Assembly (NCBI GenBank): GCA_016879935.1
Contig: JAACJQ010000148.1
Location: 1-47,579 of the forward strand
DNA length: 47,579 nucleotides
Reading direction: 5' to 3'
From: Archangiaceae bacterium
Lineage (GTDB): Bacteria; Myxococcota; Myxococcia; Myxococcales; Myxococcaceae
In this document: piece after piece, positions 1 through 47,579 of the stretch
Layout: the number at the start of each line of letters is the position of its first letter
Numbering within the stretch: the first letter of the stretch is position 1
Position numbers and translations under genes: made by a program
Notes under the pieces: generated by a model
Database searches by the model: none
What the model was told of the DNA's origin: nothing
What the model saw: only the letters and a program-made list of their open reading frames with translations

Positions 1-164
1 CGATCATCGCAGCGCGGTTCGATCAGGTGACGCCCGCCAGACCCCGAGAGCGGTGGGCGGCTGCGTGGGGTCTCACCCGGGTTCAGCTCGTCGACCGCGG
101 CCACGCGACGATGCTGCTGTCTGACCTTGCCTCGATCGCCCACCAGCTGCTGGCAGAAGATCTC

Positions 165-206
165 GAAAATGAGACGGGCCGCGACTCCGGTGTGGAGCGC
201 GGCCCG
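165..206 (-). terminator. Rho-independent-type terminator after tatA
   Basis: A GC-rich hairpin lies about 25 bp beyond the tatA stop. The arms at about 175-187 and 194-206 pair over GGGCCGC/GCGGCCC and continue through GACTCC/GGAG with a small bulge. Read on the minus strand, the hairpin is followed closely by a short T-rich run (complement of AAAAT at 166-170). It would end tatA transcription. The remaining bases 1-164 show no gene I can support; the short frames there have no recognisable protein. Confidence 0.6.
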
Positions 207-230
207 AACGCATCGACGACGCCGTGAAGC

Positions 231-452
231 TCAGCCCTGTTTCTGGGCGGCCTTGTCGTTCGACTGCACCTGCTGGCCGCTCGAGTCGGCGAGCTTCTTT
301 TCATCGGCCTCGGCCTCGCCCGACAGGCCCTTCTTCAGGTTCTTCACGAAGGAGCCGATCGACGAGCCGAGCGTGGGCAGCCGCGACGAGCCGAAGAGCA
401 GCACGATCACGACGACGATCAGCAGAATTTCCCAGCCGCGAAGACCACCCAT
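231..452 (-). CDS. tatA: Sec-independent protein translocase TatA/TatE
   Basis: This is a 73-residue Tat translocon subunit, which oligomerises in the inner membrane to let folded twin-arginine substrates cross. The protein begins MGGLRGWEILLIVVVIVLLF: a short periplasmic N-terminus, one membrane helix (about residues 7-22), then an FGSSRLP hinge and an amphipathic helix (GSSIGSFVKNLKKGL), followed by a charged hydrophilic tail. The ATG at 452 is preferred over the longer frame because AAGGAG (460-465, minus strand) sits 7 bp upstream and the helix then starts at the usual place. No tatB or tatC lies nearby, so it is an orphan tatA as in many myxobacteria. It could equally be named tatE. Confidence 0.92.
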   Translation of the reverse strand: MGGLRGWEILLIVVVIVLLFGSSRLPTLGSSIGSFVKNLKKGLSGEAEADEKKLADSSGQQVQSNDKAAQKQG

Positions 453-553
453 TGAGCAACTCCTTGTGAGGCGCACCAGCAGTGTAGGCCCATCGCCTGT
501 AACACCGCCAATGAGCCTCGTCATGTCCCCGTGACGACGGGTGGTTGGAGCCG

Positions 554-2716
554 TCAGGCGACGTTGATGGTTCCCGGGGTCGCGCGGGGCTCGGGCTTGT
601 CGATGGGCGAGGCCACGTGGCGCAGCACGGGCTCAGCGGTGGCGGGCACCTGGCGCTTGGCGACCTCGAGCATCATCGTCTGGCTGCGAATGGTCTGGCC
701 GTCGAGCGCGAGGGGCCGGGGCAGGTACGACCCATCGGCCTGGAGCTGGCGGGCCTTCACATTGTCTTTGAGGCCGAGGCCGATCACCTCGTCGAGCAGG
801 CGCAGGCGGAGCGCGGCGTCTTCGACGGGCGCCATCACCTCGACGCGGCGGTGGAAGTTGCGCGGCATCCAGTCGGCGCTCGAGATGAACACGTCGGTCG
901 CCGTGCCGGTGCCGAACGCGAACACCCGCGCGTGCTCGAGGAAGCGGTCGACGACCGAGATGACGCGAATGCGCTCGCTGACGCCCGGAACGCCGGGGCG
1001 AAGGCAGCAGATGCCACGCACCAGCAGGTCGATCTCCACACCAGCCTGGCTCGCGGCGTAGAGCGCGCGGATGATCACCGGGTCGACCAGCGCGTTCATC
1101 TTGCCGAGAATGCGCGCGGGCTCGCCTTTGCGGGCCTTCTGCGTCTCGCGCTCGATCATCTCGAGCACCTTCGTCTGCAGCGTGTTCGGCGCGACGGCCA
1201 GTCGCTTCCAGTTCGGCTGCGTCGAGTACCCCGTGAGCAGGTTGAAGAGCGCCGTCACGTCGTCGGCGATCTCGGGCCGGGCCGTGAAGAGCGAGACGTC
1301 GGTGTAGATGCGCGCGGTGGCCGGGTTGTAGTTGCCGGTGCCGATGTGCACGTAGCGGCGAATGCCGTTGCCTTCGCGTCGAACGACCAGCGTCACCTTG
1401 CAGTGCGTCTTGAGGCCGATGAGGCCGTAGACGACGTGCACGCCGTTGTCCTCCATGCGGCGCGCCCACGCGATGTTGTTGGCTTCGTCGAGGCGGGCCT
1501 TGAGCTCGACGAGCACCGCCACCTGTTTGCCGTTCTCAGAGGCGCGCACGAGCGACCGGCCGATGGGGCTGTCGCCGGTGGTTCGGTAGAGCGTCTGCTT
1601 GATGGCCAGCACGTTCGGGTCGTCGGCGGCCTCTTCGAGCAACCGCACCACCGGGTCGAACGACTCGTACGGGTGGTGAACGAGCAGATCTTTCTGGGCG
1701 ATGGCCGTGAAGATCGACTCGTCCTTCATGAAGGGCGGCTGCGACGGCACGAAGGCCTCGACGCGATTCTCGGGGCGCTGGTCGACGTCGCTCACGGCCG
1801 TGAGATCCGACACCTGGAGCGGCCCCTCGACGCGGTACACGTCGGAGGTCGAGAGCTTGAGCGCCGAGGTCAACATCGCCTCGATGGCGGGGGTGGCGGC
1901 GTTGTCGATCTCGAGGCGCACGGCGGCGCCACGGTCGCGGCGGCGAAGCTCCTGCTGAATCGAGGCGAGCAGGTCGATCGACTCTTCTTCGTCGACGTCG
2001 ATGTCCCAGTTGCGGGTCACACGAAAGGCGCACGACTGCTCGACGGCGAATCCGGGGAACAGATCGGACGCGTGCATCGAGATCAGCTCTTCGAGCAGCA
2101 GAAACGCGGTGCCGTTCGTCGCGGGCATGCTGACGAGCCGCGGCAGCACCGACGGCACCTGCACCACCGCCATCGACGATTCGGTCGCGTCCTTCTTGCG
2201 GCGCCGATCACCTCGCCGCACCACCATGGCGATGTTCAGCGACTTGTTGCGCAGGTGTGGAAACGGGTGGCCGGGGTCGACCGCGAGCGGCGTGAGGGCA
2301 GGGAAGACCTGCGTCTGAAACGCCTGGCGTGCGGCGTTCTTCTGCTCGGCCGACAGGTTCTCGCGCGTGAGAATGTGCAGCCCGTTGGCCGAGAGCAGCG
2401 GCACCAGCTCCTTCGACCAGAGGCGGTACTGCTCGGTCACCATCACGTGCGCGCGCTCGGAGATCGCCGCGAGCTGTTCCTGCGGCATCATGCCGTCGGC
2501 GGGAAGTTCGGCGATGCCGCCGCTGGCCTGGTGCTTGAGGCCGGCCACGCGCACCATGAAGAACTCGTCGAGGTTGCTCGAGACGATCGAGAGGAACTTG
2601 ATGCGCTCGTGAATCGGCAGCGACGCGTTGCGCGCCTCGGCGAGCACGCGATCGTTGAAGGCCAGCCACGACAGCTCTCGGTTGATGAACAGATGCCGGT
2701 CGGAAGGGTCGACCAT
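554..2716 (-). CDS. ppk1: Polyphosphate kinase 1
   Basis: PPK1 reversibly moves the gamma-phosphate of ATP onto a growing polyphosphate chain. The 720-residue length suits the family (about 690-720). The N-terminal domain begins with the typical INRELSWLAFNDRVL segment (about 11-25). The two histidines of the active site are visible: H438 in GLKTHCK and H457 in YVHIGTGNYN. Their spacing of 19 equals that of H435 and H454 in the E. coli enzyme, so H438 is the predicted phosphohistidine. TLYRTTGDSP (about 375-384) and RGICCLRPG further on are also typical. It is divergent from ppx across 123 bp, so synthesis and breakdown of polyphosphate share a control region. Confidence 0.97.
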   Translation of the reverse strand: MVDPSDRHLFINRELSWLAFNDRVLAEARNASLPIHERIKFLSIVSSNLDEFFMVRVAGLKHQASGGIAELPADGMMPQEQLAAISERAHVMVTEQYRLWSKELVPLLSANGLHILTRENLSAEQKNAARQAFQTQVFPALTPLAVDPGHPFPHLRNKSLNIAMVVRRGDRRRKKDATESSMAVVQVPSVLPRLVSMPATNGTAFLLLEELISMHASDLFPGFAVEQSCAFRVTRNWDIDVDEEESIDLLASIQQELRRRDRGAAVRLEIDNAATPAIEAMLTSALKLSTSDVYRVEGPLQVSDLTAVSDVDQRPENRVEAFVPSQPPFMKDESIFTAIAQKDLLVHHPYESFDPVVRLLEEAADDPNVLAIKQTLYRTTGDSPIGRSLVRASENGKQVAVLVELKARLDEANNIAWARRMEDNGVHVVYGLIGLKTHCKVTLVVRREGNGIRRYVHIGTGNYNPATARIYTDVSLFTARPEIADDVTALFNLLTGYSTQPNWKRLAVAPNTLQTKVLEMIERETQKARKGEPARILGKMNALVDPVIIRALYAASQAGVEIDLLVRGICCLRPGVPGVSERIRVISVVDRFLEHARVFAFGTGTATDVFISSADWMPRNFHRRVEVMAPVEDAALRLRLLDEVIGLGLKDNVKARQLQADGSYLPRPLALDGQTIRSQTMMLEVAKRQVPATAEPVLRHVASPIDKPEPRATPGTINVA

Positions 2717-2839
2717 GGGAACGCTCCTCGTGATGACGGTTTTGGCACGGGAGCCTCTCGGCGCAAGGGTGGCACACGCTTGTGACAGGGTGCGAAAGCG
2801 TGGAGTTGTTCCTGCGCTTGACTACGGTGCCCTCGCCAC

Positions 2840-4354
2840 ATGGCTCGACGACGACTCCCTGATGCAGGCGGTGAAGTTCTGGCCGCCATCGATGTCGGCA
2901 CCAACGCCGTTCGGCTCGAGATCGCGACGGCGTTTCCCGACGGTTCGCTCGAGACGCTGCACACCGAGCGAGACCCCGTTCGCCCCGGCGAGGGCTTGTT
3001 CAAGACGGGCGTGATCGCGAAAGACGTCGCGGGCCGGTTGGTGTCGACGCTGCGGCGCTACGCCTCGGTCTGCAAACGCCACGGCGCGCGGGTTCGGGCG
3101 GTCGCGACGAGTGCGCTGCGGGAAGCGAAGAACCGCGAAGAGATCGTTCGCCGCGTGAAGCGCGAAGCCGGCCTGACGCTCGAGGTCGTCTCGGGGCGTG
3201 AAGAGGCGCGGCTCATCTGTCTGGGCGTGCTCGCGGGGAAGGCCGCGAGTCACCGCTCGTTGTGCATCGACATCGGCGGGGGCAGCACCGAAGTCATCTC
3301 GGCCCAGGGCGAGCTGCCGAAAGATCTGTGGAGCCTCGACATCGGCGCCGTGCGCCTCACCGAGCTCTTCGACGTTCGGGGCGAGGTGCCGAAGCGCCAG
3401 CTGACGTTGATGCGCTCGTTCGTGCGCGAGCTGATGGAGGAGCGCATTCCCCAGGGCATCTCGGGGCTGCCGAAGTCGGCCCTGGGCTCGAGCGGAACGA
3501 TCGGCGCCATCGTCGCGTTCGCGCGCTCGGAGGGCGTCGGTCATGCGACGTTGCTCGAGGTCTCACGCACGGTCGAAGCGCTGGCCGACATGGATCTCGA
3601 GAAGCGCCGCAAACGCTTCGATCCCCGGCGTGCCGACATCGTGACCGCGGGCGCGGTCATTCTCGAGTCGGTGATGAAGCACCTGAAGGTCGAGACCGTC
3701 ACGGCCGTCGATCGCGGCCTGCGCGAGGGCGTGCTCGTCGATCTCGTTCGCAAACAGAAGGAGCAGGTCGCCGATCACTCGCTCTCCGATGCGGCGGTGC
3801 TGGTGGGGCGTCGCTTCGGGTTCTCGGAGCCGCACGGCCGGCAGGTCGCGAAGCTGGCAATGACGTTGTTCGACTCGCTCGCGGCGGTGCACAAGCTGCC
3901 CGCGGCGGCGCGACCCTGGCTCGAGACGGCGGCGCTGCTGCACGACGTCGGGCACGCGGTGAACTACCAGCGCCACCACAAACACGCCTTCTACCTGATC
4001 TCGAACATCGACTTGCCGGGGCTCACCGATCGCGAGCGCCTGATGGTGGCGACGATCGCGCGTTTTCACCGGCGCAGTAACCCAGACCTCACGCACGAGC
4101 TGATGACGCCGTTCTCTGCCACCGAGGCCCGCATCGTTCGCAAGTGCGCGACGCTGTTGCGGGTCGCCGACTCGCTCGATCGCAGTCATCACCAGCCGGT
4201 GCAGAAGCTCGTGCTCGCGTCGCGTGGTCGCACGGTGTGGCTCAAGGCGAAGTCGAAGCAGGCGATCGATCTCGAGCTGTGGGACGTGGAGCACGAGACC
4301 GCGCTCTTCCGTGAGGTGTTCGGTCGCACGCTCGTCGTGAGCGGCGAGCGCTGA
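2840..4354 (+). CDS. ppx: Exopolyphosphatase (Ppx/GppA) with C-terminal HD domain
   Basis: This enzyme removes terminal phosphates from polyphosphate or hydrolyses pppGpp. The 504-residue protein has an actin-like Ppx/GppA half (about 10-310) with the phosphate loops AAIDVGTNAVRLEI near the N-terminus and CIDIGGGSTEVI (about 144-155), plus GSSGTIGAIVAF. A C-terminal HD-type domain follows (about 325-480), with LLHDVGHAVNYQRHHKHAFY near residue 370. This two-domain build matches the long Ppx type of E. coli. Divergent ppk1 supports polyphosphate as substrate, but a guanosine pentaphosphatase role cannot be ruled out from sequence. It ends 22 bp before the convergent response regulator. Confidence 0.95.
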   Translation: MARRRLPDAGGEVLAAIDVGTNAVRLEIATAFPDGSLETLHTERDPVRPGEGLFKTGVIAKDVAGRLVSTLRRYASVCKRHGARVRAVATSALREAKNREEIVRRVKREAGLTLEVVSGREEARLICLGVLAGKAASHRSLCIDIGGGSTEVISAQGELPKDLWSLDIGAVRLTELFDVRGEVPKRQLTLMRSFVRELMEERIPQGISGLPKSALGSSGTIGAIVAFARSEGVGHATLLEVSRTVEALADMDLEKRRKRFDPRRADIVTAGAVILESVMKHLKVETVTAVDRGLREGVLVDLVRKQKEQVADHSLSDAAVLVGRRFGFSEPHGRQVAKLAMTLFDSLAAVHKLPAAARPWLETAALLHDVGHAVNYQRHHKHAFYLISNIDLPGLTDRERLMVATIARFHRRSNPDLTHELMTPFSATEARIVRKCATLLRVADSLDRSHHQPVQKLVLASRGRTVWLKAKSKQAIDLELWDVEHETALFREVFGRTLVVSGER

Positions 4355-4376
4355 ACGAGTCGCCCGCGCGCGTGCT

Positions 4377-5072
4377 TCAGGCGTGCGCTGCGTGCTCGGT
4401 GTCGCTCATGCGGTAGCCGACGCCACGAACGGTCTCGACCATCTCTCGCGCCACGCCGAGCTTGTCGCGCAGTCGCATCACATGGGTGTCGACCGTACGC
4501 GTCTCGAGGGGGCTCGAAATGCCCCACACGTCCGACAGCAGCTGCTCGCGGGTCTGCACCCGGCCGGCGCGCGCGATGAGGTGGTGGAGCAGCTTGAACT
4601 CGAGGGCCGTCAACTCGACCTCTTCGCCAGCGACGTAGGCGCGGTGGGCGGCGAGATCGAGCGAGAGCGCACCGAGCGAGAGCTTCTCGACCCCCTCGGC
4701 TGCCCCCGACCGCCGCAGAATCGCCTTCACCCGGAGCACCAGCTCACGCGGGCTGAACGGCTTGGTGACGTAGTCGTCGGCGCCGACCTCGAAGCCCTGC
4801 ACGCGATCGGCTTCTTCACCTCGCGCCGTCAGCATCACGATCGGCACGTCGCGCGTGGTCGGATCAGCGCGGAGCCGGCGGCAGACGTCTCGCCCCGAGA
4901 TGTCCGGCAGCATGAGATCGAGCAGCACGAGGTCGGGCTTCACGCGGGCGGCCAGCTGCAGGGCGTGCTCTCCGGTCAGGGCCACCGCGGTCTCGAAGCC
5001 TGCGTGCTTCAGGTTGAAGTCCACCAGGCTGGCGAGATCGGCTTCGTCGTCGACGATCAGGATCGTTGGCAT
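4377..5072 (-). CDS. PhoB/OmpR-family response regulator (first of two)
   Basis: This is a 231-residue two-component transcription factor. A receiver domain (1-120) has the acidic pair D8/D9, phosphoacceptor D52 in LVLLDLMLPD, and conserved T and K in LTARGEE and VTKPFS. A winged-helix DNA-binding domain follows (about 135-226: LTALEFKLLHHL, VWGISSPLETRTVDTHVMRLRDKLG, VRGVGYRM). The start was placed at the ATG giving MPTILIVDDE; a frame open further upstream adds 17 residues not expected for the family. It lies last in a minus-strand run after a kinase and another very similar regulator. Which one the kinase phosphorylates is not decidable here. Confidence 0.93.
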   Translation of the reverse strand: MPTILIVDDEADLASLVDFNLKHAGFETAVALTGEHALQLAARVKPDLVLLDLMLPDISGRDVCRRLRADPTTRDVPIVMLTARGEEADRVQGFEVGADDYVTKPFSPRELVLRVKAILRRSGAAEGVEKLSLGALSLDLAAHRAYVAGEEVELTALEFKLLHHLIARAGRVQTREQLLSDVWGISSPLETRTVDTHVMRLRDKLGVAREMVETVRGVGYRMSDTEHAAHA

Positions 5073-5156
5073 GCGCGCGACATAGGCCGTGGGGTCGACG
5101 CTCCCATGTCGCGTGGGTGACAAGGTGATGACGTCGTGTCTCGGCTCTGTGACGCC

Positions 5157-6218
5157 TCAGGTGCCCGTGTCGGGCTCGGAGTCGGGCGCGTCGCCGTGAT
5201 CGTCATGACCCTCGTCATGCGGCAGGTCCATCGAGTCGGCGCTCTGCTCCGCGCTCGAGGCCTCGGTCTCGACGGGAACGTCGGTCGGCTCGGGCAGCTT
5301 CAGCTTCGCCAGCACCTCGTCGGCGGCCTCGTCGACCTGGGTGGACTGGCCGGGCGCCGGCACTTCGATGCCCGGTGGCGGTGGCAGCACGGGAACGGGG
5401 TGACCGAGCGGCTTGAAGTGCGACGGCGCTCCGGGAGGCGGCTTCAGGTAGGGCGGCAGCCCCGAGTGCCGGCGCGCGGCCTGGGCCATCAGCTCGTGGT
5501 GGCGGTAACGGCACTCGAGCATCTTGTGAATGAGCAGCGACGCGCCCGGAACCTTGCGCTCCTGCAGCCCCGAGGTCGCCCGGCGAACGGCATAACGAAC
5601 GCGGCGAATCTGCACGCGCCAGCCGCGAGGCGTCCACGTGAACAGGCCCCACGCCGGGCGCAGATCGCCATCACGCGGAATGCCCGCAGACGCGACGTCG
5701 GCGATCACCATGCGGCCGAGCCGTCGGCGATAGGGAAAGTGCAGATGCCCGAAGGCGAGCGCCGCGGCGTCGAGGTGGCCGAGCAGGCGGCGCAGCGTGT
5801 GATCGTCGAGCGTGGGCTCGAGCGAGTCTTCGAGGTTGCGCGGGTTGGCGTGGCAGACGAACAGGTCTTGCCCTTTGCGCGGCGAATAGCGGCGCGAGAA
5901 CGCGAGCTGGCCGAGCTTCGCGGTCTTCTCGGCGCCGAGCTGATCACGCGTCCAGTCGAGGAGCTCGGTCTTCCAGTGCTCCTTCTCGCGGTAGGCGCCC
6001 GACAGGTAGTTGCCCGAGACGTAGCAGTCGGTGTTGCCCATGAGCAGATCGTCACAGGCGTCGTGAAGAAGCTCGTACGTCTCTCTGGGCCACGCGCCGC
6101 GCAGACAGAGATCGCCCGCGGCGATGATCGCGTCTGGGCTCTGACGCTTGATGTCCTCGAGCACCGCTTCGCAGGCCGGCAGGTTTCCGTGAATGTCAGC
6201 CAGCACCGCGACGCGCAT
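5157..6218 (-). CDS. Calcineurin-like metallophosphoesterase with Pro-rich tail
   Basis: This is a 353-residue predicted metal-dependent phosphoesterase. The N-terminal 220 residues carry the metallophosphatase motifs in order: DIHGN (D8, H10), GDL near residue 36, GNTD near residue 61, a His in CHANPRN, and the closing GHLHFPY. This is the YfcE/YmdB-like group acting on nucleotides or phosphodiesters; the substrate is not predictable. The C-terminal third (about 245-353) is low-complexity, rich in Pro, Glu and Asp, and probably disordered. It starts 13 bp downstream of the histidine kinase and is probably co-transcribed with it, which makes a phosphate-scavenging role reasonable but unproven. 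Confidence 0.85.
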   Translation of the reverse strand: MRVAVLADIHGNLPACEAVLEDIKRQSPDAIIAAGDLCLRGAWPRETYELLHDACDDLLMGNTDCYVSGNYLSGAYREKEHWKTELLDWTRDQLGAEKTAKLGQLAFSRRYSPRKGQDLFVCHANPRNLEDSLEPTLDDHTLRRLLGHLDAAALAFGHLHFPYRRRLGRMVIADVASAGIPRDGDLRPAWGLFTWTPRGWRVQIRRVRYAVRRATSGLQERKVPGASLLIHKMLECRYRHHELMAQAARRHSGLPPYLKPPPGAPSHFKPLGHPVPVLPPPPGIEVPAPGQSTQVDEAADEVLAKLKLPEPTDVPVETEASSAEQSADSMDLPHDEGHDDHGDAPDSEPDTGT

Positions 6219-6231
6219 TCAGCGCCGTACT

Positions 6232-7356
6232 CTAGCCTGAGGTCGCCGGATTCCCAGCGTCAGGCGGTGCCACGGGCAGGGTGATGAAGAAGGTGCTGCC
6301 CTGACCCGGAGCGCTCTCGACGCGAACATCGCCCTTCATCGCGGTCGCGAGGTGCTTCACGATCGACAGGCCGAGGCCGGTGCCACCCATGTCGCGGCTG
6401 CGACCCTTGTCGACGCGATAGAAGCGCTCGAAGAGCCGGGGCAGGTGGCGCGCCTCGATGCCGGGCCCGTCGTCTTTCACCCGCAGCTCGATCTCTTCGC
6501 CGATGCGCGTGGCCGAGACCCAGATGTGGCCGTTCGGTGGCGTGTACTTCACGGCGTTGTCGAGCAGGTTGAGCACCACCTGTTCGATGCCGCGCGGGTC
6601 GGCCAGCACGAAGAGATCGGGAGCCACCTCGAGCTCGATGGCCGTGTTTCGCGCACGGGCCTTGGGGCGCACGGCTTCGGAGGCTCGCTGGGCTGCCATC
6701 GCGACGTTGATCGGCTTCTCGGCCAGCTGCAGCTCTCGCGACTCGAGGCGTGAGAGCTCGAGCAGATCTTCCACCAGCTCGGAGAGCCGCTCGGACTGGC
6801 GGTGAATGATGTCGACCATCTTCGGAGCGGCCACCGGATCCTGCAGGGCGCCGCTCAAGAGCGTCTCGGCATAGCCACGAATGGCCGTCACCGGGGTGCG
6901 GAGCTCGTGGCTGACGTTGGCGACGAAGTCTTTTCGAACCTTCTCGAGCCGGCGCAGCTCGGTGACGTCGACGAAGACGGCCGAGCTGCCCGAGAGATCG
7001 TGACCGAGCGGCGCGACGTGCACCGAGACGACGCGCGGCCGAACGCCCTCGAGCTGCAGCTCGAGCCGGCTCGACACGTTCTCTTTGCAGGCGCGCTCGA
7101 CGGCCTGCTGCAGCTCGGGGCTCGAGACGACCTCTCCGGCGCGATGGCCGACGATGGCGGTGCCCGAGAAGAGCAGCTCTTTGAGGGCGTTGTTGTGCTC
7201 GACGACGGTGCCGTCTTCGCTGGTCACCCAGACGCCTTCGGCCATGCCGTCGATCACGGCGCGCAGCACTGCGAGGGCGCGGGCCATCTCCTTCACGTCG
7301 CCCACAGCGACTGCGTCGGTTCTCGAGGCCACTCGGGTCGTCATCTTCCGGGTCAT
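6232..7356 (-). CDS. PhoR-like sensor histidine kinase without membrane segment
   Basis: This is a 374-residue sensor kinase. A PAS-like domain (about 28-132: VIDGMAEGVWVTSEDGTVVEHN) leads to a HisKA dimerisation domain with phosphoacceptor H150 in FVANVSHELRTPVTAIRGYA, then a HATPase domain with N box (LLDNAVKYTP), G1 (DDGPGIE), F box (LFERFYRVD) and G2 (GGTGLGLSIVKHL). PAS linker and catalytic core resemble PhoR. Unlike E. coli PhoR there is no hydrophobic N-terminus, so the protein should be cytosolic. It is transcribed 45 bp after the response regulator at 7402-8091, its likely partner. The start could be Met1 or Met5. Confidence 0.92.
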   Translation of the reverse strand: MTRKMTTRVASRTDAVAVGDVKEMARALAVLRAVIDGMAEGVWVTSEDGTVVEHNNALKELLFSGTAIVGHRAGEVVSSPELQQAVERACKENVSSRLELQLEGVRPRVVSVHVAPLGHDLSGSSAVFVDVTELRRLEKVRKDFVANVSHELRTPVTAIRGYAETLLSGALQDPVAAPKMVDIIHRQSERLSELVEDLLELSRLESRELQLAEKPINVAMAAQRASEAVRPKARARNTAIELEVAPDLFVLADPRGIEQVVLNLLDNAVKYTPPNGHIWVSATRIGEEIELRVKDDGPGIEARHLPRLFERFYRVDKGRSRDMGGTGLGLSIVKHLATAMKGDVRVESAPGQGSTFFITLPVAPPDAGNPATSG

Positions 7357-7401
7357 AGCGGTCTTCGGTGACGCTCCCGCAACGTCGAGGTGCCGGTGCT
7401 G

Positions 7402-8091
7402 CTACTCGGGCGCGGTCAGCTTGTAGCCGACGCCTCGAATGGTCTCGATGATGTCGCCCGAGGGCCCGAGCTTCTCGCGCAGGCGCTTGATGTGCGTGTC
7501 GACGGTGCGCGTCGTGATCTCGGCGTCGATACCCCAGACGTCAGACAGCAGGGTCTCGCGGGTCTGCACGCGGCCCGGCCGCTCGAGGAACGTCTTGAGC
7601 AGTCGAAACTCGAGGGCGGTCAGCACCACCGGCTTTCCCTTCACCGTCACTTCGTGCCGATCGATGTCGAGCACGATGTCGGGCGCGGTCAGCTTGCCGT
7701 TGCTCGAGACCGCCTTCGGCTCGTTGCCGTCGCGGCGCAGCACGTTCTTGATGCGGAGCATCAGCTCTTTCACCGAGAACGGCTTCACCACGTAGTCGTC
7801 GGCGCCCAGCTCGAGGCCCTTCACGCGGTCTGACTCTTCGCCGCGCGCGGTCACCATGATGATGGGCACGCGTTTGGCGTCGCCTTCACGAACGAGCCGC
7901 GCCACCTCGGTGCCACCGATGTCGGGCAGCATGAGATCGAGGAGGATCAGATCGGGCTTGAAGCTCTTCGCGCGCGAGACACCAGCCGCTCCCGTGCGCG
8001 CCACGTCGGTCTCGAAGCCTTCCTGCTTCAGGTTGTATTCGAGCAGCGACGCGAGGTCCTGCTCGTCTTCGACGATGAGGATGCGCGACAT
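7402..8091 (-). CDS. PhoB/OmpR-family response regulator (second of two)
   Basis: This is a 229-residue regulator with a receiver domain (E8/D9, phosphoacceptor D52 in LILLDLMLPD, VTARGEE, VVKPFS) and a C-terminal winged helix (LTALEFRLLKTFL, DVWGIDAEITTRTVDTHIKRLREKLG, IRGVGYKL). The start ATG at 8091 gives MSRILIVEDE and has AGGAAG just upstream; the frame extends 38 residues further but without homologous character. It is the first gene of the minus-strand run leading to the kinase, so it is the probable cognate regulator and likely PhoB counterpart. It and the regulator at 4377-5072 share long identical blocks, which suggests an old duplication. Confidence 0.94.
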   Translation of the reverse strand: MSRILIVEDEQDLASLLEYNLKQEGFETDVARTGAAGVSRAKSFKPDLILLDLMLPDIGGTEVARLVREGDAKRVPIIMVTARGEESDRVKGLELGADDYVVKPFSVKELMLRIKNVLRRDGNEPKAVSSNGKLTAPDIVLDIDRHEVTVKGKPVVLTALEFRLLKTFLERPGRVQTRETLLSDVWGIDAEITTRTVDTHIKRLREKLGPSGDIIETIRGVGYKLTAPE

Positions 8092-8138
8092 GCGCAGCTT
8101 CCTAACCCAACTGCCTCCGTGGCATAAGCGGCGCGCGC

Positions 8139-8477
8139 ATGGCGACTGGCAAAGAGAAGCGGAAGGAAGAGCGCGTTCCCGTCGATCTGTGGATCGAGGC
8201 GTCACGCGACGGTGAGCTGTACTTCCAGCGGGCCTCGAACCTGAGCGTCGGTGGGGCGTACTTCACGCAGACGATTCCGTTGCCCGTCGGGAGCCGCGTG
8301 GCGCTGAAGTTCGAGCTGCCCCAGGAGCCGATCGAGGTCGTGTGCGAAGGAGAGATCGTCACGGCCAAGGAGCTCGGCATGGGCGTCTCGTTCATCAACC
8401 TGAACGCCGGCGATCGAAAGAAGATCGAAGGCGTGATCGCGAAGATCGCCGCGAAGCTCGAGAAGCTGTCGAAGTGA
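8139..8477 (+). CDS. PilZ-domain protein (putative c-di-GMP receptor)
   Basis: This 112-residue protein is essentially a single PilZ domain. The first c-di-GMP motif (RxxxR type) is represented by KRKEERVPVDLWIEA and the second by NLSVGGAYF ((D/N)xSxxG). Both are present, so binding of c-di-GMP is plausible. The C-terminal helix (about 90-112) is Lys-rich. It starts 47 bp from the divergent response regulator and ends 1 bp from the convergent lipoprotein. PilZ proteins of this short type in myxobacteria act in motility or polysaccharide control, but nothing here shows which partner it uses. Confidence 0.9.
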   Translation: MATGKEKRKEERVPVDLWIEASRDGELYFQRASNLSVGGAYFTQTIPLPVGSRVALKFELPQEPIEVVCEGEIVTAKELGMGVSFINLNAGDRKKIEGVIAKIAAKLEKLSK

Positions 8478-8478
8478 C

Positions 8479-8988
8479 CTACGGCACCAGCCGGGGGTCG
8501 CACATCTTCGCCGGCGAGTACTGTTGAATGCGCAGCAGCACGCGCGGGTTCGCGCCCGCCGTCACCGGAGGCAGCAGGTTGCACTCCGAGCCCGCCAGCT
8601 TCGTGCCGTCTTTCGAGATGGCCTCGATGATGAGCCCGTAGTCACGGCCGGGCGGTACTTCGCTCAGCGACAGATCCTGGGTGTTGGGCGTGCCGGCGGT
8701 GAGGTTGATGGGAAAGACCATGGCCGGCTGGGTCTTGTTCGTGGCCGCGTTGCGCAGCTGCACGAAGCGGTTCGCGGGCACCTGATCTTTGATGCACTTC
8801 TGCCGAATGACCGTGCAGTCGCCGCCCTCGACCGACGAGATGCTGGTCACGAGCGCGACCTGGAACGCCGAGATGCTGTCGAGCAGCCCGCGAGAGACGA
8901 CGAGATCGAGATCGAAGCCACCCTCGGTCGGCGGAGGCCCACCACACGCCGCCAGGGCGACGGCCAGAGCGAGCAACGCGCGCCTCAC
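8479..8988 (-). CDS. Predicted lipoprotein, function unknown
   Basis: This is a 169-residue lipoprotein beginning VRRALLALAVALAACGG, a signal peptide with lipobox LAAC. The GTG start at 8988 overlaps the stop of the upstream TPR gene as GTGA, which argues for translational coupling and rules out the longer open frame. The mature part contains a beta-rich region (FDLDLVVSRGLLDSISAFQVALV) and four further cysteines that could form disulphides. I recognise no family. The coupled TPR envelope gene suggests that the two products act in the same envelope process. Confidence 0.75.
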   Translation of the reverse strand: MRRALLALAVALAACGGPPPTEGGFDLDLVVSRGLLDSISAFQVALVTSISSVEGGDCTVIRQKCIKDQVPANRFVQLRNAATNKTQPAMVFPINLTAGTPNTQDLSLSEVPPGRDYGLIIEAISKDGTKLAGSECNLLPPVTAGANPRVLLRIQQYSPAKMCDPRLVP

Positions 8989-9875
8989 GGCATGCCCTCG
9001 ATCTGAATCGTGATGGGCAAGGTTCCGGTGGGCTTCTGGGTCGCGAGAATCACCGCGCCGGTCGTCACGGCCGCAGCGCCAGCGCCGATGCCGACCCACA
9101 CCCACGGGTTCTGGTACCAGGCCTTCGGCTTCTCGGTCTCTTCGGTGGCAGCCTTCGCGGCGACGCGGAAGGTGAGCGGGGTGAAGGGGTCGCCTCGGCC
9201 GGCGAGCCGACGCTGCGCCGCGTCGGCCACCTCGACGTAGTACTCGAGATCATAGGCGACCGACTCTTCGGGCAACTCGAACGCAGGAATGGTCGCGCGG
9301 TACACGCTGCGATCGGTGCGATCGCGAATGAAGTCGATCGAGCTGTAGTTCTGCGCGCCGGAGCGCCGGTAGAAGAGCTTGGCCTTCGCGCCGAGCGCCA
9401 TGTCGTCGATGCGCGACTCCACCGTGACGGCGAGGCCGGGCATCTGCTCGGGAACGCCGGCGACCGTGAGGGTCACCGGGCGCACGCGGCGTTTGCGAAT
9501 GTCCTCCTTGATGCGTCCGTACAGCGTGCGGATCTTCGGAGGCGTCGCCTTGGGCAGCTCGTAGTCGGGCCGCGCCTGCAAGAGCTTCTCGAACGCGTCG
9601 CGCGCCTTGTCCTCGTTGCCCAGGTACAGGTTCGCGAGCCCGAGCAGCCGGTAGATCTCGGCCAGCTGCTCATCGGAGAGAGCGGGCGCGTCGAGCCCCG
9701 TCTGCAGCGTCTTCACCGCGTCTTCGAAGTCGCCTTCGTCGACCTGCTGTTGGCCCTTCGTCAGGGCGTCGTTCTTCGGAGCGACTTGAGCGAACGCTCC
9801 CTGCGCCGAGAGCAGCAACCACGACGTCGTGACGATCCCCACCAGGCGCACGCAGGCGCCCTTACCAGAAATCAC
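8985..9875 (-). CDS. Secreted/envelope TPR protein with C-terminal membrane segment
   Basis: This 296-residue protein has an N-terminal signal peptide (LVGIVTTSWLLLSAQGAFA). TPR-like helices follow (about 36-100: ALTKGQQQVDEGDFEDAVKTL, YRLLGLANLYLGNEDKARDAFEKLLQ). A beta-rich domain comes next (about 130-235), then a hydrophobic segment near the C-terminus (WVWVGIGAGAAAVTTGAVIL) and a short tail. Such proteins are common in myxobacteria as envelope scaffolds, but no specific function is known to me. It is transcribed with the downstream lipoprotein. The first Met is used; a GTG eight codons in is an alternative. Confidence 0.78.
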   Translation of the reverse strand: MISGKGACVRLVGIVTTSWLLLSAQGAFAQVAPKNDALTKGQQQVDEGDFEDAVKTLQTGLDAPALSDEQLAEIYRLLGLANLYLGNEDKARDAFEKLLQARPDYELPKATPPKIRTLYGRIKEDIRKRRVRPVTLTVAGVPEQMPGLAVTVESRIDDMALGAKAKLFYRRSGAQNYSSIDFIRDRTDRSVYRATIPAFELPEESVAYDLEYYVEVADAAQRRLAGRGDPFTPLTFRVAAKAATEETEKPKAWYQNPWVWVGIGAGAAAVTTGAVILATQKPTGTLPITIQIEGMP

Positions 9876-9897
9876 GCGCCTCGGGCGTCACGCTGGT

Positions 9898-9926
9898 TTG
9901 ACTCTCGAACCCGTGACATGTAGGTT
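9898..9926 (+). promoter_or_regulatory. Putative sigma-70-type promoter for DUF177-rpmF
   Basis: TTGACT (9898-9903) and TAGGTT (9921-9926) are separated by exactly 17 bp, directly upstream of the DUF177 gene. The -35 match is 5 of 6; the -10 match is weaker. Transcription from here would begin about 20 bp before the ATG at 9955, leaving a very short leader that has no clear Shine-Dalgarno sequence. Confidence 0.45.
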
Positions 9927-9954
9927 CCGCGGCCCTTTGGCGGTCTGACTGCAA

Positions 9955-10557
9955 ATGCTCGTAAAGATTGAGGAAATTCAAGAGCCTGGCCTCGAGCTGA
10001 GCCAGCCCATCGAGCGGAAGGTGCTCGAGCAGGCGCTTGCCGAGAGTGAGGGCTTCACGTTGGTGAGCGCTGGCCCGCTCGAGGCGTCGTTTCGCAAGGT
10101 CAGCGGCCAGGTGCACCTGAACGGCAGCTTCGAGACGAAACTGACGGGCCCGTGCCGACGCTGCACGAAGGACGTGCCCCTCGACGTGCCGGTGTCGTTC
10201 TCGCTGCGAATGATTCGCGAGGCCCCGAAGGTCGACGAAGAAGACGAAGAAGCGCTCAGCCCCTCGCGAAAACGGCGCCAGAAGAAGGACGACGACGAGC
10301 AGGCCGAGATGGCCGCCAGCTTCGAACTCGACGAGGTCGATGCAGAACCGTTCGATGGAAAGACGATCGATCTGGACCCGATCGTGCGTGAACAGGTATT
10401 GCTGGCGCTCCCGGTGACTGTGTTGTGTCGGGAGGACTGCAAAGGGCTCTGCCCCACCTGCGGGCAGGACTTGAACGAGAAGGACTGCGGTCACTCCGAG
10501 AAGAAAGACATCGATGTCCGGCTGTTGAAGTTGAAGGACATCAAGCTGAAGAACTGA
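9955..10557 (+). CDS. YceD/DUF177 family protein (23S rRNA accumulation protein type)
   Basis: This 200-residue member of the DUF177 (YceD) family is almost always encoded just before rpmF, as here (24 bp apart). Family members are linked to 23S rRNA accumulation and are metal-binding. The visible marks are LTGPCRRCTKDVPLDVPVSF (about 62-82), the acidic motif after FDGKTIDLDPIVREQVLLALP, and a C-terminal cysteine cluster CREDCKGLCPTCGQDLN with a following CGH. The central region (about 95-125) is a highly charged insertion of Glu, Asp, Lys and Arg. The two genes form an operon ended by the terminator at 10818. Confidence 0.9.
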   Translation: MLVKIEEIQEPGLELSQPIERKVLEQALAESEGFTLVSAGPLEASFRKVSGQVHLNGSFETKLTGPCRRCTKDVPLDVPVSFSLRMIREAPKVDEEDEEALSPSRKRRQKKDDDEQAEMAASFELDEVDAEPFDGKTIDLDPIVREQVLLALPVTVLCREDCKGLCPTCGQDLNEKDCGHSEKKDIDVRLLKLKDIKLKN

Positions 10558-10581
10558 AGTTGTCGAAAGGAAGACGAAGCC

Positions 10582-10770
10582 ATGGGCGTACCCAAGAAGC
10601 GCACTTCGAAGATGCGGCGTGATCGCCGCCGCGCTGGCAACAACAAGCTGAAGACCGCCGTGCAGGTGATCAAGTGCTCGAACTGCGCTGCGCCGACGAT
10701 GCCTCACCGCATCTGCCCGGCGTGTGGTCACTACGACGGCAAGAAGGTCGCACGCGGCACCAGCGACTGA
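10582..10770 (+). CDS. rpmF: 50S ribosomal protein L32
   Basis: This 62-residue protein is a component of the large ribosomal subunit. It has the L32 N-terminus GVPKKRTSKMRRDRRRAGN and a zinc-ribbon built from CSNC and CPAC, so it is the zinc-binding (C+) paralogue type. An AAAGGAAG-like ribosome-binding site lies about 10 bp upstream of the ATG. The usual next gene in many bacteria, plsX, is absent; a terminator and the fabH promoter region follow instead. Confidence 0.97.
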   Translation: MGVPKKRTSKMRRDRRRAGNNKLKTAVQVIKCSNCAAPTMPHRICPACGHYDGKKVARGTSD

Positions 10771-10817
10771 TTTCGGCCGCGACCCGCGGTTGAACTTCTT
10801 CAATCCGTTCGGCCCGA

Positions 10818-10860
10818 CCTCTCGGAGCGCTCTCACCAGCGCTTCGAGGGGTTTTCGTGT
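10818..10860 (+). terminator. Rho-independent terminator after rpmF
   Basis: A 14-bp stem (10818-10831 with 10838-10851) contains two G-T wobbles and closes a six-base loop. TTTT (10852-10855) follows and then further T-rich sequence. This is the clearest intrinsic terminator in the window. It separates the DUF177-rpmF unit from the fab genes, so fabH must have its own promoter downstream. Confidence 0.85.
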
Positions 10861-10896
10861 TTGCGCTTCGTTCGTCTTCGCCAACCCCTCGTGGCG

Positions 10897-10935
10897 ACTG
10901 CAAACTGCGTAAAAACCGACGCAGTGACATGCAGT
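10897..10935 (+). promoter_or_regulatory. Nested inverted repeats upstream of fabH (candidate operator)
   Basis: The inner arms ACTGCGT (10904-10910) and ACGCAGT (10919-10925) are a perfect 7-bp inverted repeat with an 8-bp A-rich spacer. Outer arms ACTGCA (10897-10902) and TGCAGT (10930-10935) are also complementary. The site ends 13 bp before the fabH ribosome-binding site. A closely related sequence stands before fabG (13203-13225), where 20 positions agree in an alignment of about 24 with one gap. This is the pattern expected for a dimeric repressor controlling both fab units. The regulator is not in the window. Confidence 0.6.
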
Positions 10936-10963
10936 TGGTTTCTTGGGTAAGGAGCGCCCCCGC

Positions 10964-11944
10964 ATGCGCGCACACATCATCGGCACCGGAAGCTACGTCC
11001 CCGAGAAGGTGCTGACGAACCGCGACCTCGAGAAGATCGTCGAGACGACGGACGAGTGGATCGTCGAGCGTACTGGCATTCGTGAGCGACACGTCGCGGC
11101 GCCGGGCGAGAACACCTCTGACATGGCGGTGAAGGCTGCGATTCGGGCCCTCGAGATGGCGTCGACCCGCGCCGACGAGCTCGACTTGATCATCGTCGGC
11201 ACCGTCACGCCCGACATGCCGATGCCCGCCTGTGCCGCGTTCGTCGCGCACAAGCTCGGCGCCACGAAGGCCTTCGCGTTCGATCTCTCGGCGGCGTGCG
11301 CAGGTTCGCTGTTCGGTTTGTCGGTGGCCTCGCAGTTCATCGAGACCGGAAAAGCGAAGCGGGTGCTCGTCATCGGCGTCGAGCTGTTGACCCGCATCGT
11401 CGACTGGAAAGATCGAAACACCTGCGTGCTCTTCGGAGACGCTGCAGGCGCGATGGTGGTCGGCCCCTCGAACGACGAGAGCCGCGGCATCATCTCGACG
11501 CACCTGCACACCGACGGCGCGCAGACGGGCATTCTCTGCATTCCCGGTGGTGGCTCGAAGACCCCGGTCACGCACGAGACGGTCGATCAGCGCCTGCAGT
11601 TTGTCTCGATGAACGGCCGTGACGTCTACAAGTTCGCAGTGCGCGCGCTCACCGACGCGGTGCACGAGGCCTTCACGCACAACAACATCACCGCCGACCA
11701 CGTCACGCACCTCGTCGCCCATCAGGCGAACGTGCGCATCATCGACGCGGTGCTCGAGCGCGTGAAGGTGCCGAAGGAGAAGGCCTTCCTCAACATCGAC
11801 AAATACGGCAATACGTCGTCGGCCTCGCTGCCCATGACGCTCGACGAGGCCAATCGTGCCGGGAAGCTCAAGCCGAACGACACGATCCTGATGATGGCCA
11901 TCGGCGCGGGCATGTCGTGGGGCAGCGCCATCGTTCGCTGGTAG
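10964..11944 (+). CDS. fabH: 3-oxoacyl-ACP synthase III
   Basis: FabH condenses acetyl-CoA (or another short acyl-CoA) with malonyl-ACP to start fatty acid synthesis; in myxobacteria it may also accept branched primers. The 326-residue protein has catalytic C112 in DLSAACAGSLFG, His in VAHQANVRIIDAV and Asn in KYGNTSSASLP. The ATG at 10964 is chosen because AAGGAG (10949-10954) lies 9 bp upstream and MRAHIIGTGSYVPEKVLTN is the normal N-terminus; an upstream in-frame start adds seven atypical residues. It is 39 bp from fabD and probably co-transcribed with it from the operator-bearing promoter region. Confidence 0.97.
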   Translation: MRAHIIGTGSYVPEKVLTNRDLEKIVETTDEWIVERTGIRERHVAAPGENTSDMAVKAAIRALEMASTRADELDLIIVGTVTPDMPMPACAAFVAHKLGATKAFAFDLSAACAGSLFGLSVASQFIETGKAKRVLVIGVELLTRIVDWKDRNTCVLFGDAAGAMVVGPSNDESRGIISTHLHTDGAQTGILCIPGGGSKTPVTHETVDQRLQFVSMNGRDVYKFAVRALTDAVHEAFTHNNITADHVTHLVAHQANVRIIDAVLERVKVPKEKAFLNIDKYGNTSSASLPMTLDEANRAGKLKPNDTILMMAIGAGMSWGSAIVRW

Positions 11945-11983
11945 CAGTCGGTGCTTTTCAGACTCTTCGAAGGAGCTTGAACC

Positions 11984-12916
11984 ATGGGTTCCGTGGCGTT
12001 CGTGTTTCCAGGGCAGGGCAGCCAGTACGTCGGCATGGGCAAGGCGCTCGCCGAGGCATTCCCCGAAGCGCGCGCGGTGTTCGAAGCCGCTGACGATGCG
12101 CTCCAGGAGAAGCTCTCGACCCTGTGCTTCGAAGGGCCCGAAGACGCACTCAAGCTGACCGCCAACACGCAGCCCGCGATTCTGACCGTGTCGGTCGCCG
12201 CCCACGCGGTGTTCTCGAAGCGGTTCTCGATGGCGCCTGCGTTCGTGGCGGGGCACTCGCTCGGGGAGTACTCGGCGCTCGTCGCTGCCGGCGCGATGTC
12301 GCTGGCCGATGGTGTTCGGTCGGTGCGCGCGCGCGGCACGTTCATGCAGGAGGCCGTTCCCGCCGGGGTCGGCGCGATGTCGGCCGTGCTGGGCCTCGCT
12401 CCCGAGAAGGTGAAGGAGCTCTGCGAGCAGGCCGCGCAGGGTGAGATTGTCTCGTGCGCGAACTTCAACGAGCCGGCGCAGACGGTGATCGCCGGTCACG
12501 CGAAGGCCGTCGAGCGCGCGGGTGAGCTGCTCAAGGCCGCGGGAGCCAAGCGCGTGTTGCCGTTGCCGGTGAGCGCTCCTTTCCACTGCGCGCTCATGTC
12601 GCCCGTCGTGCCGCGCCTCGACGAGGTGCTCTCGAAGGTCGCGTTCAAGGTGCCGAGCGCGCCGGTGGTGACCAACGTCGAAGCCACGCCGAACGCCGAC
12701 CCCACGAAGGTGAAGGAGCTGTTGCTGCGTCAGGTGACGGGCTCGGTGCGGTGGATCGAGTGCGTGCAGTCGCTCGAGAAGGCCGGCGTGACGAAGATCG
12801 TCGAGCTCGGGCCCGGCAAGGTGCTGTGTGGCCTCGTGAAGCGCATCGCCAAGGGCCTCGAGTGCGTGAACGTCGAAGACCCCGCGAGCCTCGAGAAGAC
12901 GCTCGCCGCGCCCTGA
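11984..12916 (+). CDS. fabD: Malonyl-CoA:ACP transacylase
   Basis: FabD transfers malonyl groups from CoA to ACP, supplying all elongation steps. The 310-residue protein has the FPGQGSQ N-terminal motif (8-14), the nucleophile S92 in GHSLGEYSALVAAG, and the active-site His in PVSAPFHCALMSP (about 200). GAAGGAGC lies about 9 bp before the ATG. The gene ends with TGA that is immediately followed by the stop of the convergent Kunitz gene, forming TGATCA with no terminator between them. It is separated from fabG by that gene. Confidence 0.97.
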   Translation: MGSVAFVFPGQGSQYVGMGKALAEAFPEARAVFEAADDALQEKLSTLCFEGPEDALKLTANTQPAILTVSVAAHAVFSKRFSMAPAFVAGHSLGEYSALVAAGAMSLADGVRSVRARGTFMQEAVPAGVGAMSAVLGLAPEKVKELCEQAAQGEIVSCANFNEPAQTVIAGHAKAVERAGELLKAAGAKRVLPLPVSAPFHCALMSPVVPRLDEVLSKVAFKVPSAPVVTNVEATPNADPTKVKELLLRQVTGSVRWIECVQSLEKAGVTKIVELGPGKVLCGLVKRIAKGLECVNVEDPASLEKTLAAP

Positions 12917-13138
12917 TCAGCCGCCGCAGACCTGTTGGCATTCCTTCACGGTGTCGAAGGGCACGACGCCATCGCAGCCACCCCAGACGAAGCTCTCGCA
13001 GCGCTTCGTCGCGGGGTTGAAGAACGCCTTGGGGAAGGCCGCGCGGCAGGGGCCAGGCGCGGGCTCCAACGAGCACCGACTGTCACAGCCCGAGACGAGC
13101 ACGAGGAGCACGAACAGCCGAACGGGGTGCGAAAGCAT
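12917..13138 (-). CDS. Kunitz/BPTI-type protease inhibitor lipoprotein
   Basis: This 73-residue protein has a signal peptide with lipobox (LVLVSGC, lipid Cys18), then a single complete Kunitz domain. The six cysteines are C22, C31, C47, C55, C67 and C71. Their spacings 9-16-8-12-4 match bovine pancreatic trypsin inhibitor (9-16-8-13-4) except for one deleted residue. GPCRA matches the BPTI reactive loop GPCKA, placing Arg32 at P1, so trypsin-like serine proteases are the predicted targets. FFNP, FVWGGC and ECxxxCGG are further Kunitz marks. It would sit on the periplasmic or outer face as a lipid-anchored inhibitor. No clear ribosome-binding site is seen. Kunitz domains are mainly animal; bacterial examples are few. 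Confidence 0.88.
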   Translation of the reverse strand: MLSHPVRLFVLLVLVSGCDSRCSLEPAPGPCRAAFPKAFFNPATKRCESFVWGGCDGVVPFDTVKECQQVCGG

Positions 13139-13202
13139 TTGTGCAGTTTGTCATCGGTGCGAACGAACTTCGCCACCTGCCGTCCTCGACATCGGCCTGA
13201 TC

Positions 13203-13225
13203 ACTCCGTAAACGCCGCGCAGTGA
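13203..13225 (+). promoter_or_regulatory. fabH-operator-like palindrome upstream of fabG
   Basis: The stretch starts ACTCCGTAAA and ends CGCAGTGA. It aligns with the fabH site at 10904-10927 with 20 identical positions and one single-base gap. It sits 47 bp before the fabG ATG, within the region that also carries the promoter of the divergent Kunitz gene. The palindrome is less perfect than the fabH copy (one mismatch in the left arm). Confidence 0.55.
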
Positions 13226-13271
13226 AGGGCCCCCCGCTTGCACAGGGCGCGCGCCTCCCCGGGAGACTGTG

Positions 13272-14018
13272 ATGAAGGACTTCAACAACAAGATCGTTCT
13301 GGTGACGGGCGGCTCCCGAGGCATCGGCCGCGCGATCGCGCTCGAGTTCGCGAACCGTGGCGCCACCGTCGTCATCACCTATGCGGGCAACGAGGCCGCG
13401 GCGGTCGAGACCATCAAGCTGCTCACCGACGCAGGCGTGAAGGCGCAGGCCAAGAAGTTCGACGTGAGCGACCCGGCCGCCTGTTCGGCCTGCGTCGACG
13501 AGGTGATGCGCGAGCACGGCCGCCTCGACGTGCTGGTGAACAACGCGGGCGTCGCCATCGACGGGCTGCTCATGCGCTTCAAGGACGACGACTGGGACAA
13601 GACCCTCGACACGAACTTGAAGGGCGCCTTCTCGCTCATGCGCGCGGCCAGCCGGCCCATGATGAAGCAGAAGGGCGGGGCGATCGTGAACGTCTCGTCG
13701 ATCGTCGGAGAGATGGGCAACGGCGGCCAGGCCGCCTACGCCGCCTCGAAGGCGGGCCTCATCGGCCTCACCAAGTCGGTCGCCAAAGAGCTCGCCTCCC
13801 GCAACATTCGCGTCAACGCGGTCACGCCTGGCTTCATCACCACCGACATGACCGCAGCCCTCAACGACGAGCTCAAGGCCAAGATGGCCGACGCGATTCC
13901 ATTGGGTCGCATCGGGAACCCCGAAGAGATCGCGAAGGCGGTCGCTTTTCTCGCCTCAGACGCCGCCTCGTACATCACCGGAGAAGTCCTCAAGGTGAAT
14001 GGCGGCATGTACATGTAG
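13272..14018 (+). CDS. fabG: 3-oxoacyl-ACP reductase
   Basis: FabG is the NADPH-dependent reductase of the beta-keto group in each elongation cycle. This 248-residue short-chain dehydrogenase has the Rossmann motif [10 protein letters not shown], the NNAG motif ([12 protein letters not shown]) and the catalytic set Ser (VNVSSIVG), Tyr and Lys (YAASKAG). The C-terminus [12 protein letters not shown] is characteristic. The ATG at 13272 is preferred over an adjoining GTG because GGGAG (13261-13265) is then spaced 6 bp away. It heads a unit with acpP and fabF. Confidence 0.96.
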
Positions 14019-14026
14019 TTTCACCG

Positions 14027-14056
14027 TTGGTTGGCCACTTCCCTGTGTGCTAGGGG
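14027..14056 (+). promoter_or_regulatory. Possible promoter in front of acpP
   Basis: TTGGTT (14027-14032) and TAGGGG (14051-14056) are 18 bp apart, in the 86-bp gap between fabG and acpP. Both hexamers are imperfect. An extra internal promoter here would fit the high demand for acyl carrier protein, but the assignment is weak. Confidence 0.25.
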
Positions 14057-14104
14057 CGCGGCGCAACCGTTTTTCCTCTCCCATCACCGCAAGGACATAA
14101 GCAA

Positions 14105-14347
14105 ATGACGGCCCAGAACATCGAAGCCAAGGTCAAGTCGATCATCGCCGACCAGCTCGGCGTCAGCGAGGACGAGATCAAGATGGAGTCCTCCTTCATC
14201 GAGGACCTGGGCGCCGACTCGCTCGACATCGTCGAGCTCGTCATGGCGATGGAAGAAGAGTTCGAGATCGAGATCCCCGACGAGGAGGCCGAGAACATCA
14301 AGGCCGTCGGCGACGCGATCAACTACATCAACACGCACAAGAAGTGA
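14105..14347 (+). CDS. acpP: Acyl carrier protein
   Basis: This 80-residue acidic carrier holds acyl intermediates on a 4'-phosphopantetheine arm. The attachment serine is S39 in [20 protein letters not shown], an almost perfect consensus. The helices [15 protein letters not shown] and [17 protein letters not shown] are typical. It lies between fabG and fabF in the standard order, which identifies it as the primary ACP of fatty acid synthesis rather than a secondary-metabolite carrier. Confidence 0.98.
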
Positions 14348-14387
14348 GCTGACGGCCTCGTAGCCGAGGCCTTCGGGAACCGTCACC

Positions 14388-15650
<1,263 letters not shown>

Positions 15651-15652
15651 TC

Positions 15653-15925
15653 ATGCGGCACGTCTCCTGGGCCCTGCTCCTCTTCGCCGGCTGCAGCTTG
15701 AACCTCGCGCAGGTGCGTGAAGAGCTGACGCCTCGTGCGAAGGCCGATCTCGAGTGCAAAGGCTCGCAGCTCGAGTTCGAAGAGGTGAAGCAGCCGCTCG
15801 CCGCGTCGAACGTCAAGGTCTCGGGCTGCGGGCGCTCGGCGGAGTACTTCCTCGCGCAGAGTCAGTGGCGCCTCGTCGCGCCGCTGCGCCCGGCCGAGCC
15901 GCCCAGCGTGCTGCAGGCGAAGTGA
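15653..15925 (+). CDS. Small predicted lipoprotein downstream of fabF
   Basis: This is a 90-residue lipoprotein: MRHVSWALLLFAGCSLNLAQ has a short signal peptide with lipobox FAGC. The mature part has two further cysteines (LECKG and SGCGR) that may form a disulphide, and a sequence around SAEYFLAQSQWRLV that resembles small myxobacterial lipoproteins of unknown role. The ATG at 15653 follows the fabF stop by 2 bp, so translation may be coupled. Its stop abuts the convergent SIMPL gene as TGATCA. It lies inside a longer open frame that starts within fabF in another phase; the part before 15653 is a shadow. Confidence 0.7.
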   Translation: MRHVSWALLLFAGCSLNLAQVREELTPRAKADLECKGSQLEFEEVKQPLAASNVKVSGCGRSAEYFLAQSQWRLVAPLRPAEPPSVLQAK

Positions 15926-16660
15926 TCAGTTCTTCACTTCGAAGCGCACGCGCACCGTCGTCAGAATGTCCTTCTCGAAGGACGAGGTGTCGAAGTTGCC
16001 TTCCCACGAGGTCTCGGTGGAGTTCGCCGCGTTGATGTTGATGACGCCGGTGTCGATGCCCACGACGCTGCCGACCTTCGCGCCACCGCCTGCGGCTTCG
16101 ATCATGCGCTCGGCGCGTTGACGCGCATCGCGCGAGGCCTCGGCGAGCATCTCGATCTTCAGCGCGTTGACCCCGGTGAACAGGTACGACGGCGACTGCG
16201 AGGCGATGTCGACGCCCTTCTCGAGCAGCTGTGTCGCTTCACGCGACACGCGCTCGACCCGCTGCACGTCTTTCGAGACGACGTTGACGGTCTGACTCGC
16301 GCTCCAGCCGTCGAAGACGGTCTTGCGGGTGATGCGGTTGTTCTCTTCGGTCACCTCTTCGTGGGAGCGCTGATCGAGCGAAGCGGCCGAGATGCGCACC
16401 TGATCACGCGGGAAGCCGGCCTGCTCGAGGAAGGCGACCACGGACTCCACGTCTTTCTTGAGCGCGGTGTACGCCTCGACGCGGTCTTTCTTCGTCGTAC
16501 TCACCGACGCAGACCACTCCGAGAGATCGGAGGTGATGCGGCGCTTGGCCGAGCCGCGCACGTCGATGGTGGTGGGGCGTGAGAGACGAACGACGCTCCA
16601 GGCGACGGAGGCGATGAGGGTGCTGACGACGAGGGCGAGGGCGAGGGCGCGGCGTTCCAT
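15926..16660 (-). CDS. SIMPL-domain (DUF541) periplasmic protein
   Basis: This 244-residue protein is anchored by one N-terminal hydrophobic segment (RRALALALVVSTLIASVAWSV). The rest is a SIMPL domain (about 34-243) with TIDVRGSAKRRITSDLSEWSASV at its start. Members are periplasmic or outer-membrane oligomeric proteins (for example YggE), linked to oxidative stress, without defined chemistry. The ATG at 16660 is chosen because upstream codons read as low-complexity Pro/Ala antisense of the neighbouring Gly/Ala-rich linker. It is divergent from the dihaem lipoprotein gene. Confidence 0.88.
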   Translation of the reverse strand: MERRALALALVVSTLIASVAWSVVRLSRPTTIDVRGSAKRRITSDLSEWSASVSTTKKDRVEAYTALKKDVESVVAFLEQAGFPRDQVRISAASLDQRSHEEVTEENNRITRKTVFDGWSASQTVNVVSKDVQRVERVSREATQLLEKGVDIASQSPSYLFTGVNALKIEMLAEASRDARQRAERMIEAAGGGAKVGSVVGIDTGVININAANSTETSWEGNFDTSSFEKDILTTVRVRFEVKN

Positions 16661-16805
16661 GGCGGTTAAACGTTCGCCGGGCGGTCGCCCGTTCCACCCT
16701 TCGAATCGGTCACAGCGCACCTGATAGCCGCGGCTTGTTCCAGAAGAAGGCGTCGGCGCAATGCTTCGTCGTTGCGATATGGGGCGAGGTCGTTCCGGGG
16801 GGAAC

Positions 16806-19628
16806 ATGAACTCACGTTTCACGCTCGTTGCGCTCGCGGTTCTCACGCTGTTCGGCTGTCCCATGACGACGGAGCCTGATGGTGGGGCTTCTGGTGGTGG
16901 CTTCGTGGCGGCCGGAGGTGGGTCGTCGAGCGCAGGAGGGACTGGCTCCGCCGGAGGGACGGGCGCTGCCGGAGGAACGGCCTCTGTCGGAGGAGGCGCG
17001 ACCGCTGGTGGTGCCGGCGGAGGCGCGGCCGGCTCGGTGACGCTGACTCCGGGTGGCATGGCGGCGGCTGCCACCTCGCTGCAGGTGACGGTCTCGGTCT
17101 CGCTCCCCGCTCAGCGGGTCGAGCTGTTGATCGATGGCGCCAGCGTCTTCACCTTCGCGCAGGCGCCGTACACGACGACGCTCTCGCTGAGCTCGGTGAG
17201 CGAAGGCGCGCACGCGCTCGTGGCGCGCGCCGACTTCGGTGGCTCCACGGTCGACAGCCAGCCGACCACCCTGGTCGTCGATCGCACCGGGCCGCAGGTG
17301 ACGCGCTCGTGGCCCAGCGCCACGGTCGGAATGACGGCCTTCTGGAACGAGCCCTGGGGCATCGTCACCGATGAGCCCCTGCTCCTCGCGGGCGCCTCGG
17401 TGCAGGTCACCTTCGGCACGGGTCAATCGCTGCCTGCGACGCTCGTGCAGACGGCGGGCAACCCTCGCACGGTCACGTTCCGGCTCACCGGCCCGATGCC
17501 AGAAGCGCCACTGCAGAACGTCTCGTTTCAATTCACCGGAGTCACCGACCTGCTGGGCAACCCGCTCAGCTTTTCTGCAGCGCCGTTCTCGGTCGAGCCG
17601 TTCAGCCGCGTGAGCCCGATGCTGTCACCCGACGGGAGCCTCGGCCTCAACCCGGCGGTCGCGGTGCACTCCGACGGCACCACGTACGTGGCCTTCTTCG
17701 AGCAGAAGCTGTCGCAGATGACCATCGACCCGGCGTTCAACCGGGTGCAGGTGCGCAGGCTCACGCCGGGCCGCTCCGAGCTTCTTCCGTCGATTGCCTT
17801 CTCGACGAACGAAGGCATGCCCGCGCGCCTCGCGGTCGATGGGCAGGGCCGGCCCGTACTCGCCTTCCAGGACAGCGGAAACACGGTGGTGACGCGCTTC
17901 GACGGCACCGCGTGGGTGCCGTTGCCGGGCCCCGAGCTGATGGGGCTCACCGAACCAGCGCTGGTGCTCGACGCGCAAGGAAACCCCGTCGTCGCGGGGC
18001 TGCTGCGGTCAATGTCTGCCGTGCGGGTGGTGCGCCACACCGGTCTGGCGTGGGGTACGGCGAACGCCGTGGCGGTGACGCAGCTGCCCGTCGCCGGTGA
18101 GCGGTCGAGCGTCTCACTCGCCATCGACGCCACGGGAACGGTCGCGCTCGCGTGGATCGACACCGAGCTCGCGCACCGCGTGGTGAAGACGGCGGTCTCG
18201 ACGATGGGCCCGTTCACGGCGGGGCAGTCGGTCAACGTGCGCGCGACGGCGAACGCCACCGAGGCCGCGCTCGCGTGGGGCCCACAGGGCTTGTTCCTCG
18301 CGTTCATCGAAGACGACGGCTTCGGGCCTGACCTGCACCTCGCGGCAGGCGGCGTGATGGGCTCGCTCTCGTTCGTGATCGTCGGCAAGGCCCTCGACGT
18401 GAATCTGGCGTCTGCCGTCTCGAAGCCGTCACTCGGCTTCGACGAGGTGGGGCAGCCGCTGATCTCGTGGGTGGAGCTGACGAACGGCTCGGTCGAGCGG
18501 CTGTGGGTCTCGCGCTTCGCAGGCGGACAGATCGAGCTGCTGAACGGCCGTGACGTCGAGCCCGCGCCCAAGAAGATCGAGCACCAGCAGCTCGCCTCGA
18601 GAGGGTCGACGCTCGCGATCGTCTCGAGCACCCAGGGCCAGCCGCGGCTCGCACGCTGGAACCCCGCCGCGACGCGCCCTTGGGGCATCGACGCACGCCC
18701 CGCCAACACCTGCCTGCCGATCATCGGAGGGCGGCCGTACAACTCGCTCGCGGCCAGCCAGTGCTTCACCTTCAACCCGGGCGAGCTGCCGACGGCGTCT
18801 GCCGATCTCATTCCCTACGAGCTCAACTCGCCGCTGTGGAGCGATGGAACGCACAAGCGCCGCTGGGTGCAGCTGCCGACCGGTTCGACCATCGGCTACG
18901 CCGACGCGGGCGCGTTCACCTGGCCCGTGGGCACCGTCATCGTGAAGGAGTTCGCGGTCGATCGCCCGGACGGCGCGGTGCGCGTGCCCATCGAGACGAG
19001 ACTCCTGGTGAAGGAGGCCGACGGCGGGTGGGAGGGCTACTCGTATCAATGGAACGATCAGGCGACGGGCGCAGACCTGCTTTACGACACCACGATCGTG
19101 CGCAAGTCGTGGCCGCTCGCCGACGGTGGCGCCTATTCGCACATCTACCCGACGCGAGCGCTGTGCAAGCGCTGCCACACGCAAGCCGCCGGGTTCGTTC
19201 TCGGCCCCGAAGCGGCTCAGCTCAATCGCACCGCCGACTACGGTGGCGTCGCCGACGAGCAGCTGCGGGTGTGGAGTCACCTCGGACTGTTCGGCGCGGG
19301 CGCGTTGCCGCCGCCGCCCGCTCCCGTGACGCCGATCTTCGACACTCGCGCGTCGCTCACCCAGCGAGTTCGCGGCTACGTCACGTCGAACTGTGCGCAC
19401 TGCCATCGGCCCGGTGGAGAACGGCCGACTCGCGACCTGCGGTGGGAGACCGCACTGCCGAACACGAACCTGTGTGCGGTGGTGGTGCCCGGCAGCGCGA
19501 GCACGTCGTTGCTGCACACGCGGTTCGGGCGCGTGGGGGCTCCGATGCCTCCCGTCGCGACCGATCTGCTCGATCAGCGCGCGCTGCAGGTCGTCGACGC
19601 GTGGATCAACGGGCTGACGACCTGCCCA
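16806..19628 (+). CDS. Dihaem c-type cytochrome-like lipoprotein (SO2930-like) with N-terminal repeats
   Basis: This 941-residue secreted lipoprotein begins MNSRFTLVALAVLTLFGCPM (lipobox LFGC), followed by about 55 residues of Gly/Ala/Ser-rich linker. An Ig-like segment (about 80-260) and a beta-propeller-like section of repeated strands (about 265-620) follow. The C-terminal part (about 640-940) resembles SO2930-type dihaem proteins: LIPYELNSPLWSDGTHKRRW, then WPVGTVIVKEF, and two haem-binding CxxCH motifs at C787 and C863. Haem attachment in the periplasm is predicted; the substrate is unknown. Met16 of the longest frame is used because GGGGGGA precedes it and the signal peptide begins there. 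Confidence 0.8.
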
Positions 19629-19653
19629 TAGCCTGCGCTACAACCGCGGCACC

Positions 19654-20100
19654 GTGACCGCACTCGCCATCGCCGCTGACCACGCTGGAGTCGCACTCAA
19701 AGCCGAGCTCGTCACCGAGCTGAAGAAGCTGGGCCACGAGGTGATCGATCTCGGCCCCGACTCCACCGCTTCGGTCGACTACCCCGACTTCGCCACCCGG
19801 GTGACCGACCTCGTGGTGAAGGGCACACCGGCGCTCGGCATTCTGATCTGCGGCACCGGCATCGGCATGAGCATCGCGGCGAACAAGGTGCACGGCATTC
19901 GCGCCGCCATCTGCCGCACCGAGTTCGAGGCGCGCGCGACTCGGCAGCACAACGACGCCAACGTGCTCTGTCTGGGCCAGCGGGTGACGGGCGGGGGCGT
20001 CGCGCTCGAGATCGCGAAGGTGTTCCTCACGACCTCGTTCGAGGGCGGCAGACATCAGGCGCGCATCGACAAGGTGAAGGCGCTGGAGGCGAAGCGATGA
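19654..20100 (+). CDS. rpiB: Ribose-5-phosphate isomerase B
   Basis: RpiB interconverts ribose 5-phosphate and ribulose 5-phosphate. The 148-residue protein has the ADHAG phosphate-binding start, the catalytic C66 in ILICGTGIGMSIAANK and H99 in RQHNDANVL, all family hallmarks. Translation starts with GTG at 19654. In other myxobacteria rpiB lies between fabF and glyA, as it does here apart from inserted lipoprotein genes. Its stop overlaps the start of the next lipoprotein gene as ATGA. Confidence 0.95.
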   Translation: MTALAIAADHAGVALKAELVTELKKLGHEVIDLGPDSTASVDYPDFATRVTDLVVKGTPALGILICGTGIGMSIAANKVHGIRAAICRTEFEARATRQHNDANVLCLGQRVTGGGVALEIAKVFLTTSFEGGRHQARIDKVKALEAKR

Positions 20101-20441
20101 GAGCGTTGCTCCTCGTGGTGGTGGTTCTGGCCGGGTGTCGTACCGAGATTGCGCCGTTCGTGAAGAAGCCCGACGCGGCGCCGAAGGTTCGGCTCGTCGA
20201 TCAGGGCTGTGAAGCGACAGACTACCCTGCGGGTACCGACGTACCGGCCGGAGCGAAGAACATCGGCTGGGTGAAGGTCGATCGGCTCGAGAACGACGAC
20301 GCCACCTTCGCGGCGCTCCGTGAGGCGGTCTGCAAGGCCGGCGGCAATGCGTTCTCGCAGATGCGGTGGATTCGCGAGGCAGGCGCGAGCGTGGCTGATC
20401 CTCCCGTGCACCTCGAAGCGAACGCCTGGCTGGTGCCCTGA
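20097..20441 (+). CDS. Small lipoprotein coupled to rpiB
   Basis: This is a 114-residue lipoprotein with signal LLLVVVVLAGC. The mature part GAKNIGWVKVDRLENDDATFAALREAVCKAGGNAFSQM resembles small DUF4156/RcsF-like lipoproteins in its GWVKV and GGNAF segments, but the match is by eye only. Two cysteines besides the lipid one could form a disulphide. It overlaps rpiB by 4 bp (ATGA), implying coupled translation. Confidence 0.7.
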   Translation: MRALLLVVVVLAGCRTEIAPFVKKPDAAPKVRLVDQGCEATDYPAGTDVPAGAKNIGWVKVDRLENDDATFAALREAVCKAGGNAFSQMRWIREAGASVADPPVHLEANAWLVP

Positions 20442-20442
20442 G

Positions 20443-20465
20443 CCGCTGCTCCTCGTGAGGAGCGG
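20443..20465 (+). terminator. Hairpin after the rpiB-lipoprotein unit
   Basis: GCTCCTC (20448-20454) and GAGGAGC (20457-20463) are perfect inverted arms, extended outward by CCGC/CGG. It lies 2-24 bp after the stop codon. No T run follows, so it is a possible transcript end or stabilising hairpin rather than a classic terminator. The rest of the gap to 20648 shows nothing else I can name. Confidence 0.4.
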
Positions 20466-20648
20466 TCGTCCGGACATCGGCGATTGACGAGCCACCCCTC
20501 GGGCGTGGGCGTCATGACGTCGCTGTCACGCGGGGCGACCAGGCTCCTCGATGTGTCGCGAACTCCCGCGAAAGCACGACGGGTGTCTGCTGGCGCGCAA
20601 TTGGCACGAGGCGCCGCGCACACGCAGTTCTCGGGGAGGACACATCGA

Positions 20649-21554
20649 ATGAAGAAGCTGATCGCGGTTGCGCTGGTGGCAGTGGGCTGCAGCCCCATGA
20701 CGATGACGGTCGACGGCGGCTCGGGTGGCGGGCTCTCGGGGGCCGGTGGCGGAGCAGCGTCGGCAGGAGGCTCGGCCTCGGCAGGCGGCTCCGCATCGGC
20801 GGGTGGCTCAGCAGGCGGTTCGGCAGCGGCTGGTGGCTCGGCGACCGGCCCGACGCGCATCGGCTCGGTGACGCTCTCGCAGTCGACCCTCGAGGTCGCG
20901 GGCCAGACGTTCCGCTCGGGCATGGTGCTCGCCAACTTCTTCGAGATTCCGTCGCAGTTCGCCGGGTGCACCACGTCGACCATCGGGCCCTGCAGAATCT
21001 CGAACTGCGCAGCGGCGGCCGATGCGGGCACGCCACCCGATGGCGGAATGGTCAGCGCGGGTGAGCTCTCGATCACAGGCCTGGCCGACGGCGGCGTGAC
21101 GCTCATGCCTGGCGCGATGGGCGGCTACCAGAAGGTCATCTCCGGCCCGATCTTCGTGGCTGGCGGCGCGATCGGAGTGTCGGCCGCTGGAGCAACCGTT
21201 CCCGCCTTCACGGCGCAGGTGAACGCTCCCACGGGCGCCACGCTGACCATGCCGGTGTGCGCTCAGAGCACGTGCCCTGCGATTTCGAAGGCAGCGGGCC
21301 TCACGCTGACGTGGACGGGCGGGGTGGGCACCGTCGCCATCGAAGTGCTGGCGGGCTCCGACGAGGTCAGCTGCGAGTACCCAGCGGCGGCAGGCACGGC
21401 GACGATTCCGGCAGCGGCGCTCGCGCAGTTGCCCACCGGCACCGCGTCGCTCTTCTTCAACACGCAGAACGCGACGACGGTGCAGGCCGGGCTCTTCCCG
21501 GTGAAGGTGACGGCGAGCGAGGCGAAGCTCTTTCAGTCGACGATCGCCCCCTGA
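20649..21554 (+). CDS. Predicted lipoprotein with Gly/Ser/Ala linker, unknown function
   Basis: This 301-residue lipoprotein begins [16 protein letters not shown] (lipobox AVGC), with GGAGGA before the ATG. Residues about 20-70 are a Ser/Gly/Ala repeat linker ([19 protein letters not shown]). The remainder appears to be a beta-sandwich-type domain with a repeated layout, and carries paired cysteines ([14 protein letters not shown] and CAQSTCP). No enzyme motif is seen. The in-frame extension upstream of the ATG has no signal-peptide character and was dropped. It is transcribed towards glyA but separated by 61 bp. Confidence 0.72.
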
Positions 21555-21615
21555 CGGCGACCCCGACCCGCGCCGGTGTTGCTCCGCTGGGCTCGCTGCG
21601 TTACCAGCGCTCCCC

Positions 21616-22878
21616 ATGGAGAACACCGCCACGCTGTCGCAGGTCGACCCCGCCATCGCCGAGATCATTCACGCCGAGACCCGCCGTCAGGAAGACGGGC
21701 TCGAGCTGATCGCCTCGGAGAACTTCGTCAGCCCCGCCGTGCTCGAAGTCTCGGGCTCGGTGCTCACGAACAAGTACGCCGAGGGCTACCCCGGCAAGCG
21801 GTACTACGGCGGCTGCGAAGAGGTCGACAAGGCCGAGTCGCTGGCGATCGATCGCGCGCTCAAGCTCTTCGGAGCGCAGGCGGCGAACGTGCAGCCGCAC
21901 TCCGGCAGCCAGGCGAACATGGCGGCCTTCATGGCGCTGATGAAGCCGGGCGAGACGATGCTCACGCTCGATCTCAACTCGGGCGGCCACCTCACGCACG
22001 GCTCGACGTTCAACTTCTCGGGCAAGACGTACAAGGTCGCGCACTACGGCCTCACGAAGGACACCGAGACGATCGACTTCGCGCAGGTCGAGAGCCTCGC
22101 GAAGGAGCACAAGCCGCGCCTGCTCATCGTCGGCGCCTCGGCCTACCCGCGCACGCTCGACTTCCCGCGCTTCAAGGCGATCGCCGACTCGGTGGGCGCC
22201 TCCATGCTCGTCGACATGGCGCACATCGCGGGCCTGGTCGCCGGCGGCGTGCACCCGAACCCCGTGCCGCACGCCGACATCGTCACCTCGACGACGCACA
22301 AGACGCTCCGTGGCCCGCGCTCGGGCCTCATTCTCATGAAGGAGCAGTACGCCAAGAGCGTGAACAGCAACGTGTTCCCCGGCATTCAGGGCGGCCCGAT
22401 GATGCACACCATCGCGGCGAAGGCGGTCGCCTTCCACGAGGCGCTGCAGCCGTCGTTCAAGGCCTACGCGCAGCAGGTGGTGAAGAACGCGCAGGCGCTC
22501 GCCGAAGGGCTCAAGGGGCAGGGCCTCCGGCTCGTTTCGGGCGGCACCGACAACCACCTCATGCTCGTCGATCTGCGCGCCAAGAAGCTCACCGGCAAGA
22601 TCGCCGAAGAGGTGCTCGGCAAGGCGGGCATCACCGTCAACAAGAACCAGATTCCGTTCGACCCCGAGAAGCCGACGGTGAGCTCGGGCGTGCGCATCGG
22701 CGTGCCGGCGCTCAGCACGCGCGGCATGAAGGAGGCCGACATGGCCACTGTCGCCACGCTCATCGGCAAGGCGCTCGATCACGCCAGCGACGACGCGGTG
22801 CTCGCGAAGGTTCGTGGCGAGGTGGCTGAGTTCACGAAGTCGTTCCCGCTCTACGCCTCGCGGCTGAAGAAGGGCTGA
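21616..22878 (+). CDS. glyA: Serine hydroxymethyltransferase
   Basis: GlyA interconverts serine and glycine while charging tetrahydrofolate with a one-carbon unit, using pyridoxal phosphate. The 420-residue protein has the PLP-binding lysine K229 in [15 protein letters not shown], the same number as in E. coli, along with [14 protein letters not shown] and GKRYYGG for substrate binding. It is followed 7 bp later by nrdR and then ribD, a tight co-directional unit. The folate link also appears in the metF-like gene further along, but the two are not adjacent. Confidence 0.98.
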
Positions 22879-22885
22879 GGCCGGC

Positions 22886-23368
22886 ATGCGGTGCCCCTTC
22901 TGCGCCACGCAAGACACGCGGGTGATGGACAGTCGCGAAGCGAGCGAAGGCGCCGTCATTCGCCGCCGCCGCGAGTGCGAGAGCTGCCGCCGCCGCTTCA
23001 CCACCTACGAACGTGTCGAAGAGCTCAACCCGCTGGTCGTGAAGAAAGACGGCCGACGCGAAGCGTTCGATCGCGACAAGCTGATCGCCGGTCTGAAGAA
23101 GGCCTGTGAGAAGCGCCCGGTGTCGGTCGATCAGCTCGAGCAGTTCGTGACCGAGCTCGAGCGCAAGCTGCAGGAGATGGGCGAGAAGGAGGTCACCTCG
23201 ACCGTGCTCGGCGGGCTGATCATGGAGCGCCTGCCCGCCCTCGACGAGGTCGCCTACGTGCGCTTCGCGTCGGTGTACCGCAGCTTCCGAGACATCTCGG
23301 AGTTCATGGACGAGCTGAAGGAGATTCTCGAGACGAAGGGCACGCCCCGCGCGAAGGGGAAGGGCTGA
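22886..23368 (+). CDS. nrdR: Transcriptional repressor NrdR
   Basis: NrdR is a zinc and ATP-cone protein that represses ribonucleotide reductase genes when dATP is high. The 160-residue protein has zinc ligands C3, C6, C31 and C34 (MRCPFC and ECESC), then the ATP-cone (about 48-140: [20 protein letters not shown]). The glyA-nrdR-ribD order is widely conserved. No NrdR-box target was searched for across the genome, as only this window is available. Confidence 0.96.
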
Positions 23369-23375
23369 GCCGCTC

Positions 23376-24464
23376 ATGGCGCGCCGACCTGACGACGAGC
23401 GGTTCATGCAGCTCGCGCTCGACGAGGCGAAGAAGGGCCTCGGCCGCACGCACCCGAACCCAGCCGTCGGTGCCGTGATCGTGAAGGCCGGCAAGGTGAT
23501 CGCGAAGGGCTACCACGCGAGGGCGGGCACCGCGCACGCCGAAGCCAACGCCCTGATGCTGGCGGGCCGCAAGGCGAAGGGCGCGACGATCTACTCGACG
23601 CTCGAGCCGTGTGATCACTTCGGCCGCACGCCGCCCTGCACCCAGGCGATTCTCGACCACGGCATCGCCCGCGTCGTCTTCGGCTCGTCCGACCCCAACC
23701 CGCTCGTCGACGGCAAAGGCGTCAAGCGCATGCGCAAGGCGGGGCTCAGCGTCGACGGCGGCGTGCTGGCGGCCGAGTGCGATGCGTTGAACGAGCCGTT
23801 CTTCAAGGTGATGCGCACGGGCCTGCCGTTCGTGACGTTGAAGGCCGCCATCACGCTCGATGGAAAGATCGCGACCCGCAGCGGCGCGTCGAAGTGGATC
23901 ACGAACGAGACCTCGCGCGCGAAGGCGCACGAGCTGCGCAATCGGGTCGACGCGATCGTCGTGGGCGCCGGAACCGTCGAGGCCGATGATCCCCAGCTGA
24001 CCACGCGGCTCCCACATGGGCGCGACGCGATGCGAATCGTGATCGACCCCATGCTGCGCACGAAGCCGGGCGCGAAGGTCTTCACGTCGGGTGGTGCGGC
24101 GTCGGTGGTGCTGACGTCACGCCCTGCGACTGCGGCTCAGGCGTTCATGCGGCGTGGCGTTCGCGTCATCACGGTGCCTTCGCGCAAAGGGCGGCTCGAG
24201 CTGCACGACGCCTTCCGCGCGCTCGCGAAAGAGGGCGTGCTCCACGTGATGGTGGAAGGCGGCGCGGCGACGACGGCGAGCTTCCTGAAGGCCGGCCTCT
24301 TCGACGAGCTGAAGCTGTTCATGGCTCCGGCGGTGTTCGGCCACGAAGGCCTCTCGTGGAGCGGCGCGCTCGGGCTCGACTCGCCCTCGGAGGCGCCTCG
24401 CTTCGCCGTGACGTCGGTCGAAGGCCTCGACGGCGATCTGCTGATCAGCCTTCGGCCCCGCTGA
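23376..24464 (+). CDS. ribD: Bifunctional pyrimidine deaminase/reductase RibD
   Basis: RibD carries out two steps of riboflavin synthesis: deamination and then reduction of the pyrimidine intermediate. The 362-residue protein has an N-terminal zinc deaminase domain with HAEANAL (H54, E56) and PCDHFGRTPPC (C79, C88), then a reductase domain (about 150-360: VTLKAAITLDGKIAT, DAIVVGAGTVEADDPQL, VMVEGGA). It starts 7 bp after nrdR. No ribE, ribBA, ribH or nusB follows, unlike the usual rib operon. Its last 20 bp overlap the convergent gene at 24445. Confidence 0.96.
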   Translation: MARRPDDERFMQLALDEAKKGLGRTHPNPAVGAVIVKAGKVIAKGYHARAGTAHAEANALMLAGRKAKGATIYSTLEPCDHFGRTPPCTQAILDHGIARVVFGSSDPNPLVDGKGVKRMRKAGLSVDGGVLAAECDALNEPFFKVMRTGLPFVTLKAAITLDGKIATRSGASKWITNETSRAKAHELRNRVDAIVVGAGTVEADDPQLTTRLPHGRDAMRIVIDPMLRTKPGAKVFTSGGAASVVLTSRPATAAQAFMRRGVRVITVPSRKGRLELHDAFRALAKEGVLHVMVEGGAATTASFLKAGLFDELKLFMAPAVFGHEGLSWSGALGLDSPSEAPRFAVTSVEGLDGDLLISLRPR

Positions 24465-25011
24465 GCTCCTCGAGCCCCGCCATTGCGCGCTGCTGAATGA
24501 GCTCGTTCGCGAGCGTGACCACCTCGAACGGCTCTTCCGACAACGCCATCGTCGCAGGGCCGCCCATCACCCCCTCCATCGACTCCAGCTCGACGAAGTG
24601 TGCGAACACGCGCGCACGAACGACGGCCGGAAGCCGGCGCGAGAGCACGTCGAGGCCGAGCGCGGGCAGGGCGATGGGAAGGAGCGCGTCGAGGTATTCG
24701 GCCTCGCGCTCCGAGCCGTCGGCGGTGTTGAGGAAGATCGTCGCCACCGCCACCGCCGCGTCGTCATCCATCTGATCGACGTGGGCCTGCGCGGGGTGAG
24801 GTGAACCCAGAAAGCACCGCCGGGTCAGCAGGTTCGAGGCGGCCCAGAACGCGTCGGCGCCTTCGGCATCAGCGGGTGGGCCGAGCTGATCGAGCAGGCC
24901 GTTGAGCTGCACGATCTCCGCCTCTGGGGCCTTCATCGCGAGGCGAAACCCCTCGATTCGTTCGGCGGCCGTCGGTGACTGGATGAGACGGGCGATGGAG
25001 TCGAGACTCAT
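24445..25011 (-). CDS. Conserved-looking helical protein, function unknown
   Basis: This 188-residue soluble protein has no signal peptide or membrane segment. It is rich in Ala, Leu and acidic residues and looks all-helical (for example SPTAAERIEGFRLAMKAPEA and VARVFAHFVELE-like stretches), as in HEAT-type folds, but I cannot name a family. The ATG at 25011 gives MSLDSIARLIQSP; a longer frame exists. It overlaps the end of ribD by 20 bp and precedes a secreted protein gene on the same strand. Codon usage fits the window, which supports it as a real gene. Confidence 0.65.
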   Translation of the reverse strand: MSLDSIARLIQSPTAAERIEGFRLAMKAPEAEIVQLNGLLDQLGPPADAEGADAFWAASNLLTRRCFLGSPHPAQAHVDQMDDDAAVAVATIFLNTADGSEREAEYLDALLPIALPALGLDVLSRRLPAVVRARVFAHFVELESMEGVMGGPATMALSEEPFEVVTLANELIQQRAMAGLEELSGAEG

Positions 25012-25050
25012 GCACCGACTGACACGAGGAGCCCCGCCGCTGCGCAAGCC

Positions 25051-25875
25051 TCACTGGATTTCGGGCGGCCGGAAGCAGTCGATGGACGTCTGCATGCGAA
25101 AGTTCGACTCCGTCGTGTGCCGCTCCGCGTGGAACACATCGAAGCGGTAGGTCTGGCCGCGCACCAGGCCCAGGCGCGAGGCCTCGGCGTCGAAGTCGAT
25201 GGAACCCTGTACTGCGGCGTGCAGGCCGCCGAGGTCGAGGGCGAGCTTTCGGTTCACGAAGATCCACACGTCGTCGTCGCCGCGGAACGTGAAGCGCTCT
25301 CCGCCGCGGTAGGTGAAGCTCGACCGAATGAGCGTCGTGAAGTGGAAGTTGTGGGCGCGCCCCTGGTTGCCGAAGCCCTCACCATCGAGCGGAAAGAACG
25401 CGTTGCTGTCGAAGATCAGATCGCCGCCCGGTGTACGCATCGCGGGCAGCTGCACGCGATAGGCGAGGTTCACGCCGGCGTCGCGGTACCACTGATCGAA
25501 GTTCGCGGGCCCCGTGGTCTGGCTCGTCGGGCCGCTGGCGGCGTGAATCGGAAGCTCGTCGCTGCCGAGCGTTTCGCGCACGAGGCCGGTCGTCGCGCCC
25601 GAGCCCGAGAAGGTCTCGAAGTCGGGGTGATCGTCGCGAAAGTCACGAAGGCTCGCGATGATGACGTCGCAGGGCACGCCTGCATCACCACCGCCGGCAG
25701 AGCCGCCACCTTCGCCCGCGCTCGCTCCGCCACCAGCGCCACCACCCAGGCTCCCCGCGTCAGGGAGGCCGGCGTCGATGGGCCGGCCCGCATCGCGCCC
25801 GGCGATGACGACCTCGGAGCCGCCACATTGGCAGCCCGTCGTGACGGCCAGACCCAGAGCGAGGAGTGCGCGCAT
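25051..25875 (-). CDS. Fibro-slime domain lipoprotein
   Basis: This 274-residue lipoprotein has signal MRALLALGLAVTTGC, a Gly/Ala/Ser linker (about 47-68), then a fibro-slime domain. The hallmark FRGDDDVWIFVNRKLALDLG (about 196-215) and a closing FDVFHAERHTTESNFRMQTS motif are nearly textbook. The domain is PA14-like and calcium-binding, found in Myxococcus and Fibrobacter surface proteins, probably for carbohydrate or matrix binding. Orientation is divergent from the small lipoprotein at 25933. The lipidated, linker-bearing form suggests surface display. Confidence 0.85.
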   Translation of the reverse strand: MRALLALGLAVTTGCQCGGSEVVIAGRDAGRPIDAGLPDAGSLGGGAGGGASAGEGGGSAGGGDAGVPCDVIIASLRDFRDDHPDFETFSGSGATTGLVRETLGSDELPIHAASGPTSQTTGPANFDQWYRDAGVNLAYRVQLPAMRTPGGDLIFDSNAFFPLDGEGFGNQGRAHNFHFTTLIRSSFTYRGGERFTFRGDDDVWIFVNRKLALDLGGLHAAVQGSIDFDAEASRLGLVRGQTYRFDVFHAERHTTESNFRMQTSIDCFRPPEIQ

Positions 25876-25932
25876 GGGCCCATCATGTCATCGCTGTCGA
25901 TCGTTCTGCGTGCTCCCGGCATCGAAGTGGGC

Positions 25933-26556
25933 ATGCGACGACAGCTGCTCCTTGGGGCCTTCACCGCCGTTTCGATGTTCACCGCCTGCGGGCACGCGCC
26001 TGGGCGCGAAACCGACGACCCGGCCGCCTGCGGCTGCACTGTCGGTGCCGAGGTTCCGTCGGCTGGAACGGTCACCTTACGCGCACGATCGCTTGGCCCC
26101 GACACCGACGAGACCTACTGGAAGGCCTCGGCCAGCTTCGAGAAGGGCGGCGTCACCGGGAGCATCGAGAAGAGCAACAACGACTGGGACCTGCTGTTCG
26201 GCAACGGCAAGGCTCAGGTCGATCTGTTCCAGGTGAACACGGTCGTCGACGATCGCAGCTTCATCGTCGATCTCGGAGAGCTGCCGTTCCGCGACGCGCC
26301 TGCGACCATCGACCCGCTCACGATTCCGCCGCAGACGGTGGTGAACATGGGCGACGTCTCGAAGGACGACGTGCGCCAGCGCGACTACGTGCCTGTCGTG
26401 GAAGGTCACGTCTATTGGGTGCGAACGGCCGACGACGACTCGCGGCTCATCACGCTGGTCGGGGTGCAGAAGCACGTGCCTGGGCAGTCGGTCACGCTCG
26501 CGTGGTTCCGCTCGAAGGAAGCCGATCGGTTCGTCTTCGACTGGCCGACGAAGTGA
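25933..26556 (+). CDS. Predicted lipoprotein, function unknown
   Basis: This 207-residue lipoprotein begins MRRQLLLGAFTAVSMFTACG (lipobox FTAC). The mature part is beta-rich, with repeated short segments (YWKASASFEKGGVTGSIEK, RTADDDSRLITLVGVQKH) and no catalytic motif. The ATG at 25933 is chosen as the start nearest the signal peptide; an ATG 48 bp upstream is possible, and the much longer open frame beyond that is antisense to the fibro-slime gene. Together with the fibro-slime gene it may be an envelope pair, though nothing proves it. Confidence 0.62.
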   Translation: MRRQLLLGAFTAVSMFTACGHAPGRETDDPAACGCTVGAEVPSAGTVTLRARSLGPDTDETYWKASASFEKGGVTGSIEKSNNDWDLLFGNGKAQVDLFQVNTVVDDRSFIVDLGELPFRDAPATIDPLTIPPQTVVNMGDVSKDDVRQRDYVPVVEGHVYWVRTADDDSRLITLVGVQKHVPGQSVTLAWFRSKEADRFVFDWPTK

Positions 26557-26591
26557 CACCGTCGTCACCCGAGCACGGGTAGGTTCGGCGC

Positions 26592-27272
26592 GTGCGACAC
26601 GCCACGCTGCTCTGCCTTGCCGTTCTCGGGTGCCGAACCATGCCTGCAGCCCTTCCGACGCCGAACGCCACGCTCGAGCAGAAGTTCACCGCCTGGGAAG
26701 CCGCGGGCCCGACCGGAGACGAGGCCCATCGCGCGAAGCTGCAGACCCTCGTGACGGCGTCGAAGGCCGAGTACACGCGGCGTGGCTCCATCGACGTGTT
26801 GTTCGTCTGCACCCACAACTCGCGGCGAAGCCACATGGGCCAGCTGCTGAGCGCCGTCGCTGCGGCCCGCGCCGGGGTTCCCGTTCGAACGTTCTCGGGC
26901 GGCACCGAAGCGACCGCGTTCAACCCGCGCGCAATCGCGGCGCTCACCCGGGTCGGGTTTCAGATCGACGGCTCGGGCGAGAAGAACCCGCACTACCAGG
27001 TGAAGTGGTCGAGCACGGCTCCGGCCATCGAGGCGTTCTCGAAGATCATCGGCGACCCCTCCAATCCATCCTCCGATTTCGTCGCGGTGATGGTCTGCAC
27101 TCAGGCCGACGCCGCGTGCCCTTTCGTGAACGGCGCCACCCAGCGGGTCTCCGTGCCCTACGACGACCCGAAGGCCGCCGATGGAACGCCAGAGGAGACG
27201 CAGCGCTACGACGAGCGCGTCGAGCAGCTTGGCCGTGACCTCTCCTGGGTGTTTCGTCAGGTGAAGGGCTGA
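26592..27272 (+). CDS. Predicted exported LMW-phosphatase/ArsC-like lipoprotein
   Basis: This 226-residue protein starts with GTG and a signal ending in LAVLGC (lipid Cys14), an unusual head for this fold. Residues about 70-225 form a low-molecular-weight phosphatase fold of the thioredoxin-type arsenate reductase kind. The P-loop C73-T-H-N-S-R-R79 fits CX5R, followed by FSGGTEATAFNPRA, a second Cys in VMVCTQADAACP and a DPKAADGTPEETQRYDERV acidic segment. Export would put the reactive cysteines outside the reducing cytoplasm, so a tyrosine-phosphatase role is possible. The phosphatase-fold assignment is secure; the lipidation is a prediction from sequence. Confidence 0.75.
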   Translation: MRHATLLCLAVLGCRTMPAALPTPNATLEQKFTAWEAAGPTGDEAHRAKLQTLVTASKAEYTRRGSIDVLFVCTHNSRRSHMGQLLSAVAAARAGVPVRTFSGGTEATAFNPRAIAALTRVGFQIDGSGEKNPHYQVKWSSTAPAIEAFSKIIGDPSNPSSDFVAVMVCTQADAACPFVNGATQRVSVPYDDPKAADGTPEETQRYDERVEQLGRDLSWVFRQVKG

Positions 27273-27279
27273 ACGCCGG

Positions 27280-28695
27280 TCAACCAGGCGCCGCTGGAGC
27301 GAGCAGGGTGCTGCGCAGAATCACGCTCGCCACGGTGAAGTAGACGACGATGCCCGTGACGTCGACGATGGTCGCGACGAACGGTGCCGACGCTGCTGCA
27401 GGGTCGAGCCCCATTCGACGCAAGACGAACGGCAACATGGCGCCGATGAGGGCTCCGAAGAGCACGACGCCGATGAGGCTGCCCGACACGGTGAACGCGA
27501 CGAGAATGTAGTGCTCGCCGTAGCCACGACTGAAGATGCCGGCGCGGAAGAGCTGCTCCCAGACGATCACGCGAATGAAGCCGATGGTCGCGAGCATCAC
27601 GCCGAGCAACAGACCGCTCTTCGCTTCACGGCCCGCGACACGCCACCAGTCCTTCAGCTCGATCTGCCGCAGTGAGAGCGCGCGAATGATGAGCGAGGTG
27701 GCCTGGCTGCCCGAGTTGCCGCCCGACGCGATGATCAACGGCAGGAACAGCGACAACACGTCGGCACGCGAGAGCTCGTCCTGGAAGAAGCCCATCGCCG
27801 TGGCGGTGAGCATTCCTCCGATGAGGAGCACGGCCAGCCAGCCACCACGCTTCTTGAGCATCTCGAAGGTGGTGATGTCCATGTACGGGGCTTCGAGGGC
27901 CTCCATACCGCCGAGCTTCTGGATGTCTTCGGTGGCCTGCTCTTCCTGCACGTCGAGCACGTCGTCGGCGGTGATGATGCCGAGCAGGGCGCCGCGCGAG
28001 TCGGTGACGGGGAGCGCGACGCGGTCGTACTTTTCGAACGTCGAGACGATCTCGTCCTTCGAGGCCGTCGCTGGGATCGAGACGAGCGGGCGATTTGGCA
28101 GCTCGCCCACGCGCGCGTCGGGCGCAGCCATCACGAGTTCGGAGAGCCGCAGATCGGCCAGCAGCGAGTTCTTCTCGTCGACGACGTAGAGCACGTTGAG
28201 CGTCTCGCGCCCGCGGCCGTTGGCGCGAAGAAACGCGAGGCCCTCGGCGGCGCTCAGGCTGGGCTTGAGCGCCAGGTACTCGGGCGTCATGAAGCGGCCG
28301 GCCGTGCCCTCTGCGTAGCCGAGCAGCTGGCGGGCGACCTTCAGCTCGTCGGGTTTGAGCGTCTCGAGCGCGCGGCGGGTGACCTCGGCCGGCAGCTCTT
28401 CGAAGAGGCGCGTACGGTCGTCAGGCGCCATCTCGTTGAGCACGTTGGCGAGCTGCTCGCTGCCCAGCATCTGCACGAGCTCGGTCTGCTGATCGAGCGG
28501 CAGGTACTCGAAGGCCACGCCCGCGATGTCGCGCGGCAGAATGCGGAAGATGACGCCTTCGTCCTCGGGCGGCAGATCTTCGAGCACCTCGGCGATGTCG
28601 GCTGGGTCGAGATCTTCGAAGGCAATGCGAAGGGACTCCCAGTCCTTCTTCGCGATCAGCTCTTCGTAGTCTGCCTTGAGGAGGTGACCGAGCAT
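27280..28695 (-). CDS. mgtE: Magnesium transporter MgtE
   Basis: MgtE is a Mg2+ channel gated by its cytosolic domains. The 471-residue protein has an N-terminal superhelical domain (about 1-125: DIAEVLEDLPPEDEGVIFRILP), two CBS domains (about 130-250) and five transmembrane helices in the last 180 residues. Conserved segments IIASGGNSGSQAT and TIVDVTGIVVYF mark the pore. The ATG at 28695 has GGAG close upstream (28701-28704). The upstream frame has no MgtE character. A possible alternating hairpin leader lies at 28712-28750. Confidence 0.95.
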   Translation of the reverse strand: MLGHLLKADYEELIAKKDWESLRIAFEDLDPADIAEVLEDLPPEDEGVIFRILPRDIAGVAFEYLPLDQQTELVQMLGSEQLANVLNEMAPDDRTRLFEELPAEVTRRALETLKPDELKVARQLLGYAEGTAGRFMTPEYLALKPSLSAAEGLAFLRANGRGRETLNVLYVVDEKNSLLADLRLSELVMAAPDARVGELPNRPLVSIPATASKDEIVSTFEKYDRVALPVTDSRGALLGIITADDVLDVQEEQATEDIQKLGGMEALEAPYMDITTFEMLKKRGGWLAVLLIGGMLTATAMGFFQDELSRADVLSLFLPLIIASGGNSGSQATSLIIRALSLRQIELKDWWRVAGREAKSGLLLGVMLATIGFIRVIVWEQLFRAGIFSRGYGEHYILVAFTVSGSLIGVVLFGALIGAMLPFVLRRMGLDPAAASAPFVATIVDVTGIVVYFTVASVILRSTLLAPAAPG

Positions 28696-28711
28696 GGGGA
28701 CTCCTGCCGAC

Positions 28712-28750
28712 GCTCCCGGGCCAGTCGGGAGCGGGCGCCTTGTGCTCCCG
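28712..28750 (-). promoter_or_regulatory. Two-state hairpin leader of mgtE
   Basis: Read on the minus strand, three segments follow one another: CGGGAGC (28750-28744), GCTCCCG (28732-28726) and CGGGAGC (28718-28712). The middle one is exactly complementary to either neighbour, with loops of 11 and 7 bases, so two mutually exclusive hairpins can form. The second ends 7 bp before the mgtE ribosome-binding site. It does not resemble an M-box, which is longer. It could instead be a readthrough terminator hairpin of the upstream gene. Confidence 0.4.
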
Positions 28751-28778
28751 TCCAACGCCTGACGCAAGTGCAGGCGAG

Positions 28779-29291
28779 CTAAATCGCCCAACCGACGTTG
28801 AGACGCGCTTCGGGCAACGGTCCCGCCCAGGGCTCGAACGGTTTCTGTGACGTGGGCGACAACAACCCGCTGAAGTCGAGCTCCCGCGACGTGCGCCAGA
28901 CCGCGAGGCTCAGGCCCAGGCCGCCCGACACCATCAACCCGTGCCGCTCGACCCACGTGTAACCGAGCATCACGCCGGGGCTCGGCTTCTCCTCGAAGGT
29001 GCTGCCCAGGCCGAACCACTGGTACCTCGACACCCGCAGATGCACGTCCAGGAACGGCCCCGACAGCCAGCTCGTCGGACGCAGCCGCACGCCAGCCTGC
29101 GCGCCGAAGCCGTTGAGCAACGCCGAGCCATCACCGCCGACGTAGAGCGACAGGTGCTCGAGCGGCGCGTACTCGAGCTCGATCGACGGAGAGACCGCGA
29201 CGATGGCCGCTCCGAACGACAGCCCCGTCTTCTTCGGAGCCTCAGCGGACTGCGCGGCATGAACCATCAGCGAGAACAGAAGGGGCGTCAT
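28779..29291 (-). CDS. Small predicted outer-membrane beta-barrel-like protein
   Basis: This 170-residue secreted protein has a cleavable-looking signal (MTPLLFSLMVHAAQSAEA) and then alternating strands rich in Gly, aromatic and polar residues (LSFGAAIVAVSPSIELEYAP, LSLYVGGDGSALLNGFGAQAG, GVMLGYTWVERHGLMVSGGLG). This is typical of small eight-stranded barrel proteins. No function can be named. The gene is transcribed towards mgtE (83 bp away) and may share a transcript with it. A longer frame upstream of the ATG at 29291 lacks signal-peptide character. Confidence 0.62.
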   Translation of the reverse strand: MTPLLFSLMVHAAQSAEAPKKTGLSFGAAIVAVSPSIELEYAPLEHLSLYVGGDGSALLNGFGAQAGVRLRPTSWLSGPFLDVHLRVSRYQWFGLGSTFEEKPSPGVMLGYTWVERHGLMVSGGLGLSLAVWRTSRELDFSGLLSPTSQKPFEPWAGPLPEARLNVGWAI

Positions 29292-29426
29292 GGCCGCCGA
29301 CGCGATGCAGCCCGCTGGCCACTCCGGCCCAAATGGTGAGGGCCCGAACACGACGAGGCGCCCGGCTCGCGAGTGCGCATCGACCTGCGCAACTCCACGC
29401 TCCAGACGCCTCGCGCCCTTCGCACC

Positions 29427-29446
29427 ACTGCGTCAACGACGACGCA
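29427..29446. other. Inverted repeat at the trxA 3' end
   Basis: TGCGTC (29429-29434) and GACGCA (29441-29446) are perfect 6-bp arms with a six-base loop, ending directly before the trxA stop codon. Allowing two more bases on the left, the left arm equals the ACTGCGT of the fabH operator and the right arm is ACGCA, with the same 8-bp spacing. It may be a transcript-end hairpin or a weak third match to the fab site. It lies about 140 bp upstream of the outer-membrane protein gene start. Confidence 0.3.
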
Positions 29447-29770
29447 TCACAGCTGCTTCTTGATCGCGTCTTCCAGCTTCGTCTTGGGCATCGCGCCCAC
29501 GAGCTGATCGACGACCCGGCCGCCCTTGAACAGGAGCAGCGTGGGGATCGACCGAATGCCGAACTGCTGCGCGACCTGCTGGCTCTCGTCGACGTCGACC
29601 TTCGCGATCTTCAGCTTGCCCTTGTACTGGGTGGCGAGCTCTTCGAGCGCGGGCGCGATGGCGCGGCACGGCGCGCACCAGGTGGCCCAGAAGTCGACCA
29701 GCACGGGAACGCTGGAGTCGAGCACTTCGGCCTTGAACGAGGCATCCTGAACGGCGACGGTGTCTTTCAT
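29447..29770 (-). CDS. trxA: Thioredoxin
   Basis: Thioredoxin is a cytosolic disulphide reductant. The 107-residue protein has the redox motif W31-C32-A-P-C35 in DFWATWCAPCRAIAP, where the more usual form is WCGPC; Ala replaces Gly. The cis-Pro loop is present in IRSIPTLLLF. Start ATG at 29770 gives MKDTVAVQDASF. It is divergent from the gene at 29860 across an 89-bp gap containing a CCCCC-GGC-GGGGG palindrome (29784-29796). Confidence 0.95.
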   Translation of the reverse strand: MKDTVAVQDASFKAEVLDSSVPVLVDFWATWCAPCRAIAPALEELATQYKGKLKIAKVDVDESQQVAQQFGIRSIPTLLLFKGGRVVDQLVGAMPKTKLEDAIKKQL

Positions 29771-29859
29771 GGAGTTGACCCTTCCCCCGGCGGGGGCTTT
29801 GGTTGGCAGTTACCCGGTGTAATACGCAACTTCTGACCGCGCAGGCTACGGAGTCGTCT

Positions 29860-30237
29860 TTGAAGCTCTTTCTGCCGCAAAAAGCCCTGGAAGAATGGAT
29901 GATGGCCGAACGGGCCGATCTCCAGGACGGCAAGCTCGTCGTGAAGGAGGGTGGCACGTCGACCCACCCCGCCACGCCGGCAGTGCACTTCGTCAAGGTC
30001 GTCTCGGGTGAAGACTCGAACTCGCTCGTGGGCCGCGTGAAGACGCAGGAGCAGATTCAAGCGCTCGGCGGCGAACACATGGCCGACTCGTGCATCATTG
30101 GCGAGAGCGCGTACGAGGTCGCCGAGGGCTACGTCACCGAGGTGCAGGCGCCCGCGCCTCCGAAGGCCGACCCGAAGAAGAAGGCCGCGAACCCCGAGGC
30201 CGATCTGCTGGCCGCGTTCATTCTCGACAAGCTCTAG
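29860..30237 (+). CDS. Small conserved-looking protein, function unknown
   Basis: This 125-residue protein probably starts with TTG at 29860 (reading (M)KLFLPQKALEEWMMAERADLQDG), preceded by ACGGAG 6 bp upstream. A TTG further upstream is open too but has no ribosome-binding site. It contains a compact central beta-rich section (ATPAVHFVKVVSGEDSNSLVGRV, MADSCIIGESAYEVAEGYV) and a Lys/Pro/Ala tail, and ends with a leucine-rich helix. I know no family with a defined function. The hemD-like gene starts 13 bp downstream, which suggests one transcript. Confidence 0.62.
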   Translation: MKLFLPQKALEEWMMAERADLQDGKLVVKEGGTSTHPATPAVHFVKVVSGEDSNSLVGRVKTQEQIQALGGEHMADSCIIGESAYEVAEGYVTEVQAPAPPKADPKKKAANPEADLLAAFILDKL

Positions 30238-30249
30238 CCGACGCTCGCG

Positions 30250-30969
30250 ATGGCCACTGTTCTGCTCCTGCGTGAGCCATCGGAGGTTCGCGATCTCACC
30301 TTCCTGCTCGAAGAAGAAGGCGCGGCCGTCGTGCACTGGCCGGTGTTGTCGTTCGTCGCGCACGATCGCCTCTCGACGCAGGCGCTGGGTGAACAGCTCG
30401 GCCGCTTCTCGTGGGTGATCCCCGAATCTCCGACGGCGGTGCGCGTGCTCGCCGAGGTCGTGCGCGCGACCGGAGCCTCGACCGCTGCCCGCCGCGCCGC
30501 CTTCCTCGCGCCCAGCCTCGACACCGTTCGTGCGCTGGGCCGTCACGGCTGGGAGGCGCGTCACGTGTTGCCCGAACGTGAAGAGGGTCGCCTCGAGACG
30601 CTCGGCTCGTTGCTCACCGAAGACGACGAGGTGTTGTGGGTCGGCGGGCCGAAGGAGCCGCAGTGGCGTGCGCTCCTCGGGCAGGTGCCTGGCCGCGCGA
30701 CGCTGGTCTCGCTCTACGACGAGGTCGAGGTGCCCGCGTTGCCAGACGTGCCAGGCGGCTCGATCGTCGTCGTGCATTCTCCATCTGCGGCCGAGGCGCT
30801 CGCGTCGTCGACCGAGCCCGAGTGGCGCGCCCTGCACAAGGTCGTCGCCAGCGGTCCGTCGACGTCATCTGCGCTCCGCGAGCTTGGTGTCGCCATCGCC
30901 GCGACCGCGACCCGCCCCACGACCGAAGGCTTGTTCGAAGCCACCCGACAGGCGCTCGACGCCGAGTGA
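30250..30969 (+). CDS. hemD: Uroporphyrinogen-III synthase-like protein
   Basis: HemD-type enzymes close the linear tetrapyrrole into uroporphyrinogen III in haem synthesis. The 239-residue protein has the double alpha/beta layout: VLLLREPSEVRDLTFLLEEEGA at the N-terminus, PESPTAVRVLAEVV, VLWVGGPKEPQWRALL, then IVVVHSPSAAEAL and the closing VVASGPSTSSALRELGVAIA, TATRPTTEGLFEA. The last two are the best family marks. Sequence conservation in HemD is always low, so this is a probable rather than certain call. No other haem genes are near. Confidence 0.75.
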   Translation: MATVLLLREPSEVRDLTFLLEEEGAAVVHWPVLSFVAHDRLSTQALGEQLGRFSWVIPESPTAVRVLAEVVRATGASTAARRAAFLAPSLDTVRALGRHGWEARHVLPEREEGRLETLGSLLTEDDEVLWVGGPKEPQWRALLGQVPGRATLVSLYDEVEVPALPDVPGGSIVVVHSPSAAEALASSTEPEWRALHKVVASGPSTSSALRELGVAIAATATRPTTEGLFEATRQALDAE

Positions 30970-31031
30970 ACGCCCGGGCCTGAAAAGCGCGCTACGCTCT
31001 CACGCAGGGCCATTCGTGGAGGCTGTACCCA

Positions 31032-31568
31032 ATGAGAAGGCGATTCCTGCTGCCGCTCCCGGCGCTGCTGTCGTTTGCGGCCTGGGCCACCACCCAGATT
31101 CCGCACACGATCTCCCAACGCGCGATGGCCTCCGATCGGGTCGCGGTCGTCGAGGTCATCGAGCGCAAGACCGTCACTGATCCCTCGAACCCCAACGCGC
31201 TCAAGACGCACACCCAGCTGCAGATTCGCGAGAACGTGCGCGGCACCGGCCCGTCGAGCGTCACCCTGGTTCAGCTCGGCGGAAAGCTCGGCGATCAGCA
31301 GCTCTTCGTTCCCGGTGATGCCGACTTCGCCGTCGGAGAGCGCGCCCTCGTCTTCCTCCACTGCACCTCGTCTGACCGCTGCTACCTGGTCGCGATGGGC
31401 GAGGGGAAACTGCCCGTCGTCGACGGCGACAAGGTGATCGTTCACGACATGGTGACGAACGAGAACGCGCGGCGCCCGCTGCGTGAGGTGATCGCCGAGC
31501 TGCGCGCGTTGCCGCCGGGGAAGGTGAGGGGCCCGCTCGCTCCCGCCGACAAGGGAGGCGCTCGATGA
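31032..31568 (+). CDS. Secreted protein of unknown function upstream of matrixin protease
   Basis: This 178-residue protein has a signal peptide (LLPLPALLSFAAWATTQ). Its mature part is beta-rich, with QLQIRENVRGTGPSSVTLVQLGG and a short stretch ALVFLHCTSSDRCYLVAMGEGK holding two cysteines. GGAGG about 10 bp before the ATG is a good ribosome-binding site. Its stop overlaps the matrixin start (ATGA), which implies translational coupling. It could be a pro-region or inhibitor of the protease, but this rests on position only. Confidence 0.65.
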   Translation: MRRRFLLPLPALLSFAAWATTQIPHTISQRAMASDRVAVVEVIERKTVTDPSNPNALKTHTQLQIRENVRGTGPSSVTLVQLGGKLGDQQLFVPGDADFAVGERALVFLHCTSSDRCYLVAMGEGKLPVVDGDKVIVHDMVTNENARRPLREVIAELRALPPGKVRGPLAPADKGGAR

Positions 31569-33313
31569 AGCGGGCGCTCTTCGTCGTGCTGCTGATGCTC
31601 TCGTCGGCCGCCCTCGCGCAAGACCCGAAGTACCTCGGCTTTCGCATGCTCTCGACGGCCCAGGCGCCGTTCCCGTACTACATCGACAATCGCGTCGCGG
31701 CGCCCGGTGGCTTCTCCATCACCGCCGCCACGCCTGCCATCGAAGCCGCGTGGAACGAGTGGAACGGCGTGCAGTGCTCGATGCCGAAGACGCAGAGCCA
31801 GGGCTACACCGGCGCGCAGGTCGCCAACCCCCAGGACACGTTCGACGCGTACAGCGTGACGCCAGCGTGGATCACGAACTCCTCCGACCCCGACGCGCGG
31901 TCGCTGCTCGACAGCGGCTTTACCCTCGCCGTCACGGTGCCTCGCGCGTACGCGGGCGTGCTCACGACCTGCGACATCTTCCTCAACGGGCTCATCTATT
32001 CGTACAGCACCCAGACGCCGACCGCTCCCAACGACGTCGACCTGCAGACGGTGATGACGCACGAAGCAGGGCACTGTCTGGGGCTCGATCACTTCGGCCT
32101 CGGCCTCATGCAGGGCAGCATCGTGAAGGGAGAACAGAAGCGCTCGCTCACCCAGCTCGACGTGCGCGGCATCTGCGAGCGCAACCCGGCCTTCGGCCAG
32201 GCTGGTGCGCAGTGCTTCGCCGACGGCGGCTGTGACACCAACCTCAAGTGCATGTCGCGCGTCGGCACGCTCGGCCCTTCGCGCTACTGCACCAACGGCT
32301 GCGTGCCCAACACCGTGCCGTGCGCGTTACCGATGGACTGCCAGCCCTCGACGTTGTTCGCGTCGAACAACTCCTGCCAGTACCCAAGCAGCAACGTCAC
32401 CCAGGTCGGCAAGTCGTGCACGAACAACCAGCCCGACTGCGGCTCGGCGATCGGGCTCTGTCTGCGGCCGAACACCGCGCAGACAGGAACGGTCTTCTGG
32501 GCCGATGGCTACTGCACGCAGGGGTGCGATCTGGGCCAGCCGGCGTGCCCGGCGAACTCGGTGTGTTTGCCCAGCGCGCAGGGCATGAAGCTGTGCATCG
32601 CGAGCTGTCGCGTCGGCTTGTCAGACTGTCGGCCCGGCTACACCTGTGACACCACCACCGCGTCGGGCAACGCCGGCATCTGCATTCCCAACTGTCGCGT
32701 CGAGGCCGACTGCATCGACCCGGTCGAGAACGGTGCAGTGGTCGACTACGAGTGCCGCCAGTGCGACGGCCGGTGCGTGCCCAAGCAGACCCCGGGCGTC
32801 TCGGTCGGCACGATCTGCACCGCCGACTCCCAGTGCGGCTCGGGCCAACTCTGTCGTCAGGCCGATCGTCGCTTCACCACCAAGCAGTGCACGCTGAGCT
32901 GCGCGCGCGGTTGCGGCACGTGCCCCACTGGCTCGGCTTGCGTGCCCGACGATCGCGGAGAGCTCTACTGCCTCAAGACCTGCTCCGCGCCTCGCAGCTG
33001 TGGTCAGGGCCTGCGGTGCGCCGACTACCCCGGCGTGAAGGCCTGCATTCCCGCGTGCCAGGCGGACACCGATTGCCCGGTGGGCCAGACCTGCCGCGAT
33101 CAGGAGTGCGAGCTGCCCGTCGACCCGATGGATGCAGGCTGCACCTTCTGCAACGTGCCCGACGCCGGTCGCCCGTTCGTGCCGCGCCCTGATGCCGGCG
33201 TTCCGACCGGTGGCGGAAATGCCGGGTGCGCTTGTTCGACGGCCGACGCGTTCGGCCCCATGCTGATGCTCATGGCCACGGCGGTGGTGGCCTCCAGGAG
33301 GCGTCGCAGGTGA
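31565..33313 (+). CDS. Matrixin-family metalloprotease with MYXO-CTERM tail
   Basis: This 582-residue secreted zinc protease has a signal peptide (LFVVLLMLSSAALAQ), a catalytic domain (about 25-210) with the matrixin motif HEAGHCLGLDH at H166-H176 and a Met-containing turn (GLGLMQG) following. The remaining two-thirds is cysteine-rich (more than 40 Cys) in repeated CxxxxxCxxG-type modules. It ends with GCACSTADAF, a hydrophobic stretch and RRRRR: a MYXO-CTERM-like surface-sorting signal known from myxobacteria. The substrate is unknown; the enzyme is likely surface-attached or released. Confidence 0.9.
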   Translation: MKRALFVVLLMLSSAALAQDPKYLGFRMLSTAQAPFPYYIDNRVAAPGGFSITAATPAIEAAWNEWNGVQCSMPKTQSQGYTGAQVANPQDTFDAYSVTPAWITNSSDPDARSLLDSGFTLAVTVPRAYAGVLTTCDIFLNGLIYSYSTQTPTAPNDVDLQTVMTHEAGHCLGLDHFGLGLMQGSIVKGEQKRSLTQLDVRGICERNPAFGQAGAQCFADGGCDTNLKCMSRVGTLGPSRYCTNGCVPNTVPCALPMDCQPSTLFASNNSCQYPSSNVTQVGKSCTNNQPDCGSAIGLCLRPNTAQTGTVFWADGYCTQGCDLGQPACPANSVCLPSAQGMKLCIASCRVGLSDCRPGYTCDTTTASGNAGICIPNCRVEADCIDPVENGAVVDYECRQCDGRCVPKQTPGVSVGTICTADSQCGSGQLCRQADRRFTTKQCTLSCARGCGTCPTGSACVPDDRGELYCLKTCSAPRSCGQGLRCADYPGVKACIPACQADTDCPVGQTCRDQECELPVDPMDAGCTFCNVPDAGRPFVPRPDAGVPTGGGNAGCACSTADAFGPMLMLMATAVVASRRRRR

Positions 33314-35127
33314 CGAAGCTCGAAGACCGACGCGCGAACGAGTTCTCTCTGTCGTTCGTGCTCGACGCGCTGGTCGCGGCGAAGGTGCTGACGCGCGGTC
33401 AGGCCGGAGACGTGTTGCAGCGCGAGGCGCAGGCGAAGAAGCGCGTGCTCAAGCAGGTCGGTGACGACAAGTACGCCGTCTCGCCCGTCGAGATCGTCGC
33501 CCTGTTCCAGGTGCCCATGCCGGGCAAACCCGGTGAGCTGCTCGATCAAGATCGCATCACCGAGATCGTCGCCGCTGCTGCAGGGGTTCCGTACAAGAAG
33601 ATCGACCCGCTCCGCCTCGACATGAACCTCGCGGCGCGCACGATCTCCAAGCCGTACGCCGTGCGCCACTGTCTGCTGCCCCTCGAGGGTGGAGGCCCCG
33701 GCACCCCGCTCGTGGTCGCGGTCGCCAACCCGTTCGATCAAGCGCTCTTCGAGAACCTCGAGCGCACCGTCAACACGCCCATCACGCCCGTCCTCTCCGC
33801 GAAGCAGGACATCTTGAAGGGCATTCAAGACGTCTACGGCTTTCGCCGAACGCTGGCCGCCGCGGCCGACGAGTTCGCCACCAGCTCCTCGGGCGTCTCG
33901 AACTTCGAGCAGCTCGTCACGCTGTCGAGCAACAGCTCGAAGGAGCTCGCACCTGAAGACGGCTCCATCATTCAGGCCGTCGAGCACCTGCTGCGCTCGG
34001 CCTTCGACAACCGCGCGAGCGACATTCACATCGAGCCCAAGCGCGACAAGTCGATCGTTCGTTTCCGCATCGATGGTGTGCTGCACGGGGTCTACACGCT
34101 GCCCCCGCAGGTGCACGCGCCCGTCGTCTCGCGCGTGAAGATGATCGCCCGCATCGACATCAGCGAGAAGCGCAAGCCGCAAGACGGCCGCATCAAGATC
34201 GATCGCGACGGCCACGAGGTCGAGATTCGTGTGTCGACGCTGCCGACCGCCTCCGGTGAGAAGGTCGTCATGCGCATCTTCGACCCCGAGACGCTGGTGG
34301 TCGACATCGCCGCGCTCGGCTTCGACCCGACCGAGAAGCACCTCTTCGAGTCGTGGATCGCCGAACCCCACGGCCTCATCCTCGTCACCGGCCCCACGGG
34401 CTCCGGCAAGACGACGACCCTGTACTCGGCCCTCAAGGCGCTCGCCGGGCCTGACGTGAACGTCACCACCATCGAAGACCCCATCGAAATGGTGTGGGAC
34501 GCCTTCAACCAGACCCAGGTGCAGCCGAAGATCGGCCTCGATTTCGCGAACGCGCTCCGCCACATCTTGCGGCAGGACCCCGACATCATCATGGTCGGCG
34601 AAATTCGAGACCCCGAGACGGCCGAGAACGCGATTCAGTCGGCGCTCACGGGCCACCTCGTGCTCTCGACGCTGCACACCAACGACTCCGTCGGAGCCGT
34701 GGGCCGCATGCTCGACCTCGATGTGCCCGCGTTTCTGCTCGCCTCGAGCTTGCTGGGCGTGATGGCGCAGCGCCTCGTTCGCCGCATCTGCCCGTCGTGC
34801 GCGGCCCCGGTCTCGCTCTCGAAGGAGCAGCTCGACTCGCTGCGCACCCACCTGCCGACCGACATGGGCGCGCCCCGCTTCATGAAGGGCGCCGGCTGCG
34901 TGAAGTGCCGTGGCACCGGCTATCGCGGCCGCACCGCCGTGTTCGAGATCTTCTCGGCCACGGCCGAGATCAAGTCGCTCATCACCCACAAGGCCCCGCA
35001 CGCCGCGCTGGTCGCCGAAGGCCGCAAGGCCGGCATGCGCACGCTCCGCGAGGCCGCCGTGCGCAAGCTGTACGAAGGCGTCACCGGCTTCGACGAGGTC
35101 GTGCGCATGACGACGGGCGCCGAGTAG
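33310..35127 (+). CDS. GspE/PilB-family secretion or pilus ATPase
   Basis: This 605-residue hexameric ATPase powers type II secretion or a type IV pilus. An N-terminal MshEN-like helical region (about 10-200) precedes the RecA-like ATPase (about 215-590) with Walker A TGPTGSGKTTTLYS, Asp box (TTIEDPIEM), Walker B (DPDIIMVGEIRDPET), His box (VLSTLHTNDS) and a C-terminal tetracysteine zinc motif (CPSC, CVKC). The GTG start at 33310 overlaps the matrixin stop as GTGA. It has no GspF, GspD or pilin neighbours here, so which machine it serves is unknown. Confidence 0.9.
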   Translation: MTKLEDRRANEFSLSFVLDALVAAKVLTRGQAGDVLQREAQAKKRVLKQVGDDKYAVSPVEIVALFQVPMPGKPGELLDQDRITEIVAAAAGVPYKKIDPLRLDMNLAARTISKPYAVRHCLLPLEGGGPGTPLVVAVANPFDQALFENLERTVNTPITPVLSAKQDILKGIQDVYGFRRTLAAAADEFATSSSGVSNFEQLVTLSSNSSKELAPEDGSIIQAVEHLLRSAFDNRASDIHIEPKRDKSIVRFRIDGVLHGVYTLPPQVHAPVVSRVKMIARIDISEKRKPQDGRIKIDRDGHEVEIRVSTLPTASGEKVVMRIFDPETLVVDIAALGFDPTEKHLFESWIAEPHGLILVTGPTGSGKTTTLYSALKALAGPDVNVTTIEDPIEMVWDAFNQTQVQPKIGLDFANALRHILRQDPDIIMVGEIRDPETAENAIQSALTGHLVLSTLHTNDSVGAVGRMLDLDVPAFLLASSLLGVMAQRLVRRICPSCAAPVSLSKEQLDSLRTHLPTDMGAPRFMKGAGCVKCRGTGYRGRTAVFEIFSATAEIKSLITHKAPHAALVAEGRKAGMRTLREAAVRKLYEGVTGFDEVVRMTTGAE

Positions 35128-35188
35128 CGCTCCCACGCGCGTGCACCCACGTGACGCACGGGTTGGCGTTGGCTAAGACCTCGTGTCC

Positions 35189-36571
35189 ATGAAGGTTCAG
35201 CGCAACACGCCCCCCCAGACGCCGGTCGTCAGCTCCCCCACCACGAAGGCCCCCGCGCAGGTCGAGACGCCGGTGACGCCGGCCGCTCAGAAGGCCTGGG
35301 GCGCTCAGGGCGCTCAGGTCGCGAAGACCGTCACCGCGCCGCCCACCGCGCCGCCGCCTTCGGGGTTCAAGTCGCAGGCCTTCGAGGCGCGCCTCGACGC
35401 GGCGACGAAGTCACGCAGCGTGGCGGGCAACTCGGTGTCGATGCTCTACGACGGCGTTCACTCGTTCGCCGAGCGCGAGAAGATGATCGGCGGCGCGAAG
35501 CACTCCATCTGCTTCCAGACGTTCATCTTCAACTCCGACGAGACGGGCTGGAAGCTGGCCAAGCAGCTCGCGGCGAAGGCGAAAGAGGGCGTCGAGGTTC
35601 GCGTGATCTACGACGCGATGGGCTCTGGCCGCGCCGACCCGAAGATGTTCCAGATGATGAAAGATGCGGGCGTCGACGTGCGCGCCTACGGCGAGAAGTG
35701 GAAGGTCTGGGACATCAACGATCGCTGGCACGAGAAGAACCTCATCGTCGATGGCCAGTCGGCCGTGCTGGGCGGCATGAACATCGCCGACGAGTACGCC
35801 CTCGGCGGCTCGGGCAAGATGGTGCTGTCTCGTGGCGCGGGCAAAGACGGCAAGGGCACCGAGGCGTGGCGTGACACCGACGTGAAGCTCGAAGGCCCCG
35901 CGGTGCGCGACTCGATGAACGCGTTCCTGCGTAACTGGAACGAGGTCGGCACGCCGATCTCCGAGGCCGCCAAGGCCAAGCTCTACCCGCCGCTGGTTCC
36001 GAAAGACGGTGGGCCTTCGGTGCGCGTGGTGCAGCACAACCCCGAGGTGAAGGGCATCGAAGAGGCCAGCACCCGGCTCTACAAGACGGCCATCGAGACG
36101 GCGACGAAGAGCATCACCATCGAGAACGCGTACTTCCTGCCGCCCCCCGAGCTGCGCAAGGCGCTCATCGACGCGGCCAAGCGTGGCGTCGACGTGAAGG
36201 TGATGACGAACAGCCGCGAGGCCAACGACATGGGCTTCGTCTCGGACGCGGCCCGCCACTTCTACGACGACATGATGAAGGCCGGCGTGAAGATCTACGA
36301 GAAGCACGGCGGCACGCTGCACGCGAAGACGGCCACCTTCGACGGAGAGTTCTCCATCGTCGGCTCGGTCAACCTCAACGGCCGCTCGAAGAACACCGAC
36401 GCCGAGATCGCGATGGCCGTGACCGACCCGAAGACGGCCAAGTCGCTGGAAGAGCGCTTCGCAGGCGGCCTCGACAAGACCACGCAGGTGACGATGGCCG
36501 AGCTCAAGAAAGAGAGCTGGGTCACCAACCTCAAGCAGTGGGCGCTCTCCACCGTCGCCTGGACCTTCTGA
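35189..36571 (+). CDS. Phospholipase D/cardiolipin synthase-like protein
   Basis: This 460-residue protein has two HKD motifs: H181 in RWHEKNLIVDG and H378 in TLHAKTATFDG, followed by GSVNLNGRS. Together they form the active site of the phospholipase D superfamily. The first about 75 residues are Pro/Ala/Thr-rich and disordered. No signal peptide or membrane helix is seen, unlike typical ClsA. It could act as cardiolipin synthase, phosphatidyl transferase or nuclease. The ATG at 35189 is taken; a GTG two codons earlier is possible. A TPR gene starts 1 bp after its stop. Confidence 0.82.
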   Translation: MKVQRNTPPQTPVVSSPTTKAPAQVETPVTPAAQKAWGAQGAQVAKTVTAPPTAPPPSGFKSQAFEARLDAATKSRSVAGNSVSMLYDGVHSFAEREKMIGGAKHSICFQTFIFNSDETGWKLAKQLAAKAKEGVEVRVIYDAMGSGRADPKMFQMMKDAGVDVRAYGEKWKVWDINDRWHEKNLIVDGQSAVLGGMNIADEYALGGSGKMVLSRGAGKDGKGTEAWRDTDVKLEGPAVRDSMNAFLRNWNEVGTPISEAAKAKLYPPLVPKDGGPSVRVVQHNPEVKGIEEASTRLYKTAIETATKSITIENAYFLPPPELRKALIDAAKRGVDVKVMTNSREANDMGFVSDAARHFYDDMMKAGVKIYEKHGGTLHAKTATFDGEFSIVGSVNLNGRSKNTDAEIAMAVTDPKTAKSLEERFAGGLDKTTQVTMAELKKESWVTNLKQWALSTVAWTF

Positions 36572-36572
36572 C

Positions 36573-37169
36573 ATGACGACCGCGAACCTCGACTCGTTGC
36601 TGGAGAAGGTGCGCTCGCTCGAGACGAAGGGCGACCTCGCCGGTGCCGTGAACGCGCTGCAGGGCGCGCCCGAGCCGATGAAGGATCGCGGCTTGTGGAA
36701 CTACGCGCGGGGCAGCCTCGCGTTCCGTCAGGGCGATCTCGACTCGGCCCAGAAGTTCATCGAGAAGGCCATCGAAGCCGAGCCCGAGATCGCCGAGTAC
36801 CGCTCGAACCTGGGCGCCGTGCTCCTCGAGCGTGCGCGCAAAGGTGACGCAGAGGCGGGGCCGAAGGCGCTCGAGGTCATGAAAGCGGCCATGCGCTGGG
36901 GCGCGACGCTGCCTGACACGTACGTGAACTATGGGCTCGCGTTGCTCCTCGCAGGCCGCAACGAAGAGGCGCTCAAGGCGTGTGATGACGCGCTCGCGCT
37001 CGATGGTGGCCACGTGACGGCCCGCTACAACCGCGCCGCTGCTCTGAACGCGCTGGGCCGCTTCGACGAGGCGCTCACCACGCTCGACGCCGTGCTCAAG
37101 GCGCAGCCCGCTCATGCGCAGGCCCTCGCCAGCAAGAAGCGGCTCCTCGAGAAGCTCGGCCGGGCCTGA
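36573..37169 (+). CDS. TPR-repeat protein
   Basis: This 198-residue soluble protein of tandem tetratricopeptide repeats has no signal peptide. TPR helices are visible as GLWNYARGSLAFRQGDLDSAQ, AEYRSNLGAVLLERA, TYVNYGLALLLAGRNEEALKAC and HVTARYNRAAALNALGRFDEAL. It follows the phospholipase-D gene by 1 bp and precedes a second TPR gene by 3 bp, so all three are probably one operon. It would be a scaffold; the partner is unknown. Confidence 0.82.
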   Translation: MTTANLDSLLEKVRSLETKGDLAGAVNALQGAPEPMKDRGLWNYARGSLAFRQGDLDSAQKFIEKAIEAEPEIAEYRSNLGAVLLERARKGDAEAGPKALEVMKAAMRWGATLPDTYVNYGLALLLAGRNEEALKACDDALALDGGHVTARYNRAAALNALGRFDEALTTLDAVLKAQPAHAQALASKKRLLEKLGRA

Positions 37170-37172
37170 ACC

Positions 37173-38288
37173 ATGCGTCAGGCCGCGGTGCTGATGCTGG
37201 TGGTCGCGGTCGGCTGCGGTGCCTGCAAGAAGGACGAGCCCCCGCCGGTCAACCCGAAGGACGAAGCCGAGGGCCACTACGTGGCGGCGACCGCCGCGTA
37301 CCTGAAGGGCGACTTCAAAGAGGCGCACGCCCAGTACGACGAGGTTCGGCGGCTCAGCCCCGACGACAAACGACTCCCCGGTGCCGCAGGTGAGCTGCTG
37401 ATGGCCGAGCAGCGCATCGACGAGGCGCTCGCGCGGTTCGAAGCGGCGGCGAAGCTCGACCCCAAACGGTCGACGACGTGGAGCCGTCTGGGCGTGCTGT
37501 ACGCGATCAAGGACCAGAAGGAGAAGTCGGCCGAGGCGCTCGCCAAGGCCATCGAGCTGAACCCGCGTGACTTCAACGCTCACGAGTCACTTGGCGATGC
37601 CGCGCTCGAGAGAGGCGATCTCGACGAGGCCGTGCGGCGCTACCTGCTGGCGAGTGACGCGGCTCCGGGCAAAGCGCAGGCCGAGCTCGTGGTGAAGGCG
37701 TCGACCGAGTTGGTGAAGGCGAAGCAGTCGGCGAAGGCGCTCGAGGTGCTCGAGCAGGCGAAGGGCAAGGGCGTCACCTCGGTCGAGCTGTTCCAGGAGC
37801 TGGGCGATCGGTACGTCGACGCCAATCGCTGGGACGACGCGATCGCCTCGTACACGTCAGCAGCCGAAAAAGATCCCTCGGTCTGGGAGCTCATCGCCGA
37901 GCTCGAGCTGCGTCAGAACCGCCTCGAGAAGGCAGAGGCTGCGTGGAAGAAGGCCATCGCCGCGAAGGATCAGGCGCTGCACCACGTGGGGCTCGGCCGC
38001 GTCTGTCTGGCCCGCAAGGACACCGCGTGTGCCGAGAAGGAGCTCGACAAGGCCCTCACGACGGCGACCGGTGAAGAGGTGCGCGAGTCGATGGAGATCG
38101 CCCACTTCCTCGGGCTGCTCAACCGCAAGGCCGACGGGCTCAAGCTGCTCGAGAGCGTGTCGGCCGAAGAAGAGCAGGTGAAGAACGAAGCGCTGCAGCT
38201 CGCCACGGCCAGGCTCGCGAAGGAGCTCGGCAAGACCGACCTGGTGAAGACGGCCTGCACCCGCATTGCTCCCGTGAAGTGCCCCTGA
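37173..38288 (+). CDS. TPR-repeat lipoprotein
   Basis: This 371-residue lipoprotein has signal MRQAAVLMLVVAVGC (lipobox AVGC) and about nine TPR motifs through the mature part (for example HYVAATAAYLKGDFKEAHAQY, TTWSRLGVLYAIKDQKEKSA, DEAVRRYLLASDAAPGKAQA). It should sit in the envelope facing the periplasm, as BamD-like or PilF-like scaffolds do, but no such identity can be claimed. It is the third gene of the phospholipase-D/TPR run and ends 18 bp from the convergent metF-like gene. Confidence 0.83.
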   Translation: MRQAAVLMLVVAVGCGACKKDEPPPVNPKDEAEGHYVAATAAYLKGDFKEAHAQYDEVRRLSPDDKRLPGAAGELLMAEQRIDEALARFEAAAKLDPKRSTTWSRLGVLYAIKDQKEKSAEALAKAIELNPRDFNAHESLGDAALERGDLDEAVRRYLLASDAAPGKAQAELVVKASTELVKAKQSAKALEVLEQAKGKGVTSVELFQELGDRYVDANRWDDAIASYTSAAEKDPSVWELIAELELRQNRLEKAEAAWKKAIAAKDQALHHVGLGRVCLARKDTACAEKELDKALTTATGEEVRESMEIAHFLGLLNRKADGLKLLESVSAEEEQVKNEALQLATARLAKELGKTDLVKTACTRIAPVKCP

Positions 38289-38306
38289 ACGATGCGGTGA
38301 TGTGCC

Positions 38307-39218
38307 TCAGCGCCATTCGGCGACGTGCCGAAGGAGGCGGAGCGACGCCTCGATCTCCTCGCGTCGAATCGACACGCTCTCGACGTTGCAGCCGATGGGA
38401 ATGCCCTTCTTGTCGGCGAAGCGCTTGAGGGTCTGCCAGTTCCCCATCGCCGCTTCGAGCGACGTCTCGAGAATGTCGGTGGTGTCGAGCAGATCGCGCT
38501 CGAGCCACGGCGGCACCGCGATGCCGAGCCACTTCATGAACTCGAGCGTCTTGACGGAGCCGCACGGGGTCAGCGTGAAGATGATGGGCACCAGCGGCAG
38601 CTTCCGCTCACGCGCCGCGTAGAAGTACTCGCTGAGCAGGTTCAGCGACGCGTTCACGTCGTACACGCCCTGCGACACGAAGAAGCTGCAGCCCTGCTCG
38701 ACCTTGCTGAAGAGCCGTTCGTGCTCCCCGCCGCGCGCCTGGTGTCGTTCGGGAATGGTGACACCCCCGAGCAGCACGTCGCCTGCGCAGCCCCGCCTGA
38801 CCGCGTAGGCCTGGCTCATCGTCAACTCGACGGGCTGCGCGCGGCTGGCGGCGCCGACGAAGACCGTGAGGTGCCGCTCGCGACGGCACTGCTCGAGAAA
38901 CGCCGTGAGCCGCTCCGGCGTGGAATGGCTGATCGCCGAGTAGACAATCTTCGGAACCGCCAGCGTGTCGAGGTGCTGGTTGCAGTAGTCGAGCGGCGAG
39001 ATCGTCGACGAAAACGGAAACGGCCGCACCTTGTCGGTTCGCGAGCTCTCGTCCTGAATGTCGTAGACGATCAGGCCATCGATCGGGAGCCCGGCGAGGC
39101 GCTCGCGCTGGGTGCGGGCGATCTCGAGCAGTTTCTCGGGTGGCGTCTCGGCTCGCGGGGGCGTGATGCCGTAGAGCACGATGCCCGACTCACGCCTTCT
39201 GATCTTCTCGGCCAACAT
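38307..39218 (-). CDS. metF: Methylenetetrahydrofolate reductase-like (MetF family) protein
   Basis: The family reduces 5,10-methylene-THF to methyl-THF for methionine synthesis using FAD. The 303-residue protein has an eight-stranded barrel layout with LYGITPPRAETPPEKLL near the N-terminus and a MetF-like GGVTIPERHQARGGEHERLFSKVEQGCSFFVSQ-type stretch (about 158-187) in the middle. The TP/SR-like opening differs from the typical EFFPPK start of MetF, so activity on this exact substrate is uncertain. Its neighbours do not include metH. Confidence 0.75.
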   Translation of the reverse strand: MLAEKIRRRESGIVLYGITPPRAETPPEKLLEIARTQRERLAGLPIDGLIVYDIQDESSRTDKVRPFPFSSTISPLDYCNQHLDTLAVPKIVYSAISHSTPERLTAFLEQCRRERHLTVFVGAASRAQPVELTMSQAYAVRRGCAGDVLLGGVTIPERHQARGGEHERLFSKVEQGCSFFVSQGVYDVNASLNLLSEYFYAARERKLPLVPIIFTLTPCGSVKTLEFMKWLGIAVPPWLERDLLDTTDILETSLEAAMGNWQTLKRFADKKGIPIGCNVESVSIRREEIEASLRLLRHVAEWR

Positions 39219-39289
39219 GAAGAGCCGACCGTGTCTTTCGAATTCGATCGCTTTGCAACGTTCGATTGCGCGCGGTGAAGCGCGTCTGA

Positions 39290-39949
39290 TCAGACCGGCA
39301 TCTTCCGGTACACGCCCACGACCTTGCCGAGAATCATCGTCTGCTTGAACTGCGACTTGTGCACGTAGATCGGCTGCATCGTCTTGTTCGCGGGCTGGAA
39401 CCGAATCTTGTCGCCCTCGGGGTAGTAGCGCTTCACCGTGGCCTCGTCCTCGATGAGGGCCACCACGATGTCGCCGGCTGACGCGCTGGGCGCCTTGCGC
39501 ACGAAGAGGAAGTCACCGTCGTAGATGCCGTCTTCGATCATCGACTCGCCCTTCACGCGCAGGGCGAACACTTCTTTGCCGCCCGCGCCGCCGAGCAGGA
39601 AGGAGTCGATGCGCACCGAGTCTTCGATGTTCTCGGTCGCGAGCAGGGGAGCGCCGGCCGCAACCCGGCCCAGCAGCGGCACGTCGATCATGTTCGCGTC
39701 ACGCTTCACCGTGCCGAGGCCGAGCACCATGCGCGCGCGCTTCGTGGGAACGAGCGAGCGGCTCTGCTGTTCTCCACGCGTGAGGTACCCCTTTCGCTCC
39801 AGCGCCTTGAGGTGGTCGTTCACGCCGTTGGTCGAGGCGATGCTCATCTCTTCGCCGATCTCGCGAATGGTCGGTGGAAAGCCACGCTCCTCGGAGGTGC
39901 GGGTGATGAAGGCGAGGATCTCTTTCTGCCGGTCGGTGAGCTCTTCCAC
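39290..39949 (-). CDS. lexA: SOS repressor LexA
   Basis: LexA represses DNA-repair genes and self-cleaves when RecA is activated. The 219-residue protein has an N-terminal winged helix ([24 protein letters not shown]), cleavage site A98-G99 in [11 protein letters not shown], catalytic S136 (KGESMIEDG) and K173 (EATVKRYY). Translation begins at GTG 39949, since the earlier open frame has no LexA character. Two operator-like sites lie at 39967-40006, pointing to autoregulation. It is a monocistronic gene facing away from the lipoprotein-mla operon. Confidence 0.97.
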
Positions 39950-39966
39950 GGGACACCCTTTCAGTC

Positions 39967-40012
39967 GGAAACGTGCGTTCAGTATGGTCCCTGAACGTCC
40001 GTGTAGAGTCAA
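39967..40012 (-). promoter_or_regulatory. lexA promoter with paired SOS boxes
   Basis: The site at 39990-40006 (plus strand, CCTGAAC at its left end) matches the inverse of the published Myxococcus LexA consensus at 15 of 17 positions. A second, weaker site at 39967-39983 has GTTCAG intact. The hexamers GTTCAG (39977-39982) and CTGAAC (39991-39996) face each other as an inverted repeat with 8 bp between. TTGACT on the minus strand (40012-40007) abuts the first site and could be a -35 element; CATACT at 39986-39981 is 20 bp away, longer than ideal. Confidence 0.65.
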
Positions 40013-40055
40013 CTTTTCGTGCTCAGGTGGGGTTCTCGGGGTTAGCTCCCGCGCG

Positions 40056-40553
40056 ATGCGTCGGCTGTCGGCAGGTGTGTTCTTCGTTCTCCTCCTCGGG
40101 TGCGGCCCGGGCCTTCGTGAAGGCCGCTTCGTGAAAGACGGCGTTCGGTACAAGGTGGCGCAGCCCGCCGAGCCGGCCTGGCGCCGCATCGACTTCGCCG
40201 AGAACGACCTTGCCTGGGCCACGAAAGACTCCGGCCACATCATCGCGATGAACGCGACCTGCAAGGATCACGGCGACCCGTCGCTCGAGGTGCTCACCGG
40301 GCATCTGCTCATCGGCTTCGACGAGCGGGTGCTGACCGATCGCAAGAGCTTCACCCTCGATGGCCGGGCCGCGCTGCGGTCGAACTTCGACGTGTCGATC
40401 GACGGCGTGCCGGCCGAGGTCGAGGTCGTGGTGATGAAGAAGAACGGCTGCGTGCACGACTTCACGTACGTCTCGCCGCGTGGCCAGCGCAGCACCCAGC
40501 AGCCCACCTTCGACGCGCTCATCGCGGGGTTCGCGCAGGAGCAGGGGCCGTGA
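40056..40553 (+). CDS. Lipoprotein at the head of the mla operon
   Basis: This 165-residue lipoprotein ([19 protein letters not shown], lipobox LLGC) precedes mlaE and overlaps its start by GTGA, so the products are made together. The mature part resembles a small beta-sheet domain ([59 protein letters not shown]) without known motifs. Because it is co-translated with a lipid transporter, an outer-membrane or periplasmic part of that system is a reasonable inference. It could be the equivalent of MlaA or MlaC, but shows no similarity I can see. Confidence 0.72.
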
Positions 40554-41404
40554 GCTCACCCGACGAGACGCCTGCTCCGCGTGGCCCCGCGACGGGTGAG
40601 ACCGAGCTCGCCGAGCTGGTGCAGCAGGAGCTCGAGTCGATCATTCCGTTCACGGCGCGCATCAACCGCGCGTGGCTCCAGCTGGGCGGCATGGTGTTCA
40701 TGTTCGCGCGCGCGTGCCTCCGCGCGGTGACGCCGCCCCTCGCGCTCGGAGCGACGGCCTACCAGGTGGTGATGCTCGGTGTTCGGTCGTTGTCCATCGC
40801 GACGCTCGTCGCGCTCTTCGCCGGCCTCGTCATCTCGCTCCAGTTCGCCTACTTCCTCGCGAAGTTCGGCGTGCAGCACACCGTCGGCAAGGTCGTCATC
40901 CTCACGCTGTTTCGTGAGCTGGGCCCCGTGCTCACCGCCCTCACCGTCGGCGCGCGCATCGGCTCGGGCATCACGGCCGAGCTGGGCTCGATGAAGGTGA
41001 CGGAGCAGATCGACGCCATCTCGGCGCTCGGCGCAGACCCGATCAAGAAGCTCGTCACGCCGCGTCTCATCGCCTGCGCCATCGTCATGCCGGCCCTCAC
41101 CGCGCTCGCCGACGTGTTCGGCCTGCTCGCCGGGTCGGCCGTGGTGAACCAGCAGTACGACATTCCCTTCGATCAGTACTTCCGCTCGGCCATCGACACC
41201 GTGTCGCTCGTCGACTTCGGCGGCGGCATCTTCAAGTCGTTCATCTTCGGCCTCATCATCGCCATCGTCGGCTGCTTCAAGGGCTTCAGCGTCTCGGGCG
41301 GCACCGAGGGCGTGGGCCAGGCGACGACCGAGACGGTGGCCATCGCGTCGGTGTCGGTCTGCCTCTCTGACTTCTTCATGACGAAGTTGTTCCTGGCGTT
41401 CTGA
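40550..41404 (+). CDS. mlaE: MlaE-family ABC transporter permease
   Basis: MlaE is the inner-membrane permease of the retrograde phospholipid transport system. The 284-residue protein has the conserved EQIDAISALGADPIKKLVTPR coupling helix and the hydrophobic helices of MlaE (VMLGVRSLSIATLVALFAGLVI, LTALTVGARIGSGITAELG). The GTG start at 40550 overlaps the previous stop by GTGA; its own stop overlaps mlaF as TGATG. Extra N-terminal residues (1-40) are hydrophilic. Confidence 0.94.
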   Translation: MSSPDETPAPRGPATGETELAELVQQELESIIPFTARINRAWLQLGGMVFMFARACLRAVTPPLALGATAYQVVMLGVRSLSIATLVALFAGLVISLQFAYFLAKFGVQHTVGKVVILTLFRELGPVLTALTVGARIGSGITAELGSMKVTEQIDAISALGADPIKKLVTPRLIACAIVMPALTALADVFGLLAGSAVVNQQYDIPFDQYFRSAIDTVSLVDFGGGIFKSFIFGLIIAIVGCFKGFSVSGGTEGVGQATTETVAIASVSVCLSDFFMTKLFLAF

Positions 41405-42186
41405 TGAGCGACTCCGACGTCACCCGCCGCGAGAAGGCGCCCACCTCTGACGAGGTGGTGATTCGGTTCGTCGATCTCTGGAAGAGCTTCGGCCCCAAGA
41501 AGATCTACGAGGGCCTCGATCTCGAGGTGAAGAAGGGCGAGACGCTCACCATCATCGGCGGCTCGGGCACCGGCAAGAGCGTGCTGCTCAAGTGCCTCAT
41601 CGGCCTCTTGTACCCCGACTCGGGCCAGGTGCTGCTGCACGACGAGAACGTGGCGCAGATGAACGAGAAGCAGCTGCGCGAGGTGCGCAAGCGCGTGTCG
41701 ATGGTGTTCCAGGGGGCGGCGCTGTTCGACTCGCTCACCGTCGGAGAGAACATCGCGTACCCGCTCAACGAGCACCTGAAGCTCTCGCACGAAGAGCTCA
41801 CCGAGCGCATCGCGAAGAACCTCAAGATGGTGAACCTGCCCGGCATCGAGCACATGCGCCCGTCGGATCTCTCGGGCGGCATGCGCAAGCGTGTCGGCCT
41901 CGCGCGCGCCATCGCCATCGAGCCCGAGATCATCCTCTACGACGAGCCCTCCACCGGCCTCGACCCCATCTCGACCCGCGTGATCGACGAGCTCATTCTC
42001 TCGATGAACGACAAGCTGGGCTGCACGCAGATCGTCGTCACCCACGACATGGACAGCGCGTTTCGCATCTCCGATCGCATGGCCATGCTCGCCCACCGAA
42101 AGATCGTGGCGCAGGGCACCGTGGAAGAGTTCAAGGCCTCGACCAACCCCGACGTGCGCGCGTTTCTCGACGCGAGAGCGAGCTGA
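41404..42186 (+). CDS. mlaF: MlaF-family ABC transporter ATPase
   Basis: MlaF supplies ATP energy for the lipid transporter. The 260-residue protein has Walker A GGSGTGKSVLLK, Q-loop in MVFQGAALFDSLTV, signature LSGGMRKRVGLARA, Walker B IILYDEPSTGLDP and H-loop VVTHD. The start ATG at 41404 overlaps the mlaE stop. Its partner mlaD follows after 6 bp. Confidence 0.95.
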   Translation: MSDSDVTRREKAPTSDEVVIRFVDLWKSFGPKKIYEGLDLEVKKGETLTIIGGSGTGKSVLLKCLIGLLYPDSGQVLLHDENVAQMNEKQLREVRKRVSMVFQGAALFDSLTVGENIAYPLNEHLKLSHEELTERIAKNLKMVNLPGIEHMRPSDLSGGMRKRVGLARAIAIEPEIILYDEPSTGLDPISTRVIDELILSMNDKLGCTQIVVTHDMDSAFRISDRMAMLAHRKIVAQGTVEEFKASTNPDVRAFLDARAS

Positions 42187-42192
42187 ACCGAC

Positions 42193-43335
42193 ATGAGCAC
42201 GCCCCAACCCCTGAACCCAGCCGAGCGTGAGCGCCGCATCATCGTGCGCGCCGGGCTCTTCATCGCCTTCGGCATCGCGCTCGCGTTGCTGGTCGTCTTC
42301 GTCATCGGCAAGGAGCGCAACCTCTTCGACGAAGAGAACACCTACACGGGCGCGTTCGAGAACGTCGACGGCCTGCAGTTCGACTCGCCCGTTCGCCTCG
42401 GCGGCGTCACCGTCGGCCGCGTCACCAGCATCAAGTTCGGCTCCGATCTCGGCGACAAGCGCATCATCGTCACCATGGAGGTCGTGAAGAAGTACGAGGA
42501 GCGCATTCGCAAGGACTCGGTGGCCCGCATCACCAACCGCGGCGTGCTCGGTTACAAGGCCGTCGACATCTCCATCGGCAGCCCCGATCAGGCGGTCATG
42601 AAGGACAAGGCCGAGCTGGCGACGGGCTCGTCGGGTGACATCAGCTCGATCCTCAAGGCCACCGGCGAGATCATCGACAACACCGTCAACATCACGCGCG
42701 ATCTCAAGACCGGCGTCGCTTCGTACACGAACCCGCAGATGGTCGGAGACGTCGCCGAGGTCTTGAAGAGCGCCAAGAACATCATGCACGAGGTCGAGGC
42801 GGGCAAAGGCGTGCTCCACATGCTCGTCTACGACAAGGGCGTGACGAACGACGTGAAGGCCGTGCTGACGCAGGTCTCGGCCAGCGCGGTGAAGCTCGAC
42901 TCGGCGATCAATCGCGTCGACGGGCTGCTCGCTGACGTCAAGCAGGGCGACGGCACCCTCCACGCGCTCATCTACGACAAGCAGGTGGCGAGCTCGATCT
43001 CGGACCTGGGCAAGGCCGCCGACGAGGTCTCGACGCTCATCAACGACGCGAAGACCCGCAAAGACGGCGTCGTCTACCAGCTCGTCTACGGCGACTCGCG
43101 CGTGCTGCTCACCGACCTGGGGCAGGCTGCCGCCGACATCAAGTCGATGACGGCGAAGATCAACAAGGGCGAGGGCTCGCTGGGCGCCATCATCAACGAC
43201 CCCACCGTCTACGAGGACCTGAAGGAGATTCTCGGCAACGTGAAGCGCAACCGCATTCTGCGGGAGCTCGTGCGCTACTCGATCTCCAACAGCGAGCAGG
43301 TCGACAAGGCCGGGAAGCCCGTCGAGAAGAAGTGA
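42193..43335 (+). CDS. mlaD: MlaD-family (MCE domain) protein
   Basis: MlaD binds phospholipid in the periplasm. The 380-residue protein has one N-terminal membrane helix (LFIAFGIALALLVVFVIG), then the MCE domain (about 45-140: AFENVDGLQFDSPVRLGGVTVGRVTSIKF) and a long helical C-terminal region (about 150-370) with two repeat-like segments (KGVLHMLVYDKGVTNDVK and DGTLHALIYDKQVASSISD, then GVVYQLVYGDSRVLLTD). It is longer than E. coli MlaD (183 residues), like actinobacterial MCE proteins. It ends the operon. Confidence 0.93.
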   Translation: MSTPQPLNPAERERRIIVRAGLFIAFGIALALLVVFVIGKERNLFDEENTYTGAFENVDGLQFDSPVRLGGVTVGRVTSIKFGSDLGDKRIIVTMEVVKKYEERIRKDSVARITNRGVLGYKAVDISIGSPDQAVMKDKAELATGSSGDISSILKATGEIIDNTVNITRDLKTGVASYTNPQMVGDVAEVLKSAKNIMHEVEAGKGVLHMLVYDKGVTNDVKAVLTQVSASAVKLDSAINRVDGLLADVKQGDGTLHALIYDKQVASSISDLGKAADEVSTLINDAKTRKDGVVYQLVYGDSRVLLTDLGQAAADIKSMTAKINKGEGSLGAIINDPTVYEDLKEILGNVKRNRILRELVRYSISNSEQVDKAGKPVEKK

Positions 43336-43410
43336 CGAGCGCTTGGGCGCCGTGGCCGCTCTCGTGTAGAGGAGGTCACTCGTAACGCCGTTCGATGTCC
43401 GAGGTGCTTC

Positions 43411-44286
43411 GTGATCGTCTCGTTGCTCGCAAGCGTGGTGCTGGCAGGTCTTCCCGGAGAGGCCGAGGGCGAGGCCGGCTATGCCGACTTCTTCGCGCGC
43501 GCCGAGGCCATGGCGGCGAAGAACGAAGACGCGGCAGCCATCGCGCTGTACCGCGAAGCCGAGCTCTACAAAGGCACCGCCGACTCTGCGAAGCGCCTGG
43601 GCAAGGCGTTCGAGAAGGTGGGCGACCCCGCGTTCGCGACCCTCTACTACCGCATCGCGTTGTCTCGAGCGCCCGAGTCCTCCGATTCTCCCGCCGTCGC
43701 GCAGCAGGTCGGCACGCTGCTCGGCAAGGCCGGCTCGGAAGGGAAGGGGCTGGTCGAGATCTTCGCCGCCCGCGCCTCGCGCATCAGCGTGAATGGCAAG
43801 CAGTTTCCCACGGGGCCGGTGGCGATGTTCGCGGTGCCCGGTGAGTACGAGGTCGAGGCCGTGTTTCCCTCCGGCAAGAAGACCACGCGCCTGCGCGTGA
43901 AGTCGGGCCAGGTCGCCACCATCAACTTCGAGCCCGTGCAGCCGCCGCTGCTCTCCGCCGAACAGGCGCTGCCCGAGGCCGCCATCGCGAAAGGCCAGAC
44001 GGCCGACGAAGGCCCTCCGGCGAACGTGCTGCGCATCGTGTCGATCATCGCGATGGGCGTGGGTGTGGCTGCGGCTGGTGGCGGCGCGGTGCTCGGCGTG
44101 ATGTCGGGCAGCGACGCGGCGCAGGCCCGCAACACCCAGCTGAGCCGTGCCGAGCGCCAGGCGTTCGCGAACTCGGCGAATGCGAAGGCGCTGCCGGCGA
44201 ACACCCTGATGATCGCGGGCGGTGCCGTCGCGGTCGCGGGCGGCGTGATGTTCTTCTTCTCGCTGCCCGAGCCCGGCAAGAAGTAG
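43411..44286 (+). CDS. Envelope protein with PEGA-like domain and two C-terminal membrane segments
   Basis: This 291-residue protein starts with GTG and a signal peptide (VSLLASVVLAGLPGEAEG). TPR-like helices occupy about 25-105, then a PEGA-like beta domain (about 110-170: RISVNGKQFPTGPVAMFAVPGEYEVEAVFPSGKKT). The C-terminal third has two hydrophobic segments (RIVSIIAMGVGVAAAGGGAVL, LMIAGGAVAVAGGVMFFF). PEGA domains occur in myxobacterial surface-layer proteins and kinases. Function unknown. It starts 75 bp after mlaD and may not be on the same transcript. Confidence 0.7.
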   Translation: MIVSLLASVVLAGLPGEAEGEAGYADFFARAEAMAAKNEDAAAIALYREAELYKGTADSAKRLGKAFEKVGDPAFATLYYRIALSRAPESSDSPAVAQQVGTLLGKAGSEGKGLVEIFAARASRISVNGKQFPTGPVAMFAVPGEYEVEAVFPSGKKTTRLRVKSGQVATINFEPVQPPLLSAEQALPEAAIAKGQTADEGPPANVLRIVSIIAMGVGVAAAGGGAVLGVMSGSDAAQARNTQLSRAERQAFANSANAKALPANTLMIAGGAVAVAGGVMFFFSLPEPGKK

Positions 44287-44362
44287 TTGTCGGTTCGGGT
44301 GGGAGTGCGTCGCCCCGCGGCTCGCGTCTAGCCTCGCCTTCTCTTCCCGAGGAGGCCTCGAA

Positions 44363-44845
44363 ATGCGCATCGCTCTCGTCGTGCTGTTGGCCCTGTCGTC
44401 GACGGTGTTCGCGGCCGCTCCGAAGCGCATCAGCCTCGAGGTGTCGAACGCCGACATTCACTCGGTGCTGCGGCTCTTCTCGCAGGTGGGCGGCTTCAAC
44501 CTGGTGGTGAGTGAAGAGGTCACGGGCAAGGTGACGGTGAGCCTGCGCAACGTGCCATGGGACGAAGCGTTCAAGGTGGTGGTGGCCTCCAAGGGGCTGG
44601 GCGCGGAGCAGACGGGCAGCATCGTGCGCGTGGCCCCGCTGACCCGGCTGACCGAGGAGGCGCAGGCCCGGCAGCGCATCAAGGAGCTCGAGTTCGCCGC
44701 GAAGCCGCTGACGGTGCGGTTGATTCCCGTGAACTACGCGTCGGCGGAGGAGATGGCAGCGCAGGTGCGGCCGATGCTCTCTCCGCGAGGCAGCGTGACG
44801 GTCGACGCGCGTACCAACACGCTCATCGTGCGCGACGTGGAGTGA
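44363..44845 (+). CDS. Stand-alone secretin N-domain (STN plus NolW-like) protein
   Basis: This 160-residue periplasmic protein (signal LVVLLALSSTVFAAA) has an STN-like N0 domain (about 20-85: ISLEVSNADIHSVLRLFSQVGG, NLVVSEEVTGKVTVSLRNVPWDEAF) and an N1/NolW-like domain (about 115-160: VRLIPVNYASAEEMAAQVRPML, VDARTNTLIVRD). These match the periplasmic domains of PilQ. The secretin pore itself is missing, so it is either a cut-down PilQ relative or an accessory domain. GAGGAGG before the ATG supports the start. It abuts the GGDEF gene by TGATCA. Confidence 0.85.
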   Translation: MRIALVVLLALSSTVFAAAPKRISLEVSNADIHSVLRLFSQVGGFNLVVSEEVTGKVTVSLRNVPWDEAFKVVVASKGLGAEQTGSIVRVAPLTRLTEEAQARQRIKELEFAAKPLTVRLIPVNYASAEEMAAQVRPMLSPRGSVTVDARTNTLIVRDVE

Positions 44846-46249
44846 TCAGCTCTCGGACGTGGCTGGCGGCTGGGTCTGGTGCCGTGCGGCCGGCGTCGCT
44901 TCGAGGCCCTTCGACGCCATGTAGATGATGTTCCGCGTGCCTTTTTTGCCGCGGTACATGGCGCGATCGGCGAAGTCGAGCAGGGCGTCCTTCTCCTGCG
45001 CGTGCTCGGGGTAGCTGGCGATGCCGATGCACGTGGTGATGTTGAGCCCGAAGCCTTCACGCGCCAGGAAGCGGTGACTCTCGACCGCCCGGCGAATGCG
45101 CTCGGCCACCTTGAGCGCGCCTCCCGAGTCGGTGCCCCGCAGCAGCAGCACGTACTCGTCGCCACCCCAGCGGCAGACGACGTCGTTGTCGCGCACGCAG
45201 GCCTTGAGCACGCGTGAGACCTCGACCAGCAGCTTCGAGCCCACCACGTGGCCGTGCGTGTCGTTGACGCTCTTGAAGTAGTCGAGATCGAGGAAGAGCA
45301 GCGAGAAGGGCTTCTCGGCCTTCGTCGCGTTCTTGAACTCCTTGTCCAGCACGAGCTCGAGGTAGCGGCTGTTGAAGAGGTGCGTGAGATCGTCGAGGTA
45401 GACGAGATCTTCGACCTCGGCGAAGCGGCCCAGGTTCTTGAGCGCGAGCGCGAGGTGACGGCCGAGGTACGCGCCGGCTTCGACGCCCGCTTCGGGAATG
45501 TCGCCCGCGAAGAGCAGCAGCACTGCGCCGAGCTGGTTCTCGCCGTCGACGATGGGCAGCAGAAACGCCGTCTCGTACGGACCTGGCACGTCGGTGAGCT
45601 CGAGCTCCTGACCCGCGCGCGTGAGATCTTTCAGCGCTTCGCCGACCTGCGGCGTGACGACGCCTTCGAGCGCTTCGCGGTTGTCGCCCGGCACGCCTGC
45701 CCAGCCGGTGAGCTTCAGGTGATCTTCTTCGCGAACGTACAGCGCGGTCGCGTCGGCGCCGCAGAGCGTGAGGAAGCCGCTGGTCGCGGTCTCGACGAGG
45801 CGATCGCGGTCGAGCGTGGTGGCGATGCGCTGGCCCGCCTCGAGGAGCGTCACGTACCGGCGCAGGGCCTCGTGCTCCTTCAGCAACGAGTTCTGCGTGA
45901 GCGCGCGGTTCACGGCCTGGGCGAGCGTCTCGGGCGTGATCGGCTTGACGAGGTAGTCCGAGGCGCCGCTCTTGATGGCGCGCACCGCGGGTTCGACCTT
46001 GTCGAGCGCCGTGATGACGAGCACCTCGACGCCCGGGTGCTGTGACTTCACCCACTGCAGCAGCTCGAGGCCGTCTGACTGCGGGAAGATGAGATCGGTG
46101 ACGACGAGATCGAAGCGGTGGGCCGCGAAGGCCGCGCGCGCGTCGGTGGTCGAAGCGCAGGGCGTGACCTGGTGGCCCGCGCCCGTCAGGAAGTCTGCGT
46201 AGAGGGCTCGCGCGACCTTTTCGTCGTCGACCAGGAGAATCTGCGCCAT
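44846..46249 (-). CDS. REC-GAF-GGDEF response regulator (diguanylate cyclase)
   Basis: This 467-residue signalling protein has a receiver domain (about 1-120) with phosphoacceptor D52, a GAF domain (about 135-275), and a GGDEF domain (about 290-450) with RWGGDEYVLLL, where the fifth motif residue is Tyr instead of Phe. An RxxD inhibitory site (RDND) stands exactly five residues before it, suggesting product inhibition is kept. It probably makes cyclic di-GMP when phosphorylated. The ATG at 46249 starts MAQILLVDDE. No kinase is next to it. The PilZ protein at 8139 is a possible reader, though unlinked. Confidence 0.9.
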   Translation of the reverse strand: MAQILLVDDEKVARALYADFLTGAGHQVTPCASTTDARAAFAAHRFDLVVTDLIFPQSDGLELLQWVKSQHPGVEVLVITALDKVEPAVRAIKSGASDYLVKPITPETLAQAVNRALTQNSLLKEHEALRRYVTLLEAGQRIATTLDRDRLVETATSGFLTLCGADATALYVREEDHLKLTGWAGVPGDNREALEGVVTPQVGEALKDLTRAGQELELTDVPGPYETAFLLPIVDGENQLGAVLLLFAGDIPEAGVEAGAYLGRHLALALKNLGRFAEVEDLVYLDDLTHLFNSRYLELVLDKEFKNATKAEKPFSLLFLDLDYFKSVNDTHGHVVGSKLLVEVSRVLKACVRDNDVVCRWGGDEYVLLLRGTDSGGALKVAERIRRAVESHRFLAREGFGLNITTCIGIASYPEHAQEKDALLDFADRAMYRGKKGTRNIIYMASKGLEATPAARHQTQPPATSES

Positions 46250-46321
46250 GGTGCCGCGGCGTCGTACCAGATGCCGGGGACATTTCCCCATGAGGAATCT
46301 GATTCGGAGCAGGGGCTCGCC

Positions 46322-47062
46322 GTGAACGTCTCCGAGCGTCGGTTGTGCGTGTTCTTCGAGGCGGGCCGCACCCGCTACGCGATCGAGGCGACCAGCGTGG
46401 TCGAGGTTGCGCGCGCCACGCAGGACGAAGAGACGCTGCGCGGCCACCTCGCGATTCGTGATCTCTCGACGCTGCTCGGCGGTGATGCGGAAGAACGGCC
46501 CGGCACCATCGTGCTGCTCGACACCAGCCCCACCGTCGCCGCGCGCACCAAGCGGGTCGATGGCGTGTTCGACGCAGCGCCGCACCTCATGCTGCCGCTG
46601 CCGAACCGGCTCGTGCACCTGGTGGCGCCAGTGGTGAAGCAGGGGCTCGTGTCGGAGGCAGGGCTTTCGTTCGAGCTCGACGCCGCCGAGATTCCCCGTG
46701 GGTTGCCGAGACAGGCGAAGCAGCTCGAGCTGGCCACGACGACGGCGAAAGGGCCGTGTCTGATGTTCGAGTCGGGAGCCTTGAAGCTGGCGCTCCCGCT
46801 CGCGGACGTCTCGCAGGTCGCGTCGAAGGGGCCGATGTTCAACGCCGCACCCGGTGTGGGGTCGTTCGTCGGCGTGTTGATGCATCAGCAGCGGCTGGTG
46901 CCGGCGTTTTCGCTGACGGGCGCCGAGGCCGAGGCGCTGCTGGTGGTGATCGAGCTGCAGTCAGGCCCGGTCGCGTTGTCGGCTTCGCGTGCGCACGGCG
47001 TGAAGAGCCCCGAGGCGCTCGGCGAGGCGCAGGTGATCGACGCCGTCGCGACGTTCGGCTGA
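46322..47062 (+). CDS. CheW-like domain protein
   Basis: This 246-residue cytosolic protein appears to contain two CheW-like beta-barrel halves. The first (about 5-125) holds CVFFEAGRTRYAIEATSVVEVARA and RDLSTLLGG; the second (about 150-246) holds CLMFESGALKLALPLADVSQV and VGSFVGVLMHQQRLVPAFSLTG. CheW proteins couple receptors to CheA kinases, but both halves are divergent and the match is by eye only. GTG at 46322 is the chosen start, preceded by GGAG; it is divergent from the GGDEF gene by 72 bp, so a shared promoter region is possible. Confidence 0.72.
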   Translation: MNVSERRLCVFFEAGRTRYAIEATSVVEVARATQDEETLRGHLAIRDLSTLLGGDAEERPGTIVLLDTSPTVAARTKRVDGVFDAAPHLMLPLPNRLVHLVAPVVKQGLVSEAGLSFELDAAEIPRGLPRQAKQLELATTTAKGPCLMFESGALKLALPLADVSQVASKGPMFNAAPGVGSFVGVLMHQQRLVPAFSLTGAEAEALLVVIELQSGPVALSASRAHGVKSPEALGEAQVIDAVATFG

Positions 47063-47226
47063 TTGTGGTCCACGCGGCTCCGGTTCGACGGGTCGGCCGC
47101 CCCCAGATCGTGTGGACGAGAGGCAGAAGTTCCACGGCGGCGCGACGGGCGGGCGATTCTGACCGTGCGGGCGCCACCGGCAATCGCTCCGCACCATCGC
47201 GAATCGGGCGCGGTCGTTGAGCGCGT

Positions 47227-47254
47227 GTCTCGCGCATCGGCTGCCCTCAGCCGC
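47227..47254. repeat. Direct repeat A, copy 1
   Basis: This 28-bp sequence is identical to copy 2 at 47350-47377, 123 bp away. Both are followed within about 30 bp by a shared CGCGGAATCAA-type stretch, so the repeated unit is longer but interrupted by a small insertion in this copy. Confidence 0.85.
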
Positions 47255-47281
47255 CGCGGCAACGGAGCGCGGAATCAACGA

Positions 47282-47323
47282 GAGGCAGAAAACCCGCGCG
47301 GATCGCGGAAGCGCTGCCAATCG
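47282..47323. repeat. Direct repeat B, copy 1
   Basis: This 42-bp sequence agrees with copy 2 (47535-47576) at 38 positions, 253 bp away. Read on the minus strand in the frame of copy 2, it again encodes a stretch like LAALPRSARVFCL, matching the signal-peptide region of the remnant (LAANPRRARVFCL). Shorter echoes (GAGGCAGAA at 47120-47128 and CAATCGCTC at 47181-47189) stand further left. Confidence 0.85.
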
Positions 47324-47349
47324 ACCCGCAGCTCATCGATGAACCACAC

Positions 47350-47377
47350 GTCTCGCGCATCGGCTGCCCTCAGCCGC
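47350..47377. repeat. Direct repeat A, copy 2
   Basis: This is the second, identical copy of the 28-bp repeat at 47227-47254. Here it lies inside the minus-strand open frame, encoding part of the RLRAADARD stretch. Confidence 0.85.
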
Positions 47378-47534
47378 GATCGCGGAATCAATGAGTACGT
47401 CGCGTTGCCATCGATATCCTCGACGTCACCCGCGTTCACGGTGCTCTGCTGCGCCGCCGACAGCTGCGTGATGGAGCGCGTGGGCCGACATCAATCGTGG
47501 CCGCGAAGACGGGAACTCCGACGAGAACGACGAC

Positions 47535-47576
47535 GAGGCAGAAAACCCGCGCGCGTCGCGGATTCGCTGCCAATCG
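47535..47576. repeat. Direct repeat B, copy 2
   Basis: This is the second copy of the 42-bp repeat at 47282-47323, with four mismatches in two dinucleotides. It covers the start of the predicted signal peptide of the remnant on the minus strand and runs to within 3 bp of the window edge, so further copies may follow beyond it. Confidence 0.85.
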
Positions 47577-47579
47577 CTC

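Follow-up and report, generated by a model that had tools for sequence, protein, structure and literature searches.

A lipoprotein gene coupled to mlaE in three bacterial phyla, a candidate outer-membrane partner of MlaEFD

Described MlaEFD-type systems and the layout of the locus

The canonical Mla system of Escherichia coli has six parts, with MlaC encoded together with mlaEFD and MlaA present in the genome. A smaller arrangement was described in Veillonella parvula, whose minimal MlaEFD system has neither MlaA nor MlaC in the operon and includes a long MlaD with a predicted C-terminal outer-membrane barrel; no lipoprotein partner is reported for it (PMC10665443). The same study assigns 85% of MlaD homologues to the long type, with a mean of 374 residues, and asks whether the parts of envelope machines that are missing outside Proteobacteria have been replaced by non-homologous proteins (PMC10665443).

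The window that we analyzed is a whole stretch of 47,579 nucleotides from an Archangiaceae bacterium (Myxococcota). On its + strand we find, in this order, a lipoprotein gene, mlaE, mlaF, and mlaD. The ORF coordinates (40056-43335) bear out the sequence-only reading of this DNA, which had placed the lipoprotein first in an mlaEFD operon. Its gene (40056..40553, ATG start, 165 aa) overlaps mlaE by a GTGA start/stop motif (40550..40553). The lipid ABC transporter permease MlaE (40550..41404, GTG start, 284 aa) matches the Pfam model MlaE at 2.3e-70 and TIGR00056 above its cut-off. One base is shared with mlaF (41404..42186, 260 aa), encoding an ABC ATPase (Pfam ABC_tran 6.8e-34) whose best NCBIfam match is MlaF (1.4e-65), below the cut-off of that model. 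The product of mlaD (42193..43335, 380 aa, Pfam MlaD 4.5e-17) has a transmembrane helix, a single MCE domain (PF02470 match, 42337..42573), and a long C-terminus predicted to be helical. The operon thus shares MlaE, MlaF, and MlaD with the E. coli system (Pfam over cut-off), whereas MlaC is not encoded with it and MlaA is missing from the genome. A Pfam scan of seven ORFs at and near the operon gave no match to a STAS protein (MlaB).

The likeness to V. parvula lies in the long MlaD and in the lack of MlaA and MlaC in the operon. Where a barrel is predicted there, the model of our MlaD shows nothing but helices, and no barrel, beyond residue 150, in a region of low confidence (block pLDDT 29-54); and mlaE is here coupled to a lipoprotein. 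It had been suggested from the sequence that the lipoprotein and an unusually long MlaD define a variant pathway. The first half of this proposal stands, as a dedicated lipoprotein does belong to the mlaEFD operon; the second does not, since 380 residues are ordinary for a long MlaD. Nor is mlaEFD without MlaA and MlaC a variant in itself, since this is the common ancestral layout (PMC10665443). The novelty is in the lipoprotein itself, and neither in MlaD length nor in MlaA/MlaC absence.

Conservation of the lipoprotein-mlaE pair

The lipoprotein is present in 91 of the 96 genomes of the source family, which includes cultivable myxobacteria and for which single-contig genomes exist. In all 91, mlaE lies directly downstream on the same strand. 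In the other five, mlaE is missing or represented only by distant paralogues, and the presence or absence of the lipoprotein tracks that of the cognate mlaE in 96/96 genomes. Beyond the family, the lipoprotein was found in 19 of 99 Myxococcota genomes, with mlaE directly after it in 15. Where that mlaE exists the lipoprotein is thus not absent from the loci of relatives, and the neighborhood conservation that the earlier reading had asked about is observed. Among the remaining outlying loci, mlaE faces the lipoprotein gene from the opposite strand in one (L212); in the three others (L203, L214, and L215) the lipoprotein lies beside another ABC ATPase and the stretch read contains no mlaE. Since only 19 of these 99 genomes have it, the lipoprotein does not count among the general components of Mla systems, even within Myxococcota.

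Nor is it a gene of Myxococcota only, as 87 of 95 genomes of the NC10/Rokubacteria phylum carry it. The best 20 of the 94 lipoprotein matches in this phylum all precede mlaE. Fourteen of the 94 were flagged with one internal stop. Because the open frame spans nearly the whole match in the four flagged loci that we examined (L227, L233, L234, and L238), this stop is probably the one that terminates the gene. In Dadabacteria-type loci and in several Myxococcota families, the lipoprotein-mlaE pair occurs without adjoining mlaF or mlaD, and MCE proteins are encoded somewhere in 20/20 genomes of Dadabacteria-type and related kinds. The tight genetic link is therefore to MlaE, and not specifically to MlaD. 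Going by the titles of the sequence records, we count the pairing in three phyla, Myxococcota, Methylomirabilota/Rokubacteria, and Dadabacteria, and no more, because two further loci labelled Poribacteria (L049) and Deltaproteobacteria (L052) resemble Dadabacteria and may be mislabelled. One partial match among 398 Pseudomonadota genomes (E=7e-4) was not accepted; this negative result is soft because at most 9 candidates per genome were scored. A second match in the source genome (E=0.004, 30% identity, partial, within an 894-aa frame on contig C164) was not accepted either.

A survey of loci kept the best 80 of 581, some with little sequence upstream of mlaE (72 bases at L048). A tree of MlaE was built without matches covering fewer than 150 profile positions. 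One split of this tree, with a local support of 58, unites every one of the 67 rows linked to the lipoprotein with 2 further rows, and the linkage label requires 3 changes vs a mean of 48.6 in shuffles. By eye, no such lipoprotein was seen upstream of mlaE in the sister loci L036-L039, L042, and L061, mostly of Acidobacteriota, nor at L054, whose mlaE belongs to the lipoprotein-linked clade.

Operons can include unrelated genes, and the protein could be an unrelated envelope lipoprotein that is merely co-transcribed with the transporter; the 3 of 110 lipoprotein-bearing Myxococcota genomes with no mlaE found nearby would fit such an origin. We regard this as very improbable. The pairing is kept in three phyla amid differing surrounding genes, the perfect co-occurrence with the cognate mlaE in the family speaks against it, and a 4-nt overlap is possible in 79 of 104 distinct pairs, counted as possible in-frame start codons that overlap the stop rather than as proven starts. 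Because its gene is almost fused to mlaE across bacterial groups, the lipoprotein is probably a dedicated part of an inter-membrane lipid machine, and we are highly confident of its functional partnership with the MlaE-type transporter. Genomic data support the link to MlaEFD well; the mechanism considered below is inferred.

Fold and sorting signals of the lipoprotein

Among 32 members of the lipoprotein family searched against Pfam and NCBIfam, none matched a family at E<0.003. The PsbP families gave best E values of 0.0057 (PF18933, 2 of 32 members) and 0.048 (PF01789, 1 of 32), with scores of 17.0 and 13.3 that lie below the curated cut-offs of 27 and 23.5. NCBIfam returned weak matches to unrelated names only (best E 0.0037, 2 of 32 members), and a profile search of PDB sequences gave nothing credible, with one match at E=1.1. 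The model PF03886, which we take to represent PqiC-type auxiliary lipoproteins in Pfam, is not among the 12 Pfam families matched at E<=1 by any of the 32 members. Similarity to MlaA or MlaC was likewise not found, as had been noticed from the sequence; the source protein itself has no Pfam match of any kind at E<=1.

For the lipoprotein alone, AlphaFold gave a confident model (pLDDT 89.5, pTM 0.82) in which the whole domain is predicted to have the PsbP/Mog1/LpqN fold. The match to cyanobacterial PsbP reaches 7.1e-8. Z scores are 14.8 over 133-138 residues for PsbP, CyanoP, and MTC28, 14.5 for LpqN (137 residues), 12.4 for human MOG1, and 11.3 for DcrB, with sequence identities of 5-18% in the fold alignments. 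For LpqN, an accessory lipoprotein, a link between MmpL3 and periplasmic proteins has been proposed (PMC7458404). The listed matches are of the PsbP/Mog1/LpqN types, and the absence of PqiC from such lists says nothing against a PqiC fold. A viral structure library returned three matches at E<=0.001, all to phage proteins named lipoproteins. In an alignment of 109 rows, comprising 108 distinct sequences with the source protein entered twice, C69 (codon 40260..40262), C132, and D135 (C-V-H-D, codons 40449..40460) are invariant, and the two cysteines probably form a disulfide.

LpqN, close to our lipoprotein in fold, has been examined together with a mimic of the lipid TMM (PMC7458404). This brings in a lipid-binding relay or sensor, in which the lipoprotein, instead of MlaC or MlaA, would bind a phospholipid or another hydrophobic ligand within its fold and exchange it with MlaD. 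The distribution of these two proteins bears on this reading. The sequence-only reading had described the locus as lacking both, which is right for the operon and, for MlaA, throughout the genome, but not for MlaC, which has two genes on other contigs of the same genome (C227 and C326; the operon is on C80). The unlinked MlaC is encoded next to a gene of TolC type. A profile search for MlaA (PF04333) was negative in all 96 genomes of the family, source genome included, and positive in 2 of 14 control genomes, E. coli and Caulobacter; neither protein was therefore seen joining the operon in the family. The lack of MlaA would suit a relay, whereas MlaC is present in 92 of the 96 genomes and a membrane anchor restricts shuttling, and we consider the relay improbable. 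Strict replacement of MlaC by the lipoprotein was not adopted given these 92 genomes, nor was that of MlaA, which occurs in 2 of the 11 genomes with the lipoprotein that we checked from the best 80 of 581 loci. Both are Rokubacteria, and a simple MlaA/MlaC replacement is not established because they carry MlaA as well.

The signal peptide and lipobox (LLLGC, Cys16) span 40056..40103 and are followed by Gly at +2 and Glu at +7. A lipobox is found in 104 of 108 distinct homologues, and the +2 residue is Lys in none of these 104 and Asp in one. In Myxococcus xanthus, Lys at +2 is common among inner-membrane lipoproteins (8/12) and Ala at +7 among those of the extracellular matrix (PMC3222651). 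Judged by sorting rules from M. xanthus and a few Proteobacteria, the +2 residues of the homologues would almost never signal inner-membrane retention. These residues speak against an accessory on the inner-membrane side, which would sit at the periplasmic face of MlaE and aid its folding, assembly, or gating. The lipoprotein-MlaE unit is kept across lineages, including those that encode mlaF and mlaD at other sites, and this is in line with such a role, although gene order and overlap by themselves could reflect matched translation. Same-fold proteins also bind parts of membrane proteins or membrane complexes, as judged from the titles of structure entries: EagT6 with the N-terminus of Tse6, SciW with a transmembrane domain of Rhs1, and PsbP in photosystem II. 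On balance we hold this accessory role to be unlikely.

Proposed role and comparison with known systems

Our main reading is that the lipoprotein is an outer-membrane docking subunit of MlaEFD, to which we give a probability of roughly 0.45. MlaE and MlaF in the inner membrane would hold an MlaD hexamer, the helical tails of MlaD would build a needle across the periplasm, and the lipoprotein would dock the tip of this needle to the outer membrane, where it may take up or hand over phospholipid. Its job would be the one proposed for PqiC and MpcA, carried out with an unrelated fold, and the coupling of its synthesis to that of MlaE would ensure that both are made together. The shuttle or outer-membrane role proposed earlier for the lipoprotein is plausible, but the lipid anchor of the protein makes a free shuttle the less probable of the two.

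In the open-access papers searched, preprints aside, we found no account that pairs a PsbP-type protein, or any such lipoprotein, with MlaE, Myxococcus included. We tentatively suggest that a PsbP/LpqN-fold lipoprotein family, undescribed in this literature, terminates MlaEFD lipid bridges at the outer membrane in Myxococcota, Methylomirabilota/Rokubacteria, and Dadabacteria. If true, evolution would have arrived independently at a third solution, in addition to MlaA-MlaC shuttling on the one hand and PqiC/MpcA caps or MlaD barrels on the other. For the non-homologous replacement of parts raised by the V. parvula study, the family is a specific candidate in the Mla system.

The Mpc system of Brucella abortus (MpcEFDA) resembles our operon in being of MlaEFD type with its own lipoprotein, which is not MlaA-like, and in having an MlaD-like protein with a predicted needle, as we propose for our MlaD (PMC12436622). 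The two systems belong to different phyla and differ in several respects. MpcA is a PqiC homologue, whereas no PqiC family model matches our lipoprotein, whose predicted fold is that of PsbP/Mog1/LpqN; mpcA comes last in its operon, whereas our gene comes first and overlaps mlaE; and MlaC went undetected in B. abortus, whereas the source genome has two MlaC genes. Complex formation was demonstrated for Mpc (PMC12436622), while our system is known from genes and models. In the PqiABC system of E. coli, PqiC works at the outer membrane as a lipoprotein for an MCE protein that spans the periplasm (PMC10897342), and we propose a similar service here. Yet PqiC belongs to another family, PqiB has three MCE domains against one in our MlaD (PMC10897342), and PqiA has no ATPase domain, unlike our MlaEFD (PMC12436622). 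LpqN has the fold predicted for our lipoprotein and, in parallel with the role proposed here, serves a lipid transporter as an accessory lipoprotein (PMC7458404).

The lipoprotein and its operon

The lipoprotein gene (40056-40553, + strand, 165 aa) is the first of four tightly packed genes and is followed on the same strand by mlaE (40550-41404; Pfam MlaE), mlaF (41404-42186; Pfam ABC_tran), and mlaD (42193-43335; Pfam MlaD). These coordinates confirm the sequence-only reading in that the lipoprotein gene leads the operon and overlaps mlaE, whose GTG start lies within its stop (GTGA). The claimed lack of similarity to MlaA or MlaC also stands, as the window's lipoprotein had no Pfam or NCBIfam match at E<=1; sequence yields no more than hints (PF18933, E=0.0057, in 2 of 32 members). 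Across the 109 aligned rows (108 distinct sequences), C69, C132, and D135 never vary. Just 5' of the operon is a divergent lexA-type gene (39290-39949); taking the GTG at 39949 as its start, it lies around 106 nt from that of the lipoprotein gene. A short ORF of 160 aa at 44363-44845 has secretin N0/STN and Secretin_N domains without a full secretin.

The "unusually long" MlaD and the idea that an mlaEFD operon free of MlaA and MlaC is a variant in itself did not hold up. According to Grasekamp et al. (PMC10665443), MlaEFD without MlaA, MlaB, or MlaC is the ancestral, common state, and long MlaDs account for 85% of MlaDs, with an average of 374 residues. Hence, both the 380-aa MlaD and the bare operon are ordinary. 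In the model of this MlaD, a transmembrane helix and an MCE domain are followed by helices; no barrel is seen, and confidence in the tail is low.

Pairing with mlaE across phyla

The lipoprotein was identified in 91 of the 96 family genomes, always followed by a closely related mlaE on the same strand and contig (91/91; -10 to 196 nt between the match ends), and the five genomes lacking it (G044, G045, G052, G084, and G088) have distant mlaE paralogues only, or none. Across Myxococcota it occurs in 110 of 195 genomes, only 19 of them among the 99 outside the family, and in 15 of these 19 mlaE is directly downstream. In L212 the adjacent mlaE is on the opposite strand, and in L203, L214, and L215 mlaE was not found in the stretch read around the lipoprotein. 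Among the 108 distinct lipoproteins of the fetched loci, a set including loci fetched because of mlaE, mlaE lies on the same strand no more than 500 nt away in 104, and a 4-nt start/stop overlap is possible in 79 of these 104 pairs (60 ATGA, 18 GTGA, 1 TTGA).

Dadabacteria-type loci and several Myxococcota families have the pair without mlaF or mlaD alongside, and MCE genes are present somewhere in 20/20 genomes tested, including those where the pair lacks these neighbours. The unit kept together is the lipoprotein and MlaE. It is here that the main rival to a docking role has to be weighed, namely that the lipoprotein would be an assembly or gating factor on the MlaE side.

Upstream genes vary: a DAGK_cat (diacylglycerol-kinase-type) gene directly precedes the pair in L206, L207, and L208 (three genomes of one small-genome Myxococcota family), a possible link to lipid metabolism, and an ABC ATPase gene is 5' of the lipoprotein gene in the Myxococcota loci L201, L203, L212, L213, L214, and L215, itself preceded by a transglutaminase-like gene in L201 and L215.

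When loci were chosen by MlaE similarity alone, the lipoprotein was directly 5' of mlaE in 11 of the best 80 of 581, titled Myxococcota, NC10, Rokubacteria, Dadabacteria, one Deltaproteobacteria, and one Poribacteria. The last two are probably Dadabacteria-like; L049, titled Candidatus Poribacteria, has a lipoprotein and mlaE very like those of Dadabacteria L046 and is probably a mis-binned contig. The lipoprotein occurs in 87 of the 95 genomes of the phylum to which the NC10 record belongs, and in the 20 best of 94 matches, those examined, it precedes mlaE in every case; four of these 20 loci already belong to the set of 80. A weak, partial match in Pseudomonadota (1 of 398 genomes, with limited scoring depth) was not accepted.

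All 67 lipoprotein-linked rows of a 147-row MlaE tree, together with L212 and L054, fall on one side of a single split (local support 58); on this tree the link label requires 3 changes, against a shuffled mean of 48.6. On a 69-row likelihood tree it requires 4, against about 23, two of the four being forced by starred branches, and the closest rows without the link come mainly from Acidobacteriota loci. Part of this clustering is due to near-copies.

MlaA, MlaC, and other MCE loci

The absence of MlaA and MlaC holds for the operon, and for MlaA (PF04333) in all 96 family genomes (0/96; positive controls E. coli and Caulobacter), but not for MlaC (PF05494) genome-wide, since it is present in 92/96. 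The window's own genome (9.5 Mb, 445 contigs) has two copies, both off the operon's contig. One adjoins a TolC-type (OEP) outer-membrane efflux gene, an arrangement also found in a second genus (contig C227 of the window's genome, 20457-20891, in locus L155 at 8401-8985; L157 6264-6899). These neighbours, a candidate MlaC-TolC pair, stand outside any mlaEFD operon; in genome G018 an MCE gene is around 30 kb away. In L160, one ORF separates a second MlaC-type gene (7542-8228) from a gene for an MMPL-family RND transporter (10633-13284) downstream of it. Two further MCE genes were identified in the window's genome, where the locus L153 (6457-9669) encodes an ATPase, an MCE protein, and two permeases resembling MlaE, and gave no match to the lipoprotein profile.

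Predicted fold, location, and role

The lipoprotein model, built from 12 aligned homologues that come only from the window and named contigs, has a mean pLDDT of 89.5 and a pTM of 0.82. The best Foldseek matches were a plant NDH-PSI supercomplex chain (5.1e-08) and cyanobacterial PsbP (7.1e-08), followed by other PsbPs, EagT6 (9.8e-07), DcrB (3.2e-05), and LpqN (3.6e-05). A second aligner gave Z 14.8 for MTC28, PsbP, and CyanoP, 14.5 for LpqN, and 11.3 for DcrB.

A lipobox is present in 104 of the 108 distinct lipoproteins, and among these Lys at +2 occurs in none, Asp at +2 in one, and Ala at +7 in four. In M. xanthus (PMC3222651), Lys at +2 is common in inner-membrane lipoproteins (8/12) and Ala at +7 in those of the extracellular matrix. 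Since the window's lipoprotein has Gly at +2 and Glu at +7, unlike these signals, the outer membrane is its best predicted location.

Of the suggested variant lipid pathway, what survives is the partnership: the 91/91 pairing in the family argues, on purely genomic grounds, for the lipoprotein as a functional partner of the MlaE system, while MlaD length and the missing MlaA and MlaC are ordinary (PMC10665443). Its location, docking, and lipid contact are what we infer. The lipoprotein may be an outer-membrane docking subunit of MlaEFD, as suggested by the Mpc/PqiC layout and by LpqN, an accessory lipoprotein of the same predicted fold proposed to connect MmpL3 with periplasmic proteins (PMC7458404).

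In Brucella Mpc, the nearest known system, a PqiC-family outer-membrane lipoprotein co-purifies with MlaEFD-like proteins, the MlaD being of the needle kind, as MpcEFDA (PMC12436622); PqiC itself is proposed to be a collar anchoring the PqiB needle at the outer membrane (PMC10897342). The window's system shares this layout, but its lipoprotein belongs to a different family and has a different predicted fold.
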